Translations under genes and position numbers: made by a program | From: Chloroflexia bacterium | GTDB taxonomy: Bacteria > Chloroflexota > Chloroflexia > Thermomicrobiales > CFX8 | Assembly: GCA_030431755.1 (NCBI GenBank) | Contig: JAUIIK010000035.1 | Span: 1-41,546 of the forward strand | DNA: 41,546 nt | Direction of reading: 5' to 3' | Notes under the pieces: model-generated | The model's input: the letters and a program-made list of their open reading frames with translations, nothing else | Told to the model about the DNA's origin: nothing | The model's database searches: none | In this document: positions 1-41,546 of the stretch, one piece after another | How positions within the stretch are numbered: the first letter of the stretch is position 1 | Layout: every line of letters starts with the position of its first letter

Positions 1-64
1 GCTTCAGACAGGCACTGGCCGCATGGCATTTGCCCAGATCAAGAACGAGGAAGTTGTCGCTTGA
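1..64 (+). CDS. C-terminal end of PIN/TRAM-domain protein (YacL-like), partial
   Basis: Only the last 20 codons are present, reading in frame from base 2 to a TGA at 62-64. The residues (LQTGTGRMAFAQ, then a short acidic tail) resemble from memory the end of the TRAM domain of YacL-type PIN/TRAM proteins, which commonly end in a V-LQTAAGRMIFA-like segment. YacL-like genes often lie just upstream of ispD in Gram-positive-type gene orders, which fits this position. The stop overlaps the TTG start of ispD, so the two are probably translationally coupled. The PIN nuclease core lies outside the window, so the assignment rests on a short tail plus context. Confidence 0.55.
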   Translation, partial: LQTGTGRMAFAQIKNEEVVA

Positions 65-759
65 CGGCTGCGGTTCAACCGGTGTGGGGCGCTGTCATCG
101 TCGCCGCTGGTTCCAGCAGCCGGTTCGGTCGCGACAAGCTGCTGGAAGACCTCGGCGGCGCGCCGGTCATTCTCCGGTCAATCGAAGCCATGGCAGCTGT
201 GCGACGCTTCAGCAGCATCGTCGTTGTCGGAAGCAGTACGGGCCTGGTGCGGCTGACAGAGTCCATTGGCCCAAGGTTCCACAGCGTGTGTGTTCGCTGG
301 GTCGAAGGCGGAGCGACACGCAGCGACTCGGTCCGCAACGGCGTCAAAGCATTGTCGGAGGACGTTACGCACGTCGCGGTGCATGACGGCGCACGGCCGC
401 TCGTGCCGCAGCGCGTCGTCGCCGCCGTGCTCGATGCGACGGAGCGCAACGGCGCAGCAATCCCGGTGACGGCGCCGGCTAGCACGATCACGGTTCGTAG
501 CAGTCAAGGCACGGGGATGGCCGGGACGCTCGATCGCGAGCGGCTGGCCGAGTCACAGACGCCGCAGGCAGCACGCAGGGATTGGCTGGACGCCGCGATG
601 TCACGTTTCCCAGGCGAAACCGACGAGAGCACGGCGCTATTTCGGGCGGGCTACCCGGTCGAGTTCGTCCCTGGAGCGCCTGTCAACATCAAGCTCACGG
701 TACCCGCGGATCTTGCGATTGCGCGCGCCCTCTACGCTGGTGATTGGGCCGAAGAGTGA
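61..759 (+). CDS. ispD: 2-C-methyl-D-erythritol 4-phosphate cytidylyltransferase
   Basis: IspD catalyses the third step of the MEP isoprenoid pathway, joining MEP and CTP to give CDP-ME in the cytoplasm. The 232-residue protein has the usual family length. It carries the N-terminal nucleotide-binding loop VAAGSSSRFGRDKLL (about residues 14-28), the VHDGARPL motif near 106, the TPQ segment near 167, and the C-terminal DESTALF...N-KLTVP-DL signature. The TTG start at 61 overlaps the upstream stop; a GAGGA ribosome-binding site lies about nine bases before it. The next gene, ispF, starts on the last base of the ispD stop, giving the common ispD-ispF pair. Identification is firm; only the exact start is less certain. 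Confidence 0.95.
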   Translation: MTAAVQPVWGAVIVAAGSSSRFGRDKLLEDLGGAPVILRSIEAMAAVRRFSSIVVVGSSTGLVRLTESIGPRFHSVCVRWVEGGATRSDSVRNGVKALSEDVTHVAVHDGARPLVPQRVVAAVLDATERNGAAIPVTAPASTITVRSSQGTGMAGTLDRERLAESQTPQAARRDWLDAAMSRFPGETDESTALFRAGYPVEFVPGAPVNIKLTVPADLAIARALYAGDWAEE

Positions 760-1238
760 TGCGCATTGGCCTTGGATATGACGTGCATGCATTCTCTGCT
801 GACCCGGACCGCGAGCTTCGCCTGGGCGGTGTACTCTTCGCCGGCGAAACGGCCCTTGCCGGCCACTCAGACGCCGATGTCGTGCTCCACGCGCTGTGCG
901 ACGCATTGCTCGGCGCGCACGCGCTGGGAGATATCGGCGACCACTTTCCGCCAGGCGACCCGGCGTGGTTCAACGCCGATAGTGGCGATCTGACGCGACG
1001 GGTGCTTGCGATGTTGCCGGATGGTGTGGGTATCGTGAATGTCGACGTGACGATCGTCGCCGAACGGCCGCGCATCGCGCGCCGGCGCGACGAGATGCGC
1101 CAGGCGATTGCCGGACTGCTCGGTATCACGGTTGACCGGGTAAGCGTCAAAGCGACGACAAACGAGGGCCTTGGCGCACTCGGGAGGGCCGAGGGCATCA
1201 TGGCCCAGGCAGTGGTACTGACTGAGGTTGCTACATGA
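759..1238 (+). CDS. ispF: 2-C-methyl-D-erythritol 2,4-cyclodiphosphate synthase
   Basis: IspF cyclises CDP-ME 2-phosphate to MEcPP with release of CMP, two steps after IspD. The ATG at 759 (overlapping the ispD stop as TGATG) gives a 159-residue protein beginning [12 protein letters not shown], where the Asp and His are metal ligands. Further family motifs are [12 protein letters not shown] (third metal ligand His), DIGDHFPP, and C-terminal [14 protein letters not shown] longer reading from 744 is possible but would overlap ispD and extend past the conserved N-terminus. The enzyme normally forms a trimer with a zinc site. The 3' end overlaps dtd by ATGA. Confidence 0.96.
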
Positions 1239-1693
1239 GGATCCTGTTGCAGCGCGTCTCCCGCGCTTCGGTCACGGTCGAAGCTAGTGTCGTCGGCAGC
1301 ATTGACAGCGGCCTGCTGCTGCTCATCGGAGTGGGCCACGAGGACACGTGCGACGATGCGACGTACCTGGCTGGCAAAATCGCCAATTTGCGTATCTTCC
1401 CAGATGAGGAAGGGCGCATGAATCAGTCCGTGCGCGACGCCGGCGGCGCGGTTTTGGTTGTCTCCCAATTCACCCTCTTCGCGAATGTCCGCAAGGGCCG
1501 GCGACCTTCATTTGTCGACGCCGCGCAGCCGGATGCGGCTGTGCCTCTGCTCGCCGCGTTCGTGGAGGAACTCGAAGCATTCGGCCTCACAGTGGAACAG
1601 GGCGAGTTCGGCGCGATGATGGCAGTTGAGCTCGTGAATGACGGTCCAGTTACCATCTGGATGGACAGTGCTGAATTGAGGTCCGGCGGGTAG
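1235..1693 (+). CDS. dtd: D-aminoacyl-tRNA deacylase
   Basis: DTD hydrolyses D-amino acids mischarged on tRNA and so proofreads chirality in translation. The 152-residue length is typical. The two family motifs are visible: SQFTLFA near residue 78 and the Gly-cisPro motif NDGPVTI near the C-terminus, which builds the chiral selectivity site across the dimer. The start ATG overlaps the ispF stop (ATGA) and has a TGAGG ribosome-binding site seven bases upstream, so it is translationally coupled to the MEP genes although functionally unrelated. It is the last gene of this unit; a 155-base gap follows. Confidence 0.95.
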
Positions 1694-1720
1694 TGCCGGC
1701 TGCCGGTCCATCGTTACTTC

Positions 1721-1751
1721 TTGGCTACAGGTTAGCGAAAATCGCTATGTT
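1721..1751 (+). promoter_or_regulatory. Weak candidate promoter for the 1849-5645 cassette
   Basis: In the AT-richer gap after dtd, TTGGCT (1721-1726) and TATGTT (1746-1751) lie 19 bases apart. A small perfect hairpin, AGCGA-AAA-TCGCT (1734-1746), occupies the spacer. A second possible -10, TATATT, lies at 1751-1756. The match is modest, but a promoter is expected somewhere in this gap. Confidence 0.25.
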
Positions 1752-1848
1752 ATATTCCAGTTTGAGGGGCGTGAACATCCATCAGTTAACGCCGTGGCAA
1801 ACGCCCTTCGGCGACGATACGCGAGGACCGTAGCAGGAGGATCAGTCT

Positions 1849-2655
1849 GTGGCCTCTTCCCCGTTTGAACGCCAGGTCATCGACGACGATACGAGCAGCG
1901 ACCGCAACCTCGCGACGCCGCAAATGTCCAGTGGTCCGCAGCAATTCCCACCGACACCGAGCTTTGTGGATCGCGACCGTCCGAGTGTCCGTCTTGTCGA
2001 GCTCCCGGCCTGGTTGCAAGCATTTGCTTCGTCCGTTGGAGAGCCAACCGAGGACGAAACGCCCGAGCAGCAGCCAGCGGAGGAGCCGATGACGACTTCA
2101 AGCAACGACCAGCAGACGCAACCGGCTCCACAACCGAAACCTGCGCCGCAACAAACGAGCGTTGCCGGCACGGACTTCATTAGCGAAGATGACCTACCCG
2201 AGTGGCTGCGTGCCATAGCGCCCGAGGGGCCGGCAGAGTCGTCCTTTGACGCGCTGGTGCAGGACACGGGCATCGACGGCGACCAGATCGCTGTTCCGAC
2301 CATCACACGCGCATGGTCGACATCGAAAGATTCGCGTGGCGTCGATGAAGCGACATCGCTCTTCGCGCTCGTTGCGAGCCAGGCGCCGCAGACCGCCATT
2401 CCTGACCAGCCGGGTTCCGCTCCGGCCGCGCCGGCTCCGCCACGGCAAGCGCCGGCGGAGACCGAGGTTGCAGGCTACGGGTCGGAACACCCGCCGGTGC
2501 TGCCGGCCGTCTCTGCCGACTTGCCGGTAGCGGTCCCTGACAAGACTGAAGAGGGGGCGAAGACGGCGTCGTCACTGCCGATATTGCCAATCGCCGCAGC
2601 CGCGATCATCCTGCTCGTGCTGCTAGGTGTAGCAGCCGTCATGTTCCTCATTTAG
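1849..2655 (+). CDS. Tail-anchored acidic/proline-rich protein of unknown function
   Basis: I do not recognise a named family. The 268-residue product has a long low-complexity cytoplasmic-type region rich in Pro, Gln, Ala and acidic residues, and one hydrophobic C-terminal segment of about 22 residues (LPILPIAAAAIILLVLLGVA and a few more) that ends the protein, so it looks tail-anchored. Two short related motifs, LPAWLQAFA (about residue 52) and DLPEWLRAIAP (about 115), resemble the LPxWL motifs repeated in many Chloroflexota proteins. The GTG start has a strong AGGAGG at 1835-1840, eight bases upstream. It is followed in the same direction by the MutL-like gene after 60 bases, so the two may be co-transcribed. 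It could be an adaptor or scaffold; this is a guess. Confidence 0.6.
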   Translation: MASSPFERQVIDDDTSSDRNLATPQMSSGPQQFPPTPSFVDRDRPSVRLVELPAWLQAFASSVGEPTEDETPEQQPAEEPMTTSSNDQQTQPAPQPKPAPQQTSVAGTDFISEDDLPEWLRAIAPEGPAESSFDALVQDTGIDGDQIAVPTITRAWSTSKDSRGVDEATSLFALVASQAPQTAIPDQPGSAPAAPAPPRQAPAETEVAGYGSEHPPVLPAVSADLPVAVPDKTEEGAKTASSLPILPIAAAAIILLVLLGVAAVMFLI

Positions 2656-2715
2656 GCACGAACGTTTGACGATGTGAAACTGACATCGAATCGCCGCGAT
2701 TTGATCGGGGGTTGA

Positions 2716-4464
2716 GTGGTCACGTACAGAAACACAGATGCGCCGACCGGACTCGAAGATAGCGCCATTGCCGGACCGCGCGAGACTGCTGATGCAGGCG
2801 CCTCGCTGGTCATCGATGTCGATGGGCTGCATGTCCGCGGGATCGTGTTCGACTCTGTCGAAGGCGAGTCGCGTTTTGTCGCATCGTCCCAGGTCATGTC
2901 CACCCTCGGCCCGCCGATCGGCGACCTGCCGACGGCTGTGCGCGAAGTTGTATCTATTCTGGAGGGCCAAACCGGTACGCAGTTCGGCGTTGAAGCCGGC
3001 AGCGAGGATCACCTGGGTCCATTTGCGATAACTGGCTACCCGGTCGCGCCGCTGAGCGTCGCAATCGTTCCGGCGGGCTCGCACGCGCTCACACATGTGC
3101 TGGCGGCGACGGGTCGCGCAACGCCGTCAACGGTCCATATTCTGACGGACGCGGTGCGAACGGAAGACGGCGTGCTGTCGTCGACCCTACTCGAAGTGCG
3201 GCTGCGCGGTATTCGCCCGGATGTCGTCATCCTGCTCGAAGGTGACCGCGCACAATCCGAGTGGGCATCGGCCGTCGGGACGTTCAGCAATCTGATTTCC
3301 GAGGGCGCGGTGGGCCAGCTCATCGTTCTGGCATCGGAAGAATTTCAGCAGTACCTGATCCAGGCACTGGGTGAAGGGGCCAACATGACTGGCCTCGATC
3401 CGAGCCAGTATGAGCCCCACGAGGTCGCCAGCGCGCTCGAAGCTGAGCTGGCCGAGCTATATGACCAGCGTGTTGCCGGCGAACCCCGCTTCGGAATCAA
3501 CCGCGAGCTGCGCTTTGTCAGCCGCTTGCGCGCCGGCGACCTTGCCACGCGCTACCTGGCCCGACGCCTCGAACGGAGCATTGTCTCAGTCGATGTCGCG
3601 GCCGGAACCGCTATCAATTGGTCGACGATGCACGCCGGCGGTTCGTTAGCTCGACCGGACCTTGATGTGCATACGAACATCCGGTCGCTCTTCGCCATTG
3701 GGCTCGACGGGGTGCGGTCAGCATTGCCGCTCGAGATGTCGCGTGAAGATCTTGCAAACTGGGTGCTCAACCGCGCTACCCGGCCGCGCGTCGGCGCGGC
3801 TGTCTGGCGCGACCAGATTGTCGAGAGCGTTGCGCTGTCGGCCTTTGTGGCGGAATCCTGGCGTAACCTCGAAGGTGTTGCGAGCGATCAGATCGATCTG
3901 ATCGTGGCCGGCTCGGGCTTCTGCTTTGATGGCGATCCCGCGCTCGGCGTGCTTGCGGCGCTCAATGGGCTGCGGCCCGCGCCGCTGGGCGGAGTCGTGC
4001 AGGTGTTGCTTGATCCTGACTGCCTGTTGTGGGCCGCCGGCGCAATCGGCGACCAGAGCCCGGCCGTCGCTGCCGACGTTGTCGAACACGATCTGCTTTC
4101 GCCAACCGCGACCGTTGTCGTCGTTGAAGGCGCGGGCGCGGAAGGGCAGCCGGCGGTTTCCGGAAAGCTGACCTACGAAGACGGTGAGTCCGTCGAGTTT
4201 TCGGTCGCCTACGGCTCGATGATGCGCTTGCCGCTCGGTGAGGGCGACCGGGCGACGCTCGTGCTGACCTGCGAACCGGGTTTCGCGGTCGGGGGTAGTA
4301 ACCCCGGCGAGCAGATCCAATTCGGCCCGGAAGAGGGCTTCGAGGGTGGAGAAGTGGGTGTGATTATTGATGCCCGCGGCCGCCCAATGGCGGAGTTTTC
4401 CGACGAAACCGCCGCCCGTGATGCCGTGCGCCGTTGGTACACCGACCTCGGTATCCAGTTCTAG
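2716..4464 (+). CDS. GlmL/MutL-family actin-like ATPase homologue
   Basis: The 582-residue protein resembles the GlmL/MutL family, actin-fold ATPases described beside coenzyme B12-dependent glutamate mutase. Matching segments are the N-terminal strand pair VIDVDGLHVRGIVFD (about residues 32-46), the second phosphate-loop region SIVSVDVAAGTAIN, and the C-terminal LIVAGSGFCFDGDPALGVLA followed by LDPDCLLWAAGAI. The first phosphate loop lacks the Gly-Ser/Thr-Thr usual in the family, so ATP use is uncertain. No mutase subunit (glmS/glmE-like) is in the window. Instead it lies between a tail-anchored protein and a barrel-sandwich protein. The start is GTG with a G-rich stretch upstream. The family call is from motif memory and is moderate. 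Confidence 0.6.
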   Translation: MVTYRNTDAPTGLEDSAIAGPRETADAGASLVIDVDGLHVRGIVFDSVEGESRFVASSQVMSTLGPPIGDLPTAVREVVSILEGQTGTQFGVEAGSEDHLGPFAITGYPVAPLSVAIVPAGSHALTHVLAATGRATPSTVHILTDAVRTEDGVLSSTLLEVRLRGIRPDVVILLEGDRAQSEWASAVGTFSNLISEGAVGQLIVLASEEFQQYLIQALGEGANMTGLDPSQYEPHEVASALEAELAELYDQRVAGEPRFGINRELRFVSRLRAGDLATRYLARRLERSIVSVDVAAGTAINWSTMHAGGSLARPDLDVHTNIRSLFAIGLDGVRSALPLEMSREDLANWVLNRATRPRVGAAVWRDQIVESVALSAFVAESWRNLEGVASDQIDLIVAGSGFCFDGDPALGVLAALNGLRPAPLGGVVQVLLDPDCLLWAAGAIGDQSPAVAADVVEHDLLSPTATVVVVEGAGAEGQPAVSGKLTYEDGESVEFSVAYGSMMRLPLGEGDRATLVLTCEPGFAVGGSNPGEQIQFGPEEGFEGGEVGVIIDARGRPMAEFSDETAARDAVRRWYTDLGIQF

Positions 4465-4505
4465 GCCCGTCACGCTAATTTTGATCACTGAGAGGCGATG
4501 TAAAC

Positions 4506-5645
4506 GTGTGGAGTTTCCCAACACTTGAACCGATTGTCCTGGCACAAGGCACGTTCGCGATTGAGCGCATGTTGCCGCAGGCCGGCGAAGTGCTGGTGTC
4601 GCTCGGCGAGCCGGTCTCTCCAGACGAGGTGATCGCGCGTTCGGAAGATGTTGAACAGACGTTGACGCTCTATGTCGCCAGCGAACTGGGTGTCGACAAC
4701 AGCGAGTTGAGCAAGTACGTCGCGAAGTCGATCGGTTCCACGATCAAGAAGGGCGATGTCATCGCCCGCGTGCGGCGCGGCTTGCGGACGGCGACGGTGA
4801 AGTCGCCGTCGGACGGCACGCTCGTATCTGTCGACGACACGAACGGGACGGTGCTCGTTAGCTCGTCGCTCGGAAAGCGCGAGCTGCTGTCGCTGGTGAG
4901 CGGCGAGGTCGAGCAGATCATTCCCGGACACGGCGCGGTGATCCGCACATCCGGCACCCGGCTCTACGGCATCGTCGGCTTCGGGACTGAGGCAATCGGC
5001 CCGCTAGTTACGGCGGTCGACCGCCCGGACCGCGAGCTTACCGCCGACAGTGTCTCCAGCGATTGGAAAGGCAGCATCGTTGTTGCCGGGATGACGGCCG
5101 GCGCGCCGGCGCTGACGCGGCTGCGCGAGGTCGGAGCGGCTGCTGTAATCCTGGGTTCGATTCCCGAAGGCGATTTGCGCCGGTTCTTGACCGGTGGCCA
5201 GATGAACCAGGATGGCTTCTGGAACCCCGTGACGGCCGCCCACGGCGATCTATCACACCCGTCCATCGAATCGCCGCTGGTGACGATTGTCACCGAAGGC
5301 TTTGGCCGCCGTCAGATGAATGATCGCCTGTTCGACATTCTGTCGGCGCGGGTCGGACAGACCGTCTCGGTTAGCGCTCGCACACTCGTCGGCAACGGTC
5401 TGGCCCGGCCGGAAATCTACCTCGACGACGACGAGGGTGAGGACCGCGGCATCGACGATCGTGTCGTTGCCGGCCGCGAGCTACGTCTCGTGGACTCGGG
5501 CGCGTTCTCGGTTGCCGCTACGGCGCTCGGAGATCCCTATGTCAGCCCGGACCGCTACGGCGTGCGCCGGGTCGTCGCCGATGTCCAGCTGGAGAGCGGC
5601 CAGAGCCGCGCCGTGCCACTGGCTAACATCGAAGTCATCGAGTAA
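4506..5645 (+). CDS. Conserved-looking protein with barrel-sandwich-like segments, unknown function
   Basis: No named family is recognised. The 379-residue soluble protein contains segments typical of barrel-sandwich (biotinyl/lipoyl-like) folds: LPQAGEVLVSLGEPVSPDEV near residue 20, and GSTIKKGDVIARVRRG followed by VKSPSDGTLVSVDD near 80-115. No lipoylation or biotinylation lysine motif (DKA or MKM) is visible. A middle alpha/beta part (IVVAGMTAGAPALTRLREVG, then AAAVILGSI) is followed by a C-terminal segment ending RRVVADVQLESGQ, which could be a KOW-like small barrel. GTG start with GAGAGG about ten bases upstream. It ends the three-gene cassette beginning at 1849 and is followed by an inverted-repeat element and a strong terminator. 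Confidence 0.6.
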   Translation: MWSFPTLEPIVLAQGTFAIERMLPQAGEVLVSLGEPVSPDEVIARSEDVEQTLTLYVASELGVDNSELSKYVAKSIGSTIKKGDVIARVRRGLRTATVKSPSDGTLVSVDDTNGTVLVSSSLGKRELLSLVSGEVEQIIPGHGAVIRTSGTRLYGIVGFGTEAIGPLVTAVDRPDRELTADSVSSDWKGSIVVAGMTAGAPALTRLREVGAAAVILGSIPEGDLRRFLTGGQMNQDGFWNPVTAAHGDLSHPSIESPLVTIVTEGFGRRQMNDRLFDILSARVGQTVSVSARTLVGNGLARPEIYLDDDEGEDRGIDDRVVAGRELRLVDSGAFSVAATALGDPYVSPDRYGVRRVVADVQLESGQSRAVPLANIEVIE

Positions 5646-5664
5646 TACCGGTACCGACACTCCT

Positions 5665-5738
5665 GTAGGCAGGGGCTCGTCCCCTGCCGGCTTGCGCGAC
5701 TCTTCCCATACGCGGCAGGGGACGAGCCCTTGCCCTGC
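5665..5738. repeat. Compound inverted-repeat element, copy 1
   Basis: Two arms of about 25 bases (5665-5689 and 5713-5738) are inverted copies of each other with small differences, separated by 23 bases. Each arm is itself a hairpin: GGCAGGGG, loop CTCGT, CCCCTGCC at 5668-5688, and its reverse at 5714-5734 with one mismatch. A near-identical, perfect copy lies at 26687-26758. The element sits 20 bases after a + strand stop codon and between convergent genes. It could be a REP/MITE-like sequence or a transcription or mRNA-end structure. Confidence 0.85.
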
Positions 5739-5781
5739 GAAAATCCGGATGCAACGCGGATTGCGTATCCAGGCACAAGAA

Positions 5782-5809
5782 AACAGCCGGGCGATTTCGC
5801 CCGGCTGTT
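5782..5809. terminator. Bidirectional rho-independent terminator between convergent genes
   Basis: A perfect 13-bp stem (AACAGCCGGGCGA at 5782-5794, loop TT, TCGCCCGGCTGTT at 5797-5809) is followed on the + strand by TGTTTGTTGT and on the - strand by TTTTCTTG. It lies between the end of the 4506-5645 gene (+) and the end of dnaK (-), so it can serve both transcripts. Confidence 0.88.
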
Positions 5810-5853
5810 TGTTGTACTACGCGCTCAACGTGGCGTGAACGGCGTAGCGGAGG

Positions 5854-7770
5854 TTAGTCTCCGACTTCACGGAACTCGCCTTCGACCGTTGCCTCGTCTT
5901 CTTCTTCCTGGGTCTCGCTGGTGGCCTCAGCGCCATTGGCGGCGGGCTCCTCGGGAACGCCCGCGTCCTGATACATCGCTTCGCCAACCTTGGAGAGCGT
6001 CTGAGTCAGCTCCTGGTAGGCCGGGCGGAGCCGCTCGATGTTCTCCGGGTCGTTGTCGAGGATGTCACGCACGTCGCTGACCTTGTTCTCGATATCGAGC
6101 TTGAGCTCCGACGGAATGGACTCGCCGTGTTCGTCGAGGGTCTTGGTCGCCTGGAAGGCCATCGAGTCCGCCAGATTGCGGAGCTCGACCGCATCTTTGC
6201 GTTCCTGGTCTTCGCCGGCGAACTGCTCGGCTTCCTTGACCATGTTGTCGATCTCGTCGTTCGTCAGGCCGGACGATGCGGTGATCGTCACCTTCTGCTC
6301 GCGGTTCGTCGCCTGGTCGCGGGCCGTGACATTCAGAATGCCGTTGGCGTCGATGTCGAAGATGACCTCGATCTTTGGCACGCCGCGCGGGGCCGGCGGA
6401 ATGCCGTCGAGAATGAAGCGCGCGAGCGTCTTGTTGTCGCCCGACATCGGCCGTTCGCCCTGGGTGACGTGGATCTCCACCTGCGCCTGATTGTCGGCGG
6501 CGGTCGTGAAGATCTGGCTCTTGCGCGTCGGGATCGTCGTGTTGCGCTCGATCAATGGCGTCGCGACGCCGCCCAGCGTCTCGATGCCGAGTGTCAACGG
6601 GGTCACGTCCAGCAAGAGGACGTCGGTCACGTCGCCGCCGAGGACACCGGCCTGAATCGCCGCGCCGATAGCGACCACCTCGTCGGGGTTGATGCCGCGG
6701 TGCGGCTGCTTGCCGAAGAAATCATTGACGGTCTTCTGGACGATTGGCATACGTGTCTGGCCACCGACCAACAGCACCTCATCGACTTCTGACTTCGCGA
6801 TGTCGGCGTCGTTCAACGCGGACTCCATCGGCGGGATAGTGCGCTTCACGAGGCCGTCGACGAGCTGCTCGAGGCGCGAACGGGTCATGGTGATGTTCAG
6901 GTGCTTCGGCCCGTTCTGGTCGGCGGTAATGAATGGCAGGTTGACCTCGGTCTGCTGCGCTGACGAGAGCTCGATCTTGGCTTTCTCAGCCTCGTCCTTG
7001 AGCCGCTGGAGCGCCATCGGATCCTTGCGGAGGTCAATGCCTTCCTTGCTCTTGAACTCGTCGGCCAGGAAGCTGATGATCTCCTGGTCGAAGTCGTCGC
7101 CGCCGAGATGCGTGTCGCCGTTGGTCGCCATGACTTGGAAGACGCCCTCGGAGAGGTCGAGGATCGAGATGTCATATGTGCCGCCGCCGAGGTCGTAGAC
7201 GGCGATCTGCTCATCGCCCTTCTTGTCGAGACCATAGGCAAGTGCCGAGGCCGTCGGCTCGTTGATGATGCGGAGCACTTCGAGCCCGGCGATCTTGCCG
7301 GCGTCCTTGGTGCCCTGGCGCTGGCTGTCGTCGAAGTAGGCCGGGACAGTGATGACCGCCTGGTCGACGGTTTCGCCCAGGAAGGCCTCGGCGTCGGCCC
7401 GGAGCTTTTGCAGGATCATGGCCGAGATTTCGGGCGGGCTGTACCAGCGGTCGCCCATCTTGATCTCGACGCCGTTATTATCCGCCTTGCGGACTTCGTA
7501 TGGCACGAGCTCCAGGTCGCGCTGGACGACCGGGTCGTCGAAGCGGCGGCCAATGAAGCGCTTGACCGAGAAAATCGTGTTATGCGGGTTCGTCACTGCC
7601 TGCCGTTTCGCCAGGCGCCCGACGAGCCGCTCGCCACTGGAAGACATCGCCACAACGGACGGTGTCGTGCGTTCGCCTTCGGCATTCGCGATGACCTCTG
7701 GTTCACCGGCGTCGATGACGGCCATGACCGAGTTCGTCGTGCCGAGGTCGATTCCTATCGTTCTTCCCAC
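5854..7770 (-). CDS. dnaK: Chaperone protein DnaK (Hsp70)
   Basis: DnaK is the ATP-driven Hsp70 chaperone that works with DnaJ and GrpE in protein folding. The 638-residue length is typical. The nucleotide-binding domain shows [13 protein letters not shown] at the N-terminus, [12 protein letters not shown] near 190 and VGGQTRMP near 335. The substrate-binding domain has [11 protein letters not shown], followed by the helical lid and a Glu-rich C-terminal tail. The GTG start has AAAGG ten bases upstream. It is the last gene of hrcA-grpE-dnaK, 85 bases after grpE, and so should be under HrcA/CIRCE control. The partner dnaJ is not in this operon but at 38828, an uncommon though known arrangement. 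A strong terminator follows. Confidence 0.98.
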
Positions 7771-7855
7771 TGTTGCAAACCTTTCTGTCTGCTACTACGT
7801 CGTTTCGCTGCCGGCGGCGCGCCATACAAGCGCGGCGACCGGTTTCCTCTGCTAA

Positions 7856-8452
7856 CTAATCTGACTCTGTGCTCGCGGATTGGCCGTCGGCGCGTCCCAC
7901 TTTGACCATCGCCGGCCGCAGCACGTCCTCGCCGAGCATGTAGCCGCGCCGGTGTTCGCCGACGACAGTGTCGGCATTCTCGACGCCCTGCTCCACCTCG
8001 ACCGCTTCGTGAAAATTCGGGTCGAAGGGCTGACCGATGGCGTCAATGGGACGGACGCCTGCCTGCTCCATAACCGCCCAGAGCTTGCGCTCGATCAGGC
8101 GGAAGCCCTCGATCCACTCCGCCGTCCCGCTGTCGCCGTCGACGCTCGCGAGCGCACGTTCGAAGTCGTCGACAACCGGGAGGAACTGCTGTAGCACCGT
8201 CCGGCGGGTCTGCGTGCCGATGCGTAGGAGCTCCTGATCCTTGCGGCGGCGGTAATTGGCCAGATCGGCGACGGCGCGTTGGTAGCGGTCGAGATTGAGG
8301 GCCGCCTCGGCGCGTAGCTCCTCGACCTCTGAGACGTCCTCAACACCGTCAAGGTCTTCCGCCTCAATTGCGGCAAGTTCCTCGGCCGAGGGCTCATCGA
8401 GGCCGGGGCCGGTGGCCTGCCCCCTCGTCTTCTCTGTCTCCGCGCTAGTCAC
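7856..8452 (-). CDS. grpE: Nucleotide exchange factor GrpE
   Basis: GrpE releases ADP from DnaK and resets the Hsp70 cycle. The 198-residue protein has an acidic disordered N-terminus (about 1-45), a long heptad-rich helix through LNLDRYQRAVADLANYRRRK for dimerisation, then the four-helix region (LQQFLPVVDDFERAL) and a C-terminal beta domain with FDPNFHEAV and VLRPAMVKVG. The GTG start at 8452 overlaps the end of hrcA by eight bases, indicating translational coupling inside the heat-shock operon. dnaK follows after 85 bases. Confidence 0.96.
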   Translation of the reverse strand: MTSAETEKTRGQATGPGLDEPSAEELAAIEAEDLDGVEDVSEVEELRAEAALNLDRYQRAVADLANYRRRKDQELLRIGTQTRRTVLQQFLPVVDDFERALASVDGDSGTAEWIEGFRLIERKLWAVMEQAGVRPIDAIGQPFDPNFHEAVEVEQGVENADTVVGEHRRGYMLGEDVLRPAMVKVGRADGQSASTESD

Positions 8453-9494
8453 GGTAATACAACTCCTGCATCATGTCGCTCATCAGGCCGGCCATGTAGC
8501 GCACCGTCGAGATTGAGCGTTCGTAGTACATCCGGGTAGGGCCGACAATTCCGATCAGCCCGGTTACATTCGCATCCAAGCCATACGAGCCAATGACGAT
8601 GCCATAGGGCTGGAGCAGGTCGGCGTCGATCTCTTCGCCGATCAACACCTGCACATCCTCGTCGGCTGCGTCGATCTGCGGCAGGAGCATTGTTAGCAAC
8701 GTGCCGCCGCGCAGCAGCCGGACAATCCGGTGCATGCGATCGCTTTCGAGAAACTCCGGTTGGCGGACCATGTGCTCAAGCCCGTCGTGCATCACCTCGG
8801 TGCGCGCGCCGGACTCTCCGGCGTCGAGCGTGGTCAGGAGGTTCTCGATGACCAGTCGTTCGAAGCCGCTGAAATCACTGATCCGGCTGCGGACATCGGC
8901 AGCCGTCTGGTTGCCGAGGATCGCGTTGAGGTGGCTGCTGACGCGGCTGAGATCAGCCTGCTCGATCTCGCTCTCGATGTGGATCATCGACTGGGTAACG
9001 GCGCTGTCCTGGGTGACGACGATCAGCAGCACCAGCCGGGGCTGCAGCGAGAGCAGCTCGAAATGCCGCAAACGCACCGAGCGCTGCCGTGGCGACGTCA
9101 CCATCGCGAGATGACCGGCGAAGTCGGCAAGCACTGCTGCCGAGAGCTGTAGCCACGCCTCTATCTGAGACTCAACCTGCTTGAACTGATGACGAATCAT
9201 CAGCTGCTCGCTGGTCGACAGGTGTGAACGGCGCGCGTAGCGTTCGACGTAGACCCGATAGCCGCGGTCGGTCGGGACGCTGCCCGCTGAACGATGGGGG
9301 TGCTGAATGTATCCCCGCTGCTCCAGCTGGGCCATCTCGTTCCGTACGGTCGCCGATGAGACATTGAGCGGGTAGCTCTCGACGAGTGTCTTCGAGCCAA
9401 CGGCTTTGCCACTCGCGACATGCTCATCGACGAGGTAGCGGAGGATCTGGTGTTGTCGGTCCGTTAGATCGTCAAACATCATCATTCTCGTCAT
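8445..9494 (-). CDS. hrcA: Heat-inducible transcription repressor HrcA
   Basis: HrcA binds CIRCE operators and represses chaperone operons, with GroEL-dependent activity in studied species. The protein begins with the winged-helix domain (LTDRQHQILRYLVDEHV, then SATVRNEMAQLEQRGYIQHPH, about residues 9-65) and ends with the GAF-like region containing LIGIVGPTRMYYERSIS. The 349-residue length is usual. The listed ATG at 9494 lies just two bases from the CIRCE element and lacks a clear ribosome-binding site; in-frame ATG codons at 9485, 9482 and 9479 are alternatives. A CIRCE element and a near-consensus promoter directly upstream imply autorepression. It heads the hrcA-grpE-dnaK operon. Confidence 0.97.
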   Translation of the reverse strand: MTRMMMFDDLTDRQHQILRYLVDEHVASGKAVGSKTLVESYPLNVSSATVRNEMAQLEQRGYIQHPHRSAGSVPTDRGYRVYVERYARRSHLSTSEQLMIRHQFKQVESQIEAWLQLSAAVLADFAGHLAMVTSPRQRSVRLRHFELLSLQPRLVLLIVVTQDSAVTQSMIHIESEIEQADLSRVSSHLNAILGNQTAADVRSRISDFSGFERLVIENLLTTLDAGESGARTEVMHDGLEHMVRQPEFLESDRMHRIVRLLRGGTLLTMLLPQIDAADEDVQVLIGEEIDADLLQPYGIVIGSYGLDANVTGLIGIVGPTRMYYERSISTVRYMAGLMSDMMQELYYRD

Positions 9495-9495
9495 T

Positions 9496-9522
9496 TTAGC
9501 ACTCGAAGGAGCCGAGTGCTAA
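9496..9522 (-). promoter_or_regulatory. CIRCE operator (HrcA binding site)
   Basis: TTAGCACTC (9496-9504), a nine-base spacer and GAGTGCTAA (9514-9522) match the CIRCE consensus exactly. The site lies between the promoter and the hrcA start codon, almost touching the ATG, so bound HrcA could block transcription and the site also occupies most of the mRNA leader. Confidence 0.97.
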
Positions 9523-9532
9523 TCGTCTAAGA

Positions 9533-9561
9533 ATAGTAACACTTGACACGATGCGTGTCAA
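9533..9561 (-). promoter_or_regulatory. Sigma-70 type promoter of hrcA-grpE-dnaK
   Basis: Reading the - strand, TTGACA (complement of 9556-9561) and TACTAT (complement of 9533-9538) are separated by exactly 17 bases. Transcription would begin near 9526, giving a leader of about 30 nt made almost wholly of the CIRCE element. The strong match suggests control by repression rather than by an alternative sigma factor. Confidence 0.85.
9543..9561. repeat. Perfect palindrome overlapping the hrcA -35 box
   Basis: TTGACACG-ATG-CGTGTCAA is a perfect 8-bp inverted repeat with a three-base centre. One arm contains the TTGACA -35 hexamer of the hrcA promoter; on the opposite strand the other arm also reads TTGACA. 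It may be a second operator, but no regulator can be named from sequence. Confidence 0.7.
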
Positions 9562-9613
9562 CAAACGTGCACCAAGTTCATGATGAAACTCCGCTGTTGA
9601 TGGAGGTTAGTCG

Positions 9614-10730
9614 TTAGGCCTGAGGCGCCGGTGCATTGTCGCCCATCGTGTGGTGGAGATAGGCGTCGATGAGCGGGTCGAGGTCGCCGTCGAGCACCGC
9701 CGCGACGTTGCCAGTCGAGTAGTCGGTGCGGTGGTCTGTGACCATCGTATACGGCTGTAGGACGTATGAGCGGATGCGGCTGCCCCAGCCCTCGACGGTC
9801 ACCTCACCCTTGAGCGCCGCCTGCTCCTTCTCGCGCTCGCGCAGCTTGAGCTCGGTCAGGCGCGCCCGGAGGATCTTCATCGCCGTCGCCCGGTTCTGGA
9901 GCTGCGAGCGCTCGTCCTGGCAGGTCACGACGATCCCGCTGGGTTCGTGGGTGATGCGCACCGCTGAACTGGTCTTGTTCACATGCTGACCGCCCGCGCC
10001 CGACGCGCGATAGGTGTCGACGCGGATATCTTCGTCGCGGATTTCGACTTCGAGGTCGTCTTCGACTGCCGGCAGAACCTCAACGATGGCGAAGGCTGTG
10101 TGCCGGCGGTTGGCTGCGTCGAACGGGGAGAGCCGGACCAACCGATGGGTGCCGCCTTCGCCCTTGGTGTAACCGTAGGCGTAGTCGCCACGAAACTCCA
10201 ACGTAGCGTTTTTGATGCCGGCCTCGTCGCCCTCGTTGCGGTCGAGCAGGGCGACTTCGTAGCCGCGCTGTTCGCCCCAGCGCGTGTACATCCGGACAAG
10301 CATCTCGGCCCAGTCCTGGGCGTCGACGCCGCCGGTACCGGCGTGGATTGCGACGATCGCGTCATTCTCATCATAAGGACCGTCGAGGAGCAGCTCGAAT
10401 TCGAGCTGCTCGACGCGACCGGCGATTGTGCCCGACTCCTGCCGTACTTCGTCAGCCAGCTCCGGATCATCTTCGAGCAACTCGTCGAGCTCAGAGAGCT
10501 GTCGGACGGTATCGCGCATCTCGTTCCAGGTGTCGACACGGTCGCGCACGCTCGTCAGCTGGCGCATGATGCGCCGGGCACGGTCGTTGTCCGCCCAGAA
10601 GTCCGGCTCGGTTGTCTCTTGCTCTAGTTCCTGGATGCGTAGTTCAAGGGCAGGCAAGTCAAAGACGCACCCCAATCCGGTCGAGGCGCTGTCCGAGGTC
10701 TGTCAGGATGTCGGTTGTGCTCAATTCCAC
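9614..10730 (-). CDS. prfB: Peptide chain release factor 2, programmed +1 frameshift
   Basis: RF2 reads UGA and UAA stop codons and releases the peptide. The gene starts in one frame at GTG 10730 (AGGAA eight bases upstream), runs 23 codons to CTT, meets an in-frame TGA at 10659-10661, and continues in the +1 frame from GAC for 348 codons to TAA at 9614, giving about 371 residues, the usual RF2 length. The junction reads RIGVRL then DLPALELR, as in the family. The main frame has the RF2 codon-recognition tripeptide in RLSPFDAANRRH and the catalytic GGQ in GAGGQHVNKTSS. The frameshift lets scarce RF2 raise its own synthesis. A caller that ignores it would begin the gene near 10675. Confidence 0.94.
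10659..10676 (-). other. RF2 programmed +1 frameshift site
   Basis: On the - strand the sequence GGGGTGCGTCTTTGAC contains the slippery CTT TGA C (complement of 10658-10664) preceded by a G-rich, Shine-Dalgarno-like stretch a few bases upstream. This is the conserved arrangement of RF2 frameshifting, in which tRNA-Leu on CTT slips one base to TTT when the UGA is read slowly. Confidence 0.9.
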
Positions 10731-10855
10731 AGCGAATTCCTGCCTGCTTGCGTATCAAACCAGCATTGAAGTCTATCACCGCCTGGGCCGGTCGCGTTTT
10801 CGCTGGACCGCGGGTATCATCCGGTCTGCTTGACCGGCCAGGATAGGGGCACACA

Positions 10856-12040
10856 CTGGGCTTTCGCGGACTACTTGCCAACCGGGCGTTGCTGATCTTC
10901 ATGCTCGGGCACTTCACGGTGGACATGTACGGCGGGATTCTGCCGATCATGTACCCGACATTTTCGGACCTGTTCGACCTCAGCAACCAGGCGGTCGGCT
11001 ACATCGCCCTCGCCTTCACGGCGGCGGCATCACTGTCACAGCCGCTCTTCGGCTACGTCGCGGATCGCTGGGGCAGCCGTTACCTGGCGGTCGGCAGCAT
11101 GGCCTGGTCGGCGATCATGGTTGGTTGCATCGGTGTTGCCCCGGCGTTTCCGGCCGTGATCGTGCTGGCAGTGCTGGCCGGCCTCGGATCCGGCGCATAC
11201 CACCCGCAGGGGGCATCGAACGCGGCGGCGGTCGTGCAGGATGAGAACCGCAACTCGGCGCTCGCCTTCTACACGATTGGCGGAACGACCGGCTACGCGC
11301 TCGGACCGATCATCGGCGTGACGGCGCTCTACTTCTTCGGCCGCGCGGGCACGCTGGTCGTTCTGCCTTTCGGCGTCATTATCGCCATTGGGCTGTTGCG
11401 GCAGTTCAAGCGGCTCAATCTCGGATTGCCGAGCGCGCAGGACGCGGCTGCCGGCGCGATGCAGCGGAGCATTGCCTGGGCGCCGCTGGGCGTCGTCGTG
11501 CTTGTCGTGATGCTGCGGAACTGGGCGCACAGTTCGGTTGTGAGCTTTGTGCCGCTGTGGTTCGACGACCTGGGCTACAGCCCTGGTTTCTACAGCGTGT
11601 TGCAGACGCTCATCTTGGGAGCAGGCGCGGTCGGGACATTGACCGGCGGAATGCTCGCGGACCGCTTCGGCCAACGGCGCTTGCTCGTGACGTCGCTTCT
11701 CTGCTCGATCCCGCCGTTGCTCATCTTCGCCGCAACGCCAGGCCCGGCATCGTTCGTGCTCGGGCCGCTCTTTACGTTTATCGCGGACATGAGCCTGTCG
11801 GTGACGCTGGTGCTGGCCCAGCGCTTCATGCCTGGTCGCGTCGGCATGGCATCAGGCTTCATCCTCGGCATCGGCTTCGTGACCGGCGGCATCGGGCTGC
11901 CGATCACCGGCGCGTTGGCCGATAGCTACGGCTTCTCAGAGGCGATGATAGCGATGTCGGTCTTGGTGCTGCTGGCGGCGCTCGTAGGAACGCGCATACC
12001 GGGGCGGACGACGGGCACGGTTGGCGAGGCTACAGGTTGA
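10856..12040 (+). CDS. MFS transporter resembling the fosmidomycin-resistance (Fsr) family
   Basis: A hydrophobic protein of about 394 residues with some 12 predicted membrane helices. N-terminal GHFTVDMYGGILPIMYPTF, SLSQPLFGYVADRWG and GLGSGAYHPQGAS match the Fsr-like branch of the major facilitator superfamily, drug/H+ antiporters of the inner membrane. The second half repeats the loop-2 motif as GGMLADRFGQRR. The start is uncertain: no ATG or GTG fits the N-terminus LGFRGLLANRALL, but CTG at 10856 has a GGGG ribosome-binding site six bases upstream; TTG at 10889 is the fallback. Its substrate is unknown. It converges with coaE, the two coding ends overlapping by 11 bases. Confidence 0.85.
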   Translation: MGFRGLLANRALLIFMLGHFTVDMYGGILPIMYPTFSDLFDLSNQAVGYIALAFTAAASLSQPLFGYVADRWGSRYLAVGSMAWSAIMVGCIGVAPAFPAVIVLAVLAGLGSGAYHPQGASNAAAVVQDENRNSALAFYTIGGTTGYALGPIIGVTALYFFGRAGTLVVLPFGVIIAIGLLRQFKRLNLGLPSAQDAAAGAMQRSIAWAPLGVVVLVVMLRNWAHSSVVSFVPLWFDDLGYSPGFYSVLQTLILGAGAVGTLTGGMLADRFGQRRLLVTSLLCSIPPLLIFAATPGPASFVLGPLFTFIADMSLSVTLVLAQRFMPGRVGMASGFILGIGFVTGGIGLPITGALADSYGFSEAMIAMSVLVLLAALVGTRIPGRTTGTVGEATG

Positions 12041-12622
12041 GGCTGCGCCAGATCGCTTCGACCTGTTCGCGCGTGGCATCGAGCGAGCCGCCGTTGTCGA
12101 CGACACGGTTGGCGCGCGCCAGCTTCTCCTCCTGCGGGGGCTGAGCTTCGATACGCCGCATGGCTTCGGCGCGGTCGATGCCGTCGCGGGCCATCAGGCG
12201 TTCGACACGCGTGTTCAGCCCGGCGTCGATGACCCAGACCTCGTCGCAGTGGTCGGCAATGCCCGCCTCGTAGAGCTTGATCGCGTCGAGCACCAGCACA
12301 TCCGCGCCCGGCTCATTGATCGCCGTGACCATGCGCTCCACGACATAGGGGTGAATGAGCTGCTCTAGCCGTTCGAGCTTGACGGGATCGGAGAAGACGA
12401 TCTGGCCCAGCGCCGGCCGGTTGATGCTGAGATCCTCGTTGAGGACTTCGGCTCCGAACTCCGCGCTCAATGTTTCGGCCAGCTCGGAGTCTGCTCCCAT
12501 CATGCTGTGGACGAGTGCATCGGCGTCGATGGCGTCTGCGCCAAGGTCGACGAGCATCTCGACCACGGCGGATTTGCCGGTCGCGATGTTACCGGTGATG
12601 CCGACGACGAGCTTGCGGCGCG

Positions 12623-12626
<4 letters not shown>
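12030..12626 (-). CDS. coaE: Dephospho-CoA kinase
   Basis: CoaE phosphorylates dephospho-CoA in the last step of coenzyme A synthesis. The 198-residue protein starts VTRRKLVVGITGNIATGKS, where the P-loop has the form GNIATGKS rather than the commoner GGIGSGKS. The D-ADALVH segment and the VLDAIKLYEAG region (Walker-B-like/substrate site; most homologues have PLL in this place) follow. The GTG start at 12626 overlaps the stop of the upstream ABC-F gene (GTGA). A longer reading from 12698 adds 24 residues that overlap the ABC-F gene and look unnatural, so it is rejected. The 3' end overlaps the convergent MFS gene by 11 bases. Confidence 0.93.
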
Positions 12627-14617
<1,991 letters not shown>

Positions 14618-14675
14618 GGGGCTCCGCCAAGTCGATTTCTGGGCGCTAGACAACCTTCCAAGGATAGCATGTGCC

Positions 14676-14705
14676 TTCGCCCCGCCGAGGTCCCGGCGCT
14701 ATACT
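14676..14705 (+). promoter_or_regulatory. Candidate promoter for lysA-sigA-obgE
   Basis: TATACT (14700-14705) is a good -10 hexamer; TTCGCC (14676-14681) lies 18 bases upstream as a weak -35. It is placed 47 bases before the lysA ATG in the 135-base gap to the divergent ABC-F gene. Confidence 0.5.
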
Positions 14706-14752
14706 GGACGCGGCTTTCCACGCGCCTCGCGACGCATTGAGAAGGGTGGTTC

Positions 14753-16102
14753 ATGGTCTGGCCGAACACTGCCGAACGTGATGCTGACGGCAATCTCGCA
14801 ATTGGCGGCGTCGATGTCGCCGCGCTCGCCGAGGTTGCCGGCACACCGCTCTACATCTACGACGAAGCGACGATCCGGGCACAATGCCTGGCCTATCGCG
14901 AAGGACTGGCAACCGGTGTCGAGAATGCCGTCGTCACCTACGCGGCTAAGGCCTGGCTCTCGCATGCGCTCGTCGAGATCCTGGTCGATGAAAGCGTCAA
15001 CATCGATGTCGTCTCCGGTGGCGAGCTGTACGTCGCGCTGCAATCCGGGATGCCGCCGGAGCGCATCACCTTCCACGGCAACAGCAAGTCCGTCGCTGAG
15101 CTTGAGATGGCCATCGAGGCCGGGGTCGGCTCAATCGTTGTTGACAACTTCGACGAGATTGACCGGCTCTACGCGCTCTCAGTGGCGGCGGCTGCGCCGA
15201 TTCCGGTCATGGTGCGGATCAATCCAGGGATCGATGCCCACACGCACGATTACCGCAAGACCGGCATCGTCGATTCGAAGTTTGGCCTCGGCGTCCAGAA
15301 CGGCGACGCTGAGCGCGCCGTCGCGCGCTCGCTCGACAACGACATGCTGGATCTGCTTGGTTACCACGCCCACATTGGATCTCAGATATTCGAGACCGAA
15401 ACCTTCACAGCGGCGGTCGACGCCGTTGTCGACTTCGCAGTGGCGATGCGTGAGCGCTTCGGTGTCACTCCGCGCAAGCTGTCGCCCGGCGGCGGATTTG
15501 GCGTCGCCCATACGCCAGATGAAGAGGCTCCGGATGCGAGGTCGTACGCGGCGGCCGTGGCCCAGGCGTACGCCGCGGCGATCGCCACGTCGGGCTTTGA
15601 TTCCGCCCCGACGCTGGTTATTGAGCCGGGTCGTTCGATCGTCGCTAATGCCGGCGTCGCGATCTACCGGGTTGACGCGCGCAAGGCGATCCCAGGCGTG
15701 CGCACCTACGTCTCGGTAGATGGCGGAATGGCCGATAACATCCGACCGGCGCTATACGGTGCGGTATACTCGGCTGAACTCGTCGCCGCAGGAATTGATG
15801 GGCCCGCAGGGACTAGCGTGACGCTTGCTGGGAAGTTCTGCGAATCCGGTGATGTGCTAATTCGCGACGTTGAATTGCCTCCGGTTCAACCAGGTGACCT
15901 CATCGCAGTTCCAGCCGCCGGGGCCTATTGTCTGGCGATGGCGAGCAACTACAACATGGCCTTGAAACCGGCGGTCGTCATGGTCGCCGGCGGTCGCGCC
16001 CGAACGGTACAAAAGCGTGAGTCATACCAGGACCTGATGTCTCGCGAGGTGACGACAAACCAGTACCTGTCGGTCAAACACAGTGATCAACGCGCTGGGT
16101 AA
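14753..16102 (+). CDS. lysA: Diaminopimelate decarboxylase
   Basis: LysA is a PLP enzyme that converts meso-diaminopimelate to L-lysine. The 449-residue protein shows the alanine-racemase-type barrel with the PLP lysine in YAAKAW (Lys66), AHIGSQIFE, the phosphate-binding SPGGGFGV, EPGRSIVANAG, and the C-terminal domain residues CESGDVL and AGAYCLAMAS; these are the expected active-site elements. The ATG at 14753 has GAAGGGTGG upstream. The sigma-factor gene follows on the same strand after 60 bases, so they may share a transcript. No lysine riboswitch-like structure is apparent in the short leader. Confidence 0.95.
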   Translation: MVWPNTAERDADGNLAIGGVDVAALAEVAGTPLYIYDEATIRAQCLAYREGLATGVENAVVTYAAKAWLSHALVEILVDESVNIDVVSGGELYVALQSGMPPERITFHGNSKSVAELEMAIEAGVGSIVVDNFDEIDRLYALSVAAAAPIPVMVRINPGIDAHTHDYRKTGIVDSKFGLGVQNGDAERAVARSLDNDMLDLLGYHAHIGSQIFETETFTAAVDAVVDFAVAMRERFGVTPRKLSPGGGFGVAHTPDEEAPDARSYAAAVAQAYAAAIATSGFDSAPTLVIEPGRSIVANAGVAIYRVDARKAIPGVRTYVSVDGGMADNIRPALYGAVYSAELVAAGIDGPAGTSVTLAGKFCESGDVLIRDVELPPVQPGDLIAVPAAGAYCLAMASNYNMALKPAVVMVAGGRARTVQKRESYQDLMSREVTTNQYLSVKHSDQRAG

Positions 16103-16162
16103 TATTGAGCGTCGAACGAACTATCAAGCAAGACGCGTGGATCGATTGAGGAGTACCCGGCC

Positions 16163-17812
16163 GTGGAGGTCTCTCTGGAAGAAGCTCAGTCAATGGTCAG
16201 TTCGCCAAAGACCGCATTCAACGCTGAAGACACTCGGGATGACGAGCAAGAGGACGGGCCCGACCGGCGGCTTGTCAAGAGCGTGGTCGAGCTTGCCACC
16301 AGGCAGGGACCGCTCGCGCTCGACGATCTCCTGAAGTTTGTGGATCCAGAGCAGGATCCGGCGACGTTTGACCTGCTCGAAGCGGAGCTGTCGGCGCGGG
16401 CGCTCGTGATTACCCCGGACGATGAGGAGGACGACGCGGAAGAGGATGAGGCGTCCGCCGAGGCCATCGTCGATGTCGTTCCAACGACCGCAACAACCGG
16501 CATCCGGCGGCGCGCGGCCTCCAGCGCCAGCGCATCCTCCGTTGTCGATGACCTGGCCAGCGTCAACGTCGATGATCCCGTCCGCATGTACCTGCGCGAG
16601 ATTGGCCGCGTCGATCTGCTGACCTCCGAGGAAGAGGTCTATTACGCCAAGCAGATGGAGCGCCGCCAGTACTTGCTCAAGCTGCGCAACCTCAACGGGT
16701 CCGAAGAAGCCCAGCTATCGCCCTACGATATCGTCGAGAAGACCTACGAGAATTTCCGGCGCGGCTGGATTTACGTCGTCGCCGTGTATACCGAAGCGAA
16801 TCCAAGGATCGAGCCGGCATCCCGCTCGCACATGCTGCTCAATGTCTTGCCGGTCACCGCGTTGCCGGAAGGCACGATGGAGCGCGTCGCGGCGCGATTT
16901 GAGATGACCGAAGCGCAGCTTGAAGAAGCGTTGCGCGTGCGCCGCGTGGAGTTCGAGCTGCTGCCCGAGAAGCTCCAACAGGCAATCGAAGACCCGGACA
17001 TCTGGGTCGAACCGGACAATCTCCGAAAAGTCTGCGGGATGTCCTCGCTCGCGCTACGCCGAGCGCAGCAGCGCTTCATGGTCGATGGCGAGGGCGCTCA
17101 GGCGCACCTGACCGAAGCTAATTTGCGGCTGGTTGTGAGCGTTGCCAAGAAGTATGTCGGACGCGGGATGACGATCTCCGATCTCATCCAGGAGGGTAAC
17201 CTCGGCCTGATCCGCGCCGTCGAGAAGTTCCAGTATCACAAGGGTTTCAAATTCTCGACCTACGCGACGTGGTGGATTCGCCAGGCAATTACCCGTGCAA
17301 TCGCCGACCAGGCGCGGACGATTCGTATTCCGGTGCACATGGTCGAGACGATCAACCGGCTGATGCGGACGTCGCGGCGGCTTCAACAAGAGCTTGGGCG
17401 CGAGCCGACCTCGGAGGAGATCGCGGTCGAAATGGAGCTCCCACCGGCGCGTGTCCGCGAGATCATGAAGATTTCGCAGGAGCCGATCTCAATCTGGACA
17501 CCGGTTGGTGAAGAGGACGATTCGAGTCTCGGCGATTTCATTGAGGACGAATCAGCGCTCGCGCCTGCCGACGTCGCATCGCAGCAGATGCTTCAGCAGC
17601 AGCTCGAAGATGTGCTCGGGTCGTTGTCCGAACGCGAACGCGATGTGTTGCGGCTGCGCTTCGGCATTGAGGACGGCCGGACGCGGACGCTGGAAGAGGT
17701 CGGTCGGGAGTTCGACGTAACGCGCGAGCGCATCCGGCAGATCGAAGCCAAGGCACTCCGCAAGCTACGGCACCCGAGCCGCTCGAAGATGCTGCGCGAC
17801 TATCTGCTCTAG
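16163..17812 (+). CDS. sigA: Primary-type RNA polymerase sigma-70 factor
   Basis: The 549-residue protein has the layout of a primary sigma factor: a region 1.1-like N-terminus (about 30-95), an acidic linker, region 1.2 ([21 protein letters not shown]), a non-conserved insert of about 150 residues, region 2 ([20 protein letters not shown] through [20 protein letters not shown]), region 3, and region 4 with the helix-turn-helix [20 protein letters not shown]. Regions 2.4 and 4.2 look intact for TATAAT/TTGACA promoters, which fits the promoters seen here. The region 3.2 loop reads [13 protein letters not shown] where SLETPIGEE is usual. GTG start with GAGGAG nine bases upstream. obgE follows after 10 bases. 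Confidence 0.94.
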
Positions 17813-17822
17813 ATTGCACTGA

Positions 17823-19214
17823 GTGTTACAAGATCAGGCCCGTATCAACATAAAGAGCGGCAATGGCGGCCGCGGTGTCGTCTCATTTCGCCGTGAGAAG
17901 TACGTACCGCTCGGTGGACCCGACGGCGGCGACGGCGGCAAGGGCGGCGACGTCGTCTTCTACGTCGATGACCAGCTCGCGACACTGACTCCATTTCGCT
18001 ACCAGGTCCATTACGCTGCCGAGAATGGGCAACCTGGCTCGGGCCGGCAAATGCACGGGCGCGATGGTGAAGACGTCCGCATTGCCGTGCCGCCGGGCAC
18101 GACCGTCTGGGACGACGAGATGACCGAACTGCTCGCTGATCTCGTCGAGCCGGGTGATGAGGTCGTCCTGCTCCAGGGCGGCATCGGCGGCAAGGGCAAT
18201 GCGCGCTTCAAGTCCTCGCGCAATCAAGCGCCTCGGATCGCCGAGCTGGGCGAGCCCGGAAGCACCTACTGGGTGCGGCTGGAGCTACGGCTGATCGCCG
18301 ACGTCGGTCTCGTGGGACTGCCGAATGCCGGCAAATCGACGCTACTGGCAGCGTCGAGTAGCGCCCGCCCGAAGATCGCTGATTACCCATTTACGACGCT
18401 TGAACCGATGCTCGGTGTGATCGAGATCGGTGGCCCAAGCGGGCATACCTTCGTGATGGCTGACATTCCGGGCCTGATCGAAGGCGCTGCCGAAGGTGTC
18501 GGCCTCGGCTACGAGTTCCTGCGGCACGTCGAGCGTACACGGATGCTGCTGCACGTCATCGACGGTTCCGGCGGTCTCGAAGGACGCGACCCAGTCGAGG
18601 ACTTCGAGCTGATTCAGCGGGAGCTGGACGAGTACTCGCAGGAGCTGGCGGACAAGCCGATGTTCATCGTCATCAACAAGATGGACCTCTCTGAGACGCG
18701 CTCCTTGCTCGAGTATGTCGAGCCGCAGCTGGAAGGCAAGGCCGAACGCATCTTTCGCGTCTCCGGCGTGACCGGCGCAGGTGTCCAGGAGCTGCTCGAA
18801 GCGGTCTCCCAACGGCTCAATGAGATTCCACGGGAGCTGCCCGAGCCGGACGACGGTGTGCGCGTCTACTCGCTCGAAGACGAGGACGAGTCTGCCTGGG
18901 AGGCCGCGCAATTGTCGGCGCACCATTTCGAGGTGACTGGCCGGCGCATCGAGCGCGCTGTGCTGATGACTGACTTCAACCTCGAAGAGGCTGCCGACCG
19001 CTTCCAGCGCATTCTCGAAGGGGCCGGGATTTCCGACCGGCTCGACGAGCTTGGGATTGAGCCGGGAGATACGGTCCACATTGCGGACGTAGAGCTGATC
19101 TGGGAGCAGGACCTCGTTGAGAGCAACGAGCCGGAACCCGAGCGCCGGCGCCTGACCCGGCGGCAACGCACCGAGGCTCGTATGCGCGCCCGCGCCGGCG
19201 AGGACGCCGACTAG
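17823..19214 (+). CDS. obgE: GTPase Obg (ribosome assembly/stress)
   Basis: ObgE is a slow GTPase that binds the 50S subunit and links ribosome assembly to growth and ppGpp. The 463-residue protein has the Gly-rich Obg fold (GNGGRGVVSFRREKYVPLGG, residues 13 onward), the G domain with GLPNAGKSTLL, DIPGLIEGAAEGVGLG and NKMDL, and a C-terminal OCT-type domain found in Gram-positive and Chloroflexota forms. The basic tail (RRRLTRRQRTEARMRARAG) is typical. GTG start ten bases after the sigma gene stop. Its TAG stop shares a CTAG tetramer with the TAG stop of the convergent PfkB gene. A ppGpp synthetase gene lies nearby on the other strand. Confidence 0.97.
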   Translation: MLQDQARINIKSGNGGRGVVSFRREKYVPLGGPDGGDGGKGGDVVFYVDDQLATLTPFRYQVHYAAENGQPGSGRQMHGRDGEDVRIAVPPGTTVWDDEMTELLADLVEPGDEVVLLQGGIGGKGNARFKSSRNQAPRIAELGEPGSTYWVRLELRLIADVGLVGLPNAGKSTLLAASSSARPKIADYPFTTLEPMLGVIEIGGPSGHTFVMADIPGLIEGAAEGVGLGYEFLRHVERTRMLLHVIDGSGGLEGRDPVEDFELIQRELDEYSQELADKPMFIVINKMDLSETRSLLEYVEPQLEGKAERIFRVSGVTGAGVQELLEAVSQRLNEIPRELPEPDDGVRVYSLEDEDESAWEAAQLSAHHFEVTGRRIERAVLMTDFNLEEAADRFQRILEGAGISDRLDELGIEPGDTVHIADVELIWEQDLVESNEPEPERRRLTRRQRTEARMRARAGEDAD

Positions 19215-20143
19215 TCTGAAGCTCCGGCCAATCCTTCAACATCGGAACGGGACGGCAGTCCGGCGATTGCGCCGCGTACCCGAGTGGCGAGCGCGCCCGC
19301 TGCTGCCGCGAAGCTGAGCTCCGCTTCGCCGACGCGCTGTGTTGCCAGGTAGCCGGCGATGAGCGCCGCAAATGACGCGTCGCCCGCGCCGGTTGGGTCG
19401 ACGGCACCGACGGCAGGCGCGGCGACGTGGAGCATGTTCCTTGCATGTAGCGTCCAACAGCCACGACTGCCGTCGGTGATGAACATTTGGGCCGGGAAGC
19501 GCTCGGCACAGTGTCGGAGCAGTCCCGCTGCGTCGCCCGGCCAGCCGAGACCGCGCGCATCGTCCAGGCTGAGTTTCGCGACCGCGCTCCGGCTCAACAG
19601 GTACTCGGTTGTTTCTACCATCGCCTGGCGCGATGGCCAGGCCGCAGGCCGTGGATTTGGATCGGCAAAGACCGGCATGCCGGTGCGTTCCGCCGAGGCA
19701 AGCGCGTACTCCTGGATCTCTCGTCCAGCCGGGTTCGATATCATCAGTGAGCCGACGTAGAGGCCGGCAATGTCGCGCCGGTTGAGGGCGGCGTCGACGG
19801 CTGTGCGTGTCAGCATCGTGTCGGCGGTGTCGGAACCATAAAAGCGGAACGGCGAGGCTGTGTCTAGATGGTCCACCACGGCCAGGCGCGTCGCTCCGGC
19901 AACCACCGCGCCAGGAACCCGCTCAACCTGAAACTCATCAAGAACTGCCGCAAGGCGAGATCCGAAGGCGTCCTCTGATAGACACCCGAGGAAGAGCGCG
20001 GGCGTGCCCAGCTTCGAGAGACCGATGGCGATGTTCAGCGGCGCCCCGCCGGGATGGACTGATAGCTGATCTGCCGTGGTCGGGCTCTGGCCGGGCGGAG
20101 GGACGAGGTCAATCAGCGCCTCGCCGAGGCAGACAACTGTCAC
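19211..20143 (-). CDS. PfkB-family carbohydrate kinase (fructokinase-like)
   Basis: A ribokinase/PfkB-fold sugar kinase of 310 residues. The N-terminus GEALIDLVPP, then HPGGAPLNIAIGLSKLG (PfkB signature 1, substrate contacts), and the C-terminal AVDPTGAGDASFAALIAGYL (signature 2 with the catalytic Asp of GAGD) are intact. ADPNPRPAAW and LSLDDARGLGWPG match the fructokinase branch, but the sugar cannot be fixed from sequence. The GTG start lies six bases after the relA/spoT stop, and GGAG directly abuts the GTG, so translation may depend on coupling. Its 3' end overlaps obgE by four bases. Confidence 0.88.
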   Translation of the reverse strand: MTVVCLGEALIDLVPPPGQSPTTADQLSVHPGGAPLNIAIGLSKLGTPALFLGCLSEDAFGSRLAAVLDEFQVERVPGAVVAGATRLAVVDHLDTASPFRFYGSDTADTMLTRTAVDAALNRRDIAGLYVGSLMISNPAGREIQEYALASAERTGMPVFADPNPRPAAWPSRQAMVETTEYLLSRSAVAKLSLDDARGLGWPGDAAGLLRHCAERFPAQMFITDGSRGCWTLHARNMLHVAAPAVGAVDPTGAGDASFAALIAGYLATQRVGEAELSFAAAAGALATRVRGAIAGLPSRSDVEGLAGASD

Positions 20144-20149
20144 CTCCGA

Positions 20150-22405
20150 CTAGTCGTCTCCGGCGATCGGGCTAGCCTGCTCGCGCTGTTGCGATGGTTT
20201 ACCGGGCGGGTTCTCCCGGCGGACGTCGAAGACATCGCGCAGCGTTTCGAGCTTCTGGAGCACCCGGCTAAGCTGGCCGACATCGTCAACCGTTGTCGTG
20301 ATCAGCACGGTGACGGTCTGGTCAGCGTGGGTCTGCGTCAGTACCGAGTCCATGTTCAGACCCTCATCGGACACCAGTGTTGTCAGGTCGCGCAGCAGCC
20401 CGACGCGGTCCCAGGCGATGATCCTGATGCTTACCGGATAGGACTCGGGTTCGATGCCCCAGCTGACGTTGACGAGACGCGCCTCGTCGTCCGGGTTGCG
20501 GACATTCGGGCAATCGGTGCGGTGGACGGTGATGCCCCGGCCGCGCGTCGTATAGCCGATGATGTCGTCGCCGTAGACCGGTTTGCAGCAGTTGCCGAGC
20601 CGGGTATAGAGATCGCCCACGCCCATGACCTGGATGCCGCGGGCAATCAGCGAGCGCTGATCGTTGGCCGGTTGCGCGGGCGGCAGCACCTCGGGCTCCT
20701 GCGTCTCGACTAGCTTGGTCGCGATCTGCTGGGGGCTGACGCCGCCGTAGCCGATGGCCGCGAGGAAGTCGTCGGTGCGCTGGAACGACGGAAAGAGCTT
20801 GGCGATGTCGTCGAACTTGCCGTCGGTGACATTGAGACGGCGCAGCTCGCGGTCGAGAATGTCGCGGCCCTGGGCAATGTTCTCGTCGCGCTCTTGCCGC
20901 CGGAACCACTGGCGAATCTTCTCGCGGGCCGATGCTGTGACGACATAGCCATTCGACGGCATCAGCCAGTCGCGGCTGGGACCGACTTTCGTGTTCGAGG
21001 TCAGGATGCGGACAACCGCGCCATTGCCGAGCTTGTGGTCGAGCGGCACCATCTGATCGTTGACCTTCGCGCCGACGCACTGGTGACCAACCTCGGTGTG
21101 AATGCGGTAGGCGAAGTCGACCGGCGTCGCGCCGTCTGGCAGCTCGATGATGTCGCCGGCGGGCGTGAAGACATAGATCATCTCCCGGAAGACGTCCGTC
21201 TTGAGCGACTCGACGAACTCCTGGGCGTCGGCGATCTCGTCGCGCCAGTCCATCAGGTTCCGCAACCAGGCGACCTTGCGCTCGACGTGGTGGTCGACCT
21301 TGCCGGATTCTTTGTAGCGCCAGTGCGCGGCGATCCCATATTCAGCGACCCGGTGCATCTCGTGCGTCCGAATCTGGATCTCGACCGGCGTCCCGCCCGG
21401 CCCAATCACGGCGGTGTGGATCGACTGGTAGAGCGACTCCTTGGGCGTTGCGATGTAGTCGTCGAATTCGCCGGGGATCGGGTACCAGTTGGAGTGGATC
21501 ACCCCGAGCGCCGTGTAGCACTGCGGCCGGTCCTCGACGATGACCCGGAAGCCGAAGACGTCGTAGATCTCATCGAAGCTGACATCCTTGCGCTGCATCT
21601 TCTTCCAGATCGAGTAGAGATGCTTCTCGCGCTTCTGGAGCTCGGCTTCGATACCGGCGTCCTCGAAGTGTTCGACGAGATCTTCCTCGAAGCGGTCGAG
21701 GAAGTCGACGCGGTCTGATGTCCTGCGGTCGATAGCGCGGTCAATCGAGAAATACTGCTGCGGATTGAGGTAGCGAAAGGCGAGGTCTTCGAGCTCCGAG
21801 CGGATCTGGGAGATGCCGAGGCGGTTCGCCAGTGGCGCGTAGATTTCGATGGTCTCCCGCGCCGAGCGAAGCTGTTTATCCTCGGGCATGTGCTCGAGGG
21901 TGCGCATGTTGTGGAGGCGGTCGGCGAGCTTGATCAGGACGACACGCACGTCGTCGACCATCGCCAGGAACATCTTGCGAAGCGACTCAGCCTGGCGCTC
22001 TTTCTCGCGGGCGGCCTGGGCGTTCGCGTCGGCGTCGCTGGCCCAGGCGATCTTGCCGAGCTTGGTCACGCCTGCAACGAGATTCGCGACGGACGCGCCG
22101 AATTCTTCCTCGATCTCTTCAATCGTGACCGGGGTATCTTCGGCGACGTCGTGGAGCAGGGCTGCAACCAGCGCCTCCTGGTCGAGCTGCATGCGCGCCA
22201 GGATCATCGCGACCTCGACCGGATGGGTGATGAATGGTTCACCCGAGCGCCGCCGGTCATCGCCGTGCGCGGCGGCCGCGAAGTCATACGCAGCCTCGAT
22301 AGCGGACGTGTCCATGCCTGGCAGCTCGTGGGCTATCAGGTCGAGTAGATCGTCGATACCGGGATGATCGTTGTAAACCGTTTCGATCCGGGCGGGTTCA
22401 CTCAT
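20150..22405 (-). CDS. rel: Bifunctional (p)ppGpp synthetase/hydrolase, RelA/SpoT family
   Basis: The 751-residue protein makes and degrades the alarmone (p)ppGpp. An active-looking HD hydrolase (FITHPVEVA and HDVAEDT, residues 58-91) precedes the synthetase domain (FGFRVIVEDRPQCYTALGVI, then EFDDYIATPKESLYQSIHTA and VEIQIRTHEMH), the TGS domain (IYVFTPAGDIIELPDGATPV), the Cys-containing region (GNCCKPVYGDDIIGYTTRGR) and a C-terminal ACT domain. The presence of the HD motifs implies a dual-function Rel rather than a synthetase-only RelA. ATG start; a short ORF at 22402-22524 overlaps it as ATGA. The PfkB gene follows after six bases. Confidence 0.96.
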   Translation of the reverse strand: MSEPARIETVYNDHPGIDDLLDLIAHELPGMDTSAIEAAYDFAAAAHGDDRRRSGEPFITHPVEVAMILARMQLDQEALVAALLHDVAEDTPVTIEEIEEEFGASVANLVAGVTKLGKIAWASDADANAQAAREKERQAESLRKMFLAMVDDVRVVLIKLADRLHNMRTLEHMPEDKQLRSARETIEIYAPLANRLGISQIRSELEDLAFRYLNPQQYFSIDRAIDRRTSDRVDFLDRFEEDLVEHFEDAGIEAELQKREKHLYSIWKKMQRKDVSFDEIYDVFGFRVIVEDRPQCYTALGVIHSNWYPIPGEFDDYIATPKESLYQSIHTAVIGPGGTPVEIQIRTHEMHRVAEYGIAAHWRYKESGKVDHHVERKVAWLRNLMDWRDEIADAQEFVESLKTDVFREMIYVFTPAGDIIELPDGATPVDFAYRIHTEVGHQCVGAKVNDQMVPLDHKLGNGAVVRILTSNTKVGPSRDWLMPSNGYVVTASAREKIRQWFRRQERDENIAQGRDILDRELRRLNVTDGKFDDIAKLFPSFQRTDDFLAAIGYGGVSPQQIATKLVETQEPEVLPPAQPANDQRSLIARGIQVMGVGDLYTRLGNCCKPVYGDDIIGYTTRGRGITVHRTDCPNVRNPDDEARLVNVSWGIEPESYPVSIRIIAWDRVGLLRDLTTLVSDEGLNMDSVLTQTHADQTVTVLITTTVDDVGQLSRVLQKLETLRDVFDVRRENPPGKPSQQREQASPIAGDD

Positions 22406-22524
22406 CTATGCGGGTGTCTTTCCTGACGCTGGATGACCTCGGAAAGGCGGCGCGTCACTCGCTGGATTGAGTAGGTCACTCTAGTGATTATGCCAAATAG
22501 CGCCGCCGCGACTCCGAGTATCAT
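22402..22524 (-). CDS. Candidate 40-residue small membrane-associated protein upstream of rel
   Basis: A short ORF (ATG 22524 to TGA 22402) encodes MILGVAAALFGIITRVTYSI followed by a basic amphipathic tail ending RQERHPHR. The first 18 residues are hydrophobic and the rest is Arg/Gln-rich, like a small membrane-anchored peptide. Its TGA overlaps the rel ATG as ATGA, the arrangement of coupled genes. No clear ribosome-binding site precedes the ATG, and the reading frame stays open upstream into the region opposite moeA, so it may be a leader peptide, a real small gene or chance. Confidence 0.35.
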   Translation of the reverse strand: MILGVAAALFGIITRVTYSIQRVTRRLSEVIQRQERHPHR

Positions 22525-22565
22525 ATCGTGAGTGTTCGCCGTGACCGAAGGGAGCTCCGCACTCC

Positions 22566-23792
22566 GTGACCGATCTAGACCGTATGCTGCATCCGGACGA
22601 AGCGCGGGCGATAGTTCTGGCCCAGGCCCGCCCACTGCCCACTGAAACCGTCCCACTCGAAGAGGCGGGCGGGCGTGTACTGGCACATGCTCTTGTCGCC
22701 GCTGAGTCGCTTCCGCCCTTCCGGGCGTCGACGATGGATGGCTTTGCCGTCGTCAGCTCGGACGCCACCGAGCAGCGGAACATCCTCGGCAGCGGCCTGG
22801 CCGGGGCAGTCCCGGCCGAAACCGTCAGTATGGGTTCCGTTGCCCGGATCATGACCGGCGCGCCGGTACCGGATGGCGCGGATGCCGTCGTGCCGGTCGA
22901 GCGCACTTCAGAGGCTGACGGCAAGGTGCGAATTCTGCTGGACGCGGTTCTACCGGGTGACAACATCCGGCCTGTTGGCTCGGACATGGTGGCTGGAGCG
23001 GAGGTGCTACCGGCGGGCACACGCTTGACCGGCCCATATCTAGGATTGCTCGCCAGCCTGGGTGAAGCGTCCGTCGAGGTTGGGGGCCGCCCGCGCGTGG
23101 CAGTCTTCTCGACCGGTGATGAGGTCGTCGCGCCCGACGTCGAGCCCGGTCCCGGACAGATCCGCGACGCCAATCGCTTCACGCTCACCTATGCAGCCGG
23201 GCAGGCCGGCGGCGAGGTCGTGCTCAGCCGGCACGTTCCAGACGATGAAGCAGCGTTACGGTCGGCCTTTGCGGAGGCGTTGGAGACGGCCGATGTCATC
23301 GTCACGAGTGGTGGCGTTTCGATGGGAGATCGCGATCTGGTGAAGGCGCTGCTTGGCGACTTTGCCGAGGTCCGTTTCCGCCGTGTCTTCATGAAGCCAG
23401 GGAAGCCGCTGAACTTCGCCACGGCGGGGGAGAAGCTGATCTTCGGCTTGCCGGGCAACCCGGTCTCGTGCCTGGTGTCATTTCACATGTTCGCGTTGCC
23501 GGCGCTCGCGGTGATGCAGGGGTTGGCGACTGTCGAGCACGAGACAGTCTCAGTGACAACAACGGCTGATGTGCAGCCCTCCGACCGCATTGAATACCAA
23601 CGCGCCGTCATCGTCGTAGCCGAAGATGGTCAGCTGACCGCGTTGACGACAGGTCCACAGCAGTCGTCGCGCTTGCAGTCGTTCGTAGGCGCCAACGGGT
23701 TCCTGGTCGTGCCTCCATCTACCGAGACAATCCCGGGCGGTTCGGTGCTCGACGCGATCCTCTACGCTCCGCCGTTCGGGGCGAAAGGCTAG
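22566..23792 (+). CDS. moeA: Molybdopterin molybdenumtransferase
   Basis: MoeA inserts molybdate into adenylated molybdopterin to finish the molybdenum cofactor. The 408-residue protein has LPPFRASTMDGFAVV (about 52-66), RIMTGAPVPDGADAVVPVE, the central domain VAVFSTGDEVV with DANRFTL, TSGGVSMGDRDLVK, and KPGKPLNFA with FGLPGNPVSC. These are the standard MoeA motifs in order. GTG start, with GGAG about 11 bases upstream. The fused moaD-moaE at 28309 is the other molybdenum cofactor gene in the window but on the opposite strand. The next gene begins on the base after its stop. Confidence 0.95.
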   Translation: MTDLDRMLHPDEARAIVLAQARPLPTETVPLEEAGGRVLAHALVAAESLPPFRASTMDGFAVVSSDATEQRNILGSGLAGAVPAETVSMGSVARIMTGAPVPDGADAVVPVERTSEADGKVRILLDAVLPGDNIRPVGSDMVAGAEVLPAGTRLTGPYLGLLASLGEASVEVGGRPRVAVFSTGDEVVAPDVEPGPGQIRDANRFTLTYAAGQAGGEVVLSRHVPDDEAALRSAFAEALETADVIVTSGGVSMGDRDLVKALLGDFAEVRFRRVFMKPGKPLNFATAGEKLIFGLPGNPVSCLVSFHMFALPALAVMQGLATVEHETVSVTTTADVQPSDRIEYQRAVIVVAEDGQLTALTTGPQQSSRLQSFVGANGFLVVPPSTETIPGGSVLDAILYAPPFGAKG

Positions 23793-24263
23793 ATGCGCAT
23801 CGAACGGGCGGCCTTCGCCGCGCTCGCAATTCTGGCGCTCCTCTCGACCTACAGCCTCTACGTGGCGGCGATGCGCTTTGGCGACGCCACCGAGACATTT
23901 GACGGCGTTGAGTTCGAGCTTGTCGAATTCTCGTATGAGCGCGGCAGCCCGGACGTCGCCTTCGTCATGGCGGTGACCAATAACGGCGTCAACGACATGC
24001 GCGTCACCGGCCTCGAATATTCCTGGGTGGTCAACGGGGTCCTTGCCGGCGGCGGGGACGACCTCGAAATCCGCACGGTTATTGAGCCCGGCGAAACTGT
24101 CAATCTAAACCTCAGCGGGCGAATAACTGACACGAGCTATGTTGACAGGTTGCCGGCGGACGAAGCCATACGATGGTTGGTCCGTGGACGCATCCTGATC
24201 AATGTTGACGAGCGCATGGACAGCACCTGGATCGGCTTTGCGTTCAGGGTCGAGACCGAATGA
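23793..24263 (+). CDS. Signal-anchored small beta-rich protein, unknown function
   Basis: Unknown 156-residue protein. An N-terminal hydrophobic segment (AAFAALAILALLSTYSLYVA, about residues 7-26) should anchor it in the membrane or act as a signal. The exported part is rich in beta-strand patterns: VEFELVEFSYERG, VAFVMAVTNNGVNDMRVTGL, IEPGETVNLNLSG and WLVRGRILINV. The alternation of a non-conserved strand, an N-N-G turn and a polar PGET loop recalls LEA14/WHy-like or Ig-like sandwich domains, an analogy only. The ATG immediately follows the moeA stop, and the next membrane gene overlaps by ATGA, so the three are likely co-translated. Confidence 0.7.
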   Translation: MRIERAAFAALAILALLSTYSLYVAAMRFGDATETFDGVEFELVEFSYERGSPDVAFVMAVTNNGVNDMRVTGLEYSWVVNGVLAGGGDDLEIRTVIEPGETVNLNLSGRITDTSYVDRLPADEAIRWLVRGRILINVDERMDSTWIGFAFRVETE

Positions 24264-24676
24264 CCGCGGCGTTGCGTTGGGCACGTGCAGTCATTGCCGG
24301 GGTGTTTGCGGGGTTGGCGTCGCTTGCGGTGCTGACCAGCACGAGCGGCGAGCTCGAAGCCCTCGTTGCGTTTGACATTCCGACGTCGCTGCAGATACCG
24401 GCATTGATGGTCATTGGTTTCCTGACCGGTTTGGCTGTGACCGACCTGGCCCGAAGCGCGACTGCCTATGGTGTAAACTGCCTCACAAGCTCGATGCTCC
24501 ACATCGTCCTCTACGCGCTTCCGGGCCTGACAACGGCGAACTACACCGTCTCGCGTTTCAACAATGGCTTTACAACCTCATTTTTCGTGCTGATGATGGT
24601 GGGCGTGTTCGCCTTGATGGGTCAAGGCGCAGCGTTGGCGGTGAACGTGTATGGAAGGGGCATCCTCGAAGAATAG
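24260..24676 (+). CDS. Small multi-pass membrane protein, unknown function
   Basis: A 138-residue protein with three or four hydrophobic segments (about residues 8-28, 44-62, 78-92 and 106-130) and no recognisable motif. The ATG overlaps the stop of the preceding beta-rich protein (ATGA). A membrane protein paired with an anchored extracytoplasmic protein suggests they act together in the envelope. It is followed 19 bases later by the ATG of the S9 peptidase. Confidence 0.7.
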   Translation: MTAALRWARAVIAGVFAGLASLAVLTSTSGELEALVAFDIPTSLQIPALMVIGFLTGLAVTDLARSATAYGVNCLTSSMLHIVLYALPGLTTANYTVSRFNNGFTTSFFVLMMVGVFALMGQGAALAVNVYGRGILEE

Positions 24677-24695
24677 CCACGGGTTGGGGGACCAG

Positions 24696-26645
24696 ATGAC
24701 CAGGCGGCCGGTAACGATAGACGACCTCTACGCGCTACGTAGCGTCGGTGAGCCTGCGGTCTCTCCATCTGGTTTGCTCGTCGCATTCACCGTCACACAG
24801 CTCGACCGCGACGAGGATGTGTATCGGTCGCAGATTTGGTTGCTCGATGTTGCGAGCGGCAGGTCCCGCGCCTTGACCTCCGGCAAGTACCGCGACGCCG
24901 CTCCGCAGTGGTCGCCGGATGGCACACAGATCGCGTTCCTGTCGAAGCGTGGGCCGGAGGATGACAAGGCCGGCGCGCAGATCTACGTGCTGCCGGCTGC
25001 GGGTGGGGAAGCCCGTCAGGTCTCAGCCCACGGGCGGTCTATCTCCAGTTTCGAGTGGGCGCCCGACGGCAACCGGATGCTCTTTGTCGCCAACGAGGTT
25101 GTAGAGGACCCGGAAACAGATGTCCGGGTCATCACCACACCGCGCTTCAGATTTGATGGCATGGGGTACTTCGACGCTTCATTCCGCCACGTCTTCGTGC
25201 TCGACGTTGTAACCGGAGAGGCGCGCCAGCTCACCGACGGCCCCTACGATCACCAGCACGCAACCTGGGCGCCGAATGGCAGCGAGATTGCCGCCGTCAG
25301 CAACCGGCGCGAGGGCTGGGAGTTCTCAAGTGTTCGCGATATCTACCTGATCAAGTCGGAGTCCGGCGTTGTGCGGCAACTTACCGGCGGCGACGGTAGC
25401 TGGTCGTTGCCTGCCTGGTCGCCCGATGGTTCCCGGATCGCGGCATACGGCACCCGTAACCTCCGCTCTGCAAGCGCGCGCAACGAGCTCTATCTTATCG
25501 ACGTAGCGAGCGGCGCGACGGAGTCGGCAACGGCGGAGTTGGATGTCGACCTGCGGGACTCGTCGATAGCGGACTGGAATGGCTATGGACTGGACCGACC
25601 ACGCTGGCTCAACGCCAATGAGACGCTGTGCGTAGCAGGTGTCCGTGGAACCGTCCGCCCAATCATCGTCGGTGTCGATAGTGGAGCGCATGAGTACATC
25701 GGTGAAGCGTCCGGCAGGTACGGCCATCCACATCCGCTTGCCGCCGGCAAGTTCGTCGCAGCGCGTAGCGATTTCCAGGACCCCGGCGAGCTCGTCGTCC
25801 TCGACCGTGCAGGCGGGCACGAGACCGTGACATCCTTCAACCGCGAGTGGCGGGAGGAGGTCGCGCTTGCCGAGGCTGTACCGCTTGAGGTCCAGAGCGA
25901 TGATGGCGAAACGATTGGTGGCTGGATCATGCAGCCGCCCGGACTTGGCGCGGGCGAGGTTGCCCCGCTGCTGCTCGAGATCCATGGCGGTCCATTCGGG
26001 ATGTATGGCGACACATTCATGCACGAGTTCCAGCTACTTGCATCGGCGGGCTATGGCGTCGTCTTCGCAAACCCACGCGGATCAGCCGGGTATGGCGACC
26101 GCTTTGCTGGCTTGCTACTGCCCGAGATGGGCACGAACGATCTGCCGGATCTGATGGCGATTGTCGACCGCGCCGTGGAGGAGCCCTGGGTCGATAGCAC
26201 GCGGCTTGGTGTCTTGGGCGGATCGTATGGCGGCTTCATGACGAACTGGATCGTCGCCCACACTGACCGCTTCCGAGCAGCCGTCACCCAGCGGACGATC
26301 TGTGACTGGTTCTCCACCTGGGGCACGGACGACATCTTCTTCGCCGACGAAAACATCACGCTCGGCGCGACGCCCTGGGAAGACCCTGAGCTCTACTTCC
26401 GCATTTCCCCGTTGACCTACGTCGAGCAGATGACGACGCCGATGTTGATCATTCACTCGGAAGAGGACTACCGCTGCCCGGTCGGCCAGGGCGAGCAGCT
26501 CTTCAATGCGTTGAAGCGGCTAGGACGCACGACAGAGTTCGTGCGCGTGCCCGACGAGAGCCACGGACTGTCGCGCACGGGCAAACCCGCCCACCGCGCC
26601 GAGCGGCTCCGGCACATCCTGCGCTGGTTTGAGACACATCTGTAG
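24696..26645 (+). CDS. S9 family prolyl-oligopeptidase-type serine peptidase
   Basis: A 649-residue cytosolic-looking peptidase with no signal peptide. Residues about 20-380 form beta-propeller repeats (SPSGLLVAFT, WSPDGTQIAFLSK, WSPDGSRIAAYG), the WD40-like/DPP-type gate. The C-terminal alpha/beta hydrolase has LLEIHGGPFGMYGD, the nucleophile elbow GGSYGGFM, and the catalytic His in DESHGLSRTG. This is the acylaminoacyl-peptidase/S9C-like layout. ATG 24696 with GGGG six bases upstream is chosen; an earlier start at 24651 would lie inside the previous gene. A hairpin and the second inverted-repeat copy follow the stop. Confidence 0.93.
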   Translation: MTRRPVTIDDLYALRSVGEPAVSPSGLLVAFTVTQLDRDEDVYRSQIWLLDVASGRSRALTSGKYRDAAPQWSPDGTQIAFLSKRGPEDDKAGAQIYVLPAAGGEARQVSAHGRSISSFEWAPDGNRMLFVANEVVEDPETDVRVITTPRFRFDGMGYFDASFRHVFVLDVVTGEARQLTDGPYDHQHATWAPNGSEIAAVSNRREGWEFSSVRDIYLIKSESGVVRQLTGGDGSWSLPAWSPDGSRIAAYGTRNLRSASARNELYLIDVASGATESATAELDVDLRDSSIADWNGYGLDRPRWLNANETLCVAGVRGTVRPIIVGVDSGAHEYIGEASGRYGHPHPLAAGKFVAARSDFQDPGELVVLDRAGGHETVTSFNREWREEVALAEAVPLEVQSDDGETIGGWIMQPPGLGAGEVAPLLLEIHGGPFGMYGDTFMHEFQLLASAGYGVVFANPRGSAGYGDRFAGLLLPEMGTNDLPDLMAIVDRAVEEPWVDSTRLGVLGGSYGGFMTNWIVAHTDRFRAAVTQRTICDWFSTWGTDDIFFADENITLGATPWEDPELYFRISPLTYVEQMTTPMLIIHSEEDYRCPVGQGEQLFNALKRLGRTTEFVRVPDESHGLSRTGKPAHRAERLRHILRWFETHL

Positions 26646-26651
26646 CGCGGC

Positions 26652-26672
26652 TTCCGCCAGGGGCTGGCGGAA
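26652..26672. terminator. Short perfect hairpin after the S9 peptidase
   Basis: TTCCGCCAG, loop GGG, CTGGCGGAA, a 9-bp perfect stem beginning seven bases after the stop codon. There is no T-tract on either strand, so it may be a weak terminator or an mRNA 3'-end stabiliser. Confidence 0.45.
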
Positions 26673-26686
26673 AACCAAAGAGACTT

Positions 26687-26758
26687 GTAGGGCAGGGGCT
26701 CGTCCCCTGCCGTGCATCTTTCTGGCAAAACGCGGCAGGGGACGAGCCCCTGCCCTAC
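26687..26758. repeat. Compound inverted-repeat element, copy 2
   Basis: Two perfect 26-base inverted arms (26687-26712 and 26733-26758) flank a 20-base centre. Each arm contains its own hairpin, GGCAGGGG / CCCCTGCC with a 5-base loop. The arms match copy 1 (5665-5738) nearly base for base, whereas the centres differ. As with copy 1, it lies 42 bases after a + strand gene and between convergent genes. The remaining 54 bases to the M20 stop show nothing distinct. Confidence 0.9.
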
Positions 26759-26812
26759 GCATCAATTGCCGCCGCGAGCGTGAGACGTGCGGACCTGTTG
26801 GAACGGTCCGAG

Positions 26813-28273
26813 TCATTCCTCGACGGCGATACCGGTCTCGAAGGCCAGCGCGAGCATGAAGCGGCAGATCGTGATGATCGATTCGATGTCGGCCGACTCG
26901 TTGATGTTGTGCGCGCCGGATTTCGATGGGTCGGCGTCCGGGTGGCCTGGCGTAAAGCCGTAGGCGATGTTGCCGAGTGGGCGTACGAACGAGGAGTCGG
27001 TGAAGCCGACAGTGATGCCGGGCACGAACTCGATATCCTCGCGGCCGATGGTGCGCTGGACCGTCTTCTTCGTCGCGCTCATGACGTGATCGGAGAAGGG
27101 ATGATCGAAGGTCGACGCGCTCGGCACGGACGTTTCGATGACTTCAACACGCACTCCGTCAATGCCATCGCAGATCTTCTCGATCTCGGATTGGACGTAG
27201 GCGCTGTCCTGGTGCGGGAGCGAGCGGACGTCGCAGGTAATCAAGCAGTTCTCGGCGACGCTATTCGACTTGACACCGCCGTCGATCATCGACGCGACGA
27301 GCGTCATCCGGCTGGCGGCACGCAGGAATGAAGCCAGGCTCTCGCGCTCATTCCACAACTCCGCAATGATCTCATCGATGTTCTCGTCGGTAACCTCACG
27401 GTCGACGCCGGCGAGGGTGTCGAGGTGCTGGAAGAGCTCGTGGGCGGTCGAGACTTCCGGCTCGTACTCGCGAATACGCCCGATGACCTCCTCGGCCTTG
27501 TAGATGGCGTTGTCGGCCTTCCAGGGCTGCGAGGCGTGGAAGCCGCGACCCTTGATGTAGATGCGCGCTTCGAGGCGGCCCTTTTCGCCGGTGTTGATCG
27601 GGTAGATCAGCCGGTCGCCGGACTTGATCGGCGCGCCACCGCCCTCGTTGATCGCGAAATCAGCGGTAATTGTCTCAGGGTAGTGCTGGGCGAGCCAGCC
27701 AAAGCCATACGCGCCGCCCGACTCCTCGTCGGCGCAAACCGCGAGCTTCAGCGTGCCGCTCAGTTGCACTCTGGCGCGCTTAAGCAAAATCATGGCCATC
27801 GTCTCGGCGGCGACGGTGCCCTTCATATCGGCCGCGCCCCGGCCCCAGATGCGGCCTTCATGGATCTCCGCGCCAAACGGAGGATAGGTCCACTGCGACT
27901 CGTCCTCGACCGGGACGACATCGATGTGGGACATGTAGAGCAGGCTCGGGCCATTGCCGCCTGAGAGTTGCGCGGTGATATTCGCGCGCTTTTCCTGCGA
28001 GTGGTAGATCGTTGAGTCGATGCCGTCGGCAGCCAGCTTGTCGCGCAACAACTCGGCACAGGGCAGCTCGTCGCCGGTCGCGGCGTTGCCCTGCAGGATG
28101 TAGGGCACGATCGGCTCGGCAAATTCACCCGCGGTCTGGGACGCAGACCAGGGCGGCTCGCTGTTATGGCCGGTGTTGACCGATGGAATCCTGACGAGCG
28201 CCTGCGTCAGCTCGATCAATTCGTCGCGCGACTCCTCGAGCATGTCATAGAGCTGTTCAAGGCTGGCTCCCAT
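26813..28273 (-). CDS. M20 family metallopeptidase (ArgE/DapE/CPG2-like)
   Basis: Zinc-dependent amide hydrolase/peptidase, 486 residues. Metal ligands are visible in SHIDVVPV (His-x-Asp), WGRGAADMKGTVAAE (bridging Asp) and CADEESGGAYG (catalytic Glu-Glu). The dimerisation lid begins at GEKGRLEARIYIKGRGFHAS, where the His of FHASQP contributes to the active site. The last ligand His lies in AHNINESADIES. It is longer than typical DapE (about 380) because of an N-terminal insert after residue 35. Substrate cannot be told. ATG 28273. It lies 35 bases downstream of the moaD-moaE gene on the same strand. Confidence 0.9.
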   Translation of the reverse strand: MGASLEQLYDMLEESRDELIELTQALVRIPSVNTGHNSEPPWSASQTAGEFAEPIVPYILQGNAATGDELPCAELLRDKLAADGIDSTIYHSQEKRANITAQLSGGNGPSLLYMSHIDVVPVEDESQWTYPPFGAEIHEGRIWGRGAADMKGTVAAETMAMILLKRARVQLSGTLKLAVCADEESGGAYGFGWLAQHYPETITADFAINEGGGAPIKSGDRLIYPINTGEKGRLEARIYIKGRGFHASQPWKADNAIYKAEEVIGRIREYEPEVSTAHELFQHLDTLAGVDREVTDENIDEIIAELWNERESLASFLRAASRMTLVASMIDGGVKSNSVAENCLITCDVRSLPHQDSAYVQSEIEKICDGIDGVRVEVIETSVPSASTFDHPFSDHVMSATKKTVQRTIGREDIEFVPGITVGFTDSSFVRPLGNIAYGFTPGHPDADPSKSGAHNINESADIESIITICRFMLALAFETGIAVEE

Positions 28274-28308
28274 TGTTCCTGCTTCCCCCTGTAGACCTAA
28301 TTCGTCAG

Positions 28309-29010
28309 TTACTCGCCCCGTTCGGCGGCGATCAATTCTTGGTATTCACTCTCGCTGCCGATCCAAGCGTCACCATCATCGTAGAACTCTTTCTTCCAGA
28401 TGGGAACGATCTCCTTGATGCGCTGGATGGCGTAGGCCGACGCGGCAAAGGCAGCTTCACGGTGAGCCGACGAGACGGCGATGACCACGCTTGCTTCACC
28501 AATCCGGAGTAACCCGAAGCGGTGCTCGATGGCAACGCCGAGGAGCTCCCAGCGCTCGCGCATCTCCCGGGCAACAACCGCGAGCTGCCGTTCGGCAGCG
28601 GCAGGATAGGCTTCGTACTCCAGTGCCTGGACATCGCGGCCGCGCGCATTGTCGCGCACGACGCCGGTGAAGACGTTGATCGCCCCCGCGCCCGGATCTT
28701 CGACAGCCGCGGCGATCTTCTCTGTGTCAAGCGTCTCCTCGTGTACGCGAAAATGGTCGCCGCCGCTGACCGGCGGGATTATCGCGATTTCGTCACCGTC
28801 CGCGAGCGCATCGTCGTGGTCCGCATACTCGTGATTGCGCATGATCATCGAACGATCGAGCAAGGGTTGGAGCTCGGGCACAGCGGCCACGACGTGCTCG
28901 TAGACGGTGCGGACCTGGCCACCGGGTGCAATCTCCAGCGTCTCTTCGGTCACGCCGAGTCGCTCGCGCACCATCGCGAAGTACTTGACGACAATGTTCA
29001 TAAGCCTCAC
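28309..29010 (-). CDS. Fused MoaD-MoaE molybdopterin synthase
   Basis: Molybdopterin synthase converts precursor Z (cPMP) to molybdopterin. Normally MoaD (ubiquitin-like, with a C-terminal GG thiocarboxylate) and MoaE are separate. Here residues 1-84 are a MoaD domain (NIVVKYFAMVRERLGVTEE, then DEIAIIPPVSGG) and residues about 90-233 a MoaE domain (GAINVFTGVVRDNARG, EHRFGLLRIGEASVVIAV and PIWKKEFYDDG). The MoaD GG (codons at 28759-28764) is internal, followed by DHFRV, so cleavage after GG would be needed, as reported for mycobacterial MoaX. The start is GTG 29010 or ATG 29001. moeA is at 22566, so the window holds two cofactor genes. Confidence 0.92.
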   Translation of the reverse strand: MRLMNIVVKYFAMVRERLGVTEETLEIAPGGQVRTVYEHVVAAVPELQPLLDRSMIMRNHEYADHDDALADGDEIAIIPPVSGGDHFRVHEETLDTEKIAAAVEDPGAGAINVFTGVVRDNARGRDVQALEYEAYPAAAERQLAVVAREMRERWELLGVAIEHRFGLLRIGEASVVIAVSSAHREAAFAASAYAIQRIKEIVPIWKKEFYDDGDAWIGSESEYQELIAAERGE

Positions 29011-29067
29011 TCGCTCTTGCGTTCTACGCGCCGGCGCAGTTGTCTGCTGCGGTTGGTAGTGCGGGCG

Positions 29068-29745
29068 CTAATTGCTGCGATCGGGTAGCTGTGGGATGAG
29101 CCAGGAGAGAAATGCGTCCTGGCTCCGGGTCTGAATGTAGGCATCGCCCGGTCCAGTCAGGTCGACGACCAGCCCTTCGCCACTGAACAAGGTCGATTTC
29201 CAGCCGGCGATACGGCGGACATTGAAGCCGATCGTCTGGGTGAAGGCGACGAGGTGGCCGGTGTCAACCGTGTACGTCTGGCCGGCAGCCAGCGGCACAT
29301 GGTGGATCGCGCCGTAGCTGGAGACGATGAGCGAGCCGGTGCCGACACAGCGCAGCATGAAGAGCCCCTCGCCGCCAAAGAAGGTCCGCGCGCCGCCCCA
29401 CTGCGTATCGACCTCGATACCCATCGCGGCAGCGACAAAACTGCCGGACTGGACCTTGAGCTCGTGGTTGTTCAGTTCGAAGACGGCCATATCGCCCGGT
29501 AATGAGGGGGCCAGCATCAGCTCGCCGCCGGTCTCATCTCCTGCGAAGGTCGTCATGAAGAACGACTCGCCACCGAATGCAGCGCGCTTGATCGAACGCA
29601 GGAAGCCGCCGCTGGCGTTCGTCTCGACCGAGATGTGTGGGTCCATGCTGATCATCGCGCCGCCCTCGACGCGCACCTGCTCGTGTGGATCGAGTGTCAC
29701 GCGCGTGACGGAATAAGACGGCTGGTAGAGGATCTCGGTCTTCAT
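29068..29745 (-). CDS. AIM24/TIGR00266-family protein
   Basis: A 225-residue all-beta protein resembling the AIM24 (TIGR00266) family, whose biochemical role is not well known. Family-like segments are GGAMISMDPHI, a central FGGESFFMTTFAGDETGGEL with GTFF-type repeats, and FSGEGLVVDLTGPGDAYIQT near the C-terminus. I start it at ATG 29745 (MKTEILYQPSYSV); the longer reading to 29823 runs into the tRNA gene and gives the well-known false tRNA translation, so it is not used. It stands just downstream of tRNA-Arg on the same strand and 57 bases before the moaD-moaE gene. Confidence 0.85.
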   Translation of the reverse strand: MKTEILYQPSYSVTRVTLDPHEQVRVEGGAMISMDPHISVETNASGGFLRSIKRAAFGGESFFMTTFAGDETGGELMLAPSLPGDMAVFELNNHELKVQSGSFVAAAMGIEVDTQWGGARTFFGGEGLFMLRCVGTGSLIVSSYGAIHHVPLAAGQTYTVDTGHLVAFTQTIGFNVRRIAGWKSTLFSGEGLVVDLTGPGDAYIQTRSQDAFLSWLIPQLPDRSN

Positions 29746-29793
29746 CCGGCGCAGATACCTTTCTGTCTGTGTTTGTGTCCCTGACAGGGAAGG

Positions 29794-29866
29794 TACCCCC
29801 GGCAGGATTCGAACCTGCGACATCCGGCTTAGAAGGCCGGCGTTCTATCCTCTGAACTACGGGGGC
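29794..29866 (-). tRNA. tRNA-Arg (anticodon TCT)
   Basis: The - strand folds as a 73-nt tRNA: acceptor GCCCCCG / CGGGGGT, D arm GTTCAGAGGATAGAAC, anticodon arm CCGGC-CTTCTAA-GCCGG with anticodon TCT, and T arm GCAGGTTCGAATCCTGC. The anticodon reads AGA (and AGG by wobble) arginine codons. The 3' CCA is not encoded (CCTT follows). The first pair is G1-U72, a wobble at the acceptor end. Confidence 0.96.
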
Positions 29867-29878
29867 CAACCGTCCAAG

Positions 29879-29884
29879 ATTATA
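29879..29884 (-). promoter_or_regulatory. Consensus -10 box upstream of tRNA-Arg
   Basis: The complement of 29879-29884 reads TATAAT, a perfect -10 hexamer 12 bases before the mature tRNA 5' end. No good -35 is seen; the region 17 bases upstream lies inside the end of the 29890-30255 gene. It is placed in the 23-base gap between that gene and the tRNA. Confidence 0.55.
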
Positions 29885-29889
29885 AGCAT

Positions 29890-30255
29890 TCAATCCTGGC
29901 GCTGCTGACGGTGGGCGCGGCCGTCCGCCCGCAGCTGGTCGGCGTATTCGGCGAGCGCCGCCGAGAGCTTCTCGCCCGCCCCAGAGATCGTCACCATGGT
30001 GACGTTGCCAGTGCCGACGTTGGTCTGAATCAGCAATTCGGCGTGGACGGCCGGGAGCGCCCCTTCGCGGCGGCCGCGGACAAATACCTGGTTCGGGCGG
30101 CCGGTGCGGCCGGCCCGGTAGCCGCGGGCCGAGAAGAAGGCGATGGCGCGCTCGGCAGTCTGCTCCAGATCGAGGTACGACACGGCCTTGCGCTGGAAGG
30201 CCGTGCGCGCCATCTCGGCCTCGATATCAGCCCTGTTCGGCGGATCCGCGTTCAT
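29890..30255 (-). CDS. Small soluble protein, unknown function
   Basis: A 121-residue protein of no recognised family. It has a predicted helix-rich N-terminal half (ADIEAEMARTAFQRKAVSYL), a middle RTGRPNQVFVRGRREG and a beta-like segment VHAELLIQTNVGTGNVTMVT. ATG 30255 lies four bases after the stop of the UPF0173 gene, with GGGAG upstream inside that gene's end, so it is coupled to it. The 201-residue longer reading overlaps UPF0173 and is rejected. The role may be linked to the hydrolase next door; this is only context. Confidence 0.7.
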   Translation of the reverse strand: MNADPPNRADIEAEMARTAFQRKAVSYLDLEQTAERAIAFFSARGYRAGRTGRPNQVFVRGRREGALPAVHAELLIQTNVGTGNVTMVTISGAGEKLSAALAEYADQLRADGRAHRQQRQD

Positions 30256-30259
30256 CGCG

Positions 30260-30964
30260 TTACTCGATCTCCCAGCTGGCGCCCGGAGCAAGCACGATGC
30301 AGCTCGCTGAGGTCTGCGCTTCGACAGCGGACTTGAACTTCTCCGCATCCTGTTCGATTGGCGGGAAGGTGTTGTAGTGACACGGGACAATCGTCTTCGG
30401 TCGCAGGTATTTGACGGCCTTGATCGCGTCGTCCGGCCCCATCGTGAAGTGGTCGCCGATTGGTAGGACGGCGACGTCGAGCTCTTCGTCGCCAATCAAC
30501 TGCATGTCCATGAAGAGGCAGGTGTCGCCGGCGAAGTAGATCGTCTTGCGGTTCTCGCCCTCACCGAGCTTCAGGACGAGTCCTGCTGGTACGCCCGGGG
30601 CGACGACCGTGCCATCTTCGTCATTCCAGGACGATGTGTGCCAGGCCGGAACCAGCTTGACCGAGCCGGCATCGAAGCGGTAGGTCCCGCCATGGTTCAT
30701 CGGCACGGCGTGCGCGCCCTTGCTCTGGAGGACTTCGCCAAGCTCGAACGTCGAGATGACGGTCGCCCCGGTGCGTTTGGAGAGTTCGATGGTGTCACCG
30801 ACGTGGTCGTTGTGCGCGTGGGTGAGGAAGATGAGATCCGGCGACACACTGTCCGCTTCGATGGTGGCCGCCGGGTTGCCGGTGATGAACGGGTCAATGG
30901 CGATGAGTGTGTCGCCATGCTGCACGGTGAACGCCGAGTGACCGATGAAGTTGAGTGTTGTCAA
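30260..30964 (-). CDS. UPF0173 metal-dependent hydrolase (metallo-beta-lactamase fold)
   Basis: A 234-residue MBL-fold protein matching the UPF0173/YtkL group: N-terminal NFIGHSAFTVQHGDTLIAID, the dinuclear metal motif LTHAHNDHVGDT (HxHxDH, about residues 49-54), later FAGDTCLFMDM (Asp ligand), and CHYNTFPP (His ligand). Substrates of the family are not established. It starts at TTG 30964, supported by AGGAGG five bases upstream. It is followed four bases later by the 121-residue gene. Confidence 0.93.
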   Translation of the reverse strand: MTTLNFIGHSAFTVQHGDTLIAIDPFITGNPAATIEADSVSPDLIFLTHAHNDHVGDTIELSKRTGATVISTFELGEVLQSKGAHAVPMNHGGTYRFDAGSVKLVPAWHTSSWNDEDGTVVAPGVPAGLVLKLGEGENRKTIYFAGDTCLFMDMQLIGDEELDVAVLPIGDHFTMGPDDAIKAVKYLRPKTIVPCHYNTFPPIEQDAEKFKSAVEAQTSASCIVLAPGASWEIE

Positions 30965-31049
30965 TGTGCCCTCCTGAAGTCGCTTCTAGAGATCTGCCGG
31001 TTGGAATCATCCTATGGTTTGGACCTGTGTGGACGCAAACTGCTTTGAG

Positions 31050-32672
31050 CTACATCGGCGCGCCATCGCGTTCGTAGACGACGTGGCCGTCGACAATGGT
31101 CATGTCAGCCTGGACTGTCCCGATCTCGTCGGCGGCGACCTCCGCTAGGTCGCGGTCGAAGACGACAGCGTCGGCGAGCATGCCAGGCGCAAGCGTGCCC
31201 TTGATCTCCTCCTCGAAGGAGGCATAGGCGCCGTTGAAGGTGTAGGCACGCAGCGCTTCGACGAGCGGGACGGCTTCCTCGGCCCACATGACCGTACTCT
31301 CTTCGCTCGTGCGGTTCATCATCGTCTGGAGGCCGATGGCTGGGTTTGTGTTGACTACTGGCGCGTCGGTGGAAGCGGCGGCGACGATGCCATGCTCGTA
31401 GAAGGTGTTCATGCCGTAGGCATAGCGAATGCGGTCCCAGCCGAGGTTCTGGATGTAGGCGTTGTTGAAGTAGTAGAGGAAGCTCGTGCCTGGAATCGGC
31501 ACTGCGCCGATACGCTTGATGCGATGGACGATGTCGAGGTCGATGATCGAGCAGTGCTCGATTCTGTGACGGCTATCTTCGCGCGGGTAGCGCTCAAGTG
31601 CGTCTTCGTAGACATCGAGCAGCAAAGAGATCGCGGCATCGCCGATGGCGTGCGCGCAGAGCTGGAAGCCTGCCCGGTGGGCGTTGAGCATCTTCTCATG
31701 GATTTCTTTGGGATCGTACATCCAGAGCCCGACGTTGTCGGTCTCGCCTTCGTAGGGCGCAGACATTCGGGCTGTGCGGCCGCCAATTGAGCCGTCGAGG
31801 AAGAGCTTGGCGGGCCCCACGCGCAGCCATTCGTCACCAAAGCCTGTCTTGATGCCGAGCTTCGCCAGCGTTTCCAGCGTCTCGTCGATCATCATCATGA
31901 GGTAGGTCCGCACCGGGAGCGCGCCTGTGCCGGCCAGGTCTTCGTAGGCTTGCATGTGGTTGGAGTCCCGAACGCCGGCTTCGGCGACGCTGGTCACGCC
32001 CTGTGAGATGAACTGCTTGCCGGCCGCGATGAGCGCTTCGCGGCACTGCGCGAGGGTCGGTTCCGGGATGATGCCGCGGACAAGTCCCTGTGCCGCCTCG
32101 CGCAGCACGCCGGTCGGCTCGCCGTGCTCATCGCGGTCGATTGTGCCCCCTGGCGGGTCATCGGTGTCAGCGGTGATGCCGGCAAGTTGCAGGGCGAGCG
32201 AGTTCACCGCGCAGATATGCCCGCACGCACGGACGACAATCACGGGATTTGCAGGCGAGACTGGGTCGAGATCGTAGCGCGAAGGATGGCGCTGATCATC
32301 CAGGCGCGCCTGGTCGTAGCCGCGCGCCGCCACCCACTGACCGTCGGGGGTGGCAGCCACGCGCTCGGCGACGCGGCCGACGATGTCGGCGATCGTCCGG
32401 TTGGGCGGGGTCGAGGCGTCGACCTGCGTCAACGACAACCCGAGGTAGAGCGGGTGGCAATGGGCATCGTTAAGCCCGGGCGCGACCGTACGTCCCGCCA
32501 GGTCGATGACGCGCGTGTCCGGTAGCTTCCAGGCTAGCGCGTCGGCGTCGGAGCCAACCGCCGCGATTTTGCCGTTCACCATCGCCACCGCGCTTGCGCC
32601 GCGCTCGTCGTAGCCGCCGGTCATCACGCGGCCGTTCGTAAGCACGAGATTTCCGTGTCTATCTGGCCCCAC
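31050..32672 (-). CDS. YtcJ-like amidohydrolase family protein
   Basis: A 540-residue amidohydrolase superfamily protein (amidohydrolase_3/YtcJ-like). Metal ligands are seen in DAHCHPLYLG, where the usual HxH is preserved as HCH, and later in LCAHAIGDAAI and RIEHCSIID; AASTDAPVV carries the Asp. DGSIGGRTARMSAP contains the family's active-site loop. The N- and C-terminal beta-sandwich (VIDLAGRTVAPGLNDAH; GMLADAVVFDRDL) is complete. GTG 32672 has AGGAGG nine bases upstream. YtcJ-like enzymes deacylate or deaminate varied substrates, so the reaction is unknown. It stands alone, 85 bases before UPF0173, and the 152-base gap upstream holds a TACAAT -10-like sequence on this strand. Confidence 0.9.
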   Translation of the reverse strand: MGPDRHGNLVLTNGRVMTGGYDERGASAVAMVNGKIAAVGSDADALAWKLPDTRVIDLAGRTVAPGLNDAHCHPLYLGLSLTQVDASTPPNRTIADIVGRVAERVAATPDGQWVAARGYDQARLDDQRHPSRYDLDPVSPANPVIVVRACGHICAVNSLALQLAGITADTDDPPGGTIDRDEHGEPTGVLREAAQGLVRGIIPEPTLAQCREALIAAGKQFISQGVTSVAEAGVRDSNHMQAYEDLAGTGALPVRTYLMMMIDETLETLAKLGIKTGFGDEWLRVGPAKLFLDGSIGGRTARMSAPYEGETDNVGLWMYDPKEIHEKMLNAHRAGFQLCAHAIGDAAISLLLDVYEDALERYPREDSRHRIEHCSIIDLDIVHRIKRIGAVPIPGTSFLYYFNNAYIQNLGWDRIRYAYGMNTFYEHGIVAAASTDAPVVNTNPAIGLQTMMNRTSEESTVMWAEEAVPLVEALRAYTFNGAYASFEEEIKGTLAPGMLADAVVFDRDLAEVAADEIGTVQADMTIVDGHVVYERDGAPM

Positions 32673-32824
32673 TGGCCGTGCCCTCCTGATCTGTCGTCGA
32701 GGTCATCGTTGCTGCTTTCTGCACGCGATTGTAGTCCCGTTGTGCAGCGTTAGTTGCCCGATGCCGCGTTTTATGGGACGATTCCCTCCCGGTAGAGCTT
32801 ACCGGTCAGTAGAAGGAGGCCGCA

Positions 32825-33520
32825 GTGGGTTGGGCGATTGCCGGCGGAGTCTTGGGAATCATCCTGATGTTTGGAGCCTATCGTTGGATCGTCGGGTGGT
32901 CGACGGCCCGCGCTGGCGGCGTCTACATTCCGACGATCGGGTCGCGCCCGCGGCGGTTGGCCGGCGTTCCCGAAGAAGCCCCGATCGACGCCAAAGCGCC
33001 GCCGGCCATGGAGGTGCTACGCCATGGACAGGCGCCTGTCTTCGTCGCGCCACGTGACGTTGAGCAGACAATGGCTGTCGAGGGTGGCGTCGCTGGTGAA
33101 TCAGTCGTGTTCACGGCGACAGACTATCCGGTCGAAGAGGCGCTGAAAGATGACGGGGAGTCCGGCGCAGCAATTGGCCTGATCGTTGATGGCGCGGACG
33201 CTGGTGTCGTCGTTGCTGCGGTCAGCCATGGCTCGAAAGATACCGGCGAGCACGTCGTCATCGCAAACAATGGACCGCACCCCGTTGGCCTCGAAGGCTG
33301 GCGTCTGACCGACGACGGCGAAGTGCATGTGTATGAGTTCCCGAGCATCATCCTTGAGCCGCAGACCGAGGTGCGCGTACACATGTGGCGCGGCGAGGAC
33401 ACCGCGACGGATCTCTATGTGGGGCGGCGCAACCGCTGGTGGAATGACACCGGCGATACGGCATACCTCTACGACGCCGCCGGTGTGCTGGTCCACGAGC
33501 TGCCGACCGCAAACGAATAG
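32825..33520 (+). CDS. Membrane-anchored protein with lamin-tail-like domain
   Basis: A 231-residue protein. Residues 2-24 (GWAIAGGVLGIILMFGAYRW and more) form an N-terminal anchor. After a linker of about 110 residues, the C-terminal 90 residues resemble the Ig-like lamin-tail domain: HVVIANNGPHPVGLEGWRLT, YEFPSIILEPQTEVRVHM and DTAYLYDAAGVLVHE, where the GW-L motif and the D-x-A-x-L-Y-D ending are characteristic. Such domains often bind at the cell surface or accompany nucleases and lipoproteins. GTG start at 32825 with AGGAGG seven bases upstream. It is alone, divergent from the amidohydrolase and convergent with the deacetylase. Confidence 0.8.
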   Translation: MGWAIAGGVLGIILMFGAYRWIVGWSTARAGGVYIPTIGSRPRRLAGVPEEAPIDAKAPPAMEVLRHGQAPVFVAPRDVEQTMAVEGGVAGESVVFTATDYPVEEALKDDGESGAAIGLIVDGADAGVVVAAVSHGSKDTGEHVVIANNGPHPVGLEGWRLTDDGEVHVYEFPSIILEPQTEVRVHMWRGEDTATDLYVGRRNRWWNDTGDTAYLYDAAGVLVHELPTANE

Positions 33521-33578
33521 TCGATCTGCGACGCATTTACAGCCGGCTGCCTAAAACGGACCTGATGCTGTCTAGTAA

Positions 33579-34385
33579 TCAGTCGCCTTCACCAGAGCGA
33601 TCCAGCCACCATTTAGCTACATGGCCTGCCTGCGCGATCCAGATATCGCCCACCCCGATTGCGTAGTCGAGGAGATTGGCGAGCGCCGTTGATGGGCCGG
33701 GCCGGCCGCTGACCCAGGGGTGGAGCGTGAGGCACATGAGCTTGCCCTCGGCGCGCAGGATGTCGAGATCGTCGCGCCAGAACTCCGCCGCGTTGCGCGG
33801 ATTCACTGTCCAATCGACAAAGTAGGTGTAGTCGTCATAGAAGCGCGATGGCGGTAGCTGCACGAGTGGCGCGCCCGCGGGATCGGGACGTTCGATCCAG
33901 GGCAGGTCCGCCCGAGCGTAATCCATCTGCCAATCCAGGCCAAGCGCCTGGACAACCTTGCTGGTGTGGTCGTTGAAACGCCAGGCGGGCGACTTGTGGC
34001 CGCCTGGCCTGACGCCTGCTACGGCCTCTATTGCCTCGATGGTGCGGGCGGCGTCCTCGAATTGCTCATCGTATGACATCGACGCGTAGTAGCGATGGTC
34101 CCAGGAGTGGATGGCGTGTTCGTGGCCGTCTGCTTCGGCGCGTTCGACGGCGTCGGGCCGATCCTCGACGCTGCGGCCAACCCAGCAGAATGATGCCTGG
34201 ACGTCGCGATCCCGCAAGATCTCGAAGAGCCGCCAGATACCGGCGTGCAGATCGTATTCGGCCTGCGACCACCAGTAGCTGTCGTCTGCGCCGTGGTGGT
34301 TAATCTCGCCATATGGTCCATCGACGTCAATCGAGATAACGAGCGCGGACCTGTGTCCAGCGGGCCAGGCGGCGGCTCCCGACAC
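33579..34385 (-). CDS. Polysaccharide deacetylase-family (NodB) protein, PuuE/HpPgdA-like
   Basis: A 268-residue NodB-homology hydrolase. ISIDVDG gives the catalytic/metal Asp pair, HEHAIHSWDH the two metal His residues, RPGGHKSPAWRFN the following signature and LTLHPWVSGRPG the C-terminal His. The HSWDH and SPAW-N forms are those of the HpPgdA/PuuE allantoinase-like group, which acts on amides or ureides as well as polysaccharides. Without a signal peptide it is probably cytoplasmic. GTG start overlaps the creatininase stop (TAGTG), so the two are coupled. This context favours a small-molecule amide or ureide role over cell-wall deacetylation. Confidence 0.87.
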   Translation of the reverse strand: MSGAAAWPAGHRSALVISIDVDGPYGEINHHGADDSYWWSQAEYDLHAGIWRLFEILRDRDVQASFCWVGRSVEDRPDAVERAEADGHEHAIHSWDHRYYASMSYDEQFEDAARTIEAIEAVAGVRPGGHKSPAWRFNDHTSKVVQALGLDWQMDYARADLPWIERPDPAGAPLVQLPPSRFYDDYTYFVDWTVNPRNAAEFWRDDLDILRAEGKLMCLTLHPWVSGRPGPSTALANLLDYAIGVGDIWIAQAGHVAKWWLDRSGEGD

Positions 34386-35182
34386 TATTCGCCAGCTTCT
34401 TCGATTGGCGACCAGTCGATGATGTCGTCGGCAAAGGCCACGAAGTTGTCGAGTGCGCTGGTCATCAGCGCTTCGCCGATTTCGTAGGTTGACTTGCGGG
34501 CGTCGCCCAGCGCTCCGTTGCGGGTGTACTCATCGAAGCGATAGGGCACGTTGACCCCGTACTGCTGGAGCGCGCCGCGCAACTCGTAGGTTAGATCGGT
34601 CATCTCGCCCGCCGCGAGCGTGTCGTTCTTGACGATCTCCGGCGCGAGGTACATTGCGACCGACGTTTCCATCTGGCAGGCATGGCCGACTATCTCATTC
34701 TCGAAGAACTTCGGGCCAAGCTCTTTGTCGGCAAAGCTGAAGTACGCTGCCGAACCGACGAAGGTCGGTCCAAGCTCCTCGTTGATGCGGACGATAGCGT
34801 TGCCCAGCGGCGCGATGTTGCCGCCGTGGCCGTTGATAATCATGAACCGTTCGAAACCGTGGTCCATCAGCGATCCAACGACCTCTACGAGGATCTGGCC
34901 GAAGGTTTCAGCCGAGAGGCTGATCGTGCCCGGGAAATTCATGTGGTGATAGGAGACGCCCCAGGGCATGGACGGAGCCACCATCAGCTTTGGATTCCGC
35001 ATCGCCGCCGCGCGCTTGCAGAACTCCGTCGCGCCAGTGATGTCCATGCGCAAGGACAGGTTGGGTCCGTGTTGCTCATTTGAGCCAACAGGGATCAGCA
35101 CCATATCAACGTCGTCGCGAATTGCATCAACTTCCGGCCAGGAGAGGTCTGCGAGTACCAGCGGATCGCCATAGTCAGCCAT
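34385..35182 (-). CDS. Creatininase-family amidohydrolase
   Basis: A 265-residue metal-dependent amidohydrolase of the creatininase family. VLIPVGSNEQHGPNLSLRMD provides the Glu, His and Asp metal ligands, FMIINGHGGN the family's loop, and HACQMETSVAMYLAP a conserved active-site helix. Family members include creatininase, mycofactocin peptidase MftE and enzymes of pyrimidine degradation, so the true substrate is open. ATG 35182 with AAAGGA seven bases upstream. The deacetylase-like gene begins on its last stop base; upstream by 41 bases is the Cys/Met PLP enzyme. Confidence 0.9.
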   Translation of the reverse strand: MADYGDPLVLADLSWPEVDAIRDDVDMVLIPVGSNEQHGPNLSLRMDITGATEFCKRAAAMRNPKLMVAPSMPWGVSYHHMNFPGTISLSAETFGQILVEVVGSLMDHGFERFMIINGHGGNIAPLGNAIVRINEELGPTFVGSAAYFSFADKELGPKFFENEIVGHACQMETSVAMYLAPEIVKNDTLAAGEMTDLTYELRGALQQYGVNVPYRFDEYTRNGALGDARKSTYEIGEALMTSALDNFVAFADDIIDWSPIEEAGE

Positions 35183-35223
35183 GTGATGGTCCTTTCGTTG
35201 CGGCTGTCTGTCGTTGCCGAGCG

Positions 35224-36450
35224 TTAGGCTGAGGCTCGACGGATTGCCTGTTCGAGGTCAGCAATGATGTCGCCGGCGTCCTCAATACCCACCGACAGGC
35301 GCACGAGGTCGTCACCGATACCAATCTGCTCGCGGTCTTCCAATGGCATCGAACGGTGCGAGGCCATCGCCGGATAGAGCGACAGGGTGTAGATATCGCC
35401 GAGCGATGTCGCCGGGATGATCAATTCGAGGGCTTCGAGGTAGTTGAAGACATCCTCCTTCGTCGCGTCCTTGATCGTGAATGAGATCATCGCGCCATAA
35501 CCCCGGTCGCCGAACAGGCGCTTTGCTGTCGCGTGGCTGGCGTGGCCCTCCAACCCCGGATAGTTCACGAGTCCGACACGTGGGTTGGCTTCGAGCGCCT
35601 GCGCCACGGTCAGGGCATTCTGGCATTGCTGCTTGTAGCGCAGCGGCAGGGTCTTGACGCCGCGTAATGCGAGCCAGGCTTCAAACGGCCCGAGGACTGA
35701 TCCATTGAGTTTCGCCATGTCGCCGAGCTGCCGGCGGCGCATGCGGGATGTCGCCACGATACCGCCGGTAACGTCGCCGTGGCCCGCGATGTACTTCGTC
35801 ATCGAATGCACGACGAGGTGTGCACCATCGTCAGCCGGCCGGTAGAGCACCGGCGGCGTAAAGGTCGAGTCGACCAGCAGCGTCGCATCCGCGTCGCGCG
35901 CGAGTCTCGCGATTGCCGGTACGTCGGTGACTTTCATCAACGGATTCGTTATTGTCTCGCAGACAATCAGGTCTGGCGAGTATTCGTCGATGGCTGCGGC
36001 TGTCGCTTCCAGATCGAGAAAGTCCACGAGCTCCGTCTTGACGCCCCAGGTGCTGAAGTGATCCTGGAGGGTCGCAAAGGTGTGGCCATAGAGGTCGCGC
36101 GTCGCGAGGATCGTCGAGCCGGGCCCGATTGAGGAGATGATTGCGGTGTGGACGGCGGCCATGCCCGAGGCGAAACCAATCGCCGTCGCAGTGCCTTCCA
36201 GGTTGGCGATGACCTCTTCTAACGCGGTTGTCGTGGGATTCCCGTAGCGCGTATAGACGTACTTCGTCTCGTCGCCGGCCAGCGCGGCGTCCATGACCTC
36301 GATATCGTCGTAGACGTAGGTGGAACCTGGATAGATCGGCGTGACGGTCGGCCTGAATTGCGGTTGTGGCGGGCGTTCCCCGGTGTGGACAGCGCGAGTG
36401 GCAAGCCCCCGGTCGGGGGATGTCCGCGAGGTCGTTGGATCGTGAGCCAT
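35224..36450 (-). CDS. Cys/Met metabolism PLP-dependent enzyme (cystathionine gamma-synthase/methionine gamma-lyase type)
   Basis: A 408-residue PLP enzyme of the gamma family of trans-sulfuration. Conserved elements: YTRYGNPTTTALE (substrate/PLP phosphate Tyr), FASGMAAVHTAI, ETITNPLMKVTDV, LVDSTFTPPVLYRPAD, and the Schiff-base lysine in HSMTKYIAGHGD (Lys219). The C-terminal LSVGIEDAGDIIADLEQAI is usual. Sequence alone does not separate synthase, gamma-lyase or O-acetylhomoserine sulfhydrylase. ATG 36450 with CGAGGA just upstream and a near-consensus promoter. It may be transcribed with the creatininase and deacetylase genes downstream (41-base gap, then overlap). Confidence 0.9.
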   Translation of the reverse strand: MAHDPTTSRTSPDRGLATRAVHTGERPPQPQFRPTVTPIYPGSTYVYDDIEVMDAALAGDETKYVYTRYGNPTTTALEEVIANLEGTATAIGFASGMAAVHTAIISSIGPGSTILATRDLYGHTFATLQDHFSTWGVKTELVDFLDLEATAAAIDEYSPDLIVCETITNPLMKVTDVPAIARLARDADATLLVDSTFTPPVLYRPADDGAHLVVHSMTKYIAGHGDVTGGIVATSRMRRRQLGDMAKLNGSVLGPFEAWLALRGVKTLPLRYKQQCQNALTVAQALEANPRVGLVNYPGLEGHASHATAKRLFGDRGYGAMISFTIKDATKEDVFNYLEALELIIPATSLGDIYTLSLYPAMASHRSMPLEDREQIGIGDDLVRLSVGIEDAGDIIADLEQAIRRASA

Positions 36451-36483
36451 TGTTCCTCGATTCAGGCGTATTGATGACGTCGC

Positions 36484-36512
36484 AGTCTAGAGACTTCGAA
36501 TGTACCTGTCAA
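36484..36512 (-). promoter_or_regulatory. Sigma-70 promoter for the PLP enzyme unit
   Basis: On the - strand TTGACA (complement of 36507-36512) and TAGACT (complement of 36484-36489) are separated by exactly 17 bases, with transcription likely starting near 36477, about 27 bases before the ATG at 36450. Confidence 0.8.
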
Positions 36513-36544
36513 TCGAGCATATGGGCGGGTGAACCGACGGCGCC

Positions 36545-37516
36545 ATGTGTCAGAATCTAGCCATGGATATGCCCGCGCATGGCGCAGACACGACATTCGA
36601 AGAACGCTTTACCGGGTGCTTGCTCGGTATGGCCATTGGCGATGCGCTTGGCGTCCCGCGTGCATTCGTGGTGAACCGCGCAGGTGAGGCCGGGCTCAAT
36701 TTCGCTGATCGGCCGGCGGACGCGCGCAGTGCAGCGGTACCGACAGGTCAATTCAGTCTTAATACCGAGCTGGCGCTGTGCTTGGTGGAAACGCTGACGA
36801 CGTCGAACGGCTTTGTCGATCCGGAGTTGGCGCTCTATCGGTTCGAGAACGCCGCTGGCCAATCGCCGTATCTTGCCGACGAGCGCGAGATCAATGCGAT
36901 CCGCTGGGCCGTTGAGCACGAAGACTTCCTGGCCGGTGGCGGAAGTCCGTCGGTCCAATACGCTGGTCCGGCCGCGCGGGCCATTCCCGTGGCGCTCACG
37001 CACGCGCTCTCGGACATGAACATTGCCTTGATTACGCGTGAGGTCATGCGCTCGGTGTTGCTTACCGATGGCGAGCCGGAGGTTGTCAACGGCGCGCTGG
37101 CGGTCGCCCACGCTGTCAGGCTGCTGGTGCGCGATGAGGTCCCGCTCCAGATGCTCGTCGGTGAAGTGCTGAGCATGATTGACGAAGATGGCGTGGCCCG
37201 CGCGCTCCGCAATGGCGCGCCGTCGAAGGTGTCCTCAACAGTCGAAGCAGTAGTGCCGCGAGCGCTGCATGCTGTGGTGCTCGCTGACGGCGACCTCGAC
37301 CAGGCTCTCGCTGTCGCCTTCACCGGTGGCGGCGCAACGCATCTGACGGGCGCAATCACCGGGGCGTTGTGCGGAGCGTTCGTCGGAGCGCGTGGTATTG
37401 ACCAGTGGCTCATTGATGGCCTTGAGGGCCGGGCATACGTGCTGATGGCAGCGCCTGCCTTGTTGCGTGCGGCCCAGTTGCGCGCGGGCCTCCTGTTCCA
37501 GCTTCGTTTGCGATGA
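36545..37516 (+). CDS. ADP-ribosylglycohydrolase-like protein lacking metal ligands (probable pseudoenzyme)
   Basis: A 323-residue ARH/DraG-like protein, recognised by GCLLGMAIGDALGVPRAF (residues 24-41), a helical core, and the C-terminal ITGALCGAFVGARGI. Active family members carry a T/S-D-D-T metal motif and a GGD-x-D-T motif; here these positions are S71-L72-N73-T74 and G261-G262-G263-A264-T265-H266. Four of the magnesium-binding aspartates are thus gone while the fold-defining Gly/Ala residues remain. It probably no longer cleaves ADP-ribose. ATG 36545 is used; ATG 36563 is an alternative. Its stop overlaps the start of the HAD gene (ATGAG), so the two are coupled. No frameshift or stop interrupts it, so it is maintained as a protein. 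Confidence 0.75.
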   Translation: MCQNLAMDMPAHGADTTFEERFTGCLLGMAIGDALGVPRAFVVNRAGEAGLNFADRPADARSAAVPTGQFSLNTELALCLVETLTTSNGFVDPELALYRFENAAGQSPYLADEREINAIRWAVEHEDFLAGGGSPSVQYAGPAARAIPVALTHALSDMNIALITREVMRSVLLTDGEPEVVNGALAVAHAVRLLVRDEVPLQMLVGEVLSMIDEDGVARALRNGAPSKVSSTVEAVVPRALHAVVLADGDLDQALAVAFTGGGATHLTGAITGALCGAFVGARGIDQWLIDGLEGRAYVLMAAPALLRAAQLRAGLLFQLRLR

Positions 37517-38205
37517 GTGCCGTGCGCTGGATCGATGCCGTGATTTTCGACCTCGACGGCCTCCTCGTCGACTCCGAGCCGGTGCAGTATGCCGCCTGGG
37601 ATGCGTTTGTCGCCTGCTACGGGCGGTCGTTGACAAGCGACTTGAAGCGGCGGATGTATGGTACTCGTTTGGTGGATTCCGCCGAGCTGGTCGCCCGCGA
37701 ACTAGAGTTGCCGCTGACGGCGGCCGAAGTTGCAAGCGAGCGCGATGCAATCTTCTTCAAGATGATTCCCGGTCGTATCCAGGCGAAACCCGGAGCTGTC
37801 GATTTGCTTGCATGGTTGGGACGGCACGGAATCCCGACGGCGCTGGCGACCTCAGGACACCGAGTCTACGTTGACCTGGCAATTGAGAGCGCGGCAATTC
37901 AGCATGTATTCACTGTGGAAGTGACCGGTGATCAGGTGTGCCACGGCAAACCGCATCCGGAGACATTCCAGACCGCGGCCAGGCTGCTCGGGGTGCAGCC
38001 TGAGCGATCGTTGGTCTTGGAAGACTCGCCACAGGGCGTTGCCGCAGCGGTCGCGGCCGGGGCGCTGTGCTTTGCCGTGCCGGACGACCCAGGTGAGCGC
38101 GAAGTTGACCTCTCTGCGGCGCACCGTGTGCTGGCGAGCCTCGATGATGCGCGCGCGGCCGCCGCAGACTACGGTGTTGAATTCTCAACCTCGTCCCAGG
38201 GATAG
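37513..38205 (+). CDS. HAD-superfamily hydrolase (beta-phosphoglucomutase-like)
   Basis: A 230-residue HAD phosphatase. Motif I VIFDLDGLLVDSEP has the nucleophile Asp and the acid/base Asp, motif II is ALATSG, motif III is the Lys of HGKPHP, and motif IV is LVLEDSPQGVAAA. The small helical cap after motif I marks subfamily IA (beta-PGM/phosphoglycolate phosphatase type). Substrate is unknown. ATG 37513 overlaps the ARH-like stop, indicating translational coupling. The 3' end overlaps the convergent phosphoribosyltransferase gene by 37 bases. Confidence 0.9.
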   Translation: MSAVRWIDAVIFDLDGLLVDSEPVQYAAWDAFVACYGRSLTSDLKRRMYGTRLVDSAELVARELELPLTAAEVASERDAIFFKMIPGRIQAKPGAVDLLAWLGRHGIPTALATSGHRVYVDLAIESAAIQHVFTVEVTGDQVCHGKPHPETFQTAARLLGVQPERSLVLEDSPQGVAAAVAAGALCFAVPDDPGEREVDLSAAHRVLASLDDARAAAADYGVEFSTSSQG

Positions 38206-38651
38206 ATGATCCAGTCGCGGGTCAGCTCGCCGTAGATGTCGGGGCGTTGCTCGGGGAACTGCGAGCTTTCCGGCTTGTAATGCAAGACCACGAGGTCGGC
38301 GTGGGCTGCGATGCTACGCACGCGGTCTCGGACGGCGACTGCGGTGCGGCCGCTATCCCAGACGTCATCGACGATCACGACGGACTTGTCGCGCAAGAGA
38401 TCGTCGTCGGGGAACTGCCAAAACACCGGTTCGTCGAGGCTGCCGCCGTCGCGCGTGTGGAACTGCACCGCAGCAACCATAATATTGCGGAGGTGCAGGC
38501 GCTCGCTGATCAGGCACGCCGGCACCATGCCGCCGCGGGTGATGACGAGCACGACGTCGTATGGCTCGATCGGCACGCGCCGCACGATAGATCGCACGAG
38601 CCAGTCGACCTCGCTCCAGTCGATAATGCGCTTGATGCTCGACTCTGACAC
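38169..38651 (-). CDS. Phosphoribosyltransferase (xanthine-guanine/hypoxanthine PRT-like)
   Basis: A 160-residue type I PRTase. The PRPP loop SVVIVDDVWDSGRTAVAV (about residues 95-112) is clear, and VLVITRGGMVPACLISERL at about 34-52 matches the Gpt-type PRPP-binding region. The C-terminal WIIYPWDEVE resembles xanthine/guanine PRTs, which salvage purine bases. GTG 38651 (VSESSIKRIIDW) with AAAGGA six bases upstream is chosen over a longer reading from 38717. The 3' end overlaps the convergent HAD gene by 37 bases. Confidence 0.85.
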   Translation of the reverse strand: MSESSIKRIIDWSEVDWLVRSIVRRVPIEPYDVVLVITRGGMVPACLISERLHLRNIMVAAVQFHTRDGGSLDEPVFWQFPDDDLLRDKSVVIVDDVWDSGRTAVAVRDRVRSIAAHADLVVLHYKPESSQFPEQRPDIYGELTRDWIIYPWDEVENSTP

Positions 38652-38736
38652 GTCGGGTCCTTTCGTGCGCCGATCTCTGCGGCGTGTCGGCGTTGCGGCC
38701 CAGGCTACGGCGACCACGGCCGTTCGTCGCGCTGGC

Positions 38737-38748
38737 GAGTGCTATCAT
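38737..38748 (+). promoter_or_regulatory. Candidate dnaJ promoter with a CIRCE-like half-site
   Basis: GAGTGCTA (38737-38744) equals eight bases of the right half of CIRCE, and the overlapping TGCTATCAT looks like an extended -10 (TATCAT at 38743-38748). The matching left half of CIRCE is absent, so this is at best a half-site. Confidence 0.3.
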
Positions 38749-38827
38749 TTTGAAGCGGCCGGAGCGGATGAGCGTCCCGGCCGTGTCGATTTTCACCAAG
38801 GATACGAATTCTCAGGACTAGCTACTG

Positions 38828-39955
38828 ATGTCTGTCAAGCGTGACTACTATGAGGTTTTGGGTGTCGACCGCTCGGCCGACTCCAGTGACATCCGCCGGG
38901 CCTACCGGCGGCTGGCCCGGCAGTACCATCCGGACGTCAACAAGGCCCCGGACGCCGAGGACAAGTTTAAGGAAGTGAACGAGGCCTACGAAGTCCTCAA
39001 CGACACTGATCGCCGGTCAGCGTATGACCGCTTTGGCCACGCTGCATTCGAGGGCGGCGGACGGTCGGCAGGCGATCCATTCGGCTTCGGTGGACAGTCT
39101 CCGTTCGGCGACATCTTCGAGTCGTTCTTCGGCGGCTTCGGGCGTCAATCACGGCAGCGCACCGTACCGCGTGGCACAGATGTGCGAGCGTCGCTGGACT
39201 TAACATTTCACGAGGCGGTCTTTGGCACGGAGAAAGAACTGTCGTTCACTCGCTTCGAGCCGTGCCAGGACTGCCACGGGACAAAGATGCAGGATGGCGC
39301 GGAGCCGGCGCGCTGTTCGCAATGTAACGGTAGCGGCGAAGTGCGGCGCGTGCAGCAGACGATCCTTGGCCAGGTCGTTACGGCCATGCCGTGCGACCGC
39401 TGTGGCGGCGAGGGCGTGCTGATAACTGACCCGTGCAGCACCTGCAGCGGGCGCGGCAGAGTCACGCGAAAGACCACGTTGGATGTTGCCGTGCCGGCTG
39501 GGGTGGACGATCAGTCCGTGCTGCGTCTGACGGGCCAGGGCGAGCAGATCCGAGACGGGGTTCCAGGCAACTTGCTCGTGAGCCTGAAGGTCGAGGAGCA
39601 CGCTACGCTCAAGCGGAGCGGACGGCATATCCACTTCGACTTGCCGGTCAATGTTGCCCAGGCGACGCTCGGGGCCGAGCTGGAGATCCCAACGGTCGAC
39701 GGTGATGTTGCGATGACAGTCCCGGCCGGCACGCAGCCAGGACAGCAGTTCCGGCTGCGTGGCAAGGGTGTCCCCGACGTCGGCGGAGGCACACGCGGCG
39801 ACCAGCTCGTCACCGTCCACGTCGTCATCCCGCACGACGTGAACGGCCGGCAGCGCGAGCTGTTCGAGCAGCTTAGCGAAGAACTTGGCGAAGCGGTGAT
39901 GCCGGCAGAGCGGGGATTCTTCTCGAAGGTCAAGGACGTGTTTGGCGTTCGGTAG
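38828..39955 (+). CDS. dnaJ: Chaperone protein DnaJ (Hsp40)
   Basis: DnaJ delivers substrates to DnaK and stimulates its ATPase. The 375-residue class A protein has the J domain with YHPDVNK (His34-Pro35-Asp36), a Gly/Phe-rich stretch (about 68-105), four zinc-binding repeats [24 protein letters not shown] and CSTCSGRG, and the C-terminal peptide-binding domains ([37 protein letters not shown]). ATG 38828 lacks a strong ribosome-binding site. It stands alone rather than after dnaK at 5854. A hairpin follows the stop. Confidence 0.97.
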
Positions 39956-39983
39956 ATTTCACTTCACGCATTCAACGAGCAAT

Positions 39984-40008
39984 GGCCCCCGGGATGGTCC
40001 CGGAGGCC
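39984..40008. terminator. Stem-loop downstream of dnaJ
   Basis: GGCCCCCGGGA, loop TGG, TCCCGGAGGCC: an 11-bp stem with one mismatch, 28 bases after the dnaJ stop. No T-tract follows on either strand. The rest of the 170-base gap to the pilin gene shows nothing else distinct. Confidence 0.5.
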
Positions 40009-40125
40009 GAAGAATTACTGCACAATTATGGTTTACCGATGGACGGTGGGTTACTGATCACTGTAGCCAAGTGACTGGTGAGTCAATTGACTATTTCAGC
40101 ATTGCGCTACGTTTGCTAAGGCCTC

Positions 40126-40284
40126 CTATGGGAAGATGCCTGCGCTGTTGGTGAGCGAGTTGCCGAGTGCTGTGCCCGCGCCAGTCAATGCGCCAACCAC
40201 GGCTAGCGCAATTAGAAGAATGATCAGCGCGTATTCAACGAGTCCCTGTCCTTCGATTGCCAAACGTGTCATGTGACGATCCAT
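40126..40284 (-). CDS. Flp/Fap-type pilin, second copy
   Basis: A 52-residue type IVb (Flp) pilin: a short basic leader, EGQGLVEYALIILLIALAVV, and a short Ser/Asn C-terminus. The motif G|QGLVEY fits the G-xxxx-E-Y prepilin-peptidase site, with Glu at +5, and the following stretch is the helix that packs pili and spans the membrane before assembly. ATG 40284 with GGA six bases upstream is chosen; ATG 40272 is an alternative. The gene lies 88 bases downstream of a second pilin gene, with a strong hairpin between. The tad assembly genes are not in the window. Confidence 0.85.
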   Translation of the reverse strand: MDRHMTRLAIEGQGLVEYALIILLIALAVVGALTGAGTALGNSLTNSAGIFP

Positions 40285-40316
40285 CGTTTGTCCAATCATC
40301 TGACGCGACAGGTAAA

Positions 40317-40356
40317 CGAGATCCCAGGGGACTGTGTGGACGCCCCTGGGATCTCG
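40317..40356. terminator. Strong hairpin between the two pilin genes
   Basis: CGAGATCCCAGGGG (40317-40330), a 12-base loop, and CCCCTGGGATCTCG (40343-40356) form a perfect 14-bp stem. On the - strand it is followed by GTTTACC, a short T run. It could be a partial terminator or attenuator, or an mRNA-processing structure, setting the ratio of the two pilins. Confidence 0.8.
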
Positions 40357-40372
40357 GAATAAGCCTTGGGGC

Positions 40373-40552
40373 TTAGCTGCCGCCGATGCTGCCGGCGATC
40401 GAGTCGAGAGTACTAGAGACGTTGCCACCGAGGGTCGTCAGCGCAATCACGCAGACAACGGCGACGAGGGCGATGATCAGCGCGTACTCGACGAGGCCCT
40501 GGCCCTCTTCGTCGCGGCGGGCGTTCAGCTGAGCCATGAGATACTGAACCAC
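40373..40552 (-). CDS. Flp/Fap-type pilin, first copy
   Basis: A 59-residue Flp pilin with leader VVQYLMAQLNARRDE, the processing motif EGQGLVEYALI, the hydrophobic helix ALVAVVCVIALTTLGG and a short Ser/Gly end. G|QGLVEY again fits class III prepilin processing. The GTG start is decided by AAAGGAG (complement of 40559-40565) seven bases upstream. It is likely the major pilin and shares its core with the copy at 40126. A hairpin lies in its leader (40568-40599). Confidence 0.88.
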   Translation of the reverse strand: MVQYLMAQLNARRDEEGQGLVEYALIIALVAVVCVIALTTLGGNVSSTLDSIAGSIGGS

Positions 40553-40567
40553 TGTGGGCTCCTTTCG

Positions 40568-40599
40568 GTGCGCCGGAATTGATAGATGTATCGGCGCAC
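40568..40599 (-). promoter_or_regulatory. Leader hairpin upstream of the first pilin
   Basis: GTGCGCCG (40568-40575) and CGGCGCAC (40592-40599) form a perfect 8-bp stem with a 16-base loop. In the pilin mRNA it ends three bases before the AAAGGAG ribosome-binding site, so it may influence translation or RNA stability. Confidence 0.5.
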
Positions 40600-40816
40600 G
40601 ATCACTGCGATAAAACTCGACCCGAATGATTGTTCCCGTACCTGGCTGGGTCACTTCCCGGTTCGGGGCCGGCGGTGTGTGCCGCTGACGTTTATTACTG
40701 TATGCCGGGGGCACCGATACTGGAATAGTGCATAGGCCCCGGAGCCCTATCGACGCTAGTACTACGCGCCAAAAGTACGATCGGACATGCTGGTCCCGGT
40801 ACCCCCGCCAAAGACG

Positions 40817-40845
40817 CAAAACGCGCCCGGCATAGGCCGGGCGCG
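40817..40845 (-). terminator. Rho-independent terminator of the DegS-like gene
   Basis: CGCGCCCGGC (40822-40831), loop ATAG, GCCGGGCGCG (40836-40845) is a perfect 10-bp stem. Reading the - strand it is followed by TTTTGCGTCTTT, the usual T run, 41 bases after the stop of the gene at 40886. Confidence 0.88.
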
Positions 40846-40885
40846 ACGTGGTTCTACTGTGGTGTCTGCTGGGTACGAAGGCTCT

Positions 40886-41546
40886 CTATGCAGCGATCGG
40901 CACAATGATGCCCAGTCGCTCGCCTTCTTGCAGCGTCTCGCGCTGCAGCGACGCGCCAATGAGGTCCAGCGTGTCGTTGGTGTACTCATCCTCGACGTAG
41001 TGGCTGAGGCGATTCTGCCCGCGCGCGTCGACGGTCGTTGCGTCAATGCGCACAACGAGCTGCGCGTCTTCCAGCTGCACGGAGATCTCAACCTCGGTGC
41101 CGAGCATCGGGGTTACGACGGCCGCGAGCGCGCCCTGGATCAGCCGGAACAGCGCGATCCTGAGATGGCCGTCAAGGCCCTCCTCGCGTTCTACACCGCT
41201 GACCGCGACTTTCGAGCCAGTCTCGCGTGAGAAGTCGGATGAGTAGCGACGCAGCGTCGGCACGAGGCCCAGCTCGTCGATTACCATCGGGCGCATTTCG
41301 AACACTGAACGCCGAATGTCGAGCAGCGAGTCGGCCGCAAGCCGCTCCAGGTCCTCGAGCTCCTGCACGAGCTGGTCCGGCGCAACCTCGACGACGCGCT
41401 CGAGGATCTGTGTACGCAATACGACGTTCGACATCACCTGGGCGGCGCCGTCGGTGAGGTTCTGGGCTATGCGGGCCCGTTCCCTTTCGCGGGTTTCGAT
41501 GATCTTCGCGCTCATGTCGACACTGTTGGTCAGGCCAGTCGTGCCG
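40886..41546 (-). CDS. DegS-like histidine kinase homologue lacking phospho-acceptor His, partial
   Basis: The reading frame is open to the window edge, so the N-terminus is missing. About 220 residues resemble DegS/NarX-type kinases: ARIAQNLTDGAAQVMSNVVL (dimerisation helix), LERLAADSLLDIRRSVFEMRP and MVIDELGLVPTLRRYSSDFS. The family reads L-H-D-G at the start of the dimerisation helix; here it is L-T-D-G (Thr codon at 41453-41455), so the phosphorylated His is absent. The ATPase domain is also degraded: QGALAAVV stands where QEALNNV is usual, and no DxGxG is visible. It is likely a pseudokinase or scaffold. It lies next to the pilin genes on the same strand, but a strong terminator separates them. 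Confidence 0.72.
   Translation of the reverse strand, partial: GTTGLTNSVDMSAKIIETRERERARIAQNLTDGAAQVMSNVVLRTQILERVVEVAPDQLVQELEDLERLAADSLLDIRRSVFEMRPMVIDELGLVPTLRRYSSDFSRETGSKVAVSGVEREEGLDGHLRIALFRLIQGALAAVVTPMLGTEVEISVQLEDAQLVVRIDATTVDARGQNRLSHYVEDEYTNDTLDLIGASLQRETLQEGERLGIIVPIAA

Follow-up and report, generated by a model that had tools for sequence, protein, structure and literature searches.

A conserved three-gene cassette of Thermomicrobiales built around a degenerate MutL-like actin-fold protein, a possible membrane-tethered scaffold

GlmL, an actin-fold protein of the MutL group, is thought to be a reactivating chaperone for glutamate mutase. Among actin-fold adaptors, FtsA has been solved in complex with a peptide of FtsZ, the C-terminal peptide of which reads DIPxFLR. 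Only one paper was found that joins Chloroflexi, MutL and glutamate mutase (PMC4682846), and it merely calls MutL a reactivation chaperone. Here we describe a MutL-like protein (P2) that is encoded, together with two neighbours (P1 and P3), by a Chloroflexia bacterium of the Thermomicrobiales (assembly GCA_030431755.1). The window analysed is a stretch of 41,546 nucleotides from contig JAUIIK010000035.1.

The three reading frames lie on the same strand (Table 1), with gaps of 60 nt between P1 and P2 and 41 nt between P2 and P3, and each is preceded by a purine-rich stretch resembling a ribosome-binding site. A preliminary description, made from the sequence alone, had called them a three-gene cassette, and the conservation of their order bears this out. 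In all 23 Thermomicrobiales loci P3 lies directly downstream of P2, and in 22 of the 23 P1 lies upstream (20 by script, with L030 and L032 added by BLAST), so the grouping is not due to chance. The order is maintained across divergent genera, with full-length P2 reading frames in 24 of the 27 matched genomes. Two relatives have a P2 of only 387-396 residues; in these P1 is kept, the middle of the actin fold is gone and P3 is absent. Most of family f3 gave no match to the P2 query. A protein scan of genome contigs with the single P2 sequence found no relative, whereas a profile scan did find relatives. An anti-phage defence system was rejected as a candidate, the PADLOC models giving no match to the cassette up to E 0.01.

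Table 1. Features of the P1-P2-P3 cassette, numbered from the first nucleotide of the window.
Feature	Position (strand)	Residues	Remarks
P1, tail-anchored, mostly disordered protein	1849..2655 (+)	268 aa	GTG start
P1 first LPxWL motif	2002..2025 (+)		LPAWLQAF
P1 second LPxWL motif	2194..2217 (+)		LPEWLRAI
P1 C-terminal transmembrane helix (tail anchor)	2596..2652 (+)	250-268	19 residues, Kyte-Doolittle mean 3.07
P2, 'long MutL' actin-fold protein	2716..4464 (+)	582 aa	GTG start
P2 phosphate loop 1, degenerate	2815..2838 (+)		DVDGLHVR; canonical D.GSTTTK, family DCGSTTTK
P2 inserted flavodoxin-like domain	3043..3483 (+)	110-256
P2 phosphate loop 2, degenerate	3589..3609 (+)		DVAAGTA region; canonical VDIGGAT
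P2 C-terminal beta-rich domain	4099..4461 (+)	about 462-582	absent from mutase-linked MutL
P2 C-terminal motif	4357..4386 (+)		GVIIDARGRP
P3, barrel-sandwich, swivel and KOW/SH3 protein	4506..5645 (+)	379 aa	GTG start
P3 barrel-sandwich (lipoyl-like) region	4536..4952 (+)	11-149	3d4r_B Z 8.5; Biotin_lipoyl 4e-4
P3 position of the lipoyl/biotin lysine	4782..4784 (+)	93	Leu
P3 swivelling beta/alpha domain	4956..5429 (+)	151-308	2hi6 Z 9.6; 5fbu Z 9.4
P3 C-terminal KOW/Tudor-like SH3 barrel	5448..5642 (+)	315-379

The AlphaFold model of P2 is an actin fold (pLDDT 92), as had been predicted when the protein was called MutL-like. Its best match among solved structures is Thermotoga FtsA, including the complex with an FtsZ peptide (4a2a_A, Z 13.6; Foldseek 3.5e-7). 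The scores of FtsA, hydroxyacyl-CoA dehydratase activators, acetone carboxylase and Hsp70 lie no more than about 2 Z apart, and the matches mostly stop at residue 454. Sequence searches of the PDB, single and profile, gave nothing credible, and P2 itself matched no NCBIfam model and no Pfam family, PF13941 (MutL) included, at E up to 1. PF13941 is matched by 10 of 19 close P2 homologues (best 6.9e-18), and a profile of P2 homologues finds members in Anaerolineae and Symbiobacterium that match PF13941 at 8.5e-59 and 6e-124. Searched against the same genome, PF13941 gave only sub-threshold matches elsewhere, including one on the FtsA-bearing contig. P2 and its homologues, the 'long MutL' proteins, form a clade separate from mutase-linked MutL (tree support 0.999). 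Of 400 Chloroflexota genomes 214 have one, among them the cultured genera Chloroflexus and Oscillochloris, and Symbiobacterium-type bacteria have it too. Judged by its sequence, P2 is a degenerate branch of this subfamily, which has an extra C-terminal domain.

The motif of that domain (GxxxDARGRP, scored as D.R[GEP]) is present in 86 of 86 long MutL proteins and in 0 of 30 mutase-linked ones. An Hsp70-like arrangement (nucleotide domain, beta domain and helix) was considered for the domain. The inserted domain matches B12-binding subunits and receivers alike by fold (4r3u_D Z 12.8, 2yxb Z 11.5, KdpE Z 11.6). Comparison of its profile with that of the B12-binding family PF02310 gave a probability of 2.7%, and receiver domains fit nearly as well by fold. 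Mimicry of a B12 domain finds support in the fold only and none in the sequence.

The first phosphate loop of P2 departs from the family, as the preliminary description had remarked, and the second is lost too. The loop 1 pattern [DE].G[ST] occurs in 0 of 12 Thermomicrobiales proteins against 55 of 74 elsewhere, and a canonical loop 2 in 1 of 12 against 73 of 74; the loop residues differ freely among the Thermomicrobiales. The window P2 retains the GSG motif of the adenosine site and one Asp in each loop. From the decay of its loops it probably does not use ATP, though it could still bind nucleotide in a divergent manner. Given the two relatives that lack the middle of the fold, it is plausible that the C-terminal part has a role other than that of an ATPase. 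Of the earlier suggestion of a repurposed actin-fold machine, a change of job to membrane work is plausible, but a P2 that is still a machine is not supported, because the loops are degenerate across the order and two relatives make do with about 390 residues.

In P1 the sole strong hydrophobic helix lies at the very C-terminus, behind a Pro/Gln/Ser/Thr-rich region and with no other transmembrane segment, in agreement with its description as a tail-anchored low-complexity protein. None of 5000 shuffled P1 sequences contained two LPxWL motifs, and the consensus of the family, from 863 copies, is [DE][LVI]P[DA]WL[RQ]. BLAST matches P1 to the upstream genes in relatives. A double zinc ribbon is present in P1 of most sister genera; the window P1 has the LPxWL motifs and the transmembrane helix without a CxxC zinc ribbon. 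On this comparison of sequences P1 is probably a reduced member of a family of zinc-ribbon membrane proteins with LPxWL repeats (cluster 1). P3 has a barrel-sandwich fold and, as had been noted for its lipoyl-like region, no modification lysine; in 60 sequences the residues listed for the column of position 93 do not include lysine.

Outside the Thermomicrobiales, P2 and P3 belong to a recurrent operon, c4(DUF6754)-c5-c1-c3-P2-P3, in which they stand beside the membrane protein DUF6754 (PF20539), a pair of polytopic membrane proteins and a membrane protein with zinc ribbon and LPxWL repeats. The operon occurs in other Chloroflexota and in Symbiobacterium-type bacteria, and the P3 family lies directly downstream of long MutL in most non-Chloroflexia loci. 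DUF6754 was matched in 89 of 400 Chloroflexota genomes; none was found in the genome studied here or in the other Thermomicrobiales among those listed, and the Thermomicrobiales cassettes are without the membrane module. Searches of the PDB with DUF6754, the cluster 1 membrane-protein domain and the polytopic protein gave no match, profile comparison of the first two gave 4%, and our literature searches found neither a description of the operon nor a paper on DUF6754. Long MutL of Symbiobacterium has intact loops. The ratio of intact to degenerate loops was 50:2 at loci with the membrane module and 14:13 at loci without it (Fisher p 5e-6, a value that ignores shared ancestry); in some lineages (L092, L093, L096) the module is absent and the loops are still intact. 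The preliminary description had noticed neither the larger parent operon nor the probable loss of ATPase function.

We propose, with a probability of roughly 0.45, that the three proteins are what is left of a larger ATP-driven membrane complex, a non-catalytic scaffold tethered to the membrane. In the full form, which most Chloroflexota and Symbiobacterium-type bacteria would have, the long-MutL ATPase and its barrel-sandwich partner would work on the cytoplasmic side of a membrane module comprising DUF6754, the two polytopic proteins and the zinc-ribbon LPxWL protein, and the actin fold, opening and closing under the drive of ATP, would most likely assemble or remodel that module. In the Thermomicrobiales, where the cassette has lost the module and the ATPase loops have decayed, P1 would sit in the membrane through its tail and expose short LPxWL peptides on the cytoplasmic side, P2 would be a pseudo-actin with the DARGRP domain as the part still constrained, and P3 may be a multi-domain adaptor. 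Anchor (P1), hub (P2) and client binder (P3) would together form a static, membrane-docked scaffold. More tentatively, Chloroflexota and Symbiobacterium-type bacteria may have in common a membrane machine, as yet undescribed, whose GlmL-derived actin ATPase, extended by a new C-terminal domain, would drive or assemble the complex of DUF6754 with the polytopic membrane proteins; in many Chloroflexota a scaffold would carry numerous copies of FtsZ-tail-like LPxWL peptides, and in Thermomicrobiales the ATPase would have become the pseudo-actin scaffold.

A rather unlikely alternative is that P1 and P2 are a docking pair of the FtsA/PilM kind, P2 reading the LPxWL motifs in the way the FtsZ C-terminal peptide is read; the system would therefore position a membrane machine or touch the divisome. 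The match to FtsA with its FtsZ peptide speaks for this, as does the resemblance of the P1 consensus to Chloroflexota FtsZ tails (DDLDIPPFLRNR and DDLPPFLK). However, the other actin-fold families score close to FtsA, Thermomicrobiales FtsZ tails differ, the genome has a real FtsA adjoining FtsZ (contig C203), and an uncultured Firmicutes MAG (L176) has P2 with an upstream membrane protein that is without LPxWL. A decaying relic without function would account for the lost P2 loops and P1 zinc ribbons, the truncated forms without P3 and the missing matches in family f3, but we hold it improbable given the many full-length P2 reading frames, the invariant C-terminal motif and the gene order kept between divergent genera. 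We think it quite improbable that P2, its loops divergent, is active as an ATPase to this day and has taken on the work of a motor or polymer: the fold is complete and modelled at high confidence and the GSG and Asp residues remain, yet the loops vary freely from one member of the order to another and the middle of the fold is deleted in two relatives.

The preliminary description had also offered a new cofactor chaperone, and P2 could, like GlmL, reactivate a B12-dependent mutase, here methylmalonyl-CoA mutase. Homology to PF13941 and the B12-subunit-like fold of the inserted domain favour this, and the genome does encode methylmalonyl-CoA mutase with its B12-binding subunit. These genes are on contigs other than that of P2, however, and the gene of the B12-binding subunit overlaps a MeaB gene (1.1e-65). 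Nor does the distribution of the mutase track P2: it occurs in the majority of genomes of family f3, in which the P2 query matched nothing, and was not found in one genome (G007) that has P2. As stated earlier, glutamate mutase subunits are absent from the locus; no other B12-dependent mutase subunit adjoins P2, and the genome contains no glutamate mutase E chain (Met_asp_mut_E). In the sampled loci glmS/glmE adjoin mutase-linked MutL and not the long MutL clade, and the ATP loops of P2 are lost. The chaperone role is most improbable because the sole mutase found is unlinked, has its own MeaB and does not track P2.

The analysis sets long MutL apart as a clade of its own, encoded in a conserved membrane operon; about half of the sampled Chloroflexota genomes have a long MutL. 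Since the annotation given to GlmL/MutL is that of a mutase chaperone, the labels of hundreds of Chloroflexota proteins are probably wrong. The graded loss of the ATPase loops, together with the membrane partners, provides a natural series for testing the purpose of the ATPase, and the same series may show which part, the DARGRP domain of P2 being one candidate, does the remaining work.

Among known systems, the N-terminus of P3 resembles RnfC_N, NQRA_N and biotin-lipoyl domains (barrel-sandwich fold, weak profile matches) but has no modified Lys and continues into a swivel domain and a KOW/SH3 barrel. An actin-fold architecture of the chaperone or activator type links P2 with diol dehydratase reactivase DdrA, EutJ and corrinoid-protein activators (2d0o Z 12.0, EutJ Z 11.9), whereas P2 has no partner enzyme in its locus and its loops are degenerate. 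FtsA and PilM (Z 11.9) are the best structural matches, and P1 and P2 recall them further in the membrane-anchored partner bearing short linear motifs. The likeness is one of fold and motif only: P2 has no detectable sequence relation to these adaptors and no membrane anchor of its own, ending in the DARGRP domain instead of a C-terminal membrane-targeting helix, and it lies far from ftsZ. From GlmL/MutL and Or-4 of ornithine aminomutase (PF13941, TIGR01319, NF040745, NF040744) long MutL differs in its extra C-terminal domain, its separate clade and its lack of an adjoining mutase, and P2 in scoring below the NCBIfam GlmL cut-offs and in the loops lost throughout Thermomicrobiales; it is with these proteins that P2 shares a homologous actin-fold core and the inserted domain.

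The three-gene cassette lies on contig C226 of G000, a genome assigned to Thermomicrobiales (Chloroflexota) from its named neighbours. It is a real and conserved feature, and all three of its open reading frames are real. Of 61 genomes searched with the window P2, 27 have the protein: every one of the five in its own family, almost the whole of f2 and both members of f4 are among them. This query matched nothing in families f3 and f5, although the P2 profile did pick up one f3 genome. Gene order is likewise maintained, with P3 directly downstream of P2 at all 23 loci and P1 upstream at 20 of the 23 by script and at two more by BLAST.

Features of the cassette, its flanks and related loci
Feature	Coordinates	Remark
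P1	1849-2655 (+)	268 aa
P2	2716-4464 (+)	582 aa
Inserted domain of P2	3043-3483	residues 110-256
P3	4506-5645 (+)	379 aa
dtd	1235-1693	neighbour of the cassette
dnaK-grpE-hrcA block		convergent; neighbour on the other side
Shortened P2 (about 390 aa)	L046:8628-9788; L047:8525-9712	same site, adjoining dtd
Tandem long-MutL/P3 pairs	L170:5089-12693	Symbiobacterium MAG
Cluster-1 proteins (examples)	L084:2220-6755; L179:2263-5298	PxWL arrays

Neither Pfam nor NCBIfam gives a match for the window P2, so its preliminary description as a GlmL/MutL homologue had to be tested through its relatives. These upheld it: 10 of 19 homologues match Pfam MutL (PF13941; best 6.9e-18). A family profile (A1) matched 214 of 400 Chloroflexota genomes and a GTDB scan then added Symbiobacterium-type bacteria; Anaerolineae and Symbiobacterium members match PF13941 at 8.5e-59 and 6e-124, respectively, yet do not reach the curated NCBIfam GlmL cut-offs. 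All 86 non-redundant family sequences share an additional C-terminal domain, whose D-x-R-[GEP] motif mostly reads DARGRP. It is present in none of 30 mutase-linked MutL proteins, which form a clade separate from these long MutL proteins (support 0.999). The L170 genome has five PF13941 matches, and the ATPase loops of its two tandem pairs are intact.

The reported absence of glutamate mutase extends to the whole genome, where no E chain was found. Methylmalonyl-CoA mutase is encoded there (contig C159), together with a B12-binding subunit (C194) whose gene overlaps that of a MeaB GTPase (1.1e-65). This mutase is found in the majority of f3 genomes, where the window P2 drew no match, and was not detected in the P2-bearing genome G007; P2 thus does not track it. 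Canonical MutL genes, in contrast, lie between glmS-like and glmE genes at the loci examined.

The predicted structure of P2 (pLDDT 92, pTM 0.91; alignment of 86 sequences) has the proposed actin fold. Its best Foldseek match in the PDB is Thermotoga FtsA (3.5e-7), for which a second aligner gave Z 13.6 over 239 residues, followed by hydroxyacyl-CoA dehydratase activators (∼12.4), diol dehydratase reactivase (12.0), PilM (11.9) and Hsp70 (∼11.5). The inserted domain is predicted to be flavodoxin-like, and its closest match (Z 12.8) is the 2-hydroxyisobutyryl-CoA mutase subunit that binds B12. Since receiver domains reach 11.3-11.6 and comparing profiles with GlmS lent no support, this likeness is a lead only; it would fit a subunit-mimicry mechanism for canonical GlmL, which sequence profiles do not support. 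The P3 model (pLDDT 89) comprises a barrel-sandwich domain, a swivelling beta/alpha domain (Z 9.6) and a KOW/Tudor domain, with Leu93 at the lipoyl-lysine position, in agreement with a lipoyl-like fold lacking the modification lysine.

Clustering the neighbours of ∼130 P2 genes revealed an operon that recurs. In it a short ORF precedes DUF6754 (PF20539), two polytopic membrane proteins enclose a zinc-ribbon/LPxWL-repeat membrane protein, and P2 and P3 come next, often followed by a further transmembrane protein. P3 does not adjoin P2 in Chloroflexales-type loci. The window cassette has lost partners: DUF6754, present in 89 of the 400 Chloroflexota, has no match in its genome or the other Thermomicrobiales listed. 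P1 is a reduced counterpart of the zinc-ribbon/LPxWL protein. As first described, it is a tail-anchored, low-complexity protein, being disordered and having a pair of LPxWL motifs and a single predicted C-terminal transmembrane helix; the double zinc ribbon, retained in most sister genera, is gone from it and from the L029 copy. In cluster-1 proteins as many as 37 PxWL motifs are spread over very long disordered stretches, a striking multivalent array preceding a TM-domain-TM unit.

The first phosphate loop does depart from the family. The Symbiobacterium loops are DCGSTTTK and VDIGGATTD, and most Chloroflexota have D.G[ST]..TR and D.G, whereas the window has DVDGLHVR and VDVAAGT. Loop 1 ([DE].G[ST]) is found in 0/12 Thermomicrobiales sequences against 55/74 elsewhere, and loop 2 is intact in 1/12 against 73/74; the C-terminal motif is kept in all (12/12 and 74/74). 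Intact loops are associated with the membrane module: intact and degenerate loops number 50:2 at loci with it and 14:13 at those without (p 5e-6, uncorrected for kinship; the simple pattern used gets a few rows wrong). Two loci from the window's own family, L046 and L047, retain P1 and a P2 of 387-396 aa from which the central part of the actin fold is gone; P3 was not found in either.

The ancestral long MutL may have used ATP for the assembly or remodelling of the membrane module. The window version would be a static scaffold docked at the membrane, in which P1 is the anchor, P3 the adaptor and the P2 C-terminal domain the part under constraint. The genome also has a canonical FtsA gene adjoining FtsZ (L249, contig C203), and Thermomicrobiales FtsZ tails (also L247, L248, L250, L251 and L252) are [ED]W[AS]EP[AS]IL[RK]FLRE-like, against the usual DIPxFLR of other Chloroflexota. 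LPxWL docking cannot be a universal contact, since at L176 P2 is present and the upstream protein has no such motif. Where the motif occurs, its peptides might dock onto the P2 actin fold as the FtsZ tail does onto FtsA; the consensus, [DE][LVI]P[DA]WL[RQ] (863 copies), is similar to the tails of Chloroflexota FtsZ proteins, for instance DDLDIPPFLRNR and DDLPPFLK.
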